Below are positions 1-64,000 of a stretch of 64,000 nucleotides of DNA, one piece after another; position 1 is the first letter of the stretch; every line of letters begins with the position of its first letter. A program made the translations under genes and the position numbers. The stretch is from assembly GCA_002070185.1 (NCBI GenBank), contig MWCT01000006.1, positions 129,001 through 193,000 of the forward strand. Reading direction: 5' to 3'. Source of the stretch: a candidate division BRC1 bacterium ADurb.Bin183 (GTDB taxonomy: Bacteria > Sumerlaeota > Sumerlaeia > MWCT01). The notes under the pieces were generated by a model. The model made no database searches. It saw only the letters and a list, made by a program, of their open reading frames with translations, and was not told the origin of the DNA.

Positions 1-889
1 GGCGGAAGGTCCCGGCGGATGCGGAACCGGCAAATTTTGCTCCTCATGCGGCGCGGTCATCTCCATCCTTGCCAGCCAGAAAAAAGGAAAACCCGTCACA
101 GATGAATGCCTTGCAACCGTGCAGCATGGCGAAACAGTTGAATCTCTTGAATTCAGAGTCCGCTCCACACCAGTCAAATTGGGCGATAGTGAATTTATAG
201 TACTCGTTTTACATGATATCAGCGGCGACAAACGGCGTCAGGCTTTGGAACGAACTTTCTTCCACGACGTTCTAAACACCGTCGGCGGTTTGATTGGATG
301 GAGCAACCTCCTGCGCGATTTTGAAGGCACAGACCCCAAACAGGCGGCGGAGCGCATCATCTTGCTTTCAAAACGCCTTCAGCAAGAAATCGAAGAGCAG
401 CGCCGCCTCAGCCAAGCTGAAATGGGCACGCTCGAAATCGAAACTGCCACAGGCGCCGTTCAGGAAATTTTTAATAATCTTAAGACTATTTTTGAGGCGC
501 ATCCCGTCGCAAAAAATAAAATGCTCGAAGTCGTCAATGCCGATCCCGCTGAAGAAATTACAACAGATATCTCGCTCCTTACGCGCATCATTACCAACAT
601 GATAAAAAACGCCTTCGAGGCAATCCAGCCATCGCAAACCGTACGGCTCTGGTTCGCCATGCGCGAAGATGCGCCGACATTTTTTGTCCAAAACCCCGGC
701 AAGATTCCCGATGAGACCGCCATGCGCATCTTTCAGCGCTCTTTCAGCACAAAGTCAAAAACCGGTCGAGGCATCGGCACTTACAGCATGAAACTATTCG
801 GCGAGCGTTATCTCAAAGGTCAAGTCGGTTTTGAAACCAGCGAGGAAAACGGAACAATATTCTATATCTCCCTTCCCGCCAAAACCTGA
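1..889 (+). CDS. PAS-type sensor histidine kinase, 3' part (5' end outside window)
   Basis: The reading frame is open from base 2, so the gene enters from the left edge and 295 codons are visible. The first visible residues carry a Cys cluster (CGTGKFCSSCGA) of the kind found in a subset of PAS-domain kinases, where it could bind a metal or sense redox; this is inference. An H-box follows (FFHDVLN, His near visible residue 88), then an N-box (NMIKNAFEAI) and a G-region (GRGIGTYSMKL) typical of HATPase_c domains. The G1 Asp is replaced by VQNPG, a variation I associate with this kinase subgroup. An internal ATG at 119 is not the true start because homology-like sequence continues upstream. The sensed signal and the partner regulator are not visible. 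Confidence 0.85.
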   Translation, partial: AEGPGGCGTGKFCSSCGAVISILASQKKGKPVTDECLATVQHGETVESLEFRVRSTPVKLGDSEFIVLVLHDISGDKRRQALERTFFHDVLNTVGGLIGWSNLLRDFEGTDPKQAAERIILLSKRLQQEIEEQRRLSQAEMGTLEIETATGAVQEIFNNLKTIFEAHPVAKNKMLEVVNADPAEEITTDISLLTRIITNMIKNAFEAIQPSQTVRLWFAMREDAPTFFVQNPGKIPDETAMRIFQRSFSTKSKTGRGIGTYSMKLFGERYLKGQVGFETSEENGTIFYISLPAKT

Positions 890-929
890 TTTTTTTGCCC
901 CCGAAACAAATTTTTTTGGGAAAAAAACA

Positions 930-958
930 TTGACGATAAACACGTCCGTATCTAAACA
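930..958 (+). promoter_or_regulatory. Candidate sigma70-type promoter for the mgtE leader
   Basis: A -35-like TTGACG (930-935) is followed after 17 bases by TAAACA (953-958). The -35 matches five of six consensus positions and the -10 three of six. It would start a transcript near 965, giving a leader of about 265 bases before mgtE. Placement is by eye only. Confidence 0.35.
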
Positions 959-1013
959 TTAAACGTTTTTGTCACGCATAGATAAAAATGCAGCATAATT
1001 TTTTTGTTTATCC

Positions 1014-1205
1014 CTTAGGAGGAATCGCCATGAGCGATCCGGATGGCAGTCATAGATGCCAGAAAAATAGCTGGGAACTGATTCCAAGCGATTTGGATAA
1101 GCCTGAGCCTCAACACACGGAAATCGCGGCTGGATTTGTGAACCATCAACGCTCCATCCGAGCTTGATCCTCCGGTTCGCCTCCCGCCGCCCACCAACCT
1201 AACCG
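1014..1205 (+). promoter_or_regulatory. Structured leader of mgtE, possible divergent M-box (Mg2+) riboswitch
   Basis: This stretch has no good ORF and sits between the candidate promoter and mgtE. Nested complementarity is visible: TTAGG (1015-1019) with CCTAA (1198-1202), GGAGGA with TCCTCC (near 1170), GGATGG (1041-1046) with CCATCC (1154-1159), and a small hairpin ATCGC-catga-GCGAT near 1024-1038. The order TTAGGxGG, short hairpin, CAGAAAAATAG, CTCAACA, GCGGCTGGAT recalls conserved blocks of the M-box, which controls mgtE genes in other bacteria. The match is loose, so the class is an inference; that the leader is structured is better supported. Confidence 0.4.
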
Positions 1206-1229
1206 CTGCGGCTCAATCGGAGGTGAACC

Positions 1230-2609
1230 ATGAAAAATCCGCTTCTTGTGCCGGAACTGCGCGAAATTCTCGCAGCGGGCGATTATGACGACTTCAGAGA
1301 TTTCTGCGAAGACGGACACCCTGCAGTCATTGCTGAACTCATCTCGCCGCTCTCCGCCGAAGACATTTGGAATTTGCTCAAACACCTCAAACCAAACAAT
1401 CGCGCGGAAATTTTTCGCCACATCGAAGAAGACCAGCAACTGGAAATTGTAGCCAAACTACGCCGCGAAGAGATCGCTTGCCTTTTTTCCGAACTCCCTC
1501 CCGATGAACGCGCTGACCTCTTCAAACAGATACCGGAAAAAGTCCGCGAATCATTCCTTCCAGCGCTTGCTCAGGCGGAACGCGAAGATATACGCCGCCT
1601 TGCCGCCTATCAGGAAGGCACCGCCGGCGCAGTTATGACATCCGATTACGCCACACTCTCACCTTATATGACCGCCTCGGAGGCAATTGAACACTTGAGG
1701 AGCGTGGCGCCGGACAAGGAAACCATTTATTACGCCTACGTGCTGGATGATCGCCGAAAACTGATTGGATTCGTATCACTCAAAGACCTTATTATCGCAA
1801 GGCGAGAAGTCAAGGTCGGGGACATTATGCACACCGATACCATCTTTGCCCGCGTCGAAGAAGATCAGGAAGCTGCCGCGCGCAAAATTCAAAAATATGA
1901 CCTCCTTGCCCTGCCCGTTATCAACGGCGACGGCACCCTTGTCGGAATCATCACACAGGACGACGCCCTTGATATCATGGTTCAAGAGCATACAGAAGAT
2001 ATGGAAAAACTCATGGCTATCGCCGGCAGCCACGAAGCCGGTGTTTATCTCAAAACCCCCGCCTTTGTGCACTTCAAAAACAGGGCTTATTGGATTGTTG
2101 GACTTGCCGCCCTCGGATTGGTTTCCGGTTTCATCATACACAGATTTCAAGCCACGCTGATGAACATGCTCATCCTCGCCCTTTACATGCCCATGCTGGC
2201 AGACACGGGCGGAAACACCGGCAGCCAGTCAGCCACAGTGGTTGTGCGGGCGTTAGCTTTAAGGGAGATTACGCCAAAAGATGCCATAAAAGTCTTTCTA
2301 AAAGAGTTTCAAGTCTCTTTAATGCTGGCGATAGTGCTCGGTTTGCTTTCGTGGGGCAAGGTGCAATTTTTATCGCGCCACGTTGACCTGCCGGCGGGAT
2401 TTACACTTTGCAAAGTTGGCGTCGCCATTGCTCTGGCGCTGGGAATGCAGGTGGTCAGCGCAACAATAATCGGCGCGCTCCTCCCGCTCGGCGCAGCAAA
2501 AATGAAATGGGACCCAGCCATTGTTGCCAGCCCGGCTCTGACCACGATTGTGGACATCACCGGACTTTTAATCTATTTCCATACCGCTAAATTACTTCTG
2601 GGAATCTGA
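1230..2609 (+). CDS. mgtE: Magnesium transporter MgtE
   Basis: A 459-residue protein of normal MgtE length and order. An N-terminal helical MgtE_N domain (about 1-130) is followed by two CBS domains (about 135-255) and a C-terminal membrane channel domain with several hydrophobic segments from about residue 285. The channel signature TGGNTGSQSAT, which lines the Mg2+ pore in the family, is intact. The ATG at 1230 has a strong GGAGGT ribosome-binding site six bases upstream. MgtE is a homodimeric Mg2+ channel of the inner membrane gated by Mg2+ bound to its cytosolic domains. The long structured leader upstream suggests an added RNA-level control. The gene is monocistronic as far as can be seen. 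Confidence 0.95.
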   Translation: MKNPLLVPELREILAAGDYDDFRDFCEDGHPAVIAELISPLSAEDIWNLLKHLKPNNRAEIFRHIEEDQQLEIVAKLRREEIACLFSELPPDERADLFKQIPEKVRESFLPALAQAEREDIRRLAAYQEGTAGAVMTSDYATLSPYMTASEAIEHLRSVAPDKETIYYAYVLDDRRKLIGFVSLKDLIIARREVKVGDIMHTDTIFARVEEDQEAAARKIQKYDLLALPVINGDGTLVGIITQDDALDIMVQEHTEDMEKLMAIAGSHEAGVYLKTPAFVHFKNRAYWIVGLAALGLVSGFIIHRFQATLMNMLILALYMPMLADTGGNTGSQSATVVVRALALREITPKDAIKVFLKEFQVSLMLAIVLGLLSWGKVQFLSRHVDLPAGFTLCKVGVAIALALGMQVVSATIIGALLPLGAAKMKWDPAIVASPALTTIVDITGLLIYFHTAKLLLGI

Positions 2610-2861
2610 TTCCATATCAAATGAATCATTTCAATCGTTGCGCGGCATAATAACTTATTTCTTGCCGCTTGACATCTGAGCCGTTTTCAAGAGGTATGAT
2701 AGGGTAACTTATTTGAAAACAGATTGCCTGTTCATGAGCGCAAAACAAAAAGAATCCAACTCAAGCCATTTTACTAATAAAACCTCAAAAAGAAACCATC
2801 ATGCCAAGCGGGAATAGGATGCAAACTATCCAAATAAAATGATGTGTTAACGCCGTTTAAA

Positions 2862-2892
2862 AGACCCTTGAATCATTTTGATATCAAGGTCC
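2862..2892 (-). terminator. Weak hairpin at the end of the oxidoreductase beta gene
   Basis: On the minus strand CCTTGA pairs with TCAAGG (2884-2889 with 2866-2871), followed by GTCTTTT. The stem overlaps the stop codon of the beta-subunit gene. It is short and the T-run is poor, so termination is plausible only. Confidence 0.3.
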
Positions 2893-3633
2893 AATCGTAT
2901 CCTTGATAATCCCGAGCGGGTATTCCTTGATGACTGTTTCCTCAATGCGGCGGATGGCTTGAACGGGCGTTAATCCCCAGTTGACAGGGCAGGGCGAGAG
3001 TATCTCCACAAGCGAAAACCCGAGTTTTTGATCCTGAACCTCAAAAGCCTTGCGAATATATTTTTTTGTAATGCGGATATTTTGGGGCGAACTGACCGCG
3101 CTCCGCGCAAGAAACGCGCTGCCCGGCGTCAGGGCAAGCATCTCCGTTATCTTCAGCGGATGTCCCTCTTGCGTGGCGCTGCGCCCTTTAGGCGTGGTGG
3201 TCGTTTTTTGATTGAGAAGCGTGGTCGGCGCCATCTGCCCCCCGGTCATGCCATATGTGCCATTATTGACGAAAATTACAGTGATATTCTCTCCGCGGTT
3301 GGCGCAATGAATAATCTCCCCCGTGCCGATGGCGGCAAGGTCCCCGTCGCCCTGATAAGAAAAAACAAGATGGTCGGGATGGACGCGCTTCAAGCCCGTT
3401 GCCACAGCAGGCGTCCGTCCGTGCGGCGCTTCCATGCAATCAAAATTAAAATAATGATACGCAAACACGGCGCATCCCACAGGCGCCACAGAGAGCGTTC
3501 GCTCCCGCGCCCCCATCTCGTCCAATAATTCCGCAATCAAACGGTGGATAATTCCATGACCACAGCCCGGGCAATAATGAAAAGGAGTGTCAAAAAGACT
3601 CTCCGGTTTTGAAAAAACAGTTTTGATTTCCAT
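2884..3633 (-). CDS. 2-oxoacid:ferredoxin oxidoreductase, beta (TPP-binding) subunit, VOR/KOR type
   Basis: This is the thiamine pyrophosphate subunit of a ferredoxin-dependent 2-oxoacid oxidoreductase. It shows the N-terminal CPGCGH motif (residues about 21-26) and the TPP/Mg2+ motif GDGDLAAIG followed by [11 protein letters not shown]. The enzyme oxidatively decarboxylates a 2-oxoacid (branched-chain 2-oxoacids for VOR, 2-oxoglutarate for KOR) to its CoA ester and reduces ferredoxin in the cytoplasm. At 249 residues the length is normal. It lies six bases downstream of the alpha-subunit gene. Substrate cannot be fixed from sequence by eye; the alpha-beta pair looks most like the 3-methyl-2-oxobutanoate (VorAB) group. 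The gamma subunit is encoded about 9.5 kb away. Confidence 0.9.
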
Positions 3634-3639
3634 GATTTT

Positions 3640-4722
3640 TTAAACCCGCTTCCTGCCGCCGGTTTTCCGGCGCGCAATCTTGCGAACCTCTTCCAAAATC
3701 TCCTCCATTGAAAAAACCATCCCGCCCACGCGGTTTTTGAAATATACCGGTGCGGCATCGCCCACAGCTCGCTGCACATCTTCCTTAAATTGACCCATGC
3801 TGAGCTCTGCGACCAGAACCGCCTTTGACCGCTCCGCCATTTTGCGAAGCGTGGTTTCAGGAAATGGGAAAAGCGTGATGGGACGAAGCAGCCCAGCCTT
3901 GATGCCTTCCGCCCGCGCTGCCTCCACCACCGCTTTGCAGATGCGTCCCGATGTTCCGTATGCGACCAATAGTATATCCGCGCCCCGTGTTTGAAAAGCC
4001 TCGGAACGCGTCTCTTTCTTTTTTAATTCCGCATATTTTTTGTAAATGCGCAGATTATTTTCTTCAAGATCACTCTCTTTTAAAAAAAGCGATTTTATAA
4101 TCAGAGGCGGACGTCCTTTGCAGCCGGTCATCGCCCAGTCTTTCTTGAACGCGCGAGGTTTGTAATTTACTGGAATCTCAACCGCCTCGGACATCTGCCC
4201 CAATAAACCGTCCGTCAAAATAAGCGCCGGATTCCGATATTGATCCGCCAACTCAAAAGCAAGCATCGTCAGCTCCAGCATCTCTTGACCCGTATGCGGC
4301 GCAAGTGTTATAGTGTGATAGTCCCCATGCCCGCCGCCCTTCACAGATTGAAAATAATCCGATTGAGCCGGTCCAATACCGCCCAGCCCCGGTCCGCCGC
4401 GCACTACGTTGACAATCACACACGGCAATTCCATTCCCGCCATGTAGGAAATGCCCTCCTGCATCAGACTGATGCCCGGCGAGGAGGAACTCGTCATGGC
4501 GCGCCCTCCCGCAGCCGCCGCCCCCATGACCATGTTAATCGCCGCCAGTTCGCTTTCGCTCTGGATAAAAACCCCGCCGCGGGGAGGCAATTCCCGCGAC
4601 ATGAATTCCGGTATCTCGTTCTGTGGCGTGATTGGATATCCAAAATAATATCGGCAACCGGCAATGATGGCGCCCGTGCCGATCGCCTCGTTGCCCGTGA
4701 TTAACTTTACTGTTTCTTTCAT
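3640..4722 (-). CDS. 2-oxoacid:ferredoxin oxidoreductase, alpha subunit, VOR/KOR type
   Basis: A 360-residue alpha subunit with the pyrimidine-binding start GNEAIGTGAIIAG and the FGYPITPQNEIPE motif, followed by SSSPGISLMQEG and GGPGLGGIGPAQSDYFQ, all family hallmarks. The C-terminal third is a transketolase-C-like domain (VAYGTSGRICKAVVEAAR). It forms the catalytic core with the beta subunit just downstream. VOR operons commonly start with a small 2x[4Fe-4S] ferredoxin (delta) gene. None is present before this gene, where a 91-base gap leads to recF, so the electron-acceptor subunit must be encoded elsewhere or be a free ferredoxin. Confidence 0.92.
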   Translation of the reverse strand: MKETVKLITGNEAIGTGAIIAGCRYYFGYPITPQNEIPEFMSRELPPRGGVFIQSESELAAINMVMGAAAAGGRAMTSSSSPGISLMQEGISYMAGMELPCVIVNVVRGGPGLGGIGPAQSDYFQSVKGGGHGDYHTITLAPHTGQEMLELTMLAFELADQYRNPALILTDGLLGQMSEAVEIPVNYKPRAFKKDWAMTGCKGRPPLIIKSLFLKESDLEENNLRIYKKYAELKKKETRSEAFQTRGADILLVAYGTSGRICKAVVEAARAEGIKAGLLRPITLFPFPETTLRKMAERSKAVLVAELSMGQFKEDVQRAVGDAAPVYFKNRVGGMVFSMEEILEEVRKIARRKTGGRKRV

Positions 4723-4813
4723 GAAACTCTTTTTCCCGATAATGGATTATGAGCCATACATAAAACGCAAAGAATTTTCCTAAACACGTTCAGCTCGCAA
4801 GACAAGTTAAATA

Positions 4814-5929
4814 TTATAAAATCCGCCCGTTGCATATCTGAAAAGTCTTCTCAACAGGCAAAGCTCCGCGCAGCGTGTCGGCATCCGTGCCGGTGATAAA
4901 TGTCTGCAGATTCGGATCCAAAAGCGACAAAAAATGGAGACGCCGCTTCTCATCCAATTCGCTCACAATATCATCCAAAAGCAAAATCGGCGTCAGACCA
5001 GTATATGCCTTCATCAGATTTATCTCCGCAAGGCGCAGCGCAATCATGGCGGAGCGCTGCTGCCCTTGCGAACCATATATCCGCGCATCCTGCCCGCCGA
5101 TGGTGATGCGGAAATCATCGCGGTGCGGTCCCGCGTTTGTATTGCCTCTGTACATATCCTCCGAGCGTGAACGCCGCATTATCTCCTTAAAAAGCGCCTC
5201 GACAACTTCCCGATTTGCGGACGTTTCATTCTTGCCGAGAAAACTTTCGTATCCCAAATCTAACGATTCGCTCGAATCCGCTATGCCATTGTATATCTGC
5301 CCCGCCGCCGCCGCAAGCTCTTTGATGAATTTCCGCCGGAAAAGATATATCTCCGCCGCAGGCGACGCCATCTCCTCATCCCAGACCTCCAGGCTTTCCG
5401 CCATATCGGTATCGTCCATGCTCGATTTTAAAAGCGCATTGCGCTGCCGCAGAATCTGCGCATATCGTTGCAAATGGTAAAGGTAATTATGATCCATCTG
5501 GCAGCCTTCCATATCAAGAAAGCGCCGCCTTGCCCCCGGCGAGCCCTGCACAATTTCAAGATCCCCAGGCGTGAAAAGAACCGCATTCATCTTACCCCAG
5601 AGCAGACCCAGCGAAAAAAGCGTCTTGCCGTTGCACGAAACATTTTTTTGCGTTCGATTCATCGCCACAACAATCTCATATTGCGACTCCGGTCTCTTCA
5701 CCAAACCGCGAATTATCGCAACCGTGTCTGATGGCGAATCCCACGGCAGCGTTTCCCTATCCTGCCGCGTTCTGAAAGAGCGTCCTGTTATCAGATAATA
5801 AATCGCTTCAAGGAGATTCGTTTTTCCTTGTGCGTTTGCGCCCCAGAAAAGATTCACCCCTTTTGCCGACGCCAACTCGGCATGCGCAATATTCCTGAAA
5901 TCTCTGATAGATAAATGAATAAGATGCAT
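4814..5929 (-). CDS. recF: DNA replication and repair protein RecF
   Basis: RecF is an SMC-like ATPase that helps load RecA at gapped DNA through RecFOR. The 371-residue protein has the Walker A GANAQGKT (residues 30-37), the ABC signature region GSQGQQRS and the Walker B PILLLDDIVSELD. The first ATG (5929) is chosen because the protein then begins MHLIHLSIRDFRN, the usual RecF start. A TTG 60 bases upstream would add an untypical tail. The gene is not beside dnaA/dnaN, where recF is often found; its neighbours are the oxidoreductase genes downstream and a divergent prepilin peptidase gene upstream. Confidence 0.93.
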   Translation of the reverse strand: MHLIHLSIRDFRNIAHAELASAKGVNLFWGANAQGKTNLLEAIYYLITGRSFRTRQDRETLPWDSPSDTVAIIRGLVKRPESQYEIVVAMNRTQKNVSCNGKTLFSLGLLWGKMNAVLFTPGDLEIVQGSPGARRRFLDMEGCQMDHNYLYHLQRYAQILRQRNALLKSSMDDTDMAESLEVWDEEMASPAAEIYLFRRKFIKELAAAAGQIYNGIADSSESLDLGYESFLGKNETSANREVVEALFKEIMRRSRSEDMYRGNTNAGPHRDDFRITIGGQDARIYGSQGQQRSAMIALRLAEINLMKAYTGLTPILLLDDIVSELDEKRRLHFLSLLDPNLQTFITGTDADTLRGALPVEKTFQICNGRIL

Positions 5930-6082
5930 TATATTTTTATCATCTATTTGAATGATAAGTATCAAAAATTTTGGCGGGATCAAAGTCAATCAAAGATATA
6001 TTCTAAACAATAAAAAAATATTCTTGCTTGCCTGCCCGATTTGGCAGGAATAGAAATATCCATATTCTTTGGGAGCGCAATT

Positions 6083-7084
6083 TTGAACGACCCTAATTTT
6101 TTCTCTCCAGAATTTTTTTACGCCCATCTGGGCATTATCGTTATTTTCGGGTTTTTGTTTGGAAGCTTCCTCAACGTCTGCATCTATCGCATCCCCGCCG
6201 GACTCTCCATCGTTTTGCCCGGCTCGCATTGTTATTCCTGCGGCACGCCCATCTCCTGGTATGACAACATCCCGCTCTTGAGTTATCTCATCCTGCGCGG
6301 ACGCTGCCGCTATTGCAATTCATCTTTCAGCATTCGATATTTTCTCATCGAATTAATGACCGGATTATTCTTTGGACTGACGTTTTATTATTTCCGCTAT
6401 ACCCTTGCCTCTCTGGTATATATTGTCTTTATCTGCCTCCTGATTGTGGCAACATTTACAGACTTTGACCATTGGATTATACCCGATGGCGTCAGCCTCT
6501 ATGGCGCCCTCTTCGGTCTTGCCGCCGCTGCGCTCGCCGGATTTTATCCGCGCGGTTTTATAGTCTCCAATATCTGGCCCCTATATGGCGCCGCCGCATG
6601 GAAGCCGTTTCTGAACGCCCTTTCCGGCGCTGCCGCAGGCGCCCTGTTGCTCTATGCCATTGGCGCCATCGGCACGTTTGCCTTCCAAAAGGAGGCGATG
6701 GGATTTGGCGATGTCAAACTCTTCCTCCTTATCGGAAGCATGTTAGGAGTCATCAACTGCATCTACGTCCTGATGATTGCATCATTCATCGGCTCAATTG
6801 TGGGCATCCCCATGTTCATTTTGGCAAAGATTTCCGATAGAAAAAAAAAGTCGGCTTCGCCGGATGCGCTGCCGGAATGCTCTCAAGAAAATCCGCGCGA
6901 GGAACCTGACCGCGAAGAAATAATTATTCAAAGGCTGCTCTCCGCAAGCAAGGGGAAAGGCGGAAACGCCGCCGCATCCCCCGGGCTTCATCACATCCCC
7001 TTCGGTCCTTACATAGCACTCGCCGCGATAATCGTTCTCTTCTGGGGAGAAAAAATCCACAATTACCTGTTCGGGATATACTGA
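6083..7084 (+). CDS. pilD: Prepilin peptidase / N-methyltransferase (type IV leader peptidase)
   Basis: An inner-membrane aspartyl protease that cleaves and methylates type IV pilin or type II secretion pseudopilin precursors. The cytoplasmic zinc-binding CxxC...CxxC domain is present (Cys 50, 53, 75, 78), followed by the two catalytic aspartates, one in TDFDHWIIPD (about 127-129) and one in GFGDVKL (210). The proposed TTG start at 6083 has GGGAG seven bases upstream; a TTG at 6041 would add 14 residues. At 333 residues it is longer than usual because a charged, low-complexity insert of about 50 residues (near 255-305) separates the last membrane segments. No pilin or secretion genes lie next to it. 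Confidence 0.9.
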   Translation: MNDPNFFSPEFFYAHLGIIVIFGFLFGSFLNVCIYRIPAGLSIVLPGSHCYSCGTPISWYDNIPLLSYLILRGRCRYCNSSFSIRYFLIELMTGLFFGLTFYYFRYTLASLVYIVFICLLIVATFTDFDHWIIPDGVSLYGALFGLAAAALAGFYPRGFIVSNIWPLYGAAAWKPFLNALSGAAAGALLLYAIGAIGTFAFQKEAMGFGDVKLFLLIGSMLGVINCIYVLMIASFIGSIVGIPMFILAKISDRKKKSASPDALPECSQENPREEPDREEIIIQRLLSASKGKGGNAAASPGLHHIPFGPYIALAAIIVLFWGEKIHNYLFGIY

Positions 7085-7088
7085 AGAC

Positions 7089-8246
7089 ATGCGCGTTCAA
7101 ATTAAACATTATTTGCCGGTGATAACGCTCATGTTTCTAACTTTTTTTATCTTAGATGTCAACCCCAGCGAGCCATCAAGCGGCACAACCATACTCAAAT
7201 GGATTCGCCCGGCGCAAAGCGGCTCGCATTTTATCTGCGGGGACGCTGGCGAGCGTTTTATCGCATGGGGATTCAATTATGACCATGACCGCGGCGGGCG
7301 ATTGCTCGAAGACTACTGGCATAATGAATGGAATACTATTGAGGAAGATTTCCGTGAAATGAAATCCCTCGGCGCTAATGTTATCAGAATTCACCTGCAA
7401 ACCGCGCAATTTTTGAAATCTCCCAAAGACCCTGACCCGGCATCCCTTTCCCAATTGGCTCGGCTTCTTTGCCTTGCGGAAAAAACGGCAATTTATCTCG
7501 ATATAACCGGTCTCGGCTGCTATCATAAAAAAAACACGCCCGAATGGTATGATAAATTAAACGAGGCGGAAAGGTGGAATGCGCAGGCGCTGTTCTGGGA
7601 ATCTGTGGCAAAGATATGCGCCGCAAGCCCCGCCGTTTTCTGCTACGACCTCATGAATGAACCGATTCTCCCCGGTGATGGCGAGACAGCTGATGATTGG
7701 CTGGCGGGAGAATTTGGCGGAAAGTATTTTGTCCAGCGCATCGCCCTCGATCTGGCGGGGCGCACGCGCGAAAATGTCGCGGAGACATGGATTGCAAAAC
7801 TCACCGGCGCCATTCGCAAACACGACAGCAAACACATGATAACAGTTGGCGTCATCCCTTGGGCTTATGTTTTTACAGGCGCAAAACCAATCTTCTATAC
7901 GCCCGAAACCGCGCCGCACCTCGATTTTGTCAGCGTTCATTTCTACCCCCAAAAAAACGAAACGGCAAAAGCGCTTGACGCCCTGAAAGTTTACGACATC
8001 GGAAAACCGATTGTCGTCGAGGAAATGTTTCCGCTTAAATGCAGCTTGAAGGAACTTAACGACTTTATCGAAGGCTCTCGCAAAATCGCCGACGGCTGGC
8101 TCGGTTTTTACTGGGGCAAAACTATCGAAGAATACCGCATGAACAAATCTGATATCGCCGACGCTATTACGCTTGGCTGGCTGGAATATTTTCGCGAAAA
8201 ATCCGTAACTATGCTCAAATCGGAGAAATGCCCCGATGGCAAATAA
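7089..8246 (+). CDS. Exported GH5-like glycoside hydrolase
   Basis: A 385-residue protein with an N-terminal hydrophobic signal segment (about 6-22) and a (beta/alpha)8-type glycosidase sequence. The typical GH5/clan A features are visible: LGANVIRIHL on an early strand, YDLMNEPIL with the probable acid/base Glu191, FVSVHFYP, and KPIVVEEMF with the probable nucleophile Glu311 or Glu312. Family GH5 cleaves beta-linked glucans or mannans, but the substrate cannot be told here. It starts five bases after the prepilin peptidase gene and overlaps lipB by 11 bases, so the three probably form one transcript. Export suggests a role in the periplasm or outside the cell. Confidence 0.75.
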   Translation: MRVQIKHYLPVITLMFLTFFILDVNPSEPSSGTTILKWIRPAQSGSHFICGDAGERFIAWGFNYDHDRGGRLLEDYWHNEWNTIEEDFREMKSLGANVIRIHLQTAQFLKSPKDPDPASLSQLARLLCLAEKTAIYLDITGLGCYHKKNTPEWYDKLNEAERWNAQALFWESVAKICAASPAVFCYDLMNEPILPGDGETADDWLAGEFGGKYFVQRIALDLAGRTRENVAETWIAKLTGAIRKHDSKHMITVGVIPWAYVFTGAKPIFYTPETAPHLDFVSVHFYPQKNETAKALDALKVYDIGKPIVVEEMFPLKCSLKELNDFIEGSRKIADGWLGFYWGKTIEEYRMNKSDIADAITLGWLEYFREKSVTMLKSEKCPDGK

Positions 8247-8898
8247 TGAACGTTTCCAATTTGTGGACTGGAACCGGCGCCCCTATGCGGAGGCTGTTGA
8301 CGAAATGAATTTAATCGTGGAGCAGCGCATTGCTGGAAATGGTTCCGACACAATCATCTTTGTGGAGCATGACCCTGTTATCACAATGGGACGCCGCGCC
8401 CGCGCCGAGCATCTCGTCGGATACGCATCATCAGATGGCAAAACCATCGGCGGAATCCCCGTCGTTTATACCGACAGGGGAGGCGATGTCACGCTCCACT
8501 CTCCCGGACAACTTGTCATTTATCCCGTTATCCGCCTCAAAGTCAGAGAGCAGCGCCTTCACGACCTTTTGATTGCGTATGAAAATCTCATTATTCAAAC
8601 GGCTCTTGCCTTTGGTGTTAAGGCTTGCCGTATCGAAGGCAGAACAGGCGCATGGACGCCGCGGGGCAAACTCGCCTCCATCGGCATCCACATTCGCCGC
8701 TGGACAACATATCACGGCATCGCCCTCAACGTCTCCAACGACCTTTCCCTTTTCGATAATATCATCCCCTGCGGATTGCATGGAATAAAAATGGCAAGCC
8801 TTGAATCGGAAACAAACCGCGCATTAGATATGGCTGAAGTTAAAAAACAGATAGCCTCGCTGTTTCAAAAGGTTTGGGAGCAAATGATGGCGCGCTGA
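8236..8898 (+). CDS. lipB: Octanoyltransferase LipB
   Basis: LipB moves the octanoyl group from octanoyl-ACP to lipoyl domains, the first step of lipoate synthesis, in the cytoplasm. The 220-residue protein has the conserved DRGGDVTLHSPGQLV block (80-94), the GKLASIGIHIRRW block with the conserved Lys145, and the catalytic Cys179 in PCG. It overlaps the end of the glycosidase gene. The partner lipoyl synthase gene lipA is not in the window. The following gene is convergent and only six bases away. Confidence 0.95.
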   Translation: MANNERFQFVDWNRRPYAEAVDEMNLIVEQRIAGNGSDTIIFVEHDPVITMGRRARAEHLVGYASSDGKTIGGIPVVYTDRGGDVTLHSPGQLVIYPVIRLKVREQRLHDLLIAYENLIIQTALAFGVKACRIEGRTGAWTPRGKLASIGIHIRRWTTYHGIALNVSNDLSLFDNIIPCGLHGIKMASLESETNRALDMAEVKKQIASLFQKVWEQMMAR

Positions 8899-8904
8899 AA
8901 TGCG

Positions 8905-11607
8905 TCACCGCAAAATGAAAACGCTCGTTTTCACTGGAGCTGTTTCAGCAACAAAAAAGCTCAAAACCGCCATCATAACATCCCGTCTTTGCTGCTTTTC
9001 ATAAATCGTCTCAAATGGAAAACCAAAATAAATAATCTTTGACGCTTTGGTTCCGCCGTCAACCATCCCGGAAAAAAGCACACCCGCAACATTTGTCCCC
9101 GTTGTCCCATAATAAAGCGCCGCGGCGCTCCCATTTTTCGGCTCAATAAGATCCGGATATTTGACATTATACGACCCATGATTCCCGTCATCAAAATTGA
9201 AACTCAGCCCATTAAATACCGTCCCTGCAACACCTCTCACAAACCGCGAACCCGCATTGTCGTTGAGATACCCAGCCTTCAGATAGTTCTCAAAAAATAC
9301 GGAATCGTTTGGGTCGCCGTTTGAAAAGGTATTCAACGTATCCGCCTTTTCAGATAGATCCCAGCCTATCTCCGAGCCTGAAACAAAAAGTTTCCCGCCC
9401 GACTTGAGATAATCCTCGATGATGGTCTGTTCCTCTTTGCTGAAAGTTTCGCTCTCCGTAGATTCCTGCCCGCACATCCAGATGACAATATCGTAATTGC
9501 CCAGCGTGACCGCGCCTTCCACAACATATTCATTTGCGCAAGAATCAAAACGATAATTCGCAAGCGCCTCCGCATATCTTTCCAAAAGCGTGTGATTGCC
9601 CAGACCATACTGGCTGTTCCAACGGTCATACCTATCCACAATTAAAATCCTGTCGCCATAATCATGCAAAGGCAGCGCGCAGACATAAACGTCCGAATCT
9701 GCGCTTGCTCCTCCGCCGCCGATTGCCTGAATCTTGAATGCATACTGGGAAACCGGATTCAATCCGCTTATTATTGCCGCGTTGTCTCCGGATTTCAATT
9801 GTGATTCATCCCTGATTTGCGTCCATGACCCATTGTTGATTTTTTGAAATAAACGATATCCCGCGCTGGCATAACCCTGCCATTCCACCGTGATGGAATC
9901 AGCCCCCGAGCGCCTTGCCGCCTTAAACGTCGGCGCCTCAGCGGGCAAATCAAAATAATTGACAACCGCATTCATGACGCTGTTGCTTTTTGTCTGCGGA
10001 TAAATTGTCTCAAAGGGAAAGCCCATGTTAACGACCGTGCCGAAAGAAGGGGAGGAGTGATACACGCAGGCATTCGCGCCTCCGTCATACGTCAGCCCAA
10101 CGATTGCCCCGTTCATCGGCGCAAGCGTGTCCGGCGTCGCAACATTATAAGTTCCATGTGTCCCATCATCAAAACTGAATTCAAGCCCTTCAAAAATCGA
10201 GCCCGCCTTTCCCTGAACATGATACACCTCCGCATCATCTGCGACATATCCCGCTCGCAGATATTCATTGTAAAAAGTGCGATCGTTGGGTGAACCATTT
10301 TTGTGAGACGCCCAGTCCGCTCGATAATCCAAATCCCAGCCAATCTCAGAGCCAGAAACAAAAAGACGTCCGCCGTTTTTTAAATAATCCATCACATGCA
10401 GCTGCTCAGCCCATGAAAAAGTCTCGTCAAAAGTGGATTCCTCAGCTAGTATCCAAACAACCGATTCATAATCGCCCAGAGCCGTCTGTTCATTCACCAC
10501 AAATTCATTGGCGCAATAATCAAAGCCCGCGCCGCAGGAACCGAGCGCGTTTCCCACCCGAGTTAAAAAAGTGTGATTAGCACCGAATTGCTGACGAAAA
10601 CGGTCTGCGCCATCAACAAGCAATACACGAGGCTCAAAACCATCGTCCCTCCACGCGGCCACTGCCGAATCAATAGATTCGCTGTTGCCCGCATTCAAAG
10701 CCCTCATCTTGAAAAAATAAGTCGTATCAGGCTGCAGTCCGGAAACCTCGCAGCTACGTGTGCTGGATGTGATTTCATCAAAATCGCGAAGCAATCGCCA
10801 AACCGCCCCGTCAACGCTCAAATAAAGACGGAAGCCTCTATCCGCCTGCCCGTCCCATTTGATAATCAAACGCTCAACGCCGCTTTTGATAATGGATTGA
10901 ATCGTCGGCTCGGGATAGTCATAAACCTTGTATGTGGATTTATTATATCGAATCGGCGTATATCCATCAAAGTTCCCCGCCGAACGCGAAAGAGAGCGAT
11001 GGATTACCCGCCATGTCCCGCCGCTGGAGGTGGATTCATAAACCATCATCGTATCAATGCCTGAAATATAACAATCAAAAAGACGAATATGCCCCGGAAT
11101 CAAAATGGCGTCCCCCATCCGAAGATTATCCCACTCGATGTAATTGGCAACATTCATAAAATTGCTCGTAGCATACCGTCCGGATGTCCAAGTATTGGAA
11201 ACATACCCCGAACAATCCGTGCCTGCGCTGCAACTGTCGTAAGAAGTCCCGGCAGGAGAACTGCACCATTTATTCCCCGCAACATCCCCTTCTGTTAATC
11301 GCAAAAGATATTGCCTTGTCGTATCCGCGCCGCCCCAGCAATATTTCATGCCATTTTTCCATCCCAGCTTCTTGTCTGGACATGTTGAACCCGCGCATCC
11401 CTCCGGAACGGAGCTGTCTTTGATATTATCCGCGCCCACATAATAATAAAGAGTCAAGTAGTCCTCGGCAATGGCGATAATCCTGTCCCGCCGCACATTG
11501 CTGCTAACTTTTCCATCATAAGGGTATTTGACAGCAAACAGCTGCGACGCGGGAAAAACCAATATAAAAAGAATGCATAGCGCAAAAAGCATCACATTTT
11601 TTTTCAT
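8905..11607 (-). CDS. Exported multidomain protein: NlpC/P60-like domain plus two FN3/Rossmann-like repeats
   Basis: A 900-residue protein with a clear signal peptide (1-25). Residues about 30-215 look like an NlpC/P60 cysteine hydrolase: TDCSGYV with Cys132 and a GHIRLF block with His173. After this come two copies of a module of about 320 residues. Each copy has a fibronectin type III-like domain (ending DTTYFFKMRALN in copy 1, VSQYAFKIQAIG in copy 2) and a domain that begins RVLLVDGADR/RILIVDRYDR and contains YLKxGGxLFVSGSEIGWDL. The second domain type resembles the ThuA/GATase-like fold seen in exported xanthan-lyase-like proteins. The start codon overlaps the stop codon of the upstream gene (TGATG), so translation is probably coupled. 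Likely a cell-surface or envelope protein acting on peptidoglycan or glycans; function is inferred. Confidence 0.7.
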   Translation of the reverse strand: MKKNVMLFALCILFILVFPASQLFAVKYPYDGKVSSNVRRDRIIAIAEDYLTLYYYVGADNIKDSSVPEGCAGSTCPDKKLGWKNGMKYCWGGADTTRQYLLRLTEGDVAGNKWCSSPAGTSYDSCSAGTDCSGYVSNTWTSGRYATSNFMNVANYIEWDNLRMGDAILIPGHIRLFDCYISGIDTMMVYESTSSGGTWRVIHRSLSRSAGNFDGYTPIRYNKSTYKVYDYPEPTIQSIIKSGVERLIIKWDGQADRGFRLYLSVDGAVWRLLRDFDEITSSTRSCEVSGLQPDTTYFFKMRALNAGNSESIDSAVAAWRDDGFEPRVLLVDGADRFRQQFGANHTFLTRVGNALGSCGAGFDYCANEFVVNEQTALGDYESVVWILAEESTFDETFSWAEQLHVMDYLKNGGRLFVSGSEIGWDLDYRADWASHKNGSPNDRTFYNEYLRAGYVADDAEVYHVQGKAGSIFEGLEFSFDDGTHGTYNVATPDTLAPMNGAIVGLTYDGGANACVYHSSPSFGTVVNMGFPFETIYPQTKSNSVMNAVVNYFDLPAEAPTFKAARRSGADSITVEWQGYASAGYRLFQKINNGSWTQIRDESQLKSGDNAAIISGLNPVSQYAFKIQAIGGGGASADSDVYVCALPLHDYGDRILIVDRYDRWNSQYGLGNHTLLERYAEALANYRFDSCANEYVVEGAVTLGNYDIVIWMCGQESTESETFSKEEQTIIEDYLKSGGKLFVSGSEIGWDLSEKADTLNTFSNGDPNDSVFFENYLKAGYLNDNAGSRFVRGVAGTVFNGLSFNFDDGNHGSYNVKYPDLIEPKNGSAAALYYGTTGTNVAGVLFSGMVDGGTKASKIIYFGFPFETIYEKQQRRDVMMAVLSFFVAETAPVKTSVFILR

Positions 11608-12533
11608 CAGTCAACACCTCCAAACCGCAGGATGCGAACACCATCCGGCATCGTTAACATCTGATACACCGAACCGTCCGGCGTAACTTCAGTTTTTTTG
11701 TAAACCGTTGTAAAATATCTGTTTTCCATATCAAACACCGCGAGGCGTTTCCCTTGAATAGAATAACGATGAACCTGTAACCCAACCTTTGTGCCGGCAA
11801 TACGCTCAACCTCAACATAAAGATTTCCCGCATCATCCGCACCCTTGAACAAAACCGCTCCCGCCGTTGTGCCATCCAATTGAATCAGGATGCTGATAAT
11901 ATCCTTCCCTTCAGAATCAAACCCAATAAGACGAACAACATTCCTATCCAAACGTTTGATAATAAACTCCGCAGCTGGCAATTTATTATTCTGGGCGGGC
12001 TTTTTGACGCGCGGCGCTTCCGCTTTGTAAACCATCTGCGAAACCGTTCGCGCGCACAAATAACCCTCGGAATTGATGAAAATCTCATTGCCGTATCCCT
12101 CAACCAATTTAAGGCTTTTGCCCGCGCTCCTTGCAAGGCGGTGCGATCCTTTTTTGCCTTGGGCGTCAAACGCCGCAATCCGCTCTCCCTCCTGAATAAA
12201 AACGCCGCCCGCTCCATCGCCGCAAATCGCCCAACCGTTCATATTTTCAGCAACCGTGCGAACTTCGTTTTTCTCAACGAGCACAACTTTTTGATGAACC
12301 GAATCTAAAATAAATATCCCCGAACCATCCGCGCAAAAAGAGAGCGGACCGCATCTTTCCACCTCCGGCTGATTGATAAGACCAATCTGTCCCGCTTCAT
12401 CGCCCCACGGCAGATGGCAGACCAGCTCCGCCACCTGCCCAAAAACAGAGCCGCAAAAAATTATAAACAATACCAACAGCGGCAATATCATCGTCGAAGC
12501 AGCAGAACTTCTGAAAAATCTATCCATGCCCAA
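11607..12533 (-). CDS. Exported protein of unknown function, possibly beta-propeller
   Basis: A 308-residue protein with an N-terminal hydrophobic signal segment ending near FGQVAEL. The rest is rich in short beta-strand patterns such as GDGAGGVFIQEGERIAAFDAQG and PDGSVYQMLTMPDGVRILRF, which resemble NHL or YVTN-like propeller blades, but no family motif is firm. It is translationally coupled to the 900-residue exported protein downstream, so the two are likely made together and may act together in the envelope. No enzyme residues are evident. I do not recognise a named family. Confidence 0.65.
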   Translation of the reverse strand: MGMDRFFRSSAASTMILPLLVLFIIFCGSVFGQVAELVCHLPWGDEAGQIGLINQPEVERCGPLSFCADGSGIFILDSVHQKVVLVEKNEVRTVAENMNGWAICGDGAGGVFIQEGERIAAFDAQGKKGSHRLARSAGKSLKLVEGYGNEIFINSEGYLCARTVSQMVYKAEAPRVKKPAQNNKLPAAEFIIKRLDRNVVRLIGFDSEGKDIISILIQLDGTTAGAVLFKGADDAGNLYVEVERIAGTKVGLQVHRYSIQGKRLAVFDMENRYFTTVYKKTEVTPDGSVYQMLTMPDGVRILRFGGVD

Positions 12534-12703
12534 CCCCCTAAAAAAGAATATACAAAAAATAAAAATCCTTTTTTTGCATCTTAATTAATTCCCAGTAAGT
12601 CTTAAAAATATTCGCGGCAAGCTTAAAAACAGTTGATTTTCAATAACGGGCGTATATGGTTTCATTTCTAAATATTAATACGTTTAACAAACAAGGTGTT
12701 TTT

Positions 12704-14161
12704 ATGTCTTTGAGGTTAATAACAATGACCCTTTTTCTGGGAATGCTCGCACTGGCAGCAGCTGAAATTCCGGCGGGCGATCAGCCTTCTTCCTTCACCA
12801 GCTCTTATGATGGCACCATCCAGCCATATCGTATGTATATACCGGAAGGCAAGACCGCCGGCAACCCCCTGCCGCTGGCGGTGGTTCTTCATGGCAAGGG
12901 CGTGGATCAAAATGCCTGGTTCGAATTCACCCCAGTCAAAGAATATGCCCAACAATTCGGATATGCCATCGCTGCGCCTTTGGGAAGGGGCGATTATTTC
13001 TATCGCGGCGCCGCCGAACAGGACGTTCTCGATGTTATTGAAGATGTCAAAAAGAAGATACCCATTGACCCCGACCGCATCTATCTCATGGGTCATTCAA
13101 TGGGCGGTTGGGGATGCTGGTGGATAGGCTTGCGCCAGCCCGACCTCTTTGCCACAATCTGCCCCATGTCCGGTTTTGCCCTGACCGAACTCCTCTTCAA
13201 CGCCACCCATCTCGACCCCTTTATCATTCATGATACCGACGATCCCATCGTGCCCGTTGAGCAATCCCGCTGGCCTGCTCAAAAATTATCCGAATACGGC
13301 ATATCATTCCGCTATCGCGAAGAAAGCGGTTATGGTCATAAAAGCAAAATGATAGGCGATAATTTCCCCCGTCTCTTTGAGTGGATGAACGCACACCGCC
13401 GCGACCCAAAACCCAAAAACATCTTTTTTGTCACCCGAACGCCCGCAAGAGGAAGGGCATACTGGCTGCAAATTCTGGGAACGGAAAAATTCCCCTATCC
13501 CGCCATCGCCAATGCCCAGATTGGCAAACCCAACCGCGTCCTGTTGAAAACCGATAACGTCACAAGCATCGCCGTCAACCTTGCGGAACTCCCTCTCAAT
13601 GCGGAAGGCGATATCGAAGTTAGCATGGACCAGATTGGAAATTTCACAATAAAGGAAAAAAGCGGATGGGCAGTTTTTGCAAAAAACGCAGATAATGAAA
13701 AATGGTCATATTACCACAACCCCGCCTCCGCGCTTCCCCATAAACAAAGCCCCACTGTAATGAACGTTCCAAAAGGAGCCGCCGAATTCACAAGCCCAAC
13801 GCTGCTCACATCGTGGGCTTCTAAAAAACTTTGCGAAGAAATCGGCGCAGACCTATGCCTTTTCCTCGACGATTCCTTTCAACATTCTGGCGGAAACCTG
13901 ACAGAAGATTCCATTATTGACCTTTTTGTCTATCCCGAAGACCGCCTTGCTCAGTTTATCTACAAAGGCGAAGATCTGCCCAGACACATCAACCAGCCCG
14001 CCCGCTTTTTCCCGCTCGACAGCATCAACCTCAAGACGCGGAAAAGTTCGCAACTTGTCATCGCGCCGGTCAATCTTGCCAATAAAATGAATGTGAAATA
14101 TGAACTTCTGCCGGATACGGTTGGAATTTACCTGCTTCGCGCGCTCAAAAAAGCGCCATGA
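12704..14161 (+). CDS. Exported alpha/beta-hydrolase (esterase) with a C-terminal 5'-nucleotidase-C-like domain
   Basis: The 485-residue protein starts at an ATG five bases after AAGGTG and has a signal peptide (LFLGMLALAAAE). The first 260 residues are an alpha/beta-hydrolase of the PHB-depolymerase/feruloyl-esterase kind: oxyanion region VVLHGKG, nucleophile elbow GHSMGG (Ser132), acid in HDTDDPIVP and His in GYGHKSK. The last 130 residues (IGADLCLFLDDSFQHSGGNLT and following) resemble the C-terminal substrate domain of 5'-nucleotidases, including the pattern around GAD-x-N/D...G-x-LT-x-D. A small beta domain lies between. The fusion is unusual; the C-terminal assignment is by pattern only. 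It probably hydrolyses an ester in the periplasm or outside. An upstream ATG at 12656 lacks a ribosome-binding site. Confidence 0.7.
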   Translation: MSLRLITMTLFLGMLALAAAEIPAGDQPSSFTSSYDGTIQPYRMYIPEGKTAGNPLPLAVVLHGKGVDQNAWFEFTPVKEYAQQFGYAIAAPLGRGDYFYRGAAEQDVLDVIEDVKKKIPIDPDRIYLMGHSMGGWGCWWIGLRQPDLFATICPMSGFALTELLFNATHLDPFIIHDTDDPIVPVEQSRWPAQKLSEYGISFRYREESGYGHKSKMIGDNFPRLFEWMNAHRRDPKPKNIFFVTRTPARGRAYWLQILGTEKFPYPAIANAQIGKPNRVLLKTDNVTSIAVNLAELPLNAEGDIEVSMDQIGNFTIKEKSGWAVFAKNADNEKWSYYHNPASALPHKQSPTVMNVPKGAAEFTSPTLLTSWASKKLCEEIGADLCLFLDDSFQHSGGNLTEDSIIDLFVYPEDRLAQFIYKGEDLPRHINQPARFFPLDSINLKTRKSSQLVIAPVNLANKMNVKYELLPDTVGIYLLRALKKAP

Positions 14162-14178
14162 GCCGGCGCAAAGAATCA

Positions 14179-14718
14179 TTATACTCTGCCATTCAGACCG
14201 GTTAAAAATGCCTTGCGGTTGATATCAATCAGCGACGCCTTTTTGCCCGTTAGCAAATCAGGCAGCGTCCGCTCGATAAAAGTTTCGCGCTTGATAAGAT
14301 GAGTTCGAGAGATTAAAGCCCCCAGCATAACCGTATTTGCAACTCGAATATCGCCCAGCTGCCCCGCCAGTTCCGTCGCGCGGACACCGAAATACTCCGC
14401 ATCTTTACGCTTTTTTTGCAAATCAGTCAAAGAAACATTATATATAATTAAACCGCCCTTTAATACATTATGCTGAAATTTTTCCAGCGAGGGTTGATTC
14501 AGCGCTATTAAAATATCCGGGAAGTTCACCACAGGAGAATAAATCTCGCAATCCTTCAAAATCACAGCGCAGTGGGCTGTGCCGCCCCGCATTTCCGGAC
14601 CGTAGGAAGGCACAAACGCCACCTTTTTTTTCTCCAGCATCCCAGCGTGCGCCAGCAACGTTCCCGCCATGACAACACCTTGTCCGCCGAATCCGGCGAT
14701 GATTAATTTTTTTTCCAT
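14179..14718 (-). CDS. 2-oxoacid:ferredoxin oxidoreductase, gamma subunit
   Basis: A 179-residue gamma subunit beginning MEKKLIIAGFGGQGVVMAGTLL, the standard start of this family, with SYGPEMRGGTAHCAVI and NTVMLGAL further on. It almost certainly completes the alpha-beta pair encoded at 2884-4722, because no other such enzyme is visible. The start at 14718 is chosen over in-frame upstream codons because of the family start and a GGGAAGAG ribosome-binding site. It lies 16 bases after the sigma54-activator gene and on the same strand, so the two probably share a transcript. That separates the gamma gene from its partners by nearly 10 kb, whereas the genes are normally adjacent. Confidence 0.9.
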   Translation of the reverse strand: MEKKLIIAGFGGQGVVMAGTLLAHAGMLEKKKVAFVPSYGPEMRGGTAHCAVILKDCEIYSPVVNFPDILIALNQPSLEKFQHNVLKGGLIIYNVSLTDLQKKRKDAEYFGVRATELAGQLGDIRVANTVMLGALISRTHLIKRETFIERTLPDLLTGKKASLIDINRKAFLTGLNGRV

Positions 14719-14734
14719 AGTTCTCTTCCCGGAT

Positions 14735-16645
14735 TTATTTGTTGATTCCGAAAATGCGGAGCTTTTTATCAAGGGTCGGACGGGATATGCCCAAAATCTC
14801 TGCCGCCTTTTTCTTTTGACCGTTGGCTTCATCCAACGCATGAAGAATCATTTGTTTTTGCGTCAGGTCTGTAACGCTCGAAAGAAGCCCGCCGGATTTG
14901 GAAAGCCCCTCACGCTCAGGAAATGAAGTCTGAACACGTATCCGATCCGGCAGATGCTGCTCGTCAATCAAATCCTCTTCCGTCAAAACCGCCATCTGCT
15001 CGAGGACGTTTCGCAATTCACGGACATTCCCAGGCCAGGTATAGGCAAGAAACGAACCGAGCACAGCGGAGGAAAACCGAAAGTTGCTCGGACGGCGCAG
15101 CGCAATCTGGATATTATCAAGAAAATGCTCCGCCAACTCCGGTATATCCTCCAAACGTTCCCGCAACGGCGGCACGGCAATCTCAATAGTGTTGATACGA
15201 AAAAATAAATCCTCTCTGAATTGCCCCTGCTTGACCATCGTCGGCAGATTTTTATTGGTGGCAAAAAGAAAACGCGCATTTGTATGAAGCGTTTGAGTGC
15301 CGCCCACGCGCATGAATTCCCTCGATTCCAAAACCCGCAATAACTTCGCCTGCATGAATAACGGCAGCTCGCCAATCTCATCAAAAAATATCGTCCCATT
15401 CTGAGCCAATTCAAATTTGCCCGGCTTGGAACGATATGCCCCTGTGAAGGCGCCCTTCTCATGGCCAAAAACCTCGGCTTCAAACAACTCAGGCGGAATG
15501 GAAGAACAATTCACGGCAATTAACGGTCCATCGGAAGCGCCGCTTTTTTCGTGAATTATCCGCGCCACAATCTCCTTGCCGGTGCCCGTTTCTCCTGTAA
15601 TCAAAATGTTGACAGGCTGCGCCGCCACCTGCTCGATTAATTTTTGCAGTTTCGCAATCGCATCGCTGCCCCCGATAAAGGCGTTGTCAGAATATTTATG
15701 CGATGCGACGCTGCTGGGCGCTATAATTGCCTGCATGCACGTAGAGGCAACCGAAGGCGCTAAATGATTTGCCAATACAGTCAAAAACGTGAGGGCGTTT
15801 TTCGAGAAAACATTGGGGCGTTTTGAGCCTAAAGCTATCAATCCAACAATCTTGCCTTCGTGAATGAAAGGCACAGCCATCTGCGAAGCCGGCATATCCC
15901 TCGGTATCTTCGTGGAATCTCCCTTCTCCATACGATCAAATATATTGTGAATCAAAACCCCTTTGCGCTGCATCAAAGTGGATTGAAGAATTTCAGAAAG
16001 GAAAAGCGTCTTTTTCTCTTTGGAAAAAATGACAATCGGCTCGTAATCATCCAGCCGAGCAAGACAAAAAACCGCGCTATCCGCATGAAATAGACCCATC
16101 AAATGCTTTGTCACACTGCGAAAATGGGGCGTTTCCTCGCCCTTCTCGCGGGAAAGCGTCAAAATATCTTGAATTGCCTGAAAATCATCTGGAGTCAGCA
16201 TATCGGTGCGGACATGGTCCGGTATGCTGATTTCATCAAAAAAGGAAACCGCCGCTGTGGATACTGTGACAAGGAAATGAGAACCGCCCCGTTCTGCCGC
16301 CATGCTCTGAGGATAATCCACCGATAAAAAGGTCTCCCCAAGCAACAGCACATCGCCATGCTTCACCCATTCATCGTCCATGATGCGCTTGCCGTTCAGA
16401 AAAACGCCATTCTTGCTCCCCAGATCCCGCACGATTAATCCGCTTTTGATTGGGCGCACAATCAGATGATATCGAGATATTTTGTTATCTTCAATAACAA
16501 AGTCGCAATCACTGGAACGTCCAAGAATGCAAGGCTCCTGAACCTTAAAACGCTTCCCACCGCCTGCGGGAGTGATCACCTGCAAACAGGGATACGGCTC
16601 CCCAAACACAAACCCTTCTTTTATGCTGTCTTTGTCATTAACCAT
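14735..16645 (-). CDS. FHA-GAF-sigma54 activator (AAA+)-Fis transcriptional regulator
   Basis: A 636-residue bacterial enhancer-binding protein. An N-terminal FHA domain has all phosphothreonine-binding marks: GRSSDCDFV (42-50), SRYH (57-60) and LGSKNG (75-80). A GAF domain covers about 155-310. The sigma54-interacting AAA+ domain has Walker A GETGTGKE (351-358), the sigma54 contact loop GAFTGA (398-403) and Walker B FFDEIGEL (420-427). A Fis-type helix-turn-helix ends the protein ([16 protein letters not shown]). It should activate sigma54 promoters when the FHA domain binds a Thr-phosphorylated partner. No Ser/Thr kinase gene is in view. It is transcribed divergently from the ECF sigma gene. 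Confidence 0.93.
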
Positions 16646-16671
16646 ATTAATACATTAACAAAACAGGCGGT

Positions 16672-16742
16672 TGAATTCTTCAAAAAAAAATAAAATAAGT
16701 CAGAATTCATATTGATTATGAACATCGCTTTTATCCTATATT
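16672..16742. promoter_or_regulatory. Divergent intergenic region with inverted repeat
   Basis: The 138-base gap between the sigma54-activator gene (minus) and the ECF sigma gene (plus) holds the inverted repeat TGAATTCT (16672-16679) and AGAATTCA (16702-16709) with a 22-base A-rich spacer. A possible promoter for the plus side is TTGATT (16712-16717) with TATATT (16737-16742), though the 19-base spacer is long. An operator role is inference. Confidence 0.25.
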
Positions 16743-16783
16743 TTCGTTTCAGATGTCAATAATATTATCCGCAGAGTTTTTGA

Positions 16784-17410
16784 ATGTTTGATGATGACAC
16801 ACAGCTGATGATACGCTTTTCCACCGGCGAAGAAAACGCATTTGACCAGCTGTTTCAGCGCAACTCACGACGCGCGTATGATATTGCAATTCGATTTCTT
16901 GCCAATCCCGATGACGCAGAAGATATTGTTCAGGAGGCATTTCTCCGTATCTATACATCAAAAAAATCTTGGAGACTCAAAGCAAGTTTTAATACATGGC
17001 TATACCGTATTGTGGCAAATCTGTGCCTTAAAAAAATCCGAAAGGCGAAAATAATTCGATGGGAATCCTTGGATAGTAAAGAGGGCGCGCAAGAATTTGA
17101 CAACCCCTCCCCATTGCCTGATGAAACTGCAATCCAGCCCGATGAACAACTCCTGCGAAAAGAAACATCAGAACTTGTTCAAATGGCGGTGCAGAAGCTC
17201 CCGCCCGCCCAGCGCATGGCTGTAATACTCCATAAATTCGAAGCCCTTTCGTATAAGGAAATCTCCGAAGCAATGGAATGCTCCGTTCCAGCAGTTGAAT
17301 CCCTGCTCCATAGAGCAAAATTAAACCTGCGCAAAGAATTGCGACAGTTATTTTACAATCAACCGCAAGTTTTTGATGACTCGCGGGTTAATAAAAATAT
17401 GGGTGAATAA
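16784..17410 (+). CDS. ECF-type RNA polymerase sigma factor
   Basis: A 208-residue sigma factor with region 2 (AYDIAIRFLANPDDAEDIVQEAF, then FNTWLYRIVANLC) and region 4 (KLPPAQRMAVILHKFEALSYKEISEAM, then VESLLHRAKLNLRK), joined by an acidic linker as in ECF sigma factors. It is followed after two bases by a zinc-finger anti-sigma gene, the usual partner arrangement. Together with the downstream CnrX/Spy-like protein and a metal-binding protein it probably responds to envelope or metal stress. The ribosome-binding site is weak. Confidence 0.93.
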   Translation: MFDDDTQLMIRFSTGEENAFDQLFQRNSRRAYDIAIRFLANPDDAEDIVQEAFLRIYTSKKSWRLKASFNTWLYRIVANLCLKKIRKAKIIRWESLDSKEGAQEFDNPSPLPDETAIQPDEQLLRKETSELVQMAVQKLPPAQRMAVILHKFEALSYKEISEAMECSVPAVESLLHRAKLNLRKELRQLFYNQPQVFDDSRVNKNMGE

Positions 17411-17412
17411 TT

Positions 17413-17862
17413 ATGAAATGTTCGGAAGTCCAATGCCGATTGTCCGCATACCTTGATGGCGAACTTCAGCCGGCTCTTGCTGATGAAATCAAGGCTCATC
17501 TGGCGTGTTGCGAAGAGTGCCGCAAAGGCGCTAATGAACTGAACGAGGTTTATGACATCCTCTCCGCGTGGCGCGCCCCCGAACCGCAAATCGCCCTAAA
17601 ATTCGCAAAACCTGTCATTAAACACAGAAACGCCATCTTCCGATGGATGGCGGCGGCTGCTTGTATTGCCGGTTTCCTTGCAGGCGGCGTTATAGGGAAT
17701 ATCTTATGGAACAATTCTAAATTAACTTTAGATTCCTCTCCTGCGAACGAGATAATAACCTCATGGAATCTGGATGTGTTAGACGATTGGACTCGCGACT
17801 CTGTGGAAGCCGTTTACATGAATCTGGCTTCTTTGAACCGGGAGGTGGGCAACAATGAATAA
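17413..17862 (+). CDS. Membrane-anchored zinc-finger anti-sigma factor
   Basis: The 149-residue protein begins with an anti-sigma zinc-binding (ZAS) domain: CRLSAYLDGEL and HLACCEEC, the H-x3-C-x2-C motif. A single membrane segment (about 76-95, MAAAACIAGFLAGGVIGNIL) follows, then a short periplasmic tail of about 50 residues. The layout fits an anti-sigma factor that holds the adjacent ECF sigma at the membrane until a periplasmic signal arrives. It overlaps the next gene by eight bases, so translation is probably coupled to the periplasmic sensor-like protein. Confidence 0.88.
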   Translation: MKCSEVQCRLSAYLDGELQPALADEIKAHLACCEECRKGANELNEVYDILSAWRAPEPQIALKFAKPVIKHRNAIFRWMAAAACIAGFLAGGVIGNILWNNSKLTLDSSPANEIITSWNLDVLDDWTRDSVEAVYMNLASLNREVGNNE

Positions 17863-18337
17863 AAAAACCTTGCTCCTCCTCATTATCTTCTTCACCGCCT
17901 TTACCCTTGTTTTGGGAGCTTATGGATTCCTTAAAAAAAATGCCGTTCGGCGCGCATCCGCTGATACTGGAAACTTCGAAAAAGAAACACTCCAATTAAC
18001 CAACGAGCAGAATATAAAAAAAGATGAGTTGCACAAAAAAATGTGCGCGGACATTCAGCCGCTGCGGGAAATCTCAAGCCAAAAACGCCTTGAGTTGATG
18101 CAACTCATTGCGCATGACCCGGCGGATAGGCAAGCCATTGATGCGAAACTCAAGGAAATTTCAAAAATACAAAATGATATGCAGCAGCGCATAGTCGAGC
18201 ATCTCCTTGAAATGAAAAAAATCCTGACACCCGCGCAGCAGCAAAAATTGTTTGATACCATGTGCGATGGATTGTGCGCAAAAGGGATGCATTCCCATTG
18301 CCGCAAAAGAGCTGGAAGTTGTTCCCCTTCTCAATAA
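17855..18337 (+). CDS. Membrane-anchored periplasmic metal-sensor-like protein (CnrX/Spy/CpxP superfamily)
   Basis: A 160-residue protein with one N-terminal membrane anchor (about 5-25) and a helical domain rich in Glu, Lys, Gln and Met (LTNEQNIKKDELHKK, then MQQRIVEHLLEMKKILTPAQQQKLF). The two LTxEQ/LTPAQ segments separated by about 75 residues are typical of the Spy/CpxP and heavy-metal-resistance (CnrX/NccX) families. The C-terminus carries several Cys and His residues (DTMCDGLCAKGMHSHCRKRAGSCS) that could bind metal. In CnrYXH the X protein senses Ni/Co and controls the sigma factor through the membrane anti-sigma. The same three-gene logic is present here; the metal is unknown. Confidence 0.75.
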   Translation: MNKKTLLLLIIFFTAFTLVLGAYGFLKKNAVRRASADTGNFEKETLQLTNEQNIKKDELHKKMCADIQPLREISSQKRLELMQLIAHDPADRQAIDAKLKEISKIQNDMQQRIVEHLLEMKKILTPAQQQKLFDTMCDGLCAKGMHSHCRKRAGSCSPSQ

Positions 18338-18388
18338 AGCTGCCTTAAAAAAAAATTTGTCCCGCCGAAAGTTTTTTTTCTTAAACGG

Positions 18389-18404
18389 GTTTAATAGATT
18401 AAAC
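18389..18404. promoter_or_regulatory. Perfect palindrome upstream of the metallothionein-like gene
   Basis: GTTTAAT-AG-ATTAAAC is a seven-base perfect inverted repeat with a two-base centre, 35 bases before the ATG of the Met/Cys-rich gene. It may be an operator or part of the ECF-dependent promoter. A nearby TTAAAC (18381-18386) repeats one half. AT-rich palindromes can arise by chance. Confidence 0.3.
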
Positions 18405-18438
18405 GTTCGCTAAATTTAAAAACAAAGGAGAATGAAAA

Positions 18439-18966
18439 ATGAAGAACAAATGGATCGCAATCGCGAGCATGCTGATTATCGCCGCCGTGGGACTTAGCCT
18501 TGCCGTTTTTGCCGAAGAGGCCGGCACAAAAGCCGATACTACCAAAGGAGCCCCTTGCCAAAATTTCGTAAACAAAGGCAGAATGGGCAAAGGTCCCGGC
18601 ATGGGAAAAGGTATGGGTATGGGCATGTGCATGGGCAAAATGAAAGCCGAAATGCTGGAAAAAGTCAAAATCAATATCGTTCATGAAGATAATGCCGTGG
18701 TCATTAAAATGTCTTCCGATGACCCCGAAACACTCAACGCCCTGAAAGCGCAATACGCCGCAGGCGAAGATATCAAAGGTCCCGCAGCCATGTGTTTGAT
18801 TAAGGCGCCGGAAGCCTGCGCATGCCCCTGCCCAAAGGAAAAATGCCAGAAAGAAGGCAAATGTGTCTGCGCTGAAGCATGCAAAAAATCATGCGGTGCG
18901 TCATGCGCAACCGCAAAGGAAGGCAATGCCGAATCCGCCGAAGAACCCGCCGACGACTCTGAATAA
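18439..18966 (+). CDS. Secreted Met/Cys-rich, metallothionein-like protein
   Basis: A 175-residue protein with a signal peptide (1-25, cut likely after AVFA). Residues 49-72 form a Gly-Met-Lys segment with eight Met (GMGKGMGMGMCMGKM), like copper-binding methionine motifs. A short middle domain follows (about 73-118). Residues 127-156 hold nine Cys with C-x-C, C-x3-C and C-x4/5-C spacing (CACPC, CVC, ACKKSC), like a metallothionein, and the tail is acidic. It lies 101 bases after the CnrX-like gene behind its own good GGAG site and is probably part of the same regulon. An extracytoplasmic metal-binding or storage role is inferred. I know of no named family with this exact layout. Confidence 0.7.
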   Translation: MKNKWIAIASMLIIAAVGLSLAVFAEEAGTKADTTKGAPCQNFVNKGRMGKGPGMGKGMGMGMCMGKMKAEMLEKVKINIVHEDNAVVIKMSSDDPETLNALKAQYAAGEDIKGPAAMCLIKAPEACACPCPKEKCQKEGKCVCAEACKKSCGASCATAKEGNAESAEEPADDSE

Positions 18967-19004
18967 AAATAACCTTGTTTGCACATAGTTAACATATTTC
19001 CATC

Positions 19005-19039
19005 AAGCGGCTGGATTTTTTCAGCCGCTTTTTTTTTTG
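19005..19039 (+). terminator. Rho-independent terminator after the metal-response cluster
   Basis: AAGCGGCTG (19005-19013) pairs perfectly with CAGCCGCTT (19022-19030) around an eight-base loop and runs into a stretch of ten T. It lies 39 bases after the stop codon of the Met/Cys-rich gene and separates that cluster from lysS. Confidence 0.9.
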
Positions 19040-19163
19040 TCAAAACCCTCCGCGCCGCCTTTTGCTTCTTGACACCCCTCCTTGATTCTTTTTAGCCTCC
19101 TTCGAATTTATTTTACATAAAACACGTAAAAAGATACATACGGTTTTTCTGAAAGGACAAAAC

Positions 19164-20681
19164 ATGCTTGAACGCTCGGAACTGATACAAAACAGATATA
19201 ACAAAGTGGACGCCCTGCGGCAAAAAGGGATAAACCCCTATATCAACCGATTTGACCCAACCCACAGCAGCCAGAGCATCCTTGACAATGCCGATGCGCT
19301 CATAACCTCCGAACAAAAAGTTGTCATCGCCGGTCGCGTCCTAACCATCCGCTCCTTTGGCAAAGCGGCATTCTTTCACGTCATGGATGGCAGCGGCAAG
19401 ATTCAGGCATTCATCAAGAGCGGGATGCTTCCCGATGAAGACTTCGCCCTCTTTAAAGAAATCTTGGATTCCGGCGATATAGTCGGAATCGAAGGCATAG
19501 TCTTCCGCACCAAAACGGGCGAAATCACCGTCCTTGCCCAGCGTCTTTTCCTACTCACTAAAAGCGTTCGCCCGCTGCCTGAAAAATGGCACGGACTTCG
19601 AGACACAGATAAACGCTATCGCCAACGCTATGTTGATCTTATAGTCAATGAGGATGTCCATAAAACCTTTGAAACCCGAAGCCGCATCATCAGCTCCTGC
19701 CGCCGCTATCTGGATGAGCGCGGCTACATGGAAGTGGAAACGCCCATGATGCAGCCCATTTACGGCGGCGCGCTGGCGCGTCCCTTCGTCACACATCATA
19801 ACACACTCGATATGGACCTCTTCCTGCGCATCGCCCCCGAATTATACCTCAAGCGGCTCCTTGTCGGCGGATTCGAAAAGGTCTATGAAATCAACCGAAA
19901 CTTCCGCAATGAAGGCATCTCTATCCGCCACAACCCAGAATTCACCATGCTCGAACTCTACACAGCATACTGGGATTACAAAAATACAGCCGAATTGCTC
20001 GAAGAAATGATTCGAACCATCGCGCAAGATGTCCTCGGCGATACAAAATTCATCTATCAGGGCGATGAGATTGACCTCGCCCCCGCCAATGGTTGGAAGC
20101 GGCTGACCATGCTCGAGGCAATCAAAGCCGAAACTGGGCATGACCTTCATTGGGATGAACCCGCCAACGCTATCCGCCTTAAAATCGGTCATCTCATTGA
20201 AGCCCCCGAAGGCAAAGTCAAAGACTTGAGCGCAGCGGATTTAATTATCGAACTATTTGAACAAAAAGTCGAACCCGCGCTCATCCAGCCGACCTTTATC
20301 ATGGAATTCCCAAAGTCGAAGAGCCCGCTCGCAAAAACCAAACCGGATGACCCTCTTGTCGCGGAACGTTTTGAACTCTTCATGGGCAAACTCGAAATCG
20401 CCAATGCCTATTCCGAATTAAACGACCCGGCTGAACAGCTCCTCCGTTTTCAAGAGCAGGCGCGCAGACGCGCCGCAGGCGATTCGGAGGCTATGTGCAT
20501 TGACGAAGATTATGTGCGCGCCCTCGAACACGGAATGCCGCCAGCCAGCGGTCTCGGCGTCGGCATGGATCGCGTCGCCATGCTCTTTACAGATTCTTAC
20601 TCCGTGCGCGACGTTATCTTATTCCCGACCCTTCGTCCAGAAACAGGACAACCTTCCAGCGACGAGGCAGAAGATGAGTGA
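19164..20681 (+). CDS. lysS: Lysyl-tRNA synthetase, class II
   Basis: A 505-residue class II LysRS. An N-terminal OB-fold anticodon-binding domain (about 55-150, with KAAFFHVMDGSGKIQAFIK) is followed by the class II core: motif 1 region VETPMMQPIYGGALARPF, motif 2 NRNFRNEGISIRHNPEFTMLELY and motif 3 GLGVGMDRVAMLFTDS. Length and order are normal. AAAGGA lies eight bases before the ATG. Its last eight bases overlap the start of a DNA methyltransferase gene, and three more genes follow closely on the same strand. Confidence 0.97.
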   Translation: MLERSELIQNRYNKVDALRQKGINPYINRFDPTHSSQSILDNADALITSEQKVVIAGRVLTIRSFGKAAFFHVMDGSGKIQAFIKSGMLPDEDFALFKEILDSGDIVGIEGIVFRTKTGEITVLAQRLFLLTKSVRPLPEKWHGLRDTDKRYRQRYVDLIVNEDVHKTFETRSRIISSCRRYLDERGYMEVETPMMQPIYGGALARPFVTHHNTLDMDLFLRIAPELYLKRLLVGGFEKVYEINRNFRNEGISIRHNPEFTMLELYTAYWDYKNTAELLEEMIRTIAQDVLGDTKFIYQGDEIDLAPANGWKRLTMLEAIKAETGHDLHWDEPANAIRLKIGHLIEAPEGKVKDLSAADLIIELFEQKVEPALIQPTFIMEFPKSKSPLAKTKPDDPLVAERFELFMGKLEIANAYSELNDPAEQLLRFQEQARRRAAGDSEAMCIDEDYVRALEHGMPPASGLGVGMDRVAMLFTDSYSVRDVILFPTLRPETGQPSSDEAEDE

Positions 20682-21645
20682 GCGGGGTTTGTTTTATAAC
20701 GAAGACTGCATCGAAGGGTGCCGCAGGCGCATTCCCGATGCCTCTGTTGACCTGATAATCACCGATCCCCCATACGGCATCGAAGGCGATAAATTGCACC
20801 GGCATTACAACCGAAAAGAAGAGTATGTCCTCGAAGGCTATATCGAAGTCCCCGCAAAAAAATACCCCGAATTCACCCGCGCATGGATTTCAGAAGCCGC
20901 GCGCATCCTCCGACCGGGCGGAACCATCTACGTCGTTTCCGGCTATACAAACCTTATTCACATTATCAGCGCGCTCCAAAATGCCAGCCTCAAAGAAGTC
21001 AACCACATCATCTGGAAATATAACTTTGGCATCTTCACCCGCAAAAAATTTATCTCCGCGCACTATCACATACTTTATTACATCAAACCCGGAGGCAATG
21101 TCACATTCAACACCGAGTGCCGTTACGGTCTTGCGGAAAAAGGAAAACACGATAGCTCGCCAAATTATCGCGACCGAGAAGATGTCTGGATTATCAATCG
21201 AGAAAATAAACCCGGACGCGCAAAAAATAAAAATGAACTCCCGACCGAACTCCTGATAAAAATGATACAATACAGTTCTAATGAAGGGGATTTGATTTGC
21301 GACCTTTTCCTCGGCGGATTTTCCACAGCCCGCGCAGCTCTTGGGTTGAATCGCCGCCCGCTCGGTTTTGAATTAAGCAAGACCGCCTTTGAGCACGGCG
21401 TTCAATCCATGAAAAAAATCGAGCCCGGCTATCTTCTGCGCGAACTGCGCAGTCCCATTATACGAAATCTGCCCAATCAAGGCAGAGAGTGGACGGATGC
21501 CGATAAAGACTATTTAACCGCACGATTTAGAGAGTTGCAAATGTCCGGAAAAACTAAAAAAATGTCCCTTGAAATACTCTCCCATGAACTGGGACGCGGC
21601 AAGTGGTCGTTGATTAAAGCCCTTGATAGTTTGCCTTTGAGGTGA
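20674..21645 (+). CDS. Orphan DNA (adenine-N6 or cytosine-N4) methyltransferase, beta class, with C-terminal Myb-like segment
   Basis: The ATG at 20674 overlaps the lysS stop and follows a GAGG site; upstream in-frame sequence is the shadow of lysS. The 323-residue protein has the catalytic DPPY (31-34) before the SAM-binding FLGGFSTA (212-219), the motif order of beta-class amino-methyltransferases. Residues about 270-323 (EWTDADKDYLTARF, then LSHELGRGKWSLIKAL) look like a Myb/SANT-type helix-turn-helix that could add DNA contacts. There is no restriction enzyme gene nearby, so this looks like a solitary methyltransferase, possibly regulatory. Target sequence unknown. Confidence 0.85.
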   Translation: MSERGLFYNEDCIEGCRRRIPDASVDLIITDPPYGIEGDKLHRHYNRKEEYVLEGYIEVPAKKYPEFTRAWISEAARILRPGGTIYVVSGYTNLIHIISALQNASLKEVNHIIWKYNFGIFTRKKFISAHYHILYYIKPGGNVTFNTECRYGLAEKGKHDSSPNYRDREDVWIINRENKPGRAKNKNELPTELLIKMIQYSSNEGDLICDLFLGGFSTARAALGLNRRPLGFELSKTAFEHGVQSMKKIEPGYLLRELRSPIIRNLPNQGREWTDADKDYLTARFRELQMSGKTKKMSLEILSHELGRGKWSLIKALDSLPLR

Positions 21646-21649
21646 ATAA

Positions 21650-22867
21650 GTGCTGTTCGAAAGTTTCATTAGCAAGCGATACCTTTTCTCAAAAGAACAT
21701 AAAGCGCTTGTCTCTATCATCACAATCATCTCCATTCTCGGAGTGATGGTCGGCGTCGCGGCGCTCATCACAGTCATCGCCGTCATGGACGGATTCGATG
21801 CCACGCTGGTCAAAAAAATGACAGGCACTTATTCCCATCTCGAAATCTATCCGCCGTATCAAGGCGGAATGAGAAACGTTGAAGAACTTGTCGAAAAAAT
21901 TGAAAAAGAACGGGGAGTGGTTGCCGCTGCTCCGCTTATTCGCCGGCAGGCGTTTCTTCAACAAACCACTGGCATCGAAACCCAAAAACTTGGCGCCATG
22001 CTTATGGGCGTTAACCCCGATAAAGAGCGCAAAGTCACAACAGGTCTTGACAATATCATCCGCGGCAAAGGCACGCTCGTTTTTCGCGAGGTCATCCTCG
22101 GCAGCGAACTCGCCAACCGTCTGGGCGTTGACCCCAACGACCCCGAGCGCAACACGCTTTATGCCATCAGCAAACTTGTCAAAACCCCTAACGGTCCTTG
22201 GGCAAAAATCAACCAGCTCAAAGTGAGCGGCGTTTTCAAATCCGGCTTGTATGACGTGGATGCCAACTTTGCTTTTGTCAGCATTGAAACCATACAACAC
22301 CTTTTCCTCATCGAAGAACAAGCTGACCTTATCCATGTCCGAGTCGAAGACCCCGCGCGCGTCTCGAGCTATGCCGCCGCCGTAGAAAAAGTAATACCGC
22401 CTTTTTTCATGATGCGCACATGGAAGGAACTCAGCCCCGATTTCTTTTTCGCCCTCAAACTTGAAAAAGTGGTTATGTTCATTATCCTGCTTCTGATAGT
22501 CGTCGTCGCCTCGTTCAATATCATCGGCACGCTCATCATGGTCACAACACAAAAAACCCGCGAAATCGGAATCTTAAAATCCATGGGAGCATCCAGCCGC
22601 AGCATCAAACGCATCTTCCTTATGCACGGCATCACCATCGGCGTCATCGGCACAGGCATGGGAGTTCTATTTGGCATGGCGCTCTGCTTTATCCTCCAAA
22701 AAATAGAATACGGACTGCCCCCCGCCGTTTACGGCATCCAGACCCTGCCCGTCCTCATCAAACCCGCAACCGTGTTGATTATCGTTGTCTGCAGTTTTTT
22801 ACTATGCGTTGTGGCGGCGGTGCAGGCATCCCGCATGGATCCCGTGGAGGCGCTGCGGTATGAATAA
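21650..22867 (+). CDS. lolC: Lipoprotein-releasing ABC transporter permease (LolC/LolE family)
   Basis: A 405-residue permease with one N-terminal membrane segment (ISILGVMVGVAALITVIAVMDGF), a large periplasmic domain and three C-terminal membrane segments with TQKTREIGILKSMGAS, the FtsX/LolC coupling region. It begins with a GTG behind TTTGAGG. It overlaps lolD by eight bases. LolCDE extracts lipoproteins from the inner membrane for transfer to LolA. Only one permease gene is present, so this may be a homodimeric LolF-like system; LolA and LolB are not in the window. The distinction between lolC, lolE and lolF cannot be made by eye. Confidence 0.9.
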   Translation: MLFESFISKRYLFSKEHKALVSIITIISILGVMVGVAALITVIAVMDGFDATLVKKMTGTYSHLEIYPPYQGGMRNVEELVEKIEKERGVVAAAPLIRRQAFLQQTTGIETQKLGAMLMGVNPDKERKVTTGLDNIIRGKGTLVFREVILGSELANRLGVDPNDPERNTLYAISKLVKTPNGPWAKINQLKVSGVFKSGLYDVDANFAFVSIETIQHLFLIEEQADLIHVRVEDPARVSSYAAAVEKVIPPFFMMRTWKELSPDFFFALKLEKVVMFIILLLIVVVASFNIIGTLIMVTTQKTREIGILKSMGASSRSIKRIFLMHGITIGVIGTGMGVLFGMALCFILQKIEYGLPPAVYGIQTLPVLIKPATVLIIVVCSFLLCVVAAVQASRMDPVEALRYE

Positions 22868-23609
22868 ACTCCTTGCGGCAAAAAATATTCAGAAGAGCTA
22901 CAAAAGCGGCGGGAAGACGATTCATATCCTGCGCGGCGTGAATATTGAACTCCGCAAAGGTGAGTCGCAGGCAATTATCGGCGCTTCGGGCGCCGGCAAA
23001 AGCACATTCCTCCATCTCCTTGGCGCCCTTGACCGCCCCGATGAGGGAACCATCATATTGGACGGCTCGGATTATCAGAAAATGAGCGAACCCGAATTGG
23101 CATCCCTTCGCAATCGCCGCATCGGTTTCATCTACCAATTCCATCATCTCCTCCCCGAATTTAGCGCCCTCGAAAACGTCATGATTCCAGGAATCATTCA
23201 AGGCGGCGCGCAAATAAAATCGCCCTCGGATTTGATTTCTTATATCTGGCGAATTTTCCGACCAACCATCAAAGCAAATCTCTTTGCAGACCTGCGCGCC
23301 CGCGCTGAAAATCTTCTTGCGGAATTGGGACTCGCCGAGCGCACAACCCACCGCCCTGCAAAACTCTCCGGCGGAGAACAGCAACGCGTCGCCCTTGCGC
23401 GCGCCCTTATCAACAACCCCGATATCGTTTTGGCGGATGAACCGACCGGCAACCTTGACCTTTCCACCGGCGACAAAGTCCTTGAGGTTATTCTACAAAA
23501 CACAGTCGGCAAAGGCAAAAGCCTCATCCTTGTCACACACAATCCAGATCTCGCCGCCCGACTCGGCGGCATCCACCTTCTCAAAAACGGCATCTTGCAA
23601 AGGCAATAA
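22860..23609 (+). CDS. lolD: Lipoprotein-releasing ABC transporter ATP-binding protein LolD
   Basis: The ATG at 22860 overlaps the permease stop. The 249-residue ATPase has Walker A GASGAGKS (41-48), the Q-loop region IGFIYQFHHLLPEFSALENVMIP typical of LolD/MacB ATPases, the signature LSGGEQQR and Walker B DIVLADEPTGNLD. It is about 20 residues longer than usual because of an insert after the Q-loop (around IIQGGAQIKSPSDLISYIW). It powers the adjacent permease. Confidence 0.93.
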   Translation: MNKLLAAKNIQKSYKSGGKTIHILRGVNIELRKGESQAIIGASGAGKSTFLHLLGALDRPDEGTIILDGSDYQKMSEPELASLRNRRIGFIYQFHHLLPEFSALENVMIPGIIQGGAQIKSPSDLISYIWRIFRPTIKANLFADLRARAENLLAELGLAERTTHRPAKLSGGEQQRVALARALINNPDIVLADEPTGNLDLSTGDKVLEVILQNTVGKGKSLILVTHNPDLAARLGGIHLLKNGILQRQ

Positions 23610-23630
23610 ATCTCTCATGAGGTTTCAAAG

Positions 23631-24917
23631 ATGAATACATTACCCCGCAAAATATGTTTCCATTTTATCCTCTTCGCCGTTGGAGTGTTCTCAGTAGTCG
23701 CGCGTCGAGCGCAATTAGATGAAATGACCCTGCCCCTGCTTTCGGATGGCGCGGAAAGAGTCTGCCTTTCCCTTCGCGTTCTGGCGGAAAGAACAATAAC
23801 GGCGATTAAAGAAAATCGTTCGATTCCCAGCGAATGCGCCAACCTTTCCGGCATCGGATTTCTGGAAGGATTTGTCATACCAGACGAAGAGGAGGATATT
23901 ATTCTCATCGGACAACGCTCCAAGACCCGCCCGCCCCTTCGCCTTGACGACCTAATTGTCAACATGCGCGCCATCAGCCAGACCGCTTACCCTTATTGTT
24001 CCCTCGATCCTCGAAACGAAGACACTAAAAAACTTCAAGCCCTCTTTACCGAAACACGCCGCGCAGAATCGCCGTCTGATATGCAATCCTTTTTCGAGCG
24101 CGTCCAAGAGACTGTGGGACCCCAGCAGGTCGTTATCGGCGGCGTCCCAAGAGAATCGAGGCACGCCCATGTCATGATTGACGCCGATTACCACATGAAA
24201 AAAGTCTCACAGGGGCGCATCCAGCTCCCCAATGTGAGTTCCTACCTTGACCGTTCTCTCGACGAGGCAAAAAAAGACATCATCAAAAACAGACGCGTAC
24301 TCGGTTCCAGCATCAGCATGGCGCGTTTCTGGTTTCACCTTGCCGCCGATAGCCCAACCTTCCAAAAAGACGAAGGAACCGTCTTGCTTGAAAATTGCGA
24401 TGTGGTAGTCCTGACCGAAAAACAAGCGGCAAATAAATCAGGCGAACGCCGCGACGTCGGCGAGGATGATCCAATTGCCAAAGCATTTGCGGAAAACCTA
24501 TCTCAGGAACTCCCAAGCCTGACTCTGATTGTTCCTATCTATGCTGAATTGGAAAACCTCTTTCGCTTGCGCGCCCTTTTGCTTGCAATGAATGAGAGCA
24601 TACATATCCCATCTGGGAAATTTCGATTCGCCACCTACCTGAAGGATTACGTTTATCAGGATGAACGCCCCATGCCCGACAGCCTTGACGGTCTAGCTAA
24701 TTCAAGGCAATGGAAGCATTCATTCATGGAAGGAAATATCAGGTATGAACTCGCGCTTTATCCCATCATTTGCGGGGGCGTTGGGATGGATATGAAAATT
24801 TCCGAAAAGAATTTCATCGCGCCCAGACAAACGCGGGAAAACACACTGCGTAAAAAGGTGATGGATAAAAGACCCGCGCGTAATTCGCTTTCGTGGACTC
24901 TTCCCGCCGCCCTTTGA
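23631..24917 (+). CDS. Exported protein of unknown function, DUF1598-like
   Basis: A 428-residue protein with an N-terminal hydrophobic segment (about 8-25). The central block VVIGGVPRESRHAHVMIDADYHMKKV followed by RFWF and a long C-terminal domain resembles the planctomycete DUF1598 family, whose members carry a comparable ADYxMKR motif; this is from memory. No catalytic motif is evident. It starts 21 bases after lolD on the same strand, so it may be cotranscribed with the lipoprotein export genes, but the protein itself has no lipobox. Function unknown. Confidence 0.6.
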   Translation: MNTLPRKICFHFILFAVGVFSVVARRAQLDEMTLPLLSDGAERVCLSLRVLAERTITAIKENRSIPSECANLSGIGFLEGFVIPDEEEDIILIGQRSKTRPPLRLDDLIVNMRAISQTAYPYCSLDPRNEDTKKLQALFTETRRAESPSDMQSFFERVQETVGPQQVVIGGVPRESRHAHVMIDADYHMKKVSQGRIQLPNVSSYLDRSLDEAKKDIIKNRRVLGSSISMARFWFHLAADSPTFQKDEGTVLLENCDVVVLTEKQAANKSGERRDVGEDDPIAKAFAENLSQELPSLTLIVPIYAELENLFRLRALLLAMNESIHIPSGKFRFATYLKDYVYQDERPMPDSLDGLANSRQWKHSFMEGNIRYELALYPIICGGVGMDMKISEKNFIAPRQTRENTLRKKVMDKRPARNSLSWTLPAAL

Positions 24918-24928
24918 TTTGGGCAGAA

Positions 24929-26302
24929 TTATCGGCAGCGCCGCAAAATGTCCCAATACGCCCCGCGATGCCCTGCTCGAATGGCGTTCACAAGCACATC
25001 ATTGGCGTTGTAATTATAATTCTTTTCCGCCTTAGAAGGGTCATGAAATAAAAAACGCTCATCGCCTCCTATAAGCTCATCAAGAAGCGGGAAAATAATC
25101 TGCTCTACATTAGGTTCAATATAAAAATCGGGGCATGACCGTTGCCCGTTATTTGACGCCCATTGATGAATCTTTGTTCCCGGATAGATGCGGACGCCCA
25201 CCGTTACGCCAACTGCGTCCGCTCCGGAAAATTTCATCAAATCAATCGTCCGTTTAAGACTCTCGCGCGATTCACCCGGCGCGCCCAAAAGCAGATCCAT
25301 CATTGTTGTGATGCCCGCGTCTCGGCACGCCCGAACAGCGCTGATGATATCATCAGGCGTAAAGTCGCGCCCTAGACTTTTCAGCATCTCCGCATCGCCG
25401 CTGTCCACGCCAAAGTTGATCCCAACGCATCCCGCGCGCCTCATCAGCCGCGCCAACTCGCGTGAAAAAGGGACAGCGGTACAATAGGCATACCAACGCA
25501 GCGAATCCCCCATTTGCCTGCGAAGGATTTCTTGGCAAATCTCGATGGCGTGCAGTTCAGGATAATTGAATTCCGCATCGCATGTATGAAGATGGTCTAT
25601 TCCCTGAATGAGAAGATTTTCAATTTCATCAACCACATCTTTGGCTGGACGGACCCTGATATTTTTACCTTTTGCCAGCGGGTCTGCGCAATAAATGCAA
25701 GCGCGGGAGCAACCCCTTTTTGTTTCAAAGCCAGCCTGACCCCCTTCCTTGAAATATCGGCGATTGTCAAACCATCTCCGGCGCATAGTCGGCAGCGCGT
25801 CCAACGACGGCATGATGGGCGGATTGCGATGAAACGCCCCGTCCTTTTTGTAAATCAAATTCGGCAAATTCCGCCATTCCCTGCCTGATGATATCTCTCT
25901 GGCAAGCATCGGCATCACAAATTCACCCTCGCCCCAGATACCCGCATCCGCTCCTGATGATTCCAAAGATGTCTCAGGCATGGTCGAAAATCCCACGCCC
26001 CCCGCAACAATTACCCCTTTCGAGCGCCGGCGTATCTCGGAAACAATCTCTGAAAAATCGGGGAGAAATGACACGCGGCTTGTGAAAGAGCAATCATCGG
26101 TATTGCGGAGTGTTGCGCCGATGAGCGGAAATTCCATTGAATCAAAAAATCGAGCGGCAGCCCCCCGCCAATCCTCTTCCCAGCATAAATCAAGGATGTA
26201 AGGCATGAACCCCGCCGCGGCAAGCGACTCTGCAACATACTCCAACCCGATGGGCGCAATCGGCGGCTTGATCCGATTCGTATTCACAAGCGCGATCTCC
26301 AT
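24929..26302 (-). CDS. B12-binding domain radical SAM protein
   Basis: The 457-residue protein has an N-terminal cobalamin-binding-type domain (MEIALVNTNRIKPPIAPIGLEYVAESL is the usual start; VIVAGGVGFSTMPE follows) and a radical SAM core with the 4Fe-4S motif CSRACIYC, which is C-x3-C-x2-C. FGVDSGDAEMLKSLGR and MDLLLGAPGES are typical later strands. The start ATG has AGAGGA six bases upstream. Such proteins do methyl transfers or rearrangements in secondary metabolism, lipid or cofactor pathways; the substrate is not predictable. Its gene lies downstream of xylB on the same strand with a 135-base gap. Confidence 0.88.
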   Translation of the reverse strand: MEIALVNTNRIKPPIAPIGLEYVAESLAAAGFMPYILDLCWEEDWRGAAARFFDSMEFPLIGATLRNTDDCSFTSRVSFLPDFSEIVSEIRRRSKGVIVAGGVGFSTMPETSLESSGADAGIWGEGEFVMPMLAREISSGREWRNLPNLIYKKDGAFHRNPPIMPSLDALPTMRRRWFDNRRYFKEGGQAGFETKRGCSRACIYCADPLAKGKNIRVRPAKDVVDEIENLLIQGIDHLHTCDAEFNYPELHAIEICQEILRRQMGDSLRWYAYCTAVPFSRELARLMRRAGCVGINFGVDSGDAEMLKSLGRDFTPDDIISAVRACRDAGITTMMDLLLGAPGESRESLKRTIDLMKFSGADAVGVTVGVRIYPGTKIHQWASNNGQRSCPDFYIEPNVEQIIFPLLDELIGGDERFLFHDPSKAEKNYNYNANDVLVNAIRAGHRGAYWDILRRCR

Positions 26303-26437
26303 AATAAATCCTCTTTCTTCTTTTTACTTTAACCATATAAAGGCAAAAACCTCGGCGCAGCAATACTTTCCGCGCTGAATTTCCCCCTTCTAAATGCGGC
26401 GATTTATCTGGAAATAACCTCCATGATTTTACTTAAT

Positions 26438-27964
26438 TCAAGATGTTTTCCATGTTATCTGCCGATGCGCATGAAATGCAGAACGTAAGGAAAACGAGAT
26501 TTGATCATGCAACGTTTGCAATTGCGTGTAAAACGCGGCGTTATTTTTATTCGGGGAAACGCGCGTCCGCTCGTCCATCTTCACCCATTCGGCAGTTATT
26601 TTTTCAATTGAGAGCGCTTCTTCTTTCTGCCGTGCAAAAGCCCAACGCGCCTGTATCGCGCCGCCATAAGCCGCCCCTTCCGCATGTTCCATTGCCACAA
26701 CCTCCGCATCAAAAACATCTGCCAGAATTCGCCGCCAAACCGCGCTTTTGGATCCGCCGCCTGTTAAACGAATCTCCTTTGCGTTGATTCCCAGTTCCCG
26801 CAGACGGTTCAATCCATAATTCATCGTCATGGTTGCGCCCTCCATTGCGGCGCGAGCGATATGCGCCTTCTCAAATGTTCGGGCATTGATTCCGAAAAGA
26901 ACCCCAGTCCCATCGGGGACATTCGGCGTTCGCTCGCCCTCAAAGTAGGGGAGGAGGCACAAACCGCCAGCCCCAACAGGCGTCTTTTCAACTGCGGCAT
27001 CGAGTTCTGTAAAATTCATATCAAAAAGCGCGCGCGCCAATTCGGTCGAAACCGTCACATTCATCACACACAAAAGCGGGAGCCACTTGCCGGTGCTGTC
27101 GCAAAAAGCGGCAATCTCGCCCTGCGGGTCTATCACCGGCGACTCGCTGTATGCATAGATAGTTCCTGATGTTCCAAGGCTCGCCGTCACAATTCCCGTG
27201 CGGACATTGCCCGTGCCGATTGCCCCCATCATATTGTCGCCGCCACCCGCGCTCACAATCACATCATACGAAAACCCAAACTCATCGGCAATGGATGGCT
27301 GAACAATCCCCGCAGGTTCCCAAGATGGCGCAAGCGGCGGCAGTTTTTCCATCAGCGCAGGATCAATCGCATTCACAAGTTCGCGCCGCCACTGCCGCGA
27401 ACGCACATCCATGAGCGACGTCCCTGAGGCGTCTCCCCATTCCATCCTGCGTTCGCCCGTAAGACGAAAATTCAAATAATCATGCGGCAGAAGAACAGTA
27501 TGAAGCCGCGCATAATTCTTCGGCTCGTTTTCCTTCAACCATAAAATCTTCGATGCAGTAAAACCGGCAGGCACGCCGTTTCCAATCAATTGAATGCAAT
27601 GCTCCAGTCCGCCAACGCGTTCCAGAATCTCTTCGCACTGTTGCGCTGTGCTTGTGTCGCACCAGATTTTGGCGGGGCGTATGACGCGTCCATCCTTGTC
27701 GAGCGGAACAAAACCGTGCTGCTGTCCTGAAACGCCGATTCCCCGCACATCTTTTGGGTTAACGCCCGATTTTTTTAAAACATCATTCATGGCGATTTTC
27801 AGCGCATTCCACCAGTCTTCAGGATGTTGCTCCTTGTGTCCGGGCGGCAGATTTTCAATAAGCGGCGTCGGATGCGAGGCTGTTGCGAGAATTCTCCCCG
27901 TGTTGCCGTCAGCCGCCAACGCCTTTGTGGATTGCGTTCCGCTGTCTATGCCGATAAATATCAT
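26438..27964 (-). CDS. xylB: Xylulokinase
   Basis: A FGGY-family sugar kinase of 508 residues that phosphorylates D-xylulose to xylulose 5-phosphate. It starts MIFIGIDSGTQSTKALA and has GIGVSGQQHGFV, GGGDNMMGAIGTG and the C-terminal LTGGGSKSAVWRRILADVF. The QQHG block and overall length favour xylulokinase over glycerol or gluconate kinase. The ATG at 27964 follows a GGGGG ribosome-binding site; an in-frame ATG at 27982 overlaps that site and is less likely. No xylose isomerase or transporter gene is adjacent, so its physiological substrate is not confirmed by context. Confidence 0.9.
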   Translation of the reverse strand: MIFIGIDSGTQSTKALAADGNTGRILATASHPTPLIENLPPGHKEQHPEDWWNALKIAMNDVLKKSGVNPKDVRGIGVSGQQHGFVPLDKDGRVIRPAKIWCDTSTAQQCEEILERVGGLEHCIQLIGNGVPAGFTASKILWLKENEPKNYARLHTVLLPHDYLNFRLTGERRMEWGDASGTSLMDVRSRQWRRELVNAIDPALMEKLPPLAPSWEPAGIVQPSIADEFGFSYDVIVSAGGGDNMMGAIGTGNVRTGIVTASLGTSGTIYAYSESPVIDPQGEIAAFCDSTGKWLPLLCVMNVTVSTELARALFDMNFTELDAAVEKTPVGAGGLCLLPYFEGERTPNVPDGTGVLFGINARTFEKAHIARAAMEGATMTMNYGLNRLRELGINAKEIRLTGGGSKSAVWRRILADVFDAEVVAMEHAEGAAYGGAIQARWAFARQKEEALSIEKITAEWVKMDERTRVSPNKNNAAFYTQLQTLHDQISFSLRSAFHAHRQITWKTS

Positions 27965-28245
27965 TGAATTGTCCCCCTTCATATTCAATTGACAGGATGT
28001 GCAAAAAATAAAGTTTTTTCCCGAGTAAGATATGCGATTCTTATTTAATAGATAGACAAGCATCAAGGGGAAATCGTTTCAGATATGTTTCCCCCGCGAA
28101 CTTCCAAGCCGCTTTTTTTCAATAATGCAACTCATGCCCAAACTCCACCCGCGTCAATATCAACCACAGCCTTGAATTCCCTTGACCCCGACTCGCCGAG
28201 CGTTTAATTCCTTATCGTTTTTATGTGATTCGCAAAAGGAAGCAA

Positions 28246-28905
28246 ATGGCAAAAGTTGTTTTTATTTCGACCTTTAATGAATGCTGCAAAGGCATCCGCT
28301 ATCTGATGTCCGCGGCTCGTCTTGCCGGACATGAAGCGCATACGATTCTTCTCAAAACATTTGCCGAATGCCGCCAGCCCATCCCCCCGCGCAACAATGA
28401 AGGCTACTATGGCGAACTCTTCCACGTCACGGAAGAAGAACTTCACTTGACCTTCAATCAAATCAAGACCGTCAACCCCGACATCATCGGCATCAGCGTT
28501 TTTTCGCATTATCACGGCGTATGCAAATGGCTGACAAGGCATCTCCATCGCGAGTTCCCAAATCTCCCCATCCTCTGGGGCGGCGTGGATGTCACCTATA
28601 ATCCCGATGTTGCTATCCAGTACGCCGACCTCATTTGCATCAGCGACGGCGAAGGTCCGATGGTTGACATACTCAACGCTATTCAAAAAGGTGATGATTT
28701 TTCGGAAATAGATAATCTGTGGGTGCGCAACAAGGACGGCTCCATCTCCAAGCGTCCGCTTCGTCCGCTTGATAAAGACATCTCCAACCTGCCCATCCCC
28801 GCCTACAGCCCCGAAAATTTCTGGGAAATCCGCGGCTCATCTATCAAGCCCTTTGCCCCAAGCGAAACATCGTGGCGCAGCGCGGCAGCCGCCTGCATCA
28901 AATAG
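28246..28905 (+). pseudogene. Truncated B12-binding domain protein (radical SAM half missing)
   Basis: The 219-codon frame starts behind AAAGGA and encodes a cobalamin-binding-type domain (VVFISTFNECCKGIRYL, then VNPDIIGISVFSHYHG, LPILWGGVDVTYNPD and ADLICISDGEGPMVDILNAI). It then gives the short linker that normally precedes a radical SAM domain (LPIPAYSPENF), but stops after about 35 residues with no Cys motif. In the next frame an open stretch continues to about 28988 (HQIAERVRSMRHKTDAPHH), which reads like the tail of a longer protein. The likeliest reading is a gene that lost its core by deletion with a frameshift. A genuine stand-alone B12-binding protein is the alternative. Confidence 0.6.
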
Positions 28906-29009
28906 CAGAACGCGTCCGCTCCATGAGGCATAAAACCGATGCGCCGCACCATCCCTGTCCCTACATAGACACCCTTCCCACAGGGATGCTCAAACAACTT
29001 TACAAATGA

Positions 29010-32000
29010 TTATATACGGCAGGCGGCGGAAAAAGCGCAGTAACCGCACAACTTATCAGAATCGCTTCCAACAGGAAAATCCCCTTTGCGAATGCCTGAA
29101 ACATATTTTTTGATATTTTCTTTTGTTGCTTTAAGCAAGTCTTCCAATTCTTCTTGAGTCTCGCAACATGTGGGTCTGCGACCGCTTCCAAGCAAAGGAG
29201 TGCAGTTTTCCTTTGAGATTATTTGTGAATCCCTTTTTATTTCCTTGTCATTTATCTTGTAAAATAATCCCGCCGCCTTTTTCATTTCTCTTTTCAAATG
29301 TTTTTCAAGAATCTCTTTTGCCGCCAGCAGATAAATGGCAAGTTGAAGGCTTGTCCCCTTTTCAACATCGCTCATTTGTTTGACATTTGATCCAAACTTG
29401 TAATCCACCACAGCAAAAGAATCGCCGCATATCTCGATTCGGTCAATCTTCCCCCGCAGCTTAATATCTCCGCTGCGCTCTTTAATAGTATAGGGCTCCT
29501 TTGTGGAGATAGGGTCAACTGCTTCTTCCTTCAACTCAATGTTGCCAAAAGCAACCTCGAAGTATTTGGAAATGTATTGCCCCTGTTTTTCAAAAAACTC
29601 CTTCTCCTTTTGTGTAAAATCCTTTAATATTCTGATAATCTCTTCTTTTTTCGCATCCCAAAACAGGTCATTGTATGGCAAGGCGTTTAAATGTTCCTCA
29701 GCGATTTCAACCAATCTCTGCGCCGCCTCTTCTGCCGACTTGTCGTCTGTGAACGGCGCTTTGTTTTTTCGCGTCCATTCTTGATAAAAAAGAAACAACA
29801 CCCGATGAAGAATATTGCCCCGTTCAAGATTCGATAAATCCTCGTCTGGGCTGTCCGATGGGGGCTCTGAAAGATGCAGAACATTCTCAGCGAAATATTT
29901 GAAAGCGCATTGGGCATATTTTTCCAGTTGCGACACGGAAAATAATGACCGCTTTTCAAGCTTTTCATCAGGCGTAATCCGCACATTGATATCCGCTTCC
30001 TCTTTTTGCGGATCCCCTTTTGCTCTCTGCCACTCCTGCTCGGAATAAATAGCCGCGCTCTTTGCCGGTGCGATAGTTTCAAGGGCAGCCGCCCGTTCCA
30101 ATTCGCGCAAAATAGGCGAAGGGAGCAGCTGAGTCTCATTATCAAAAGCCGGTCGAGTGATTATCATACACTCTTTCGTCTGTCGCAAATAGTGATAAAA
30201 AAGGTATCGGTCAGAAATCATAGTATCCGACTTCTGCGCCATCCCGATTTTCTTACGCTCATCAAAATCAAGAAATGGCGTAATCCTGGAAGAATGGGGC
30301 AGCTCGCCCTCAAGGAAACCGCCAAGGATAAAATAAGGAAACGAAAAAAGGCGGGGCTCCAGCCGTCCTAAAATCTGGACGACCTCCCTCATGGGTTCTT
30401 CGGCGTGAAAGGAAGTCTCCGCAAGAGCCTCCCGCACCTCATTGGCAAACCTTGTGAATGCTATCGGTTTGTCGCCAAGGAGTTGATGCAGATGGTTCAA
30501 ATCCTCATGAATCCTGTTGAATTGATTCAATGCCTTAACATCTCTTTTGCGGAGTTGTTCCGGTATATCTTTTTTCGGATAAAAAATATGCTTTTGGAAC
30601 TCCATACGTTTAAGCGATTTATTCAACCCCTCGGCAAATTCGCCGAATGTTTTCTCGCCGGCAAAATCATCCTCAAGACTTTTCAGTTCCCTAAACACCG
30701 CAAGAATTTTTGAATATTCTCTAATTTCGATTTCCAACTCGTCAAAAGAGCGCTTCTCCCTTTCCTCTTCTGAAAAACCAAAGCCTTTATTAAGATTCTC
30801 TTTTGCGATTTGGGCGGCTTTTATTTTCTGTTCCAACGATTCAATCCACATTGCCATCCCTTCGCCCCCGCGCAATTCTCTGATGCAATTGTAAATGGAA
30901 TCCGAGCGAGGACGCTCCTTTTCAGGGGCAATCAAAGGAAGATTCAGATAAGGGTTAATTAACACTCTCAGAAAATTGGCGCGTTCAAAATTGCTTTCGA
31001 TGAGCCTGAGCCATAATTCCAGAGCTCGTATTGAAGGAATCTGCGCCAGCGTCATTCCCGGCGAAAGGTTAAAGTCTATGCCATATTCATCGAATATTTC
31101 CGAAACAAGCGATGAATATTTTTTTATCGAAGGAAAACAAACGCAAAAATCCTGCAACTGCGCCTCACCGCTCAAAACCCTATCCTTGATAAATCGCGCA
31201 ATAAAACGCACTTCCTTTGTGCGGTTGGGTAATATGAATGATTTAATAAACGCGCCATCATTAGATAATTGGCTCGCCGCCTCAGTATCCCGATAAAAAT
31301 TTTGCAAAACCCTATCCTTGAAAGACTCGCCGCGCGCCTCAACTTTGTGAATGGAGGCAGAGGATTTCGATAACCGCTCAAAAGTCTCCTCCATGTAGCC
31401 AAATAGGAGCGGACGTTCTTCCTCGTATTCTACAAGGACAATCGTGTCCCGAATCTTCCCGCTGATATTTTTCATCATATCTATCAGCGTCTGTGGGAAA
31501 ACATCCATCCCGTCAAAAATAATCATGTCCAAATTTGGGAACTGCTCGCACAGAATATCTAACGCATTCGAACTTGCCGCCAGACGATAAACATCTCCCT
31601 CGTCCGCAAACTCGTGCTCCTTTATATATTTCTGATACCGCTCAAAAACCTTCCAGAAAACATTTTGCGCCACATTATCTGCCTTGCCCTTGATATGCGG
31701 GTCTTTCCCGAACTCCTTTTTGACTTCAATTATCGCATCCACCGCATCAGCAACAAGTCCGGGAAATGTCTCTTCAGACTGGCGGACAATCAGCGAATTA
31801 AAAGATTTCGGCTCGCTAAGAACGATATCGTTTATGATAACCGACATCTCGCGCAATGATATGACAGTCCCCATAGCATCATCTTTCGGAAGCAGCATCC
31901 AAATGAATGATGCAATGGAATAAACAGGCGGACGCCGCCACTGCTGCGGCGCGGCATCGCTCATCCGCCTTGAAATATCGAGCGCATAACGATGAGAGGG

Positions 32001-32120
32001 CACAACAATAACAAACGTGTCCGCCTTATCAGAGGCATAACGTTTGTTGCATTCCGAAAACAGATCGGATGATTTGGCGCGGACGCCGGCGCCGTAGAAT
32101 AACTGGAAGCCATTCGCCAT
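29010..32120 (-). CDS. AddB-like PD-(D/E)XK exonuclease with Fe-S cluster motif
   Basis: A 1036-residue protein of the AddB/RecB-nuclease superfamily. The N-terminal part resembles an inactivated helicase, as in AddB. The C-terminal nuclease has GKIDRIEICGDSFAVVDYKFG with the active-site Asp and DYK. A Cys in YAQCAFKYF and the last three Cys (1025, 1028, 1034; C-x2-C-x5-C) match the four-Cys 4Fe-4S staple of AddB nucleases. The start at 32120 is favoured because GAGGAGG lies nine bases upstream; an ATG at 32138 would include that site. It would process double-strand breaks with an AddA helicase, but no addA lies in the window. Confidence 0.8.
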   Translation of the reverse strand: MANGFQLFYGAGVRAKSSDLFSECNKRYASDKADTFVIVVPSHRYALDISRRMSDAAPQQWRRPPVYSIASFIWMLLPKDDAMGTVISLREMSVIINDIVLSEPKSFNSLIVRQSEETFPGLVADAVDAIIEVKKEFGKDPHIKGKADNVAQNVFWKVFERYQKYIKEHEFADEGDVYRLAASSNALDILCEQFPNLDMIIFDGMDVFPQTLIDMMKNISGKIRDTIVLVEYEEERPLLFGYMEETFERLSKSSASIHKVEARGESFKDRVLQNFYRDTEAASQLSNDGAFIKSFILPNRTKEVRFIARFIKDRVLSGEAQLQDFCVCFPSIKKYSSLVSEIFDEYGIDFNLSPGMTLAQIPSIRALELWLRLIESNFERANFLRVLINPYLNLPLIAPEKERPRSDSIYNCIRELRGGEGMAMWIESLEQKIKAAQIAKENLNKGFGFSEEEREKRSFDELEIEIREYSKILAVFRELKSLEDDFAGEKTFGEFAEGLNKSLKRMEFQKHIFYPKKDIPEQLRKRDVKALNQFNRIHEDLNHLHQLLGDKPIAFTRFANEVREALAETSFHAEEPMREVVQILGRLEPRLFSFPYFILGGFLEGELPHSSRITPFLDFDERKKIGMAQKSDTMISDRYLFYHYLRQTKECMIITRPAFDNETQLLPSPILRELERAAALETIAPAKSAAIYSEQEWQRAKGDPQKEEADINVRITPDEKLEKRSLFSVSQLEKYAQCAFKYFAENVLHLSEPPSDSPDEDLSNLERGNILHRVLFLFYQEWTRKNKAPFTDDKSAEEAAQRLVEIAEEHLNALPYNDLFWDAKKEEIIRILKDFTQKEKEFFEKQGQYISKYFEVAFGNIELKEEAVDPISTKEPYTIKERSGDIKLRGKIDRIEICGDSFAVVDYKFGSNVKQMSDVEKGTSLQLAIYLLAAKEILEKHLKREMKKAAGLFYKINDKEIKRDSQIISKENCTPLLGSGRRPTCCETQEELEDLLKATKENIKKYVSGIRKGDFPVGSDSDKLCGYCAFSAACRI

Positions 32121-32151
32121 AGCTTCAAGCCTCCTCATGGTTTATAAAAAA

Positions 32152-32243
32152 ATCACGGGCGTGATTGAGTAAAGGGGGGAACCTGACTTTCTTCGTGCGC
32201 TACCAAGAAGACAGCCGGTCTTAACAAACTCAGCGCCCGTGAT
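32152..32243 (-). ncRNA. Unassigned hairpin-forming RNA element upstream of the AddB-like gene
   Basis: ATCACGGGCG (32152-32161) pairs perfectly with CGCCCGTGAT (32234-32243), and TGAGT (32166-32170) with ACTCA (32228-32232) just inside. A further long inner hairpin (GGCTGTCTTC with GAAGAAAGTC on the minus strand, one mismatch and one wobble) can form. On the minus strand the closing stem runs directly into seven T, 25 bases before the AddB-like start. It could be a leader terminator/attenuator or a small independent RNA of about 95 bases. It matches none of the RNA families I could test from memory. Confidence 0.45.
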
Positions 32244-32393
32244 CCTTCAGGGAAGAAAAACTTATATAAAATCGCCTCGATAAATACAACCATTAATAAA
32301 TTAAATGCTTTTTCTCACACTCATGGCTCCAAAGTCAAAGAAAAATTATGGATTGCCGTAATTTCAATAAATGCAATTTCATACAAAACAAAT

Positions 32394-32436
32394 AAAAAAA
32401 GCCCAAAAGTGTATTATAGTGACACACTCTTGAGCT
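32394..32436 (-). terminator. Rho-independent terminator after pnp
   Basis: AGCCCAAAAGTGT (32400-32412) pairs with ACACTCTTGAGCT (32424-32436) with two mismatches, and on the minus strand the stem is followed by seven T. It lies about 75 bases after the pnp stop codon. Confidence 0.8.
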
Positions 32437-32509
32437 CGCCTGCAATAAATAGCCTTACCCTTGCATCTCAATGCTCAGATATGGTATATTTTCGCCATAT
32501 TTTCGCTTT

Positions 32510-34693
32510 TTATTCCTCTTCCTGCGGCGGAACCCAACGATAAACAGTGGATTTCTTCTTCTGACCGACGCGCTCCTGCCGCTGCGGTTTCGAGGGCGTC
32601 TCGCCGCGATCCTTCATAGCCTCCTTGCGGCTCAACTTCACCTTGCCATTGACCGGGTCAATGCCAATTACCTTGACTAACATCGTATCGCCCTCGCGGC
32701 AAATATCTTCAACCTTCTCCACGCGTGCGAAATCCAACTCGGAGATGTGAACTAATCCGTCCTTACCCGGCAGGATTTCCACAAAGGCGCCAAAGGTTGT
32801 AATGCGCACGACCTTGCCCGTGTATATCTGCCCCAGCTCTGCCTCTGCCGTGCGCGCTTTGATCATATCCACAGCCATTTGCATCGCCGCTGCCTCATTC
32901 GAGGCGATATAAACCGAGCCGTCGTCTTCGATGTCAATCTTGCAACCGGTCTTCTCGATAATCTCTTTGACGACCTTGCCTCCCGGTCCGATGAGCTCGC
33001 CGATTTTGTCCACAGGGATATGAAGAATCTGGATACGAGGCGCAAATGGTTTGAGGTCGGGATTCGGCGCAGGAATGGCTTCAGCCATTTTGCTGAGAAT
33101 GAACTGGCGTCCGCGTTTTGCCTGCGCAAGAGCCTGCTCAAAAACAGAAAAGTCAATACCGCTTGTTTTGATATCCATCTGGAGTGCGGTTATTCCTTGG
33201 GCTGTTCCCGCCACTTTGAAATCCATATCGCCCAGATGATCCTCAAGCCCCATGATGTCGCTTAATATGGCTAAACTATCATCCTCTTTAATCAGCCCCA
33301 TGGCAATTCCAGCCACGGGCGATTTGATTGGCACGCCGGCGTCCATTAGCGAAAGCGTTCCCGCGCAGACTGATGCCATAGAAGAGGAACCGTTGGATTC
33401 AAGCACCTCAGAAACGATGCGGATGGTGTATGGGAATTGTTCCGTTTCCGGCAGAATCGGCGCCAAAGCGCGCTCCGCAAGGGCTCCATGCCCTATCTCG
33501 CGGCGCCCCGGTCCGGACGGACGTCCGCATTCCCCAACGCTGAAAGCCGGAAAATTGTAATGAAGCATAAACGCCTTTTCAACGACGCCCATCAAATCAT
33601 CAATTATTTGCCGGTCGTCCGGCGTGCCGAGCGTAACGGTCGCCAGCGCCTGCGTCTGTCCGCGTGTGAAAATCGCGGAGCCGTGCGTGCAGGGCAACGG
33701 CGCAATCTCGATATTAATCGGGCGGATCTCCTCAAAACCGCGTCCGTCCGCGCGAATTTTATCCCTCGTCACAACGCGCCGCAAATCGGCTATATAAATC
33801 TTTTCGCAATATTTGGAGATGTCATCTGCCCTTTCAGGATACTGCTCAGCCAGCGCCGTTTGAATCTCCTCTTCAATTTTCTTTTGGACTTCCTTGCGCT
33901 CTTGTTTGTCATAAGTCTGGTGGATTTCAGTCAGGCGCGGGCGGAACAATTTTTCCACATCGGCAAAAAGGACGGCGTCAACTTCCGGCGCGGTAAATTC
34001 CATCTTCGGAACACCGCACTCCTGCCGCATCTGTTCAATGACGGCAACCACGCGTTTGATTTCATCATGCGCAAGCCGCAGACCCTCCAAAACCGCATCC
34101 TCCGTCAATTCTTTAGCGCCGCTTTCCACCATGCAAATGGCGTCCTTCGTCCCCGCCACTACCAAATCCAAAGAAGATTGCTCCATCTCCATGAATGTGG
34201 GATTGAGAACGAACTCATCGCCAATCAATGCAACACGGCATGCAGCCACAGGAGTCAAAAAGGGAATCTTGGAAATATGAAGCGCGGCGGACGAAGCGAT
34301 TAATGCAGGCAACTCTGCAGGATGTTCCTGATCCATGGAAAGAACGGAAACATAAACCTGCGTTTCATTGCGAAACCCATCAGGAAATAAAGGACGCAGC
34401 GGACGGTCAATCAAACGGGCGCGGAGCGTTTCGTTTGTGCCCGGTCGCCCCTCCCTTTTGAAAAAGCCTCCCGGCATTCTTCCTGATGCGTAAAATTTTT
34501 CACGGTAATCAATTGTGAGAGGAAAAAAGTCATTGTCCTCATTAGCCTTGTCGGCGACCACAGCCGCCGCAAGCACCACCGTGTTGCCCCATTGAGCCCA
34601 AACGGCGCCATGCGCCTGGCGCGCCAAACGCCCGGTCTCGAGAATCAGTTCGCTGTTGCCATAGGGGATTGTGAAACGTTTTGTCTCTGTCAT
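32510..34693 (-). CDS. pnp: Polyribonucleotide nucleotidyltransferase (PNPase)
   Basis: A phosphorolytic 3'-5' exoribonuclease of 727 residues. Two RNase PH-like domains are present (first about 1-215, second about 310-540, with an all-helical linker). A KH domain ([25 protein letters not shown]) and an S1 domain ([30 protein letters not shown]) follow. Active-site region [15 protein letters not shown] is intact. The only ribosome-binding site, GGAAAGG, is buried in a strong hairpin seven bases before the ATG. The gene follows rpsO, the common rpsO-pnp order. Confidence 0.97.
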
Positions 34694-34729
34694 AAAAAAA
34701 CCTTTCCGCAGCTGCGGGCAGCGGAAAGG
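34694..34729 (-). promoter_or_regulatory. Hairpin with T-run that contains the pnp ribosome-binding site
   Basis: On the minus strand CCTTTCCGC (34729-34721) pairs perfectly with GCGGAAAGG (34709-34701), followed by seven T and immediately by the pnp ATG (34693). The GGAAAGG part is the only plausible Shine-Dalgarno sequence for pnp. The element therefore looks both like an intrinsic terminator of the rpsO transcript and like a lid on pnp translation. E. coli pnp is also controlled through a 5' hairpin, though by a different layout. Confidence 0.7.
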
Positions 34730-34865
34730 ACAGGATTAAGCCCGCTTTTGAAAAACGGGTCTTCGGAATTTAGATCTTACACGCTGTTACTTGGCGTATA
34801 AGGTCAAAATCCCGAAAACCTGTCTCCTCTCGCAGTCCGACAGCCGCGCACGATATGATTATGTT

Positions 34866-34890
34866 AAAAGAGGGCGGTGGTTAACCGCCC
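34866..34890 (-). terminator. Hairpin after rpsO, probable terminator
   Basis: GGGCGGT (34872-34878) pairs with ACCGCCC (34884-34890). On the minus strand the stem is followed by TCTTTT. It begins 11 bases after the rpsO stop codon. The T-run is interrupted, so read-through into pnp is likely. Confidence 0.6.
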
Positions 34891-34900
34891 CCAATTTAAC

Positions 34901-35170
34901 CTATTTTCTGAGCCCCAGTCTTGAGACTAAAGTGCGATACCGCTCAATATCCAGTTTTGAAAGATAGTTGAGCAAACTCTTGCGCCGCCCTACCAGTTGA
35001 AGCAGACCGCGCCGCGAATGGTGATCCTTGTGGTGCGATTTGAAATGCTCCGTTAGATTTATTATCCGCTCGGTCAGAATTGCCACCTGAACTTCCGGCG
35101 AGCCGGTGTCGCCCTCATGGCGCTTGTACTGTTCAATCAATTCCTTTTTCTTTTCTGCCGTGATAGACAT
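34901..35170 (-). CDS. rpsO: 30S ribosomal protein S15
   Basis: An 89-residue protein of standard S15 length, starting [28 protein letters not shown] and holding the conserved [20 protein letters not shown]. It binds 16S rRNA helices and nucleates the platform of the small subunit. The start at 35170 has GGAGG nine bases upstream; the longer frame upstream has no family sequence. The upstream leader may carry autoregulatory structure as in other S15 genes, but I see no recognised motif. Confidence 0.97.
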
Positions 35171-35594
35171 AGCCGCGTGCCTCCAATTTTTAATCTGCCT
35201 TAAGCCCAGAGCGACGTTGATGTTTCGTCCATCCGAGCAAAAGGTAATTTTTTTTTGCTTCTTGAGCCTTTCAACCCAATAAACATATCCTTTATGCGAA
35301 AAATTGTTTCCCGCTGTCAACATGAATAGCATTGTGAAAAAATATAATTTCAATCATTAGAAAAATCTTGAAACTAAGTTTACCTCTACGGCGTGGTTTG
35401 TTCCAGATGAACCGATTGATGCGATTTCAAAAAACACCCGCGAGTGTAATGTTATTTCCATAAACCGGATATAAAAAAACGGCTCCTTGCCGAAATTTCA
35501 CAATCAATCAATCTTTCCGCCTCTTCGAATTTTACTTGCTATCGCAAGACGGCGTCTAATATCTTAACCTGATTATAAAAAAAGGAGTTGCTAT
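35171..35594. other. Divergent intergenic region between rpsO and the coiled-coil protein gene
   Basis: This 424-base stretch has no supported gene. The left part is the leader of rpsO on the minus strand. The right part holds a weak promoter-like TTGCTA (35536-35541) and TAATAT (35557-35562) with a 15-base spacer on the plus strand, next to the small palindrome AGACGGCGTCT. I see no repeats or RNA genes. Confidence 0.5.
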
Positions 35595-37292
35595 ATGAAG
35601 AAACAAAAAAATCATGCGAAGGTTATTATTACTATCCCAATAGTAATAATCTTTTTTTCCATGATTACAAGCGCGGGATTTCCGCAATTCAAGGATGTCC
35701 TAAAAAAAACCGGAGAAGGGCTGAAGAATGTCAGCAGCGATATTAAGGGCAATTTTGATGCGGGGGTTGCGGCGGTTGAGGCAGAAAAAGAATTGAACGC
35801 TGCCCAGCGCGATATGCTCTCCGGCAAAAAGGATAAAGCCGAAGAAGGACTGCTTAAAGCATCACGCAAAATCGCCGAAATTAAAAAAGCGCAAGTTGAT
35901 CATCCCAAACTCAATATCATTGAACCCAAAATGAACAACCTCAGAAAAGACCTTGAAAAACGAACCGGGAAAAAAATCCCCCTCCCCACTGACCCAGAGG
36001 AAACATCAGATGCGTCGGTCTCCGATAAACCAGCCGCGCCAGCTGCGCCAGCCGCCAAAACCGCCGCCTCGCAGCCAAAGGCGGACATTTCAAAACTCCC
36101 TCACGAAATCCGTGAAATCATGGGAAGAGTGCAACGCAATCAAGATAGACTCGATACCCATTTAGACCTCATACCAAAACAGCGCGACGATATTAAAAAA
36201 TCCTACATCGAAAGAACGCCTGATAAAATCAGCGAAATCGAAAATGACCTTGCCAAAGCAAAATCTATAGCGGCGGAAAAAAATGTCGCGGAGCATCCCT
36301 CTTTCGAACAAGCCGAAAAAAACCTTGCCGATGCAAAAAAAATCTATGAAGAAATTAAAAAACAGGCGGATGCCGATGCCCAAGCCGCCTCTGCGAAATC
36401 CGAAGGCGTGGATGCCGATGTGGAAGAACTTGCCGCTATTGTTGACCAACTGAAAAAAGAGACCTTCTCCAAAGCGCCCGGTGTCGTCATCTATTACAAC
36501 GACCTGACACCCGTGCAAGAATGCCTTGAAGTCATTGAAAATTTTGAGAAGAACGATAAAGAAAAAGCGCAAAAAATATTAGATGATTTTACTTCCAAAT
36601 ATGGCGCAACAAAAGATGAAGTTGAAGCCAACATGGACAAACTAAATTATTCTGGAAACCGCCAGCCCGGCTGGTTGATCCAAAACCTCAAAGAGGGGCT
36701 TGAGAATGTCGCCAAAACCAGAGTTGTCATGGCTGAAGATTTGGTCTCGCGGCTTGACCAACAGGTTGAAAGGTTGTCCTCAAATCATGATTTTTTCAGA
36801 ATTCAAAGGCATCATGAAAGCCGGCAGTGGCTTGCCATGGCGGAAAAGTTCGACCCAGAAAATCCCAAAGTCAAAGAAGCTGGAGCAAGCCTTGAAAACA
36901 AACTCGCAGAAGATATGAAAAAATTTAAGGAAAAGATAGCCGATAAAAAATGGCCCGGCAATTCATCCGGCGGAGACGCCAAGGCGGCGCTTCAATTCTT
37001 CGAAGAAAGCCCTGATTGGGGCAAACGTCCCACCGAGCCCCGCCGCCCCCTTGGTGTATCCATTAAGGGAGATTGGTCTGTGCAAGAAACCGACATCGCA
37101 AATCGTCCCGTCATGTATGGACTCCCGGTCTGGATTGCCGTGCAGGTGGACAGCGAAAAAGCGGATAATCTGGCTCGCGTTTACAATGTGACCATGCGCA
37201 CTCAAAAAAGCGCCAACCCTAAAAAGGAGCCCCCATTTGAGTCTATAACTGTCGGCGACAGCTTTTATATTCTTGCCGATAAAATTAAATAA
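35595..37292 (+). CDS. Exported coiled-coil protein of unknown function
   Basis: A 565-residue protein with AAAGGAG seven bases before the ATG and a signal segment (about 9-26). Residues 30-120 and 180-270 are Lys/Glu/Ala-rich and look helical or coiled-coil. A Pro/Ala-rich linker (KPAAPAAPAAKTAAS, about 145-165) separates them. The C-terminal 100 residues (RPLGVSIKGDWSVQETDIANRPVMYGLPVWIAVQV) look like a small beta domain. No enzyme motif or lipobox is seen. Possibly a periplasmic scaffold. It is flanked by the divergent rpsO and the convergent uvrC. Confidence 0.6.
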   Translation: MKKQKNHAKVIITIPIVIIFFSMITSAGFPQFKDVLKKTGEGLKNVSSDIKGNFDAGVAAVEAEKELNAAQRDMLSGKKDKAEEGLLKASRKIAEIKKAQVDHPKLNIIEPKMNNLRKDLEKRTGKKIPLPTDPEETSDASVSDKPAAPAAPAAKTAASQPKADISKLPHEIREIMGRVQRNQDRLDTHLDLIPKQRDDIKKSYIERTPDKISEIENDLAKAKSIAAEKNVAEHPSFEQAEKNLADAKKIYEEIKKQADADAQAASAKSEGVDADVEELAAIVDQLKKETFSKAPGVVIYYNDLTPVQECLEVIENFEKNDKEKAQKILDDFTSKYGATKDEVEANMDKLNYSGNRQPGWLIQNLKEGLENVAKTRVVMAEDLVSRLDQQVERLSSNHDFFRIQRHHESRQWLAMAEKFDPENPKVKEAGASLENKLAEDMKKFKEKIADKKWPGNSSGGDAKAALQFFEESPDWGKRPTEPRRPLGVSIKGDWSVQETDIANRPVMYGLPVWIAVQVDSEKADNLARVYNVTMRTQKSANPKKEPPFESITVGDSFYILADKIK

Positions 37293-37479
37293 ATCGCGCC
37301 ATAATAAAGAGGCGCGTTGTGGATGGCACAAAATCTTTAAACGACTTGAGGTATCGCATCCGAAGCCATGTTAATGGACAACGGACTGCTGCTGGGCGGC
37401 TCAACCTTTATTGGCAATCCATCTCTCTGCCGAAATTGCGGGGCAATCGTGTGATGCGATATATTGAATTAAAACCGCA

Positions 37480-39357
37480 TTAGGGATTCTGCTGAAACCA
37501 TGCCTGAATCTGCGCGGCAAGGGGAGCGGAAATGCCCGGAACGGCGGCAAGCTCCTCCGGCGTTGCCTTCTTTATCGCATCAAGGCTGCCGAAGTGTCTG
37601 AGCAGGGAACGCTTGCGCGAAGGACCGATGCCCGGGATGTCATCCAATGCCGAATAACGCAGCCCTTTCGAGCGCAGTTTTTTGTGAAAGGCGATTGCAA
37701 AACGGTGCGCTTCGTCCCGCACACGGTCAATTAGAAACAACGCCGGCGACCCGGGTTTGAGTATTATTGGATTTTTACGGTTCGGCAAAAAAACTCGTTC
37801 AAGCGATTTTGAATTCCCCGTTTCTGGATTATCGCTGTTGTTTAATGGCGCATCATGTTTTTTTGCCAAACCGATTACACTCATATCCTTCAATCCCAGT
37901 TCATCCAGCGCGCGAGATGCAGCAGCCAACTGACCCTTGCCCCCGTCAATCAATATCAAGTTCGGCATCGGCAGTTTTTCTTCCAGCATGCGTTTGTAGC
38001 GGCGGCGCACCACTTCATACATCATCGCAAAGTCATTGCTCCCGATAACGCTCTTAATCTTGAAATGGCGGTATCGCGCGGGCGCGGGTTGCCCGTCTTG
38101 GAACACCACCATCGAACCGACCGCCATCCGCCCCTGAATGTTGGAGATGTCAAAACCCTCAATCAAAGCGGGCGTTTCCGTCAGCCCCAGCTTATCCTGA
38201 AGCGATTGAAGCACAAGCGACAAATCGCGCGTCCCTTCAAGTTTTTGTTTCAGATGTTCCCGCGCATTCTCCATCGCCAGTTTAACTAACGAAACAGATT
38301 TGCCTCTCTGCGGCTGAGCGATAACCGCGCGCGCCCCCTTAATGTCGCTGAGCGCATCCTCCAAAAGCTCTCGCTCGTCCGGCTCCTCGCCGGTCAGAAT
38401 CAACGAAGGAATAAAAGTTTCCTCATTGTAATATTGCCCGATGATGGCGTAGTAAATCTCGGCAGGGGAGCGCCCCTGCTGATTAATAATAAACGTCCGA
38501 GTTCCCGTCAGAATTCCCAGCCGATACTGAAACGACGCGATGCCGCATTGCCCCTCGGCAATATAATGCCCGAATACATCCAGATCCCGCTGGCGTTCAT
38601 CGGCGATGTTCTGCTTTTCCATCGTGGCGTCAATGGCGGCGATTTTATCCCGAAAATCTGCCGCCTGCTCAAAACGTAACGCGGCGGCATGCTCCTCCAT
38701 GCGCTGCCGTAGCCGCCCAATCAACTCCTTCACATTGCCGCGCAGATAAAGCACCGCGCCATTCAATAACTGCATGTATTCATCCCGCGAAACCGGCATC
38801 GTGCAAGGTGCAAGACATCGCCCCATCTGATATCGGATGCAGGGGCGCGTTCGATTCTTCATCACCGTATCGGAACATGTGCGCAACGGGAAAATTTTTT
38901 CCAGCATCCGCACAGTATTTCGCGCTGCTGTTGAAGATGAATATGGACCAAAATAAAGCGCGCCATCCTTCTTGCGCCGACGCGTCCATTCCAGGCGCGG
39001 AAAAGGGCTATGCAAATCAATCCGCAAACTCAGGTGCGTCTTATCGTCCTTTAATTGTATGTTATAGGGAGGCTTTTCCTTTTTGATAAGGACATTCTCA
39101 AGAAGAAAAGCCTCCTTTTCATTATTCGTGATAATGGAGTCAATCAGCGAAACCCTTGGCAAAAAGATATCCACGCTGGGACGCCCGTCGCCCGTTTTGG
39201 AAAAATAGTTCCGCAGACGCGCTCGAATATTCCTCGCCTTGCCGATATAGAGAATTTTCCCAGCCGCATCCTTCATCAAATAAACGCCGCAACGTTCCGG
39301 AAAATAATCCAGATTTTCCTGATTAAACTCTGAAATTTTTTGTTGATTGCCTCTCAT
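37480..39357 (-). CDS. uvrC: UvrABC system protein C
   Basis: The 625-residue excinuclease subunit that makes both incisions in nucleotide excision repair. It has the N-terminal GIY-YIG nuclease (CGVYLMKDAAGKILYIGKA, about 23-41), a Cys-rich segment (CIRYQMGRCLAPC), the UVR domain (LRFEQAADFRDKI), the RNase H-like C-terminal nuclease (GFDISNIQG, LILIDGGKGQL) and two helix-hairpin-helix motifs at the end (DDIPGIGPSRKRSLLRHFG). Length and order are normal. It is transcribed divergently from the NlpC/P60 gene; uvrA and uvrB are not in the window. Confidence 0.96.
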   Translation of the reverse strand: MRGNQQKISEFNQENLDYFPERCGVYLMKDAAGKILYIGKARNIRARLRNYFSKTGDGRPSVDIFLPRVSLIDSIITNNEKEAFLLENVLIKKEKPPYNIQLKDDKTHLSLRIDLHSPFPRLEWTRRRKKDGALYFGPYSSSTAARNTVRMLEKIFPLRTCSDTVMKNRTRPCIRYQMGRCLAPCTMPVSRDEYMQLLNGAVLYLRGNVKELIGRLRQRMEEHAAALRFEQAADFRDKIAAIDATMEKQNIADERQRDLDVFGHYIAEGQCGIASFQYRLGILTGTRTFIINQQGRSPAEIYYAIIGQYYNEETFIPSLILTGEEPDERELLEDALSDIKGARAVIAQPQRGKSVSLVKLAMENAREHLKQKLEGTRDLSLVLQSLQDKLGLTETPALIEGFDISNIQGRMAVGSMVVFQDGQPAPARYRHFKIKSVIGSNDFAMMYEVVRRRYKRMLEEKLPMPNLILIDGGKGQLAAASRALDELGLKDMSVIGLAKKHDAPLNNSDNPETGNSKSLERVFLPNRKNPIILKPGSPALFLIDRVRDEAHRFAIAFHKKLRSKGLRYSALDDIPGIGPSRKRSLLRHFGSLDAIKKATPEELAAVPGISAPLAAQIQAWFQQNP

Positions 39358-39405
39358 TACACTCTATCAACTTAAATATCAAATTTTAACATAACGGAGA
39401 AAAAC

Positions 39406-40458
39406 GTGCGAAAAATAATCTTTCAGGTTTGCCTCTTCCTTGCCGCTTATGCCATCTCAATGGCGCAAGACCCCGTTGCCATAACCGGCAGACCATGGGA
39501 AAAAATGTCACGCGACGAACATCGCAAATTTTGGGAAAAACGAACGATTAATCTATACGAACCCAGCGGAACGCCTTCAATCGAAAAATTGGGGCATTAC
39601 ATCCTTGTTTTCAAAGACTCCAATGTTTATGACGCCAAGTCAACCGTCTTTGACGTTAAGGCGGAAGATAAAGAAGGAACAGTCACCCTCTCCGGTGAAG
39701 TCCTCGTGCCAGAACACAAAGACGGTATCGAACGCACCCTCCGCATTATTGGATTCGAAAAAATTCAAAATGACATCGCCGTTTTGCCCTCTCCCCAACT
39801 TGGCAAACTCGGCTTTGCCATTGTCACATCGGACACACTCAGCATCAAACGCTCTCCGCAGCATCTCTCCGAACAATTAAATCAGGCGGCAAAAGGCGCG
39901 CCGCTCCGCCTCCTCAAACCCAGCCCAGATGAAAAATATTTCCTCCTGCAATCGGCGGATGGATATATCGGTTGGGCAAATGCCTCGGACATCAAACGCA
40001 TGACTCTTGAGGAGTGGACGCAGGTTCGAAAAATTGAAAACGATGACATCGCCATGCGCGAAAAAATTAAAAACATCGTCCGCCCCATCATGGGCATCCC
40101 CTACGTCTGGGGAGGAACAAGCAATGCGGGCATGGACTGCTCCGGATTCACACAATTCGTTTACCGAGAGCTCGGAATATTCATCCCCCGCGACGCCGAC
40201 CAACAATCCAACGTCGGAGAACTCGTCGCCTTCCGCGATTACATGCAAAACCTGCGCGCGGGCGACCTACTCTTTTTTGCTGGCGGAACGGGGCGCATCA
40301 GCCATGTCGCCATCAGCCTCGGCAAAACAGAATACCTCCAGTCCACCAACGAAGAGGGCGTCCATTATTCCAGTTTCGACCCAGATTCTTACTGGTATGA
40401 CGAACGAACCGCGCAAAAGTTCATCTTCGCTCGCCGCATTCTGAAAGATAGATTCTAA
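39406..40458 (+). CDS. Exported NlpC/P60 cell-wall hydrolase with SH3-like domain
   Basis: A 350-residue protein starting at GTG with CGGAGA eight bases upstream and a signal peptide (to about 21). Residues 70-130 resemble a BON-type fold (GTVTLSGEVLVPEHKDGIERTLRI). Residues 135-200 form an SH3-like domain (ADGYIGWANASDI). The C-terminal NlpC/P60 domain has the catalytic Cys245 in MDCSGFTQFVY, His300 in ISHVAI and His320. It probably cleaves peptide bonds in peptidoglycan in the periplasm. It stands alone between the divergent uvrC and a convergent DUF362 gene. Confidence 0.88.
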   Translation: MRKIIFQVCLFLAAYAISMAQDPVAITGRPWEKMSRDEHRKFWEKRTINLYEPSGTPSIEKLGHYILVFKDSNVYDAKSTVFDVKAEDKEGTVTLSGEVLVPEHKDGIERTLRIIGFEKIQNDIAVLPSPQLGKLGFAIVTSDTLSIKRSPQHLSEQLNQAAKGAPLRLLKPSPDEKYFLLQSADGYIGWANASDIKRMTLEEWTQVRKIENDDIAMREKIKNIVRPIMGIPYVWGGTSNAGMDCSGFTQFVYRELGIFIPRDADQQSNVGELVAFRDYMQNLRAGDLLFFAGGTGRISHVAISLGKTEYLQSTNEEGVHYSSFDPDSYWYDERTAQKFIFARRILKDRF

Positions 40459-40491
40459 TATCCGGATTATAAACCAAAATATTCTGCGATA

Positions 40492-41661
40492 TTATTTGTT
40501 GATTATTGAATAAAGAAATGATTTACGCAGGCGAATCGCTTTATGCGGGCACAGCTCATGGCAGCAAAAACAGCGAATGCAGCCCATCCGACCGATTCGC
40601 GCTATCTTCCCACCGTCAACATTCTGCAATGAAATAATTTTTTCGGGGCATCCCCGCACACACGCGCCGCATCCGATACACTTCTTTTTTATAACCTCAG
40701 GGCGCATTGTAAAAACATAATTCACCATCGGTGATATCATCTTCATCAAAGTCCCATGCGGCGCCTTCGGGAGTTGAGCGGCAAATGTCGGGGGAGGGGC
40801 AAATGTTTTTTTCAATGACTCAAGCGGGACAGGCGAATGGATTTGTAACCCTGCAACATTCGCAGGACATAGCCCTTCGGCGATTGCTAAGGCAAGATAG
40901 GGAACGCGCCGCGCATCAATTCCAATCATCTCGCTAACAACAAGGTCGGCAAGGACGGCGTCGGGCGAAGCGAAGATCAGACCCAGATTTTTGACATCTC
41001 CGCTTGAAGGACCCTCGCCCTCCATCCCCTCAATTCCATCAACAATATTAAGCGCGGGCGGGAGCGCATCCAAAATGTCCAGCAGCATCCCGCCGAACCT
41101 TTTAGCATCTTTCAATTTTGAATGATACCCCACCTTCAAAAGCGCAGGAATTGCCCCAAACATATTTTTAACGGCGCACGTGAGAAACATGAAAGAGTGC
41201 ATTTTAACTTTGGGCAGGTTGATGATAACATCCGCCTTTTGCAAAGCGCTCATAGACTCAATCCTCTTCACGATGCGACCCTTGGGAATGGATATAGCGC
41301 CCTGACCCACGTCCTCATTCAATTCAATGCCCAAATCTGCAAAACCGCAACTTTTGTAAACGCGGCGCAGAGATGAAACGCGATTGGGAATGGCGGAGCC
41401 GGGGCTATCCACTATAAAAGGCTTTGCGCCCGCCTCCTCCACAAGACGCGCCGCCGCCCATACTACGCTCGGATGAGTTGTGATAGCGCGCTCCGGCGCC
41501 GCGCCCAAAAGGATATTCGCCTTAAGGGCGGCTCTTTGCCCCGATTTGACAAATGCTCCCATCCCCCCCAGCGGTTCAAGGACGCGGCGCAATGATTCAA
41601 GGACGAGCCCCCGCTCATAATTGGCGCATGGCTGAATTGATACAGATTTGTTTTTATCCAT
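40492..41661 (-). CDS. DUF362 protein with C-terminal 2x[4Fe-4S] ferredoxin domain
   Basis: The 389-residue protein has the DUF362 fold (LKANILLGAAPERAITTHPSVVWAAARLVEEAGA at the start; VIINLPKVKMHSFMFLTCAVKNMFG in the middle). The end holds two ferredoxin clusters: CIGCGACVRGCP and CIRCFCCHELCP. DUF362/Fe-S proteins are common in anaerobes and are thought to carry electrons, but their function is not established. The ribosome-binding site is weak. It is convergent with the NlpC/P60 gene and separated from the upstream gene by a terminator. Confidence 0.88.
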   Translation of the reverse strand: MDKNKSVSIQPCANYERGLVLESLRRVLEPLGGMGAFVKSGQRAALKANILLGAAPERAITTHPSVVWAAARLVEEAGAKPFIVDSPGSAIPNRVSSLRRVYKSCGFADLGIELNEDVGQGAISIPKGRIVKRIESMSALQKADVIINLPKVKMHSFMFLTCAVKNMFGAIPALLKVGYHSKLKDAKRFGGMLLDILDALPPALNIVDGIEGMEGEGPSSGDVKNLGLIFASPDAVLADLVVSEMIGIDARRVPYLALAIAEGLCPANVAGLQIHSPVPLESLKKTFAPPPTFAAQLPKAPHGTLMKMISPMVNYVFTMRPEVIKKKCIGCGACVRGCPEKIISLQNVDGGKIARIGRMGCIRCFCCHELCPHKAIRLRKSFLYSIINK

Positions 41662-41677
41662 ATGAAAAATCCATTCA

Positions 41678-41706
41678 ATAAAAATGCCCCGCCGCTAAAC
41701 GGGGCA
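41678..41706 (-). terminator. Rho-independent terminator after the TIGR04073 pair
   Basis: TGCCCCG (41685-41691) pairs with CGGGGCA (41700-41706), and the minus-strand stem is followed by TTTTTATT. It ends the transcript of the small exported protein gene just upstream, before the DUF362 gene. Confidence 0.88.
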
Positions 41707-41734
41707 TCAATAATCAAACCCAAAAAAGACGTAA

Positions 41735-42148
41735 TTACTTCATCGGCTTTTCAATCGGCTCGTCAAAATACGGGAGGTCTTTTCCCCAGAGATCGGGCAG
41801 AATAAACTCCGGCTCCATCAAAGGTTTGTAACCTTCCGGAATCGGCAGAGGGAATGTGATAATGTCATAAACGCCAGTGGCTGTGCGCCCAACACCCCAC
41901 CCTAAACCTTTGATAGTTCCCATGATGGTACCCGTGAAGGGCTCCGTCTTTTTCCATTCAACAGCGATATTTTTCGGAACTTCCATCCAGCCGGTCAGCA
42001 CATTCACAATGCCTCGACCGCACTTGTGCATCATACTATTTGCCTCGCTCTTGGAACGCGTCATGTCATCGGCATAACCTGATGCCGCAAGCAACGCCAC
42101 CATCCCGACCATTAAAACAACAAAGAGTTTCTTGTTCCCGATACGCAT
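41735..42148 (-). CDS. Small exported protein, TIGR04073-like (exosortase system-associated)
   Basis: A 137-residue protein with a signal peptide (to about 26). The core KCGRGIVNVLTGWMEVPKNIAVEW, then FTGTIMGTIKGLGWGVGRTATGVYDIITFPLP, fits the TIGR04073 family from memory (a lead of the LxRGxxNxxTGxxExPxxI kind followed by Gly-rich hydrophobic segments and a Pro-rich tail). Family members occur with exosortase/PEP-CTERM systems, but no exosortase is in the window. It is a paralogue of the protein encoded 68 bases upstream. Function unknown, probably envelope-associated. Confidence 0.75.
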   Translation of the reverse strand: MRIGNKKLFVVLMVGMVALLAASGYADDMTRSKSEANSMMHKCGRGIVNVLTGWMEVPKNIAVEWKKTEPFTGTIMGTIKGLGWGVGRTATGVYDIITFPLPIPEGYKPLMEPEFILPDLWGKDLPYFDEPIEKPMK

Positions 42149-42216
42149 TGAATTTTACCTCCCCTGTCTGTAATCGAAAATTTAATAATTAATCCCTTTA
42201 AGCCACTCTCACAATT

Positions 42217-42585
42217 TTATTCCGCCAATTCCTTGAAAGGAATAGGATGATCCACCCATGAATCCAACGTTTTTAATTTAGTGCATGGAAAAGTTGCCGT
42301 CTCAAAAATCCCGTAGCCGAGCCGCTTGGAAGACTTGTAAACCCCTTCTCCCAGACCGACAAAAGTTCCCGTGAAGAGATCATGATTTTTGACATGGATA
42401 TTAATAGACTTTGGAATTTCCATCACACATAAAGGAATGTTGATGACCCCCCGCAGCAATTTGTTTGTGATTCGGCTTGACTCGTTGGTTCCATAAAGGG
42501 GTCCCGGGTTTTCCGCATAGAGAGATGTCAAACCAACAAGAAACACAAAAACGCAAATCACAAGGGCATAATCAAATTTCCTCAT
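42217..42585 (-). CDS. Small exported protein, TIGR04073-like, paralogue
   Basis: A 122-residue protein with a signal peptide (to about 25). The core LLRGVINIPLCVMEIPKSINIHV, then FTGTFVGLGEGVYKSSKRLGYGIFETATFPC, aligns segment by segment with the protein encoded next downstream. The two genes are a tandem duplication that has diverged strongly, and they share a strand and probably a transcript. The first Gly-rich segment is shorter here. Function unknown. Confidence 0.7.
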   Translation of the reverse strand: MRKFDYALVICVFVFLVGLTSLYAENPGPLYGTNESSRITNKLLRGVINIPLCVMEIPKSINIHVKNHDLFTGTFVGLGEGVYKSSKRLGYGIFETATFPCTKLKTLDSWVDHPIPFKELAE

Positions 42586-42979
42586 AATCCCCCCTCCGAG
42601 TCTAACATTTAATTACGAAAGAACCTTAACGACCCCCTTTGGGCTGCGCAAGCAAAAAATTCAAATGATGCATTTTATTTTGCCGCATACAACTTCATCC
42701 CATGGTTGAAATCATTCTACACACTAACAATATCTTGATGCATCAATGACATATGCCGCGAAATAAAAAATGTGCGAGATTCTGCATTTGTGCGAAAAAC
42801 CGCACGGCTCTATGTTACCCTCATAACCCGAAAGCGTCACAACATATTCATCAATATGACACAAATATTTCGCAACTGTATTATTATCAATGTTTAAGGT
42901 ATGCACCGCCCCTATGCGCCGATTTAGGTATGTATATTGCTCAAGTATATCATCACCTAATAAAAAAAGGACGATAATC
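42586..42979. other. Intergenic region before the sigma factor gene
   Basis: A 394-base AT-rich stretch between two divergent genes. Short frames in it have no ribosome-binding site or recognisable product. It should hold promoters in both directions, but I see no convincing -35/-10 pair, operator or RNA gene. Confidence 0.4.
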
Positions 42980-43807
42980 ATGAACAATTATGATGAGAGT
43001 GTCCAGTTCTACATGAAGGAAGCCGCTTCCTATCCCATCCTTTCACGTGAAAAGGAAATAGAACTTTTTCAAAAACTCGAAGACGACGACCAGTTTGCCT
43101 TTGAGGATATTGTAAAACATAATCTGCGTTTCGTCATCAACGTCGCCCTCCATTACAACAACCGCGGCGTCCCGCTCTCAGACCTTATACAAGAAGGCAA
43201 TATCGGTCTCCTTGAAGTTGTTCGCAAATATGACTGGCGCAAAGGTTATCGTTTCTCCACCTATGCTTCTTTTTGGATTCGCCAATCAATACAACTGGCG
43301 CTTCGCCGGCACAGCTCTCTCATAACGCTTCCCATTCGTAAATCGCGGCTCATCGGAAAAATTTCCGAAGTCATTTCCGCATTCACAAGCGAGCATGGTT
43401 TCGAACCCTCCGTTGAAGAAATCTCAAAGATTATGGACATCAAAGTCGAGGTCATTCAACAAATGCTCAAACTTCGTGAAACCGTCCTTTCGCTCGATCA
43501 AACAACTGACGAAGATGGCATCCCTTTGATGGAGCGCATACCCGATACACAAAAAAAGTCCCCATTGCAATACTGTATGGAAAATCAAACACGCGTCAAA
43601 ATCGCCGCCCTTTTCAAACACCTCAACGAAAAAGAGCGCAGAATAATGAACCTGCGTTTTGGTTTCGAACATGGTAAAACGCTTAGCCTCCGCAAGACAA
43701 GCCGTCTTGTGGGCTTAAGCCAAGAAGGCGTCCGCCGCATTGAACGCAAAGCCCTTTCAAAACTCAATCGCCCCGTCTTCCGGGAAAAACTGGAAGCCTT
43801 GCTTTAA
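42980..43807 (+). CDS. RNA polymerase sigma factor, sigma70 family (group 2/3, RpoS/SigA-like)
   Basis: The ATG at 42980 follows AAAGGA and gives 275 residues. Region 1.2 (DESVQFYMKEAASYPILSREKEIELF), region 2 (LRFVINVALHYNNRGVPLSDLIQEGNIGLL and YRFSTYASFWIRQSIQLAL), region 3 (LPIRKSRLIGKISEVISAF) and region 4 (LNEKERRIMNLRFGFEHGKTLSLRKTSRLVGLSQEGVRRIERKALSKL) are all present. The long N-terminal 1.1 region of the housekeeping factor is missing, so this is an alternative or second primary-like factor. It is monocistronic with its own terminator. The regulon is unknown. Confidence 0.92.
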   Translation: MNNYDESVQFYMKEAASYPILSREKEIELFQKLEDDDQFAFEDIVKHNLRFVINVALHYNNRGVPLSDLIQEGNIGLLEVVRKYDWRKGYRFSTYASFWIRQSIQLALRRHSSLITLPIRKSRLIGKISEVISAFTSEHGFEPSVEEISKIMDIKVEVIQQMLKLRETVLSLDQTTDEDGIPLMERIPDTQKKSPLQYCMENQTRVKIAALFKHLNEKERRIMNLRFGFEHGKTLSLRKTSRLVGLSQEGVRRIERKALSKLNRPVFREKLEALL

Positions 43808-43832
43808 TCTTTTACATACATCACAAGATTTT

Positions 43833-43862
43833 AAAAAGCGCGTCCCCGCGCGCTTTTTTTTA
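43833..43862 (+). terminator. Rho-independent terminator after the sigma factor gene
   Basis: AAAGCGCG (43835-43842) pairs with CGCGCTTT (43849-43856) and runs into a stretch of T. It lies 27 bases after the stop codon. Confidence 0.88.
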
Positions 43863-43923
43863 TAACCAGAGTCCATCGTTTCTTCAATTGCTCAAATAAT
43901 TTATTCAATCAGGCGGGACTGGC

Positions 43924-45942
43924 TCATGTCGAATCAACCGTTTCTGATTCCGAGTCGCCGGCATCGAACATCGTCTCCGGCGCATCCTCAAAAATTGTGG
44001 GAGGAGCCTCGTCAATAATCGTCTTCTGATCTTCCACAACCGTCTTCAAATCTTCAATGATTGTCTTGTCATCTTCGATGATGGTCTGACGCTCTTCAAT
44101 GACCGTTTTCTGCTCGTCGAAAACCGTTTTCTGATTCTCAAAAATTGTTTGCTGATCCTCGTGCACGGTGGGTTGAGGCTCCATCGGGGTGGGAGGTTTC
44201 ATGCGGTCGGAAAGGAGGGGGAAACCCTCGCCGCGGCGGTTTTTCGCCATCTGGTCCAGCGTCTTTTTCTGGCGGGATGGATAAGGTTTTAAAAGATTTT
44301 GAATCCGCTCTTCAGCGTCCTTGTATCCCTCATGAATGCTTTGGATTTTCTGATAAACTTCAAGAGCGCGGGTGATGTTGCGATTGCTTTCCAACGCCCG
44401 CGCATAAGTGTAGAAGATTTCAACATTTGATTCCACCGGCTTGAGGTTATGAAAAACACGCTCATACGCCTCAGCCGCAAGATGAAATTTATCCATCTCA
44501 TAATAGCAGGAGCCTAATAAAAGCATGGCTTTTTCATAAACCGGTTCAGCCTGAGTGATGAAACGAAGCTTTTCCGCCGCCCCTTCAATATTACCCTTTT
44601 GCTTTTCCAACAGCGCAAGATAATAAGGATTGCCGGCTTCCGAAAGGCATCGAGCGGCTTTATCATTCATTCCCAGCTGTTGATAGATTTCCGCCGCCTC
44701 TGTCAGACTGCCCGCCGCCTCATATAACTCCGCCGCCTTATAAAAATTTCGAGCAAGCGAATATTGGTTGGCAGCTGCCAGAGGGCGATTCATCAGTTCA
44801 AGACAGTGCGCCTGCGCCGCCGGATCGTTCAGGCGATGATACATCTCAAAAGCCTTCGGCAAATCCCCCGCCTGTTCAAAAAACGATCCCGCCTTGCGGA
44901 AATCACCGGCTTCAAGCGCAATTTGCGCGTCCATGCGGCAGACTTGCTTTGTATCATTCATCTTCTCATAACACTCGCGGGCTTCTTTCCACATCTCTGC
45001 CTGTGAATATGTTTTCGCCGCATCCGCAATCCGCCCCTCGTTAATATAAAGACCAGCCGCCTTGTCCGCCATGCCGATTAATTCATAAGCCTGACGCGCC
45101 TCATGAGCGTAGCCCTGCGATTCAAAAATCTTCCCCGCCTTGCGGGCGCAGGTTTCTAACTCGCGGTCGGACGGAGCCGATTTGTCATAAAGAACCTTTT
45201 TTTGCTGGCTGGCGCTTCGCTCTTGCGCCGCTTTGAGGTAAAGCCGAGCCGCCGTTAAAAGGTCGCCGTCGCACTCATATGCCTCTGCTGCCCGTCTGGC
45301 ATAACCGCTCATTTCAAAAAAATCGCCCGCGCGTCTGTAAAGATGATTCTTCATAAGAATCTCAGCCGCAATCAGCGGCTTCCCCAAACCCGCCAATTGA
45401 TCCGCAGCTTTATTGATGCACGAAATTGTCGCCGCTCGATTATTCGTCTTTTTGTGGCACTCAGCTGCTGACTCAAATTTCTCCGCGTTCTCAAACATCA
45501 GAGCGGCGCGCATATATTCGCCCGCGGCGGAATAGGATTCAGCCGCCGATAAATAATCCTGAATCCTCTCATAACACGCAGCCGCCTGTTTATGGAGCCC
45601 CGCATTGGTATAATATGTGGCAGCCATGTCGCGCCTTCCCAGCATAACATCCCAGAACGCCCTTTTTGCTTGTTTGCGCTTATCTTTTGCCTCGCTGCCG
45701 CCGATGCCGTAAACCAGTCCGATAATTTGCTCAATCAGCCACCCGATAATCGTTCCCAACTTGGAAAGGATTATTTCCATCACAAGAAAATATAAAATCA
45801 CAGCAAGGGTATAGACAATGTAAACCTGCCAACCAATACTGTCGCTCAATTTCACAAAAAAATCGCGCGGCAGGTCTCGGTAAATGAATAAACCCAACGC
45901 CCCGATAATAATTAAACTGATAATGATACGCAAAAAACGCAT
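43924..45942 (-). CDS. Membrane-anchored TPR protein with C-terminal T-x-x-[DE] heptad array
   Basis: The ATG at 45942 gives 672 residues; a TTG 48 bases upstream is less likely. Two N-terminal membrane segments (about 4-24 and 40-70) anchor the protein. Residues about 85-560 are tetratricopeptide-like repeats (many A-x-x-YexAGxxxxAAxxYexxG units). The tail (about 590-661) has ten Thr in near-perfect heptads such as QKTVFDE, RQTIIED and LKTVVED, each with an acidic residue at +3. Acid at +3 of a phosphothreonine is a known FHA-domain preference, so the tail could be a multi-site FHA docking platform. This is inference. No kinase motif is present in the protein. Confidence 0.8.
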   Translation of the reverse strand: MRFLRIIISLIIIGALGLFIYRDLPRDFFVKLSDSIGWQVYIVYTLAVILYFLVMEIILSKLGTIIGWLIEQIIGLVYGIGGSEAKDKRKQAKRAFWDVMLGRRDMAATYYTNAGLHKQAAACYERIQDYLSAAESYSAAGEYMRAALMFENAEKFESAAECHKKTNNRAATISCINKAADQLAGLGKPLIAAEILMKNHLYRRAGDFFEMSGYARRAAEAYECDGDLLTAARLYLKAAQERSASQQKKVLYDKSAPSDRELETCARKAGKIFESQGYAHEARQAYELIGMADKAAGLYINEGRIADAAKTYSQAEMWKEARECYEKMNDTKQVCRMDAQIALEAGDFRKAGSFFEQAGDLPKAFEMYHRLNDPAAQAHCLELMNRPLAAANQYSLARNFYKAAELYEAAGSLTEAAEIYQQLGMNDKAARCLSEAGNPYYLALLEKQKGNIEGAAEKLRFITQAEPVYEKAMLLLGSCYYEMDKFHLAAEAYERVFHNLKPVESNVEIFYTYARALESNRNITRALEVYQKIQSIHEGYKDAEERIQNLLKPYPSRQKKTLDQMAKNRRGEGFPLLSDRMKPPTPMEPQPTVHEDQQTIFENQKTVFDEQKTVIEERQTIIEDDKTIIEDLKTVVEDQKTIIDEAPPTIFEDAPETMFDAGDSESETVDST

Positions 45943-46061
45943 GAAGAAATTTACCGATTGCAACGATTCGTTTAATAAAATTGAGAACAAAAGTAAAATC
46001 GCAGCGGATGCATGTCAATAGAAGAAAATCCCATCATCCCAAAAAGAAATACCCCGCGCGT

Positions 46062-46431
46062 TCACGGCTTATCATAAGAATAAATTTCCACGCCGGTAAG
46101 GATGACCCCGCCCATCTGATCCGAACGTCCGTCGCAGACATCAAAGTTATATCCAAATTGATTGTATAAACTCTCGTCCACATCCGCCGTTGAAGGGTCA
46201 TCCGCATAAAGCCGCGGCGCACTCGCCGCGTATCTGAAATAGAACGGCATTGTAATTATTATCCTTCAGCGTCTGCATAACCGCGCGGATATTGTTCTCG
46301 CAAGTCTCCTTGTCGGGGCTAATCCAGCCGTCAAATCGGCTCGCCCAACAAGCTCGCATCTCGGCGTCCGCCCCCCGTCCGCTAAATAAAAAAGAGCAAA
46401 ATAACAAAACAAAATATGCCATTTTTTTCAT
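46062..46431 (-). pseudogene. Remnant of a GHL10-type glycosyl-hydrolase-like gene joined to unrelated sequence
   Basis: The frame from 46431 encodes a signal peptide (MKKMAYFVLLFCSFLFSG) and the characteristic GHL10/DUF187 start (MRACWASRFDGWISPDKETCENNIRAVM, then NAVLFQIRGE). It stops at 46198 after 77 codons, where the family normally has about 400 residues. A second frame covering 46250-46062 (YADDPSTADVDESLYNQFGYNFDVC, then GVILTGVEIYSYDKP) continues over the break and reads like the end of a different protein. The likely history is a deletion fusing two genes. The start lies four bases after the lipoprotein gene upstream, so it is still in that transcript. Confidence 0.6.
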
Positions 46432-46435
46432 AATT

Positions 46436-47185
46436 CTACCGCTCCATTGGCAGAGCTTCGATAGGATGCGGATGGTCAAATTCCATATACTTTGCCCACA
46501 CCTCTTTCATCAAATCCGTGGTAGCCAACGCCACCGCTTCCATTGAAAGACGCAGGCAATATTTGCTTGAAGCAGAACGCGGATTTTTGCCCATATAGGA
46601 ATTGCCTAAATGATGGTATCGCATCACAAATGCCATAACATTGCCCTCGCCGAATGCCTCGCGAAGCCGACCCTCAACTTGCAAATCGCACCGCCCCAAT
46701 CCATACCCAATAAAATAACGCGCTAAACCGCTCCCTTTCCGAATTCGGGTCACAGCAGTTTCAAGAATTAAAAGACGCGGCTTGTTTTCTGTGTATAACT
46801 CAAGATTCTCCGTTTGAGGCATCTTCATATCAAAGTAATTTTGGCGCAAAAGACCGTGATAAAAATATTGCCTTAAAAAAACGCCCAGCTCCTTTTTCAA
46901 CGGCGGTTCAATGCCGCGCTCTTCCATCCATTCTACCGCAGCCACATAAACCATCTCCGGCGGCTTCAAAGTGTCTGAGGTAGGGGAGAGCCAAACCTTC
47001 AGGTCTTTATCGTTTTTATAATTAAACGAAATATCGTCGGAGATAAAAACAGGCGTCAAAGTTCGAGGGGTGCAAGATGCCAGCAAAAGCAATAAAAGCG
47101 CGGGATAATATATCGCATTAAAAATAAAAGGACGCCTTACTTGTTTACGAGGCGTCCTTGAAAAAATAAAACAAGATTGTTTCAC
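46436..47185 (-). CDS. Lipoprotein of unknown function
   Basis: A 249-residue protein from a GTG start. Its n-region is long and basic (TPRKQVRR) before a hydrophobic stretch and lipobox LLASC (Cys 38). The mature part (VAAVEWMEERGIEPPLKKELGVFLRQYFYHGLL, then RLLILETAVTRIRKGSGLARYFIGYGLGRCDLQVEGRL) looks like lipoproteins of the DUF4410 kind. The start has no ribosome-binding site, and a strong terminator-like hairpin overlaps codons about 9-19, so both start and expression are uncertain. It follows the OmpA-like gene by five bases. Confidence 0.65.
   Translation of the reverse strand: MKQSCFIFSRTPRKQVRRPFIFNAIYYPALLLLLLASCTPRTLTPVFISDDISFNYKNDKDLKVWLSPTSDTLKPPEMVYVAAVEWMEERGIEPPLKKELGVFLRQYFYHGLLRQNYFDMKMPQTENLELYTENKPRLLILETAVTRIRKGSGLARYFIGYGLGRCDLQVEGRLREAFGEGNVMAFVMRYHHLGNSYMGKNPRSASSKYCLRLSMEAVALATTDLMKEVWAKYMEFDHPHPIEALPMER
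47118..47159 (-). terminator. Terminator-like hairpin inside the start of the lipoprotein gene
   Basis: AAGGACGCCT (47128-47137) pairs perfectly with AGGCGTCCTT (47150-47159), loop 12 bases. On the minus strand the stem is followed by TTATTTTTA. It suits an intrinsic terminator of the OmpA-like gene that lies upstream, yet overlaps the reading frame of the next gene. Confidence 0.8.
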
Positions 47186-47190
47186 AATTA

Positions 47191-48117
47191 TTAAAGCGGC
47201 TTTTTCACAATCTCAACCGTCGGAACCACAACGATGACCGCGCGGCGGTTTTGAGCCCGTCCTTCGTCTGTGGCATTCGAGGCGACAGGATGGAACTCGC
47301 CATAACTCGTTGCTGAAACCCGTTTGGCATCAAAGGCATGAGTTTTGATGAAATAGCGCAGAACTTCCAGAGCACGCTCCGCTCCCAGTTCCCAGTTATC
47401 CCGCCAACCCGAATACTTGATCGGCTGATTGTCCGTGTGCCCCTCGAAGATTAACTCGCGCCCGGGAAATTTCTCCTTCAGAATCAACGCCACATTATCC
47501 AGCAGCGCTTTGCCCTTTTCGGTAATCTCAGCCTGCCCGGGCTTGAAAAGAAGCGAATCCACCATCGTAAGGGTGATGCCTTTGGGTGTCTGAGCCAGCT
47601 GCACCTGAAGCTGATCCAGCTGCTTTTTCAAGTCGTCTAAATTTTTTTCTTGGCTTTGCTTAGCGCCGCGCAGATTTGCCAGCTCATTTTCTTTATCCTT
47701 GAGCTGGTTTTTCAAATCCTCAATCTGCTTGTTAAGATTATCTATGGCGTCTTTGAGGGAGTTAATAGACTGGTCTTTGTCGCCGAGGGCTCCCGCCTGC
47801 TCTCTTGCCTTTCTCAGCTGGTTCTCCAGATCTTCGACCTGATTTTTCAGCTGCTCAATCTCGGCTTCAAGATTCTTCTCGCGCTGCTCGCGGAGCTGAT
47901 CCCCCGCAAGCGCGCCAATTAAGCCGCCTGTTGCGGCGCCGACAAAGGCGCCTTCGCATGTGCTTAGCGCGCCCTCTGTCTGATATGCCCATGTACCTCC
48001 GACCGCAGCGCCGACGAGTCCGCCAGCCGCCGCTCCTTTCTGGACTGTGGTGCAGCCTGTCACTAAAACCGCGCCCAATGCCAGAATTACAACTACTGCA
48101 ACTTTCAACCGGTTCAT
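47191..48117 (-). CDS. OmpA-family lipoprotein with glycine zipper and coiled coil
   Basis: The ATG at 48117 follows AAAGGAGG and gives 308 residues. A lipobox VLVTGC puts the lipid on Cys22. A glycine-zipper region (GLVGAAVGGTWAY, GAFVGAATGGLIGALAGDQL; about 29-76) is followed by a long coiled coil (about 80-185, repeats of LKNQ/LENQ type) and a C-terminal OmpA/MotB peptidoglycan-binding domain (FEGHTDNQPI, GWRDNWELGAERALEVL, AQNRRAVIVVV). It probably links the outer membrane to peptidoglycan, as Pal does. It is followed by a terminator-like hairpin. Confidence 0.92.
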   Translation of the reverse strand: MNRLKVAVVVILALGAVLVTGCTTVQKGAAAGGLVGAAVGGTWAYQTEGALSTCEGAFVGAATGGLIGALAGDQLREQREKNLEAEIEQLKNQVEDLENQLRKAREQAGALGDKDQSINSLKDAIDNLNKQIEDLKNQLKDKENELANLRGAKQSQEKNLDDLKKQLDQLQVQLAQTPKGITLTMVDSLLFKPGQAEITEKGKALLDNVALILKEKFPGRELIFEGHTDNQPIKYSGWRDNWELGAERALEVLRYFIKTHAFDAKRVSATSYGEFHPVASNATDEGRAQNRRAVIVVVPTVEIVKKPL

Positions 48118-48293
48118 CTTCGGATCCTCCTTTATCAATTGCAACTTTTTAACAGCACGACAACTTTAGCAAGAACAGGAATTCGAACTATGCCTTTCCC
48201 ATTTTCAAAGAACTGAAAATAATACATAACAGGCGGCGGGGCGATGTAAAGAACAAAATTAAAAAAAAACAAAAAATTTGCTTTTTTTATCTG

Positions 48294-48321
48294 TTGCCAA
48301 GCGTCAATGACACCGTATATG
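48294..48321 (+). promoter_or_regulatory. Candidate sigma70-type promoter for the M24 peptidase gene
   Basis: TTGCCA (48294-48299) and TATATG (48316-48321) are separated by 16 bases and match five and four of six consensus positions. A transcript would start near 48328, just before the AAGGAG ribosome-binding site (48335-48340). The inverted repeat CGTAT-atgttc-ATACG overlaps the -10. Confidence 0.45.
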
Positions 48322-48349
48322 TTCATACGTATATAAGGAGATTATCGCC

Positions 48350-49456
48350 ATGTATAGGTTTCATGAAATTCGCATACATCGCCTTTACAGCCGTCTTGCG
48401 GAATTGGGACTGGACGGTATGATTGTCCTTGACCGCGAAAATACCTTTTATCTCACTAACTTTAGCGGCACCGCTTCCATTTTGCTTCTCATGCAAGACT
48501 CTTTGATATTTCTCGCCGATTCCAGATACTATGAACGCGCCAAAAAAAATTTCCGCCGCAGCAAAAGCCCCTCAAAAAAACCAATAAATATTGAAGTCGT
48601 CCAACAGCAGGGCGATGGCAGGGAACAACTCAAGGCTTTCTTTGATGTGCGCGGCAAACTCCGCATCGGTTTTGAGTCCTCAATTTCTTACGAATCTTTT
48701 TGCTGGCTGGAAAAAGTTGTTCGACCTGCCCGCCTTGTCGAAGTATCAAAGGAGATAGCGGATCTTAGAGCCGTGAAAGATTCCTACGAACAGATGCAAA
48801 TCCGCCGCGCCGCCGCTTTAACTGACCTCTGTGTGGATATGCTCGCGTCTAACCTTCGCCCGGGTGTCTCCGAACGGGAAGTGGCGATTGCTATACGCCG
48901 TTTTTGGGAAGATGCCGGCGCCGAAGGAGAATCTTTTGACCCCATTATCGCCTTTGGCGCGAATGCCGCTATTCCCCATCATAAAACATCCAACCACCGA
49001 TTAAAATCAAAAGATGTCGCCTTGATTGACTTCGGCTGCCGCGTCAACGGCTATTGCTCCGATTTGACCCGAACATTTTTTATCGGCGACCCGAACGCAA
49101 ATAAAAAAAACATATATAAAATTGTCCATGATGCGCAAGCAGCCGCCCTCCAAAAAGTCAAACCCGGCGTCCCTGCCGCGGAAATAGATACAGCCGCTCG
49201 CGACCTCATCGCCCGCGCAGGCTTCGGCGATTTTTTCAGCCATCGAACCGGTCACGGCGTGGGCATCGCCATCCATGAAAAACCCTCAATCGGCGCCCCA
49301 TCATCGGATATCTTGCTCGAAGGAATGGTCATCACGGTCGAGCCGGGAATCTATCTTCCGGGCAAGTTCGGCGTTCGCATCGAAGACCTTGTCCTCGTCA
49401 CAAAAAATGGCGCGGAATTATTATCAAAAACTCCAAAGGATATAAAAATTTTATAA
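48350..49456 (+). CDS. Xaa-Pro aminopeptidase, M24 family
   Basis: A 368-residue cytoplasmic metallopeptidase that removes residues before Pro. An N-terminal creatinase-like domain (about 1-135) precedes the pita-bread catalytic domain. The five metal ligands are in place: Asp in LIDFGCRVNG, Asp in YCSDLTRTF, His in RTGHGVGIAIHE, Glu in ITVEPGIYLPG and Glu in VRIEDLVLV. AAGGAG lies ten bases before the ATG. It is followed after 42 bases by a gene for a secreted repeat protein on the same strand. Confidence 0.93.
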   Translation: MYRFHEIRIHRLYSRLAELGLDGMIVLDRENTFYLTNFSGTASILLLMQDSLIFLADSRYYERAKKNFRRSKSPSKKPINIEVVQQQGDGREQLKAFFDVRGKLRIGFESSISYESFCWLEKVVRPARLVEVSKEIADLRAVKDSYEQMQIRRAAALTDLCVDMLASNLRPGVSEREVAIAIRRFWEDAGAEGESFDPIIAFGANAAIPHHKTSNHRLKSKDVALIDFGCRVNGYCSDLTRTFFIGDPNANKKNIYKIVHDAQAAALQKVKPGVPAAEIDTAARDLIARAGFGDFFSHRTGHGVGIAIHEKPSIGAPSSDILLEGMVITVEPGIYLPGKFGVRIEDLVLVTKNGAELLSKTPKDIKIL

Positions 49457-49498
49457 ACACGCCCGCGCTCGTAATCGTATCTCGAAAGGAGCCCCGTC

Positions 49499-51628
49499 TT
49501 GAATCTCAAAAAAAAAATTCCCATTTATCTTATCGCCGCGGTTTTTTTAATCCCCATTTGTTCCCGCGCACAGTCATCGCCCGTTTATTCAGAGATTGAC
49601 CCATCTCGCGATCCCATAAATCAAGCGCTGGAGGCGCACGGTTTGACTCGCCAGACATGCGCCTTTCCCATCATCAGCTCCGCCTCTTCAAATGAACGCT
49701 CTTTGGAATGCCCTGCCTATCGCTACCTTTTCCATAACCCCTTTCAAATCCCTTATGTGATGGGACATATCGAATATAATTTTGAATGCTATCGGGATAA
49801 CCTCTTGCGCACAATGATATTCATGGCGGGACGCATCGGCGCCGGAGTTGCGCGCGGATATTTCACAACGCCCCTTGCCGATTTGGAAAAACGCCTTGAT
49901 GAGGCAAAGCCGGAAGAACGCATCAAAATTGCCTTAAATGAAATTTATGCATCAGCTGGCAAATCGCTCTCCGATGAGGAAACAACAAAAGTTCTCGATG
50001 CCGTAAAGAATGTTCCCCAAATAGTGCAAACGGAAGCAGCGCGGCTGCTCATCACATCCGCCCAAGCCGTTCATTGGCAGCGCAAAGCCATTGAGAAAGC
50101 GGTCAAGTCCGACTACAAAAATCTTCTCGATAATATACCCCGCCGTCTGACGCCGCCCATGCGACCCGAAGACCGCATACCCACCATTTCCGAAGAATGG
50201 GAGCGCGAAGCCCAGTCCGACCTCCGCCCTCTTCTCAATCTCATTGACCTATCCGCCCTGATTAGCGGCGCGCAAGATTTGATGTCCTCGCTTGAACAAA
50301 CCCGCGCCGTCTTTGCCTCCGAGCCGGTCGCCGAAAAATTCCATGCGGAATTTGATACCCCTATCGGGCTTGTCGTCCTGAACGGAATAGGGGAGAACAA
50401 TAAATATCAGGCGAATGTTAATTACCTCCTCATAATGGATTTCGGCGGCGACGACGAATACTCAGGCGGAGGCGCCAACCGTTCCGCCGCAGAACCAGTT
50501 TCCATCCTCCTTGATTTTGATGGCAACGATTCATATAAGCAGGTCTCCGCCCCTTTTGCAACCGCCTTTGGAGCGGGCACGCTCGGCTATGGTTTCCTTT
50601 TTGATTTTGCCGGAAACGATAAATACATCTCTCTGCAAATGACGCAAGGCTGCGGCTTTTTTGGCGTCGGCTGGCTTGTGGATTTCGAGGGCGACGATGT
50701 TTATGAATGCATACGATTCGGACAGGGCATGGCACATGCGGGGCTCGGGCTTCTCTACGACCGCTCCGGCAATGATGTCTATTATTGCTACAATTCGGCG
50801 CAAGGGTGCGGCAGAACTCTGGGATGCGGCATGCTCGTGGATGAGGCGGGCAACGATGAATACATCGCCAACGATTCCGATATCCGTTTTTCCTCCGCGC
50901 AGGATCGCAGGCACAATCGCAGCGAAGCGCAAGGCGTTGGCATGGGCGAACGCGCCGACGAAAAAGACGGACATTCCCTTCCCGGCGGCATCGGCATCCT
51001 TATGGATAAACAAGGCAACGATAAATACACCGCCGCCATTTTTGCTCAGGGTATGTCCTTCTGGAATGGGCTGGGATTTCTGATAGATTCAGGGGGCGAC
51101 GACCAATACTCAGGCGTCTGGTATGTGCAAGGAGTCGGCGTGCATGGCGGCATCGGCGCGCTCTGCGACCGCGACGGCAATGATTCATACACCGCCACGC
51201 TCCACGCCGCTCAGGGAGTGGGACACGACTCATCCATCGGGATTTTCATTGATGAAAAAGGAGACGACGTTTATCAATCCCCGCGCCTCTCGCTCGGTTG
51301 CGCCAACGAAAACAGCATCGCCTTATTCCTTGATATGCAAGGCAATGACCGCTACAACCTTTCCTCCACTGAGGCGTTGGGGCGCGCCCAATTTTCCAAA
51401 TTCGGCACCATGCGCGAGGACCAATTAAACGTAGGCATTTTCATAGACGCGGGCGGCAACGATGAATATCCCACCGTCAAAGGAAGGCAAAATAGTCTCT
51501 GGGTGCAGCAGCCTTCGCAGGGGATAAAACTCAAAAGCGAACTGGGCGCAGGCATAGACGGCGATTTTGAGCGCGTTGACCTGCCGCTCCGTCCCCTCAC
51601 AAAAAAACCGCCCAATGTGGACTGGTAG
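49499..51628 (+). CDS. Exported protein with twelve D-x-x-G-[ND]-D-x-Y repeats
   Basis: A 709-residue protein from a TTG start (AAAGGAG 8-9 bases upstream) with a signal peptide (to about 24). Residues 25-300 form a helical domain. Residues 314-657 carry twelve copies of the motif D-x-x-G-[ND]-D-x-Y (starting at 314, 339, 369, 395, 421, 448, 503, 530, 557, 585, 612 and 650), mostly 25-28 residues apart. Between copies there is often QGxG and a Gly-hydrophobic strand. The spacing suggests a beta-solenoid, and the Asp/Asn-rich turns could bind calcium as in RTX or FG-GAP repeats. Function unknown. One longer gap (448 to 503) holds a charged insert. Confidence 0.75.
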   Translation: MNLKKKIPIYLIAAVFLIPICSRAQSSPVYSEIDPSRDPINQALEAHGLTRQTCAFPIISSASSNERSLECPAYRYLFHNPFQIPYVMGHIEYNFECYRDNLLRTMIFMAGRIGAGVARGYFTTPLADLEKRLDEAKPEERIKIALNEIYASAGKSLSDEETTKVLDAVKNVPQIVQTEAARLLITSAQAVHWQRKAIEKAVKSDYKNLLDNIPRRLTPPMRPEDRIPTISEEWEREAQSDLRPLLNLIDLSALISGAQDLMSSLEQTRAVFASEPVAEKFHAEFDTPIGLVVLNGIGENNKYQANVNYLLIMDFGGDDEYSGGGANRSAAEPVSILLDFDGNDSYKQVSAPFATAFGAGTLGYGFLFDFAGNDKYISLQMTQGCGFFGVGWLVDFEGDDVYECIRFGQGMAHAGLGLLYDRSGNDVYYCYNSAQGCGRTLGCGMLVDEAGNDEYIANDSDIRFSSAQDRRHNRSEAQGVGMGERADEKDGHSLPGGIGILMDKQGNDKYTAAIFAQGMSFWNGLGFLIDSGGDDQYSGVWYVQGVGVHGGIGALCDRDGNDSYTATLHAAQGVGHDSSIGIFIDEKGDDVYQSPRLSLGCANENSIALFLDMQGNDRYNLSSTEALGRAQFSKFGTMREDQLNVGIFIDAGGNDEYPTVKGRQNSLWVQQPSQGIKLKSELGAGIDGDFERVDLPLRPLTKKPPNVDW

Positions 51629-51664
51629 CAAAAACAAAAAAAATTAATGAAACCGCTAACTTTA

Positions 51665-52252
51665 TTACGACTTCCATCGGCTGCCGGGTTTGTCTATCGG
51701 AATCCCCTTGCCGCACAGAGGACACAGGTCAGGCTGCCATGATTCAATCGAAAGCGTCACCCATGAATCAAGCCCTTGTGCGGGCGAAAACATTCCCCCG
51801 CTCCGATCGCACAAAGCTGCATACCCAATAATCTGCGCGCCCGCCGCTTCAACAATTGCCTTTAACTCCTGCACAGAACCGCCAGTAGTCACCACATCCT
51901 CCGCCAAAAGCACACGCTCATTTTCGCGAAGGAAAAAACCGCGCCGCAGCTGCATCTCGCCGTTCACACGCTCGCCGAAAATCCCTCTGCAATGGAGCGC
52001 GCGCGCCAACTCATAACCCATCACAATTCCGCCCAACGCCGGCGAAAGCACAACATCGGGCTTTTTTGCCGCAAGCCTTTGCGCCAACTCGCGGCAGATG
52101 TATTCCGCATGGTGAGGGTATTGGAGAATCAAGGCGCATTGCAAATAGCCTGAACTGTGCAGACCGGATGTGAGCTGAAAATGTCCCTGGCGAAAGGCGC
52201 CGGTTTCTGTGAGAATTTTTTGCGCTATCTCTGGAAGATGCGAAAATTCCAT
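51665..52252 (-). CDS. pyrE: Orotate phosphoribosyltransferase
   Basis: The enzyme joins orotate and PRPP to give orotidine 5'-phosphate, step five of UMP synthesis. The 195-residue protein has the PRPP motif VLLAEDVVTTGGSVQE, and SPALGGIVMGYELARAL. The ATG at 52252 has GGGGG upstream and lies one base after the pyrF stop; the longer frame upstream is a shadow of pyrF. It is the last gene of the nucleotide cluster and is convergent with the repeat-protein gene; no terminator is visible in the 36-base gap. Confidence 0.95.
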   Translation of the reverse strand: MEFSHLPEIAQKILTETGAFRQGHFQLTSGLHSSGYLQCALILQYPHHAEYICRELAQRLAAKKPDVVLSPALGGIVMGYELARALHCRGIFGERVNGEMQLRRGFFLRENERVLLAEDVVTTGGSVQELKAIVEAAGAQIIGYAALCDRSGGMFSPAQGLDSWVTLSIESWQPDLCPLCGKGIPIDKPGSRWKS

Positions 52253-52253
52253 T

Positions 52254-53057
52254 TTATTTCCCCCTTGCTTGATTGATGGCGCTGCGCATGGTTGATGAGG
52301 CGTTCGCAATATTTGCAGCAAAATTGCCGTCGCCTTTTGCCTCCGTGATCCCGCGCGAAACGTTGATGATGTAACCGCGCCCCTTGCTGTCGGCGGCAAG
52401 CGGTATCACCGCCTCTAGATCCCCGCCCTGCGCCCCAATGCCGGGAATAAGCAGCGGCAAATCAGCCGCAACAAAACGGATTTTTTTTAGATAATCAGGA
52501 TGCGTTGCGCCGACCACCAGCCCGCAATTCCCCGCCGTATTCCACTCCAAAACCTTCTCAGCAATCCGCAAATATAAATCATGCGGCATCTGGAAATCGC
52601 ATGAACCTGAATTGGATGTGAGACATAAAATATACATCCCGCGCTCGGCATATTTGAGAAAAGGCGCAACAGAATCCCCGCCCAAAAAAGGACTCAGCGT
52701 CGCCGCGTCGCAGCCGAATGCCTCAAATATCCCCTTTGCGTATGCCTCCGCTGTCGAACCGATGTCCCCGCGTTTGGCATCTGCAATAATAGGAATCTCC
52801 TTCGGAATATATGCGATAGATTTCTTCAACGATTCCAGTCCTGAAACTCCCAACGCCTCATAAAAGGCAAAGTTCGGCTTAAAGGCGCAAACATAAGGCG
52901 CAGCCGCGTCAATGATAGCCTTGTTAAATGCAAAAATCGGATCCGCATCATTTCTGAAAGGCGCGGGAATTTTTTCCGGACGCGGGTCCAACCCAACGCA
53001 AAGCCGGCTGTTGTTCATCCGCGCCGCCGTTTCCAGTTTCTCAAAATATGCGTTCAA
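52254..53057 (-). CDS. pyrF: Orotidine 5'-phosphate decarboxylase (type 2 subfamily)
   Basis: Produces UMP from OMP, the last step. The 267-residue length and the motif ADAKRGDIGSTAEAYA with the catalytic Lys/Asp array place it in the longer type 2 subfamily. LCVGLDPRPEKIP at the start and VGATHPDYLKKIR later fit. It sits three bases after pyrD. Confidence 0.95.
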   Translation of the reverse strand: MNAYFEKLETAARMNNSRLCVGLDPRPEKIPAPFRNDADPIFAFNKAIIDAAAPYVCAFKPNFAFYEALGVSGLESLKKSIAYIPKEIPIIADAKRGDIGSTAEAYAKGIFEAFGCDAATLSPFLGGDSVAPFLKYAERGMYILCLTSNSGSCDFQMPHDLYLRIAEKVLEWNTAGNCGLVVGATHPDYLKKIRFVAADLPLLIPGIGAQGGDLEAVIPLAADSKGRGYIINVSRGITEAKGDGNFAANIANASSTMRSAINQARGK

Positions 53058-53060
53058 ACC

Positions 53061-53972
53061 TCATGCCTCCAATGCGCCGATAATCTCATATATCGAATGA
53101 TGTTTGTGGGCAGCCAAATACTTTTTGATACCCTTGATGATTTTTAAAGGTGCCGAAGGGTCTTGAAAAACTGCCGTCCCCATCGAGATGGCGGTTGCCC
53201 CCGCGAGAAAAAATTCAATCGCGTCCCGTGCCGTGCGGATGCCCCCCATCCCCAAAATGGGAATCTTGACCGCTTTTGATGTCTGCCAAACCATTCGAAC
53301 CGCAATCGGTCTGATTGCCGGACCAGAAAGCCCGCCCGTGAAATTGCCGAGCATCGGTCTCCGCTTTTCGACGTCAATCGCCATACCTAAAAACGTGTTC
53401 ACGAGCGAAACAGCATCCGCGCCGCCCGCCTCCGCCGCCCGAGCAATCTCACAGATATTCGTCACATTGGGCGAAAGTTTGACAATCACGGGCAAACGCG
53501 AAACGTTGCGCACAGCCTGCGTAATTTCCTCCGTCGCCTGCGCCGAAACGCCAAACGCCATACCGCCTTGTTGCAAGTTTGGGCAGGAGACATTCACCTC
53601 AAGCGCGGCAAGATTCGGCGCATCATTCAGCGCCTGTGCAATCTGAACAAACTCTTCAACACAGTCACCGGAAATATTTGCAATAAAAACTCCCGGCACA
53701 TTATTCAGTGCGGGAAGTTTGATTTTTAAAAAATCTTCCAGCCCCACATTCTGGAGCCCGATGGCGTTCAGCATACCGGCGGGCGTCTCCGCAATGCGGG
53801 GCGGCTTGTTTCCCGCGCGCGGCTTGAGAGTTATCCCTTTTAAAAAAACCGCGCCCAGCTCACAAGGCGGATAGAAATCCAAAAACTCCGTCCCGTATCC
53901 ATAAGTGCCGGAGGCAACCGTCACAGGATTTTTCAACACAAGCGGTCCGATTTTGACGTTTATATCCGCCAT
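53061..53972 (-). CDS. pyrD: Dihydroorotate dehydrogenase, catalytic subunit (class 1B)
   Basis: The FMN enzyme oxidises dihydroorotate to orotate. The 303-residue protein has NVSCPNLQQGGMAFG with the class 1 Cys base, VIVKLSPNVTNI, and PILGMGGIRTARDAIEFFLAGATAISMGTAVF. The PyrK subunit gene four bases upstream shows it is the NAD-dependent 1B type, in which electrons go through PyrK to NAD+, so the pathway needs neither quinone nor oxygen here. Confidence 0.95.
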   Translation of the reverse strand: MADINVKIGPLVLKNPVTVASGTYGYGTEFLDFYPPCELGAVFLKGITLKPRAGNKPPRIAETPAGMLNAIGLQNVGLEDFLKIKLPALNNVPGVFIANISGDCVEEFVQIAQALNDAPNLAALEVNVSCPNLQQGGMAFGVSAQATEEITQAVRNVSRLPVIVKLSPNVTNICEIARAAEAGGADAVSLVNTFLGMAIDVEKRRPMLGNFTGGLSGPAIRPIAVRMVWQTSKAVKIPILGMGGIRTARDAIEFFLAGATAISMGTAVFQDPSAPLKIIKGIKKYLAAHKHHSIYEIIGALEA

Positions 53973-53976
53973 CTAA

Positions 53977-54744
53977 TTATGCCCCGTCCGACCATTTGAG
54001 AATCTTATCCGAATCAAAAACAGGACCATCCGCGCACACGCGCTGATAGCCGCTCTGCGTCGCAATTGCGCACCCTTGGCATGCGCCAGCGCCGCAAGCC
54101 ATGCGGCTCTCAAGAGAAAACTGCGCCGATTTTCCCATCGCCGCGAGTTTGGTCTGCAACGCCGCCAGCATCGGCTCCGGACCGCACGCATAAACAGCGC
54201 GGTCGCCGAGCGTCTTTTTGTTTATGAAATCAGTTGCCAACCCCCGCTCGCCCAATGAGCCGTCTTCGGTAACAATGGTTAGTCTGGTCGAAACGCGTAC
54301 CAAATCAATAGCCGCCACCGCTTCTTTTCTTGTGCGAACCCCATAAATAAGATGAACATCAAAACCGGATTCCCGCAAACGCCTGCCTAAAAAATGCAGC
54401 GGCGCAATGCCCGCACCGCCGGCAACAAGCAACGCCGGCGCAGGCTCGATTTTGAACGGATGTCCGATAGGTCCAATAACGTCAAGATAATCTCCCTTTC
54501 TTACTTCGGAAAGCAGCCGCGTCCCTTCGCCCACAACCTTAAAAAGAATGCAAACCGCCTCCTCATCCGCATCGAATATGCTGATGGGACGTCTCAAAAT
54601 TGGGTGAGGTCCTTCGCTGACGCGAATGTTGACAAACTGCCCCGGTTGCGCCTCGGCGACAATCTCCGGAGATTTAAATGTCAGAGAAACATAATCGCTT
54701 TCAAAAAAGTTAACATCAATGATTCTGGCGAGAACCTGTTTCAT
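53977..54744 (-). CDS. pyrK: Dihydroorotate dehydrogenase electron-transfer subunit PyrK
   Basis: The 255-residue protein has the flavin-binding ferredoxin-reductase fold (PILRRPISIFDADE for FAD; LLVAGGAGIAPLHFLGRRL for NAD) and the C-terminal 2Fe-2S motif CGAGACQGC followed by YQRVC. It moves electrons from PyrD to NAD+. Its start overlaps the pyrC stop by four bases. Confidence 0.94.
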   Translation of the reverse strand: MKQVLARIIDVNFFESDYVSLTFKSPEIVAEAQPGQFVNIRVSEGPHPILRRPISIFDADEEAVCILFKVVGEGTRLLSEVRKGDYLDVIGPIGHPFKIEPAPALLVAGGAGIAPLHFLGRRLRESGFDVHLIYGVRTRKEAVAAIDLVRVSTRLTIVTEDGSLGERGLATDFINKKTLGDRAVYACGPEPMLAALQTKLAAMGKSAQFSLESRMACGAGACQGCAIATQSGYQRVCADGPVFDSDKILKWSDGA

Positions 54745-56051
54745 TTACACTTTTCCTCGAGAATCTTCCCCTTCGAATAAACAATACGCCCGCCGACGAT
54801 GGTCGTGTCCACAGCCCCGCGGCATTTCTCGCCTTCGAAAGGAGTGTTGCGGCTGCGTGAAAAGAAATTGTTCGCATTAATCGTATGCCGGCGCTCCGGA
54901 TCTATAATGGCAACATCAGCAACAACGCCTGCCTTGAGCGTGCCCCGTTCAATTTTTAATATCCTTGCTGGATTGAGCGACATCTTTTCTACAAGCTGGC
55001 TGACTGTGATTAATTTTTTGTGCACAAGATTGGTAAAAAGGATGGGAATCGCCGTCTCCATGCCAATGAGCCCAAATGGCGCATCAATATAAACAAGGTC
55101 TTTGTCTTTATCCGTGTGCGGCGCATGGTCGGTCGCAATGACATCTATCGTCCCATCCTGCAAACCCTTGATTAACTCCTGCCGGTCCTCCTCTGATGTT
55201 AAAGGAGGTTTGACCTTTGTGTTCGTGTCAAAATTCGTCTCCTTAACCAAAGCATCCGTCAGTGTTAAATGATGCGGAGTCGCTTCGCAGGTCACATTCA
55301 CCCCGCGTTTTTTGGCTCGGCGAATCAGATGGATAGAGCCGCGCGCGCTTACGTGGCATATATGAAGGCGCCCTCCGAAAAATTCTAACAATTCAATATC
55401 CCTTCCAACCTGAATTGTCTCAGCGGCGGCGGGGATTCCGGCGAGCCCCAGCAGCGATTGAATGAAACCCTCATGCATCATTCCGATATTGGAAAGATTC
55501 AAGTCTTCGCAATGATCCAAAATCGGCACATCGAACATCGCTGTATATTCAAGGGCGCGCCGCATAATTTCCGCATTCATAACAGGATGCCCGTCGTCGC
55601 TGAAGGCAACGGCGCCCGCAGAAATCAAATCCCCAAACTCCGTAATTTGCTGCCCTTCTTGCCCAACCGTGATCGCGCCCACAGGATAAACGTTCACAAC
55701 GCCAACCTCATGGACGCGCGAAAGGATATATTTAACACCCGTGCGCGAATCGCAGACCGGACGTGTGTTCGGCATGCAGCAGATAGATGTGAAGCCGCCC
55801 GCCGCCGCCGCCCGAGTGCCCGAATAAATCGTCTCCTCGTCCTCGCGCCCCGGTTCCCGAAGATGCGTATGCATATCAATCAGACCCGGCGCAACAACCA
55901 TGCCGGCGGCGTCAAACTCCTCAGCGCCCTTTTTCTTTAGATTTTTCCCCATATCTTTGATGACACCGTCTGATATGAGAACATCTCGAACTTCGTCAAT
56001 TTGCTGCGAAGGGTCAACAACGCGCCCGTTTTTAATCAGTATATCATTCAT
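54741..56051 (-). CDS. pyrC: Dihydroorotase
   Basis: A 436-residue amidohydrolase that closes carbamoyl aspartate to dihydroorotate. Metal ligands are visible in [10 protein letters not shown], the HCEDLNLS and [10 protein letters not shown] histidines, and [14 protein letters not shown]. Length fits the type I (Gram-positive-like) class. It overlaps pyrB by eight bases. Confidence 0.95.
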
Positions 56052-56973
56052 TTTCCTCGCCTCCGCTCAAAAGATAGAGCACAGCCATACGGACTGCGAC
56101 GCCGTTGGTCACCTGTTCAAGGATTACCGAATGCTCGCCATCGGCAACAGGCTGCGAAATTTCGACCCCCCGGTTTATCGGACCCGGATGCATGATTAAA
56201 ACATCCTTTTTTGCCCATTTGAGACGCTCCTCCGTCAACCCGTAAAGAAGGGTGTATTCGCGGATGGAAGGAAACAGATTTGCGCGCTGGCGCTCCATCT
56301 GGATGCGGAGGATGTTGATGACATCCGCATCTTTGATAGCTTCCTGTAAATTCGAGCAAAGCCGCACACCCAGTTTCTCAAAAGGCTTAGGCAAAAGCGT
56401 GTTCGGACCTGCAACCGTTATCTTCGCACCCAGCTTTGTGAGCGCCCAAATATTGGAACGCGCCACGCGACTGTGCGTGATGTCGCCGAGGATGACCACC
56501 TTCAGCCCCTCGAACCTGCCTTTTTTTTCCTTTATGGTATAAGCGTCAAGAAGCCCCTGCGTGGGATGCTCATGCGGACCGTCCCCCGCGTTGATAACGG
56601 CGGCGCGGCATTTGCGCGCCAAAAGCAGTGGCGCGCCCGGACACGAATGACGCATGACAATAAAGTCTGCGCCCAGCGATTCAATAGTGTGAACCGTGTC
56701 CAGAAGCGATTCGCCCTTTGCCACGCTCGACGTGGAGATGCTGAAATTGATGACATCCGCCGAAAGACGCTTTGCCGCTATCTCAAACGATGTCCGCGTC
56801 CTCGTGGAATTTTCATAAAAGAGATTCACGACTGTTTTCCCGCGCAATGTCGGAACCTTCTTGATGGAACGTGTGAAAATTTCTTTGAATCCTGCGGCAT
56901 TTTCTAAAACGAGCTCTATCTCCTCCCGCGTGAGCGTCTCCAATCCCAGAAGATGTTTGTGATTGAATTTCAT
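56044..56973 (-). CDS. pyrB: Aspartate carbamoyltransferase, catalytic subunit
   Basis: The 309-residue protein catalyses the first committed step of pyrimidine synthesis. The carbamoyl-phosphate motif [11 protein letters not shown] and MRHSCPGAP are intact, and [14 protein letters not shown] closes the aspartate site. No regulatory pyrI gene follows, so it is probably an unregulated trimer of the Bacillus type. It lies 12 bases after pyrR. Confidence 0.96.
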
Positions 56974-56985
56974 ACTCTCTCCCTT

Positions 56986-57543
56986 TTACGAATGATTATT
57001 CGGCAGCTCTACCAGAATCACCTTCTCCTCGCCGTCTATCTCTGCAAGACGAACCTGCACAGTCTGATTCGCTTTCGTTGTCAACTTTAATCCAACATAA
57101 TCCGCCTGAATCGGATATTCCCGCCAGCCCCGATCCACCAGCGCGGCAAGTTTTACCAACGCCGGACGACCAAAATCCACAATCTGATCCAACGCCGCCC
57201 TTATCGTCCGTCCAGTATAAAGAACGTCATCCACAAGCACAACCTTCTTATCCTCCACATCAAAAGGCAGCGAAGACGGTCTCACAATCGGATGCTTTGC
57301 CAGGGTGGAAAAGTCATCGCGATAAAGCGTTATGTCCAGCGTTCCAATTGGCGGGCTCTTCTTTGTCATCTTTTTTATTTTTTCCTGCAGGCGCTGCGCC
57401 AGAAAAACCCCGCGCGTGCGAATGCCTATAAGGACAAGGCTCGGCTCTCCCCCCAACTCTTTCGCAATCGCCTCTGCCATAGCATCCAGCGTTTTGTTCA
57501 GAGCCTTTTCGTCCAATAAAATTTCAGGCGATTTTGTTTTCAT
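56986..57543 (-). CDS. pyrR: PyrR bifunctional attenuator / uracil phosphoribosyltransferase
   Basis: The 185-residue protein has LVLIGIRTRGVFLAQRLQEK and the PRPP motif VVLVDDVLYTGRTIRAALDQI. In Bacillus PyrR binds pyr leader RNA when UMP is high and causes early termination; it also has uracil phosphoribosyltransferase activity. The ATG at 57543 has AAAGGA seven bases upstream and starts two bases after purD; a GTG six bases earlier is the alternative. It sits inside the cluster between pur and pyr genes, and no leader with the PyrR-binding fold is present in the short gaps around it. Confidence 0.94.
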   Translation of the reverse strand: MKTKSPEILLDEKALNKTLDAMAEAIAKELGGEPSLVLIGIRTRGVFLAQRLQEKIKKMTKKSPPIGTLDITLYRDDFSTLAKHPIVRPSSLPFDVEDKKVVLVDDVLYTGRTIRAALDQIVDFGRPALVKLAALVDRGWREYPIQADYVGLKLTTKANQTVQVRLAEIDGEEKVILVELPNNHS

Positions 57544-57545
57544 GG

Positions 57546-58823
57546 TCACATCCTTTTCAGGGCTTTTTGCCCGATATCAGTGCGGTAATATTTATTATCG
57601 AAATCAATCTCTCCCACAAGCCTATATGCGGCATCAATCGCTTTCGGCAGCGTTTCCGCTAAAGCCGTCGCCCCCAACACGCGCCCGCCGCTAGTCACAA
57701 CCTTCCCATCCTGCCATTTCGTCCCCGCATGAAAAATAATCCGTTCCGGCGTTGAAATAGCGCGCTCCAGACCGGTTATCGTCTTCCCCTTTTCGTATTG
57801 CTCAGGGTATCCTTTGGATGCCATAACCACGCACACCGCCGGCTCTGGACGCCACTCGAGTTTGATTTGCGAAAGCCGCCCCTCAACCGCAGCCATCATC
57901 ACATCCACAAGGTCGTTTTTCAAACGGGGGAGAAGCGCTTGCGTTTCAGGGTCTCCAAATCGGCAATTGTATTCAAGAACCTTTGGATTCGCGCCGCTAA
58001 TCATGAGCCCGGCATAAAGGACTCCCTTGTATTTTATTCCCCGTCTGTTCATCTCCGAAACAGTGGGAATGAAAATTTCATTTAAACATCGTTGATATAA
58101 CTCCGGAGTAACAACAGGCGCCGGCGAATACGCCCCCATCCCGCCCGTGTTCGGACCCGTGTCGCCGTCGCCTATAGCCTTATGATCCTGCGCGTTGTCC
58201 ATCGGCAGCACCGTCTCGCCGTCTGTAAAGGCAAGCAGCGAAGCCTCCTCGCCCCGCAAAAACTCCTCAATCAAAATCTTTTTACCCGCTTTGCCGAGCG
58301 CGTTCTCATCCAGAAAAGAGCGGATGGTTTTTTCGGCGGTTTCCCGATTGGGTGCAAGCACAACGCCCTTGCCCGCCGCCAGACCGTCCGCCTTTATGAC
58401 AATCGGAAATTCCCGAGTCTCAAGATATTTCAAAGCCGCGGCAGTCTCGCAAAAAGATTGCGCCGCGCCGGTTGGAACGTGGGCGGAAAGAAGAACGTCC
58501 TTGCAAAAATCCTTACTCGCCTCAATCTGGGCGGCGGCTTTATTGGGTCCAAAAATCTTTAGCCCCGCCTCCTCAAAAACATCCACAATCCCCGCTGCCA
58601 GAGGCGCCTCCGGTCCAACAACCGTCAGCCCAATATTTTCTCTTCTGGCAAAATCAATAAGTCCGGAAAAATTCTCTCCTTGGGCTATCGGCGCGGTATC
58701 CGCCAACGCAGAAATGCCCGCATTGCCTCCCGGACAATAAATCCTTTTTACACGGGCGCTCTGGGCAATTTTCCAAACAAGAGCATGCTCGCGCCCGCCC
58801 GTCCCAATAACCAGAACATTCAT
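57546..58823 (-). CDS. purD: Phosphoribosylamine-glycine ligase
   Basis: An ATP-grasp enzyme of 425 residues for the second step of IMP synthesis. MNVLVIGTGGREHALVWKIAQS is the family start, and GLAAGKGVVLA and EYNCRFGDPETQ are present. The ATG at 58823 has GAGG six bases upstream; a TTG two codons earlier is possible. It follows purM by 17 bases. Confidence 0.96.
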   Translation of the reverse strand: MNVLVIGTGGREHALVWKIAQSARVKRIYCPGGNAGISALADTAPIAQGENFSGLIDFARRENIGLTVVGPEAPLAAGIVDVFEEAGLKIFGPNKAAAQIEASKDFCKDVLLSAHVPTGAAQSFCETAAALKYLETREFPIVIKADGLAAGKGVVLAPNRETAEKTIRSFLDENALGKAGKKILIEEFLRGEEASLLAFTDGETVLPMDNAQDHKAIGDGDTGPNTGGMGAYSPAPVVTPELYQRCLNEIFIPTVSEMNRRGIKYKGVLYAGLMISGANPKVLEYNCRFGDPETQALLPRLKNDLVDVMMAAVEGRLSQIKLEWRPEPAVCVVMASKGYPEQYEKGKTITGLERAISTPERIIFHAGTKWQDGKVVTSGGRVLGATALAETLPKAIDAAYRLVGEIDFDNKYYRTDIGQKALKRM

Positions 58824-58840
58824 CTTCAACCTCGATTCTT

Positions 58841-59839
58841 TTATACAAACCGCACAGCGCCGCCGCCTTCCAACGCCGCGCCAATCTCATACGAAGGCAG
58901 CTCATGCCGCCGGCAGATTCGATGGACTGTCTGGGCGTCCTTATGAGCAACCGTCAAAATCAACCCCAGCCCCATGTTAAACGTCCGGAACATCTCCTCT
59001 TCCGGCACAGGTCCCAACCGCTGAATCAAATCAAATATGAGAGGCGCATCCCATGAATCGGGACAAATGACCGCGTCAATACCCGGCGGCAGAATGCGGC
59101 ACAAATTGCCCGGAATGCCCCCGCCCGTAATATGCGCCATCCCTTTGATTTTTAACTTTTTCATCAAATCGTTTATGAGAGGCGTGTAAATGAGCGTCGG
59201 GCGTAAAAGAGCCTCGCCCAATTTTTCCCCCAAATCTTCATGAATCTTACCCAGCGGTAAATTTGATTTTTCTAAAAGAACCTTTCGGGCAAGAGAATAT
59301 CCATTCGAGTGCAGCCCGCTGGAGGCAACGCCGATGAAAACATCACCCGCCCTGATGGTTCGTCCGTCAACAATATCCCTCTTCTCCGCGATTCCCACGC
59401 CAAAGCCCGCCAAATCATAAACACCTTTGGCATAAAGACCGGGCAGCTCCGCCGTTTCCCCGCCCAAAAGCAGGCATCCCGCCTGACGGCATCCTTCCTG
59501 AATCCCGCCGATGACCTCCTCGGCGTGGCTGACCATTAATTTGCCGGTGGCGTAATAATCGAGGAAAAAAAGCGGTTTTGCCCCGCAGACTGAAATATCG
59601 TTCACCACCATCGCCACAAGGTCTATGCCAATCGTGCTATGTTTTTTCACCGCCTCCGCAACCAGCAGCTTCGTCCCGACGCCGTCTGTGGACGCCACCA
59701 GCACCGGATTCTTCCAGCGCCCCGCAGAAAGGGGAAAACATCCGCCAAATCCCCCGATGTGTGGTGACTTTTCCTTCAGCCGCCGCACCAGCTCATCCCC
59801 AGCCTCAATATCCACACCCGATGATTTGTATGTTATCAT
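58841..59839 (-). CDS. purM: Phosphoribosylformylglycinamidine cyclo-ligase
   Basis: The 332-residue enzyme closes the imidazole ring to AIR. STDGVGTKLLVAE, GIDLVAMVVNDI, LLGGETAELPGLY and THITGGGIPGNL-type sequence are all visible. Its start overlaps the purF stop by four bases. Confidence 0.96.
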   Translation of the reverse strand: MITYKSSGVDIEAGDELVRRLKEKSPHIGGFGGCFPLSAGRWKNPVLVASTDGVGTKLLVAEAVKKHSTIGIDLVAMVVNDISVCGAKPLFFLDYYATGKLMVSHAEEVIGGIQEGCRQAGCLLLGGETAELPGLYAKGVYDLAGFGVGIAEKRDIVDGRTIRAGDVFIGVASSGLHSNGYSLARKVLLEKSNLPLGKIHEDLGEKLGEALLRPTLIYTPLINDLMKKLKIKGMAHITGGGIPGNLCRILPPGIDAVICPDSWDAPLIFDLIQRLGPVPEEEMFRTFNMGLGLILTVAHKDAQTVHRICRRHELPSYEIGAALEGGGAVRFV

Positions 59840-61221
59840 AATTCCAGAAAATCCTTTCTGATGCTGTTCGGCTTCCCTCCGGGATACTTGCCGTCAAAAC
59901 AGGCGTTGCAATAGGTCAGCATTCGAGGCATGACGCGGTGCAAGCCTTCGATGCTGATGTAACCCAGCGTATCCGCGCCGATAAATTGCCGAATCTCATC
60001 CACGCTGTTGGAGTTGGCGATCAATTCCTTTTCGGATGGCGTGTCAATCCCATAATAACACGGATTCACCCACGGCGGAGCGCTCGAACGGAAATGAATC
60101 TCCCGCGCCCCCGCATTACGGAGCATCGTCACGATTTGGCGGCTCGTCGTCCCCCGAACTATCGAATCATCCACCACCACAACGCGTTTTCCCGCAAGCA
60201 ATCCCCGCACCGCATTATATTTAACCCGCGCCCCAAAATCCCGAATCTGCTGGCTCGGCTGAATAAACGTCCGCCCAACATAATGGCTCCGAATCATCCC
60301 ATGATTGAATGGGATTGCAGACTGTTTGGAAAAACCGATGGCGGCGGGATTCGATGAATCCGGCACCGCAATTACAACGTCCGCCTCGGCGGGATGCTCA
60401 ACCAGCCGATGCCGGATATCATAAACGCTCTTACCCTCGACAATGCTGTCCGGACGGCAAAAATAAATATATTCAAACACGCAAAATGATTGCTCAGATG
60501 GAGCAAAGGGGAGATTATGCGAAATCTTATCCCCATCAATCTTTATGATTTCCCCCGGTTTTAACTCCCGCAAAAGCTGCGCCCCGATAATATCCAGAGC
60601 GCAGGACTCAGAAGCAAAAATGGTCGCCCCGTTCAGCTTGCCGAAGCATAGCGGGCGAAACCCGCGCGGGTCGCGCATCGCATAAAGAATATTATCACGC
60701 ATAAGAACAATCGAATAAGAACCCTTCAAACGGATGAGAGAAGAATATAGAGCCTCCTCAAAGTCATTGGAAGGGGAGTGCGCTATCAGATGCAAAAGAA
60801 GCTCGCTGTCCGTGTTCGTCAAAAAAATCGCCCCGCGACTTTCCAACTCGCTTTTCAATTGCGCCGAATTTGTCAGATTGCCGTTGTGCGCAATGGCAAG
60901 ACGCCCCCCTTTGTATTTCACATGAATCGGCTGCGAGTTTTCCGCCGTTGATGACCCCGTTGTGGAATAACGCACATGACCGATGGCAATGGAACCCGGA
61001 AGCGAGTCGAGAACATCGCGATTAAAAACATCCGAAACGCAGCCCGCGCCCTTTTGAGAATAAAAATTGCCGCCATCCGATGAAACAATACCCGCGCTTT
61101 CCTGTCCGCGATGTTGCAAGGCATAAAGCCCCAGATACGCCAGCTTTGCCGCCTCTGAATGCCCCGCCACAGCCATCACCCCGCAATATTCTCGCGGAGT
61201 TTCGTTAAAGTCGGTTTCCAT
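59836..61221 (-). CDS. purF: Amidophosphoribosyltransferase (Fe-S, Bacillus type)
   Basis: Catalyses the first committed step of purine synthesis, PRPP to phosphoribosylamine. A propeptide of 12 residues precedes the catalytic Cys13 of CGVMAVAGH, with GLYALQHRGQESAGI after it. The PRPP motif is VVVVDDSIVRGTT. Four Cys at 247, 388, 438 and 441 sit where the Bacillus enzyme binds its 4Fe-4S cluster, so this is the propeptide-processed, oxygen-sensitive type. An in-frame GTG nine bases upstream of the chosen ATG is an equal alternative. Confidence 0.96.
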   Translation of the reverse strand: METDFNETPREYCGVMAVAGHSEAAKLAYLGLYALQHRGQESAGIVSSDGGNFYSQKGAGCVSDVFNRDVLDSLPGSIAIGHVRYSTTGSSTAENSQPIHVKYKGGRLAIAHNGNLTNSAQLKSELESRGAIFLTNTDSELLLHLIAHSPSNDFEEALYSSLIRLKGSYSIVLMRDNILYAMRDPRGFRPLCFGKLNGATIFASESCALDIIGAQLLRELKPGEIIKIDGDKISHNLPFAPSEQSFCVFEYIYFCRPDSIVEGKSVYDIRHRLVEHPAEADVVIAVPDSSNPAAIGFSKQSAIPFNHGMIRSHYVGRTFIQPSQQIRDFGARVKYNAVRGLLAGKRVVVVDDSIVRGTTSRQIVTMLRNAGAREIHFRSSAPPWVNPCYYGIDTPSEKELIANSNSVDEIRQFIGADTLGYISIEGLHRVMPRMLTYCNACFDGKYPGGKPNSIRKDFLEL

Positions 61222-61250
61222 GTTTTCCACTTTTCTTTTAGATTGATGTT

Positions 61251-63446
61251 TTATATCGAAAAAGATTCATAAGCCTTGCGAAGGCGCTCTAAAGGCAAGT
61301 TGCATACGCCTTCGATTTCAAGACTGCACCCGCCAACCAAGCCGATTTTTCTCACCGGCACGCCCGCCTTTTTTGCCCTTTGAATAATTTCAGATGCGAA
61401 ATAATCTCTGCAAGTTATTACAATACGCGATGGCTCTTCGGAAAATAATTCAATCGCCGGATGGATATTTTTTTCGAGATTGATTCTTGCGCCCAACCCA
61501 TCCTCGGAGAGCATCGCGCACTCGGCAATCGCTGCGCCAAGTCCGCCCTCGCTCACATCCTGCGCGCTTGCAACCATGCCCTGCGATATCATGTCCAGCA
61601 AAAAATCCTGCAAGGCTTTTTCTGCGGCAAGGTCAAGCGCCGGACATGGACCCATAATCTTATTTCTCAGCGCATAATAATACTGGCTGCCGCCAAGCGT
61701 GGTTGCCGGTCTGCCAAGCAGAATCACCGCATCCCCCGCCATTTTAAACCCCGCCGTTGTGATATGCTCCGGCTTCTCAATTAAACCAAGCATGCCAATC
61801 ATCGGCGTCGGGAAAACCGCCACGCCTCTGTTCTCATTATAGAAACTCACATTTCCGCCAGTCACGGGAGTGTTCAACGCCCGGCAGGCTTCGCCGACGC
61901 CCAAAACCGCCTGCTCAAATTGATAATAGATATCAGGTTTGGTTGGATTGCCAAAATTCAGACAGTTGGTGATAGCAAGCGGGCGCGCCCCCGAGCAGAC
62001 AACATTACGCGCCGCTTCCGCAACCGCCATCGCCCCGCCCGCGCGCGGATTAAGATAAACCATCATCCCATTGCAATCCGCCGAAAGCGCAATATGTTTT
62101 TCCGTTCCCTTGATTCTCAAAACAGCCGCCGAGCCGCCCGGTTTGACAATCGTGTTCAACTGCACCATGTGGTCGTATTGCTCATAAATCCACCGCTTGC
62201 TTGCGATGGTGGGCGTGGCAAGAAGCGCCAACAGCGCCTCGCCGCAATCATCGGGCGCCTCAAATTTCGCCGCATCAAAAACCTCAATCGAATCAAGATA
62301 TTCCGGACGGCGGGAGGCGGGATTATATTCCGGCGCGGCGGTCGAAATCTCCTCCGCCGGAATCTCCGCAACCACTCGCCCCTTGTGCCGTACCCGCATC
62401 AAACCATCGGTTGTCACATTGCCCAAAACGCTCCACGGCAAATCCCATTTTTCAAATATGGCGCGCGCCGCTGAAAGCCGCTCCTCCGATACAATCGCAA
62501 GCATTCGCTCCTGCGATTCCGAAAGCATGATTTCATAAGCCGTTAAATTTTTCGAACGCTGCGGAACCTTGTCCAAATCTATGTCCACGCCGCTGCCGCC
62601 GCGTCCCGCCATCTCGCACGAAGAACATGTCAGCCCCGCCGCGCCCATGTCCTGAATCGCCTCCACAACGCGATTCTGAATCAATTCCAGAGTCGCCTCC
62701 AGAATCTTTTTTCCCATGAAAGGGTCGCCCACTTGAACCGCCGAGCGCCGCTCTTCTGATTCCTTGCTCAATTCCTCGGAGGCAAAAGTCGCCCCATGAA
62801 TGCCGTCTCTGCCTGTGGCATTGCCGTAATAAACCACAAGACTGCCCGGCGTTCGCGCGCAGGCAAGCGTCAAATCTTCGACGCGCATCTGCCCCACGCA
62901 CATCACATTAATGAGCGGATTGCCGTTGTAATGCTCCGCAAAATAAACATCCCCCGCCACAGTCGGAACACCCACGCAGTTGCCGTAATCGGCGATGCCG
63001 GAGATAACGCCGCCGATAATATATTTGTTCCTTGGAACGGAAGGGTCGCCAAAGCGAAGCGGGTCAAGCAGCGCAATCGGACGCGCCCCCATTGTGAAAA
63101 TATCCCGCAGGATGCCGCCGATGCCTGTTGCCGCGCCCTGATATGGCTCCACCGCAGAAGGATGATTATGCGATTCAATCTTAAAACAAATAGCGCACCC
63201 GTCGCCGATATCCACAACCCCCGCATTTTCTCCCGGACCTTGAATCACACGCTCGCCTTTGGTGGGAAAAGTCTTCAGCATCTTCTTGGAATTTTTATAC
63301 GAACAATGCTCGCTCCACATCACGGAAAAAATCCCCAACTCGGTGATAGTCGGTTCGCGCCCCATGATTTCGAGCAGTTTTTTATATTCGTCGCCGCTGA
63401 TGCCGTGCGCCTGCACAATTTCCGGCGTTATTTTAACTTCTTTCAT
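61251..63446 (-). CDS. purL: Phosphoribosylformylglycinamidine synthase subunit PurL
   Basis: The 731-residue small-type PurL, which works with PurQ and PurS to convert FGAR to [44 protein letters not shown] and [18 protein letters not shown] are hallmarks. Four bases overlap purQ upstream. No purS is seen between the genes; it must lie beyond the right edge or elsewhere. Confidence 0.97.
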
Positions 63447-64000
63447 CGCGCTCCATCCTGTATGATGGATTTAAAAATATTAAGCCCGTCCTCGCCGCCA
63501 AGCGCCAACTCGCTGCATCGCTCCGGATGAGGCATCATACCGAGCACATTGCCCCGCTCGTTGATAATGCCCGCAATATTTTCCAGCGAGCCGTTGGGGT
63601 TTGCATCGGCGGCGGCTTTGCCGTTTTTATCGCAATATCTGAAAACTATCTGAACGTTTTCCTTCAGCCGTTTCAGCCCGTCCGCATGGATAAAATAATT
63701 CCCCTCTCCATGCGCTATGGGAATCGCCAGCGTTTTCTTTTCGAACCTTGTAAATATCGTCCGAGAATTCTCCACACTCAGATGGACAGGTTTGCAGATG
63801 AACCGCAGCGATTGATTGCGAATAAGCGCCCCCGGCAGAATCCCCGCCTCGCATAAAATTTGAAAGCCATTGCAGATGCCGATGACCGGACGCCCCGCCG
63901 CCGCATGGGATGCCACCGATTCCATGATGGGGGAAAAACGCGCAATCGCGCCCGTTCTCAAATAATCGCCGTATGAAAAACCTCCCGGCAAAACGATGCA
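63443..64000 (-). CDS. purQ: Phosphoribosylformylglycinamidine synthase subunit PurQ (5' end outside window)
   Basis: The frame is open to the right edge, so the start is missing; about 40 N-terminal residues are expected beyond it. The visible part begins [17 protein letters not shown] and has the glutaminase Cys in GICNGFQIL and His/Glu in MMPHPE. It supplies ammonia from glutamine to PurL. An apparent start at 63991 is a Leu codon inside the VLPGG motif. Confidence 0.95.

Follow-up and report, generated by a model that had tools for sequence, protein, structure and literature searches.

A putative phosphothreonine docking array on a membrane-anchored TPR protein of a Sumerlaeota bacterium and its candidate FHA-sigma54 reader

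Described phosphothreonine ligands of FHA proteins

The closest described system is known from Actinobacteria. PknG, a TPR-containing kinase, recruits the FHA regulators GarA and OdhI through a disordered segment with four phosphothreonine sites (PMC8546545). The protein studied here resembles PknG in the combination of TPR with a disordered multi-Thr segment, which in PknG anchors the FHA regulator. However, PknG is itself a kinase, its four sites are irregular and N-terminal, and its membrane link is made through a partner, i.e., GlnX (PMC8546545). The present protein lacks a kinase domain, has its own transmembrane (TM) hairpin, and carries ten regular C-terminal units with an acid at +3.

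Three other cases are similar in part. TssL, an inner-membrane protein of the Agrobacterium type VI secretion system (T6SS), recruits the cytosolic Fha protein by a phosphothreonine (PMC3953482). It differs from the present protein in its single site, i.e., Thr14, and its place in a secretion apparatus, and it has neither an array nor TPR. In Cdc45, the adjacent pTxxD sites T189 and T195 bind the FHA1 domain of Rad53 (PMC6375734), and in MDC1, which is paired with NBS1, the SDTD motif is phosphorylated by CK2 (PMC8841529). In both, phosphothreonine motifs with an acid downstream lie close together in an acidic or flexible part of the protein. However, they are eukaryotic DNA-damage or replication proteins without TPR or membrane anchor, and they are unrelated by descent to the protein described here.

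The sequence-only reading of this DNA had not known a phosphorylated tail that recruits FHA proteins at the membrane to be described in this form. The principle is already known from PknG and GarA/OdhI (PMC8546545), and the novelty lies in a membrane protein that lacks a kinase domain and bears a regular array. In the open-access literature searched, no kinase-less membrane TPR scaffold with a ten-unit array and a co-inherited FHA-sigma54 regulator was found, and neither were FHA-sigma54 regulators with phosphothreonine ligands. Few ligands of bacterial FHA proteins, especially of FHA-sigma54 regulators, are known. The window offers a defined pair, in which a natural candidate substrate with ten sites is inherited together with one particular FHA regulator.

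The ten-unit array and its TPR scaffold

The array gene lies at 43924..45942 on the minus strand of the window, i.e., the whole stretch of 64,000 nucleotides that was analysed. Read from the ATG at 45942, it encodes a membrane-anchored TPR protein of 672 aa. The mechanical ORF is longer, 43924-45990 (-), with 688 aa from a TTG at 45990. The ATG, residue 17 of this ORF, is likely the true start, because the ortholog P0002 begins at the corresponding Met. Residue numbers of the array protein (P0001) are counted here from the TTG.

Three parts were recognized by Pfam search and in an AlphaFold2 model built on an eight-row alignment. The N-terminal membrane hairpin (45706..45942, minus strand; residues ~17-95) has two hydrophobic helices in the sequence, and the model predicts helices H2-39 and H55-94 in this region. 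The TPR superhelix (44281..45690, minus strand; residues ~101-570) matched Pfam TPR_6/SNAP, with pLDDT mostly >85-90. The remaining 118 residues, i.e., residues 571-688 (43927..44280, minus strand), form the C-terminal tail, and pLDDT was <50 across residues 580-688. The protein is accordingly modelled as a confident TPR superhelix with a disordered tail. As the earlier reading had stated, the array lies at the end of a membrane TPR protein.

The same scaffold is found in other members of the class. In the class-mates of family f6 (L003-L009), a TM hairpin, a homologous TPR superhelix and a Ser/Thr kinase domain follow each other in one chain. The array protein matched these TM-TPR-kinases with E values of 1e-41 to 2e-21 and 26-29% identity. 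A C-terminal Pkinase domain is present in L005, whereas no Pfam match to Pkinase was obtained in P0001 or P0002, which end in the array instead. The tail thus stands where the class-mates have their kinase, and the simplest reading of the sequence comparison is that the array has replaced the kinase. This reading follows from parsimony, i.e., from the layout and the best hits, and not from phylogeny; the tree of the array protein among the TPR-kinases gave no well-supported sister group (45/9). By analogy, the kinase-fused class-mates suggest a phosphothreonine context for the scaffold.

The array consists of ten T-x-x-[DE] units from T608 to D676 (43963..44169, minus strand). The Thr residues are T608, 615, 622, 629, 636, 643, 650, 657, 665 and 673. 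The seven-residue period that had been described was found, but with seven exact steps instead of eight, followed by two steps of eight. Asp or Glu occupies +3 in all ten units, as had been claimed, and no other residue type occurs there. The two hydrophobic residues said to follow each Thr were found in nine of the ten units, the exception being unit 1, TVHE, with His at +2. V, I, F, M and H interchange freely at +1 and +2, whereas Thr and the +3 acid are fixed. When the composition of the array was shuffled 20,000 times, no shuffle gave ten motifs or seven 7-residue steps, and the maxima were 8 motifs and 3 such steps.

A single ortholog was found, P0002, in a genome of another genus of the family (G002), with 37% identity. 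The search of genome contigs with the array protein as single query found no relative, and the search with the two-sequence alignment of the array protein and P0002 gave only JAFGFK010000072.1, Candidatus Sumerlaeota, i.e., the contig of G002. The array is accordingly known from two genomes, with ten units in the window genome (G000) and three in G002. The C-terminal end of P0002, KTILEDGKTVIEEPDTAIENPD, keeps the seven-residue step (KTILE-KTVIE-DTAIE; shuffle probability 1.3e-4), and Thr and the +3 acid are kept in 3/3 units. The search for the array in related genomes that had been proposed thus gave a conserved counterpart. When both proteins were pooled, the acceptor was Thr in 13/13 units and never Ser, and +3 was D or E in 13/13. 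At the DNA level, a pattern of three in-register units with 0 mismatches matched only the array gene in 386 genomes. With 1 mismatch, only the array gene and its ortholog were matched in the 39 class genomes, and the reversed-pattern control gave 0 matches.

The tandem form, and the ten units in one genome against three in the other, could point to a low-complexity acidic spacer grown by replication slippage without specific function. This is very improbable, as the units are merely 75-80% alike in DNA, the Thr codons show silent differences in 31 of the 45 unit pairs with residue changes in 0/45, and the register is kept in P0002. Changes between units at +4 to +6 were mostly non-synonymous. 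Because the Thr codons diverged silently while the residue stayed constant, the Thr residues, together with the +3 acids, are under purifying selection and do not derive from recent slippage or duplication.

The period of seven, with a short helix that the model places at residues 643-656, where its confidence is low, also brings to mind a coiled-coil heptad segment for oligomerisation. Such a segment is hardly credible here, since the hydrophobic residues lie at two adjacent heptad positions and not at a and d, the last steps are of eight residues, and pLDDT is about 30-40. Coiled coil and slippage were both disfavoured on the heptad pattern, the codon divergence and the predicted disorder. 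Binding of an unphosphorylated partner was also considered. Each unit has a beta-branched T/V/I core, and T-[VI]-[IFV]-[DE] strands could act by beta-augmentation or self-assembly, with Thr chosen for its beta propensity. This is improbable, as the model shows no strand in a disordered tail, and the residues at +1 and +2 are swapped among V, I, F, M and H while Thr and the acid stay.

The FHA-GAF-sigma54 regulator in three family genomes

The candidate reader of a phosphorylated array is an FHA-GAF-sigma54 (AAA+)-Fis regulator, assigned by Pfam at 14735..16645 (-). Its FHA domain is located at 16337..16528 (-), residues 40-103. The canonical residues R43, S57, R58, H60 and N79 are all present, in agreement with the earlier statement that the phospho-binding residues are intact. 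K55 lies two residues before the conserved Ser, and the Lys is kept in the G002 ortholog (DRKVSRYH). We take this to be the position of R83 in Rad53, two before the conserved Ser85, where Lys would presumably suit a +3 acid. However, a basic residue is found at the equivalent position in 19 of the 49 class FHA domains and is hence not distinctive, although K55 had looked like a specificity match to Rad53 FHA1.

Among the 39 class genomes, G002 alone gave a strong match over nearly the whole length of the FHA-GAF part (E 2.5e-81), with E 1.9e-19 for the next-best genome. The two FHA-GAF-sigma54 proteins are 51% identical over 619 aa. The array protein and the full-length ortholog of the regulator therefore occur in the same two genomes, G000 and G002.

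The third family member, G001, is the closer relative of the window genome by PNPase identity to G000, i.e., 81% for G001 vs 76% for G002. In G001, both the array gene and the FHA-GAF-sigma54 gene are absent, while the flanking genes are present. At the array locus, G001 has the OmpA gene and its ortholog of the lipoprotein gene 46436-47185, and the very next gene is the DnaJ-like one that in G002 adjoins the array gene. At the other locus, the OFOR-gamma and RpoE neighbours are present and the FHA gene is missing. Because the flanks of both loci are present, the joint absence is not simply a contig gap.

Background gene loss in G001 is low. About 12 other FHA or kinase genes common to G000 and G002 are all found in G001, and of ~22 further genes in the window that have an ortholog in G002, 1-2 are missing, i.e., MgtE and perhaps a methyltransferase. 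The probability that both named genes are absent by chance is accordingly ~0.1-1%, a figure that refers to one lineage of draft genomes with G001 90%-complete. Co-occurrence with FHA genes had been proposed as a check, and within the family the named regulator is indeed present or absent in the same genomes as the array protein. Against the species relationship, the two genes are kept or lost together, which is linkage and not binding. Their co-absence may stem from the loss of a pathway in which both took part, and need not point to binding.

The surroundings of the array gene showed further differences. The region 42890-46000 has undergone local rearrangement between the window genome and G001/G002. 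The sigma factor gene 42890-43807 adjoins a PgpA-like gene in G001 and G002 (L117, L121, L119, L161). In the window genome, the DnaJ-like gene is on another contig (C5), near a glycosyltransferase of the G001-like type. At 46198-46479 (-), a short reading frame without Pfam hit begins with a stretch similar to a signal peptide. We take it to resemble the start of a glycosyl-hydrolase-like protein; it lies between the array and lipoprotein genes and is apparently a remnant.

Possible writers and readers of the array

The best explanation, which we regard as plausible if somewhat short of probable, is a multi-site phosphothreonine docking array on a kinase-less membrane TPR scaffold, read by FHA and tuning an activator. 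A cellular Ser/Thr kinase would phosphorylate the ten T-h-h-[DE] sites wholly or in part. An FHA domain, in the most likely case the one of the FHA-GAF-sigma54 activator, would then dock on each phosphorylated unit. The number of phosphorylated sites would determine how many activator molecules are retained at the membrane, and the activator's transcriptional output would be tuned by this retention. We infer that the tail is phosphorylated and bound by an FHA domain, and likewise which protein is the partner and whether the effect is titration or activation.

The length of one unit, seven residues, is about one FHA footprint, as FHA contacts span about -3 to +3 (PMC6733907). FHA domains are specific for phosphothreonine (PMC3146460, PMC3953482), and the exclusive use of Thr as acceptor in both proteins therefore fits such a reader. 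The preference of some FHA domains for an acid at +3, on which the sequence-only reading relied, holds for yeast Rad53 FHA1 (PMC6375734), and Thr with an acidic +3 was found in 10/10 units and in 3/3 of the ortholog. However, the bacterial FHA ligands GarA, OdhI and DgcB have hydrophobic residues at +2/+3 (PMC6733907). With D or E at +3 in all units, the array departs from this bacterial type, and the appeal to an FHA preference is weaker than the sequence-only reading made it.

The T-x-x-[DE] motif is also a consensus of acidophilic kinases, and with acids at +4 and -3 it is the textbook form. Because of this, the motif may report the writer, i.e., the kinase, rather than an FHA reader. The tail would then be a multi-site kinase substrate or docking segment without FHA reader, in which charge added by a CK2-like kinase alters TPR or membrane contacts directly, or which recruits the missing kinase in trans; the class-mates with a kinase in the same chain at the tail's position agree with this. 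We consider it rather unlikely. A pure substrate should tolerate Ser, which is not seen among the 13 acceptors, and the co-absence with one FHA regulator would be left unexplained while the shared kinases stay.

A docking array read by the FHA regulator can be extended to a bolder form. The layout suggests that, on a conserved scaffold, a docking array took the place of a kinase domain. The regular ten-site array in place of the kinase would tether the FHA-sigma54 activator in a graded and multivalent manner, and would be the bacterial equivalent of phospho-repeat tails in eukaryotes, e.g., those of MDC1 and the RNA polymerase II CTD, acting on a transcription factor. This extended form seems doubtful as a whole. 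If true, it would be a bacterial case of multivalent phosphothreonine counting acting on transcription.

The earlier reading depended on a Ser/Thr kinase in the same genome, and such kinases are present. Fourteen Pkinase matches were found, i.e., 13 above the Pfam cut-off and 1 below. A chain of 1190 aa on contig C3 (L047:402-3974, plus strand) begins with a complete Hsp70 domain and, after a middle region, ends in a Ser/Thr kinase, and similar proteins occur in G001, G002 and G004 (L113 in G004). A response-regulator receiver is fused to a Ser/Thr kinase on contig C1 (L054:3457-4866, minus strand), and KKTVFEGY immediately precedes the kinase. In G001 and G002, no ortholog of this fusion was detected.

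The genome has nine FHA domains in eight proteins. An FHA-only protein of 119 aa on contig C2 (L066:3438-3797, minus strand) has the C-terminal end PKTIIFDEVEK, which is similar to one array unit. This tail was rejected as a related ligand, as it is not kept in G001/G002. A double-FHA protein is encoded on contig C6 (L060:4280-5623, plus strand), with ERTMIVDRTP between the FHA domains as a possible internal phosphothreonine ligand. It shares 83% identity with its ortholog in G001 and 73% with the one in G002.
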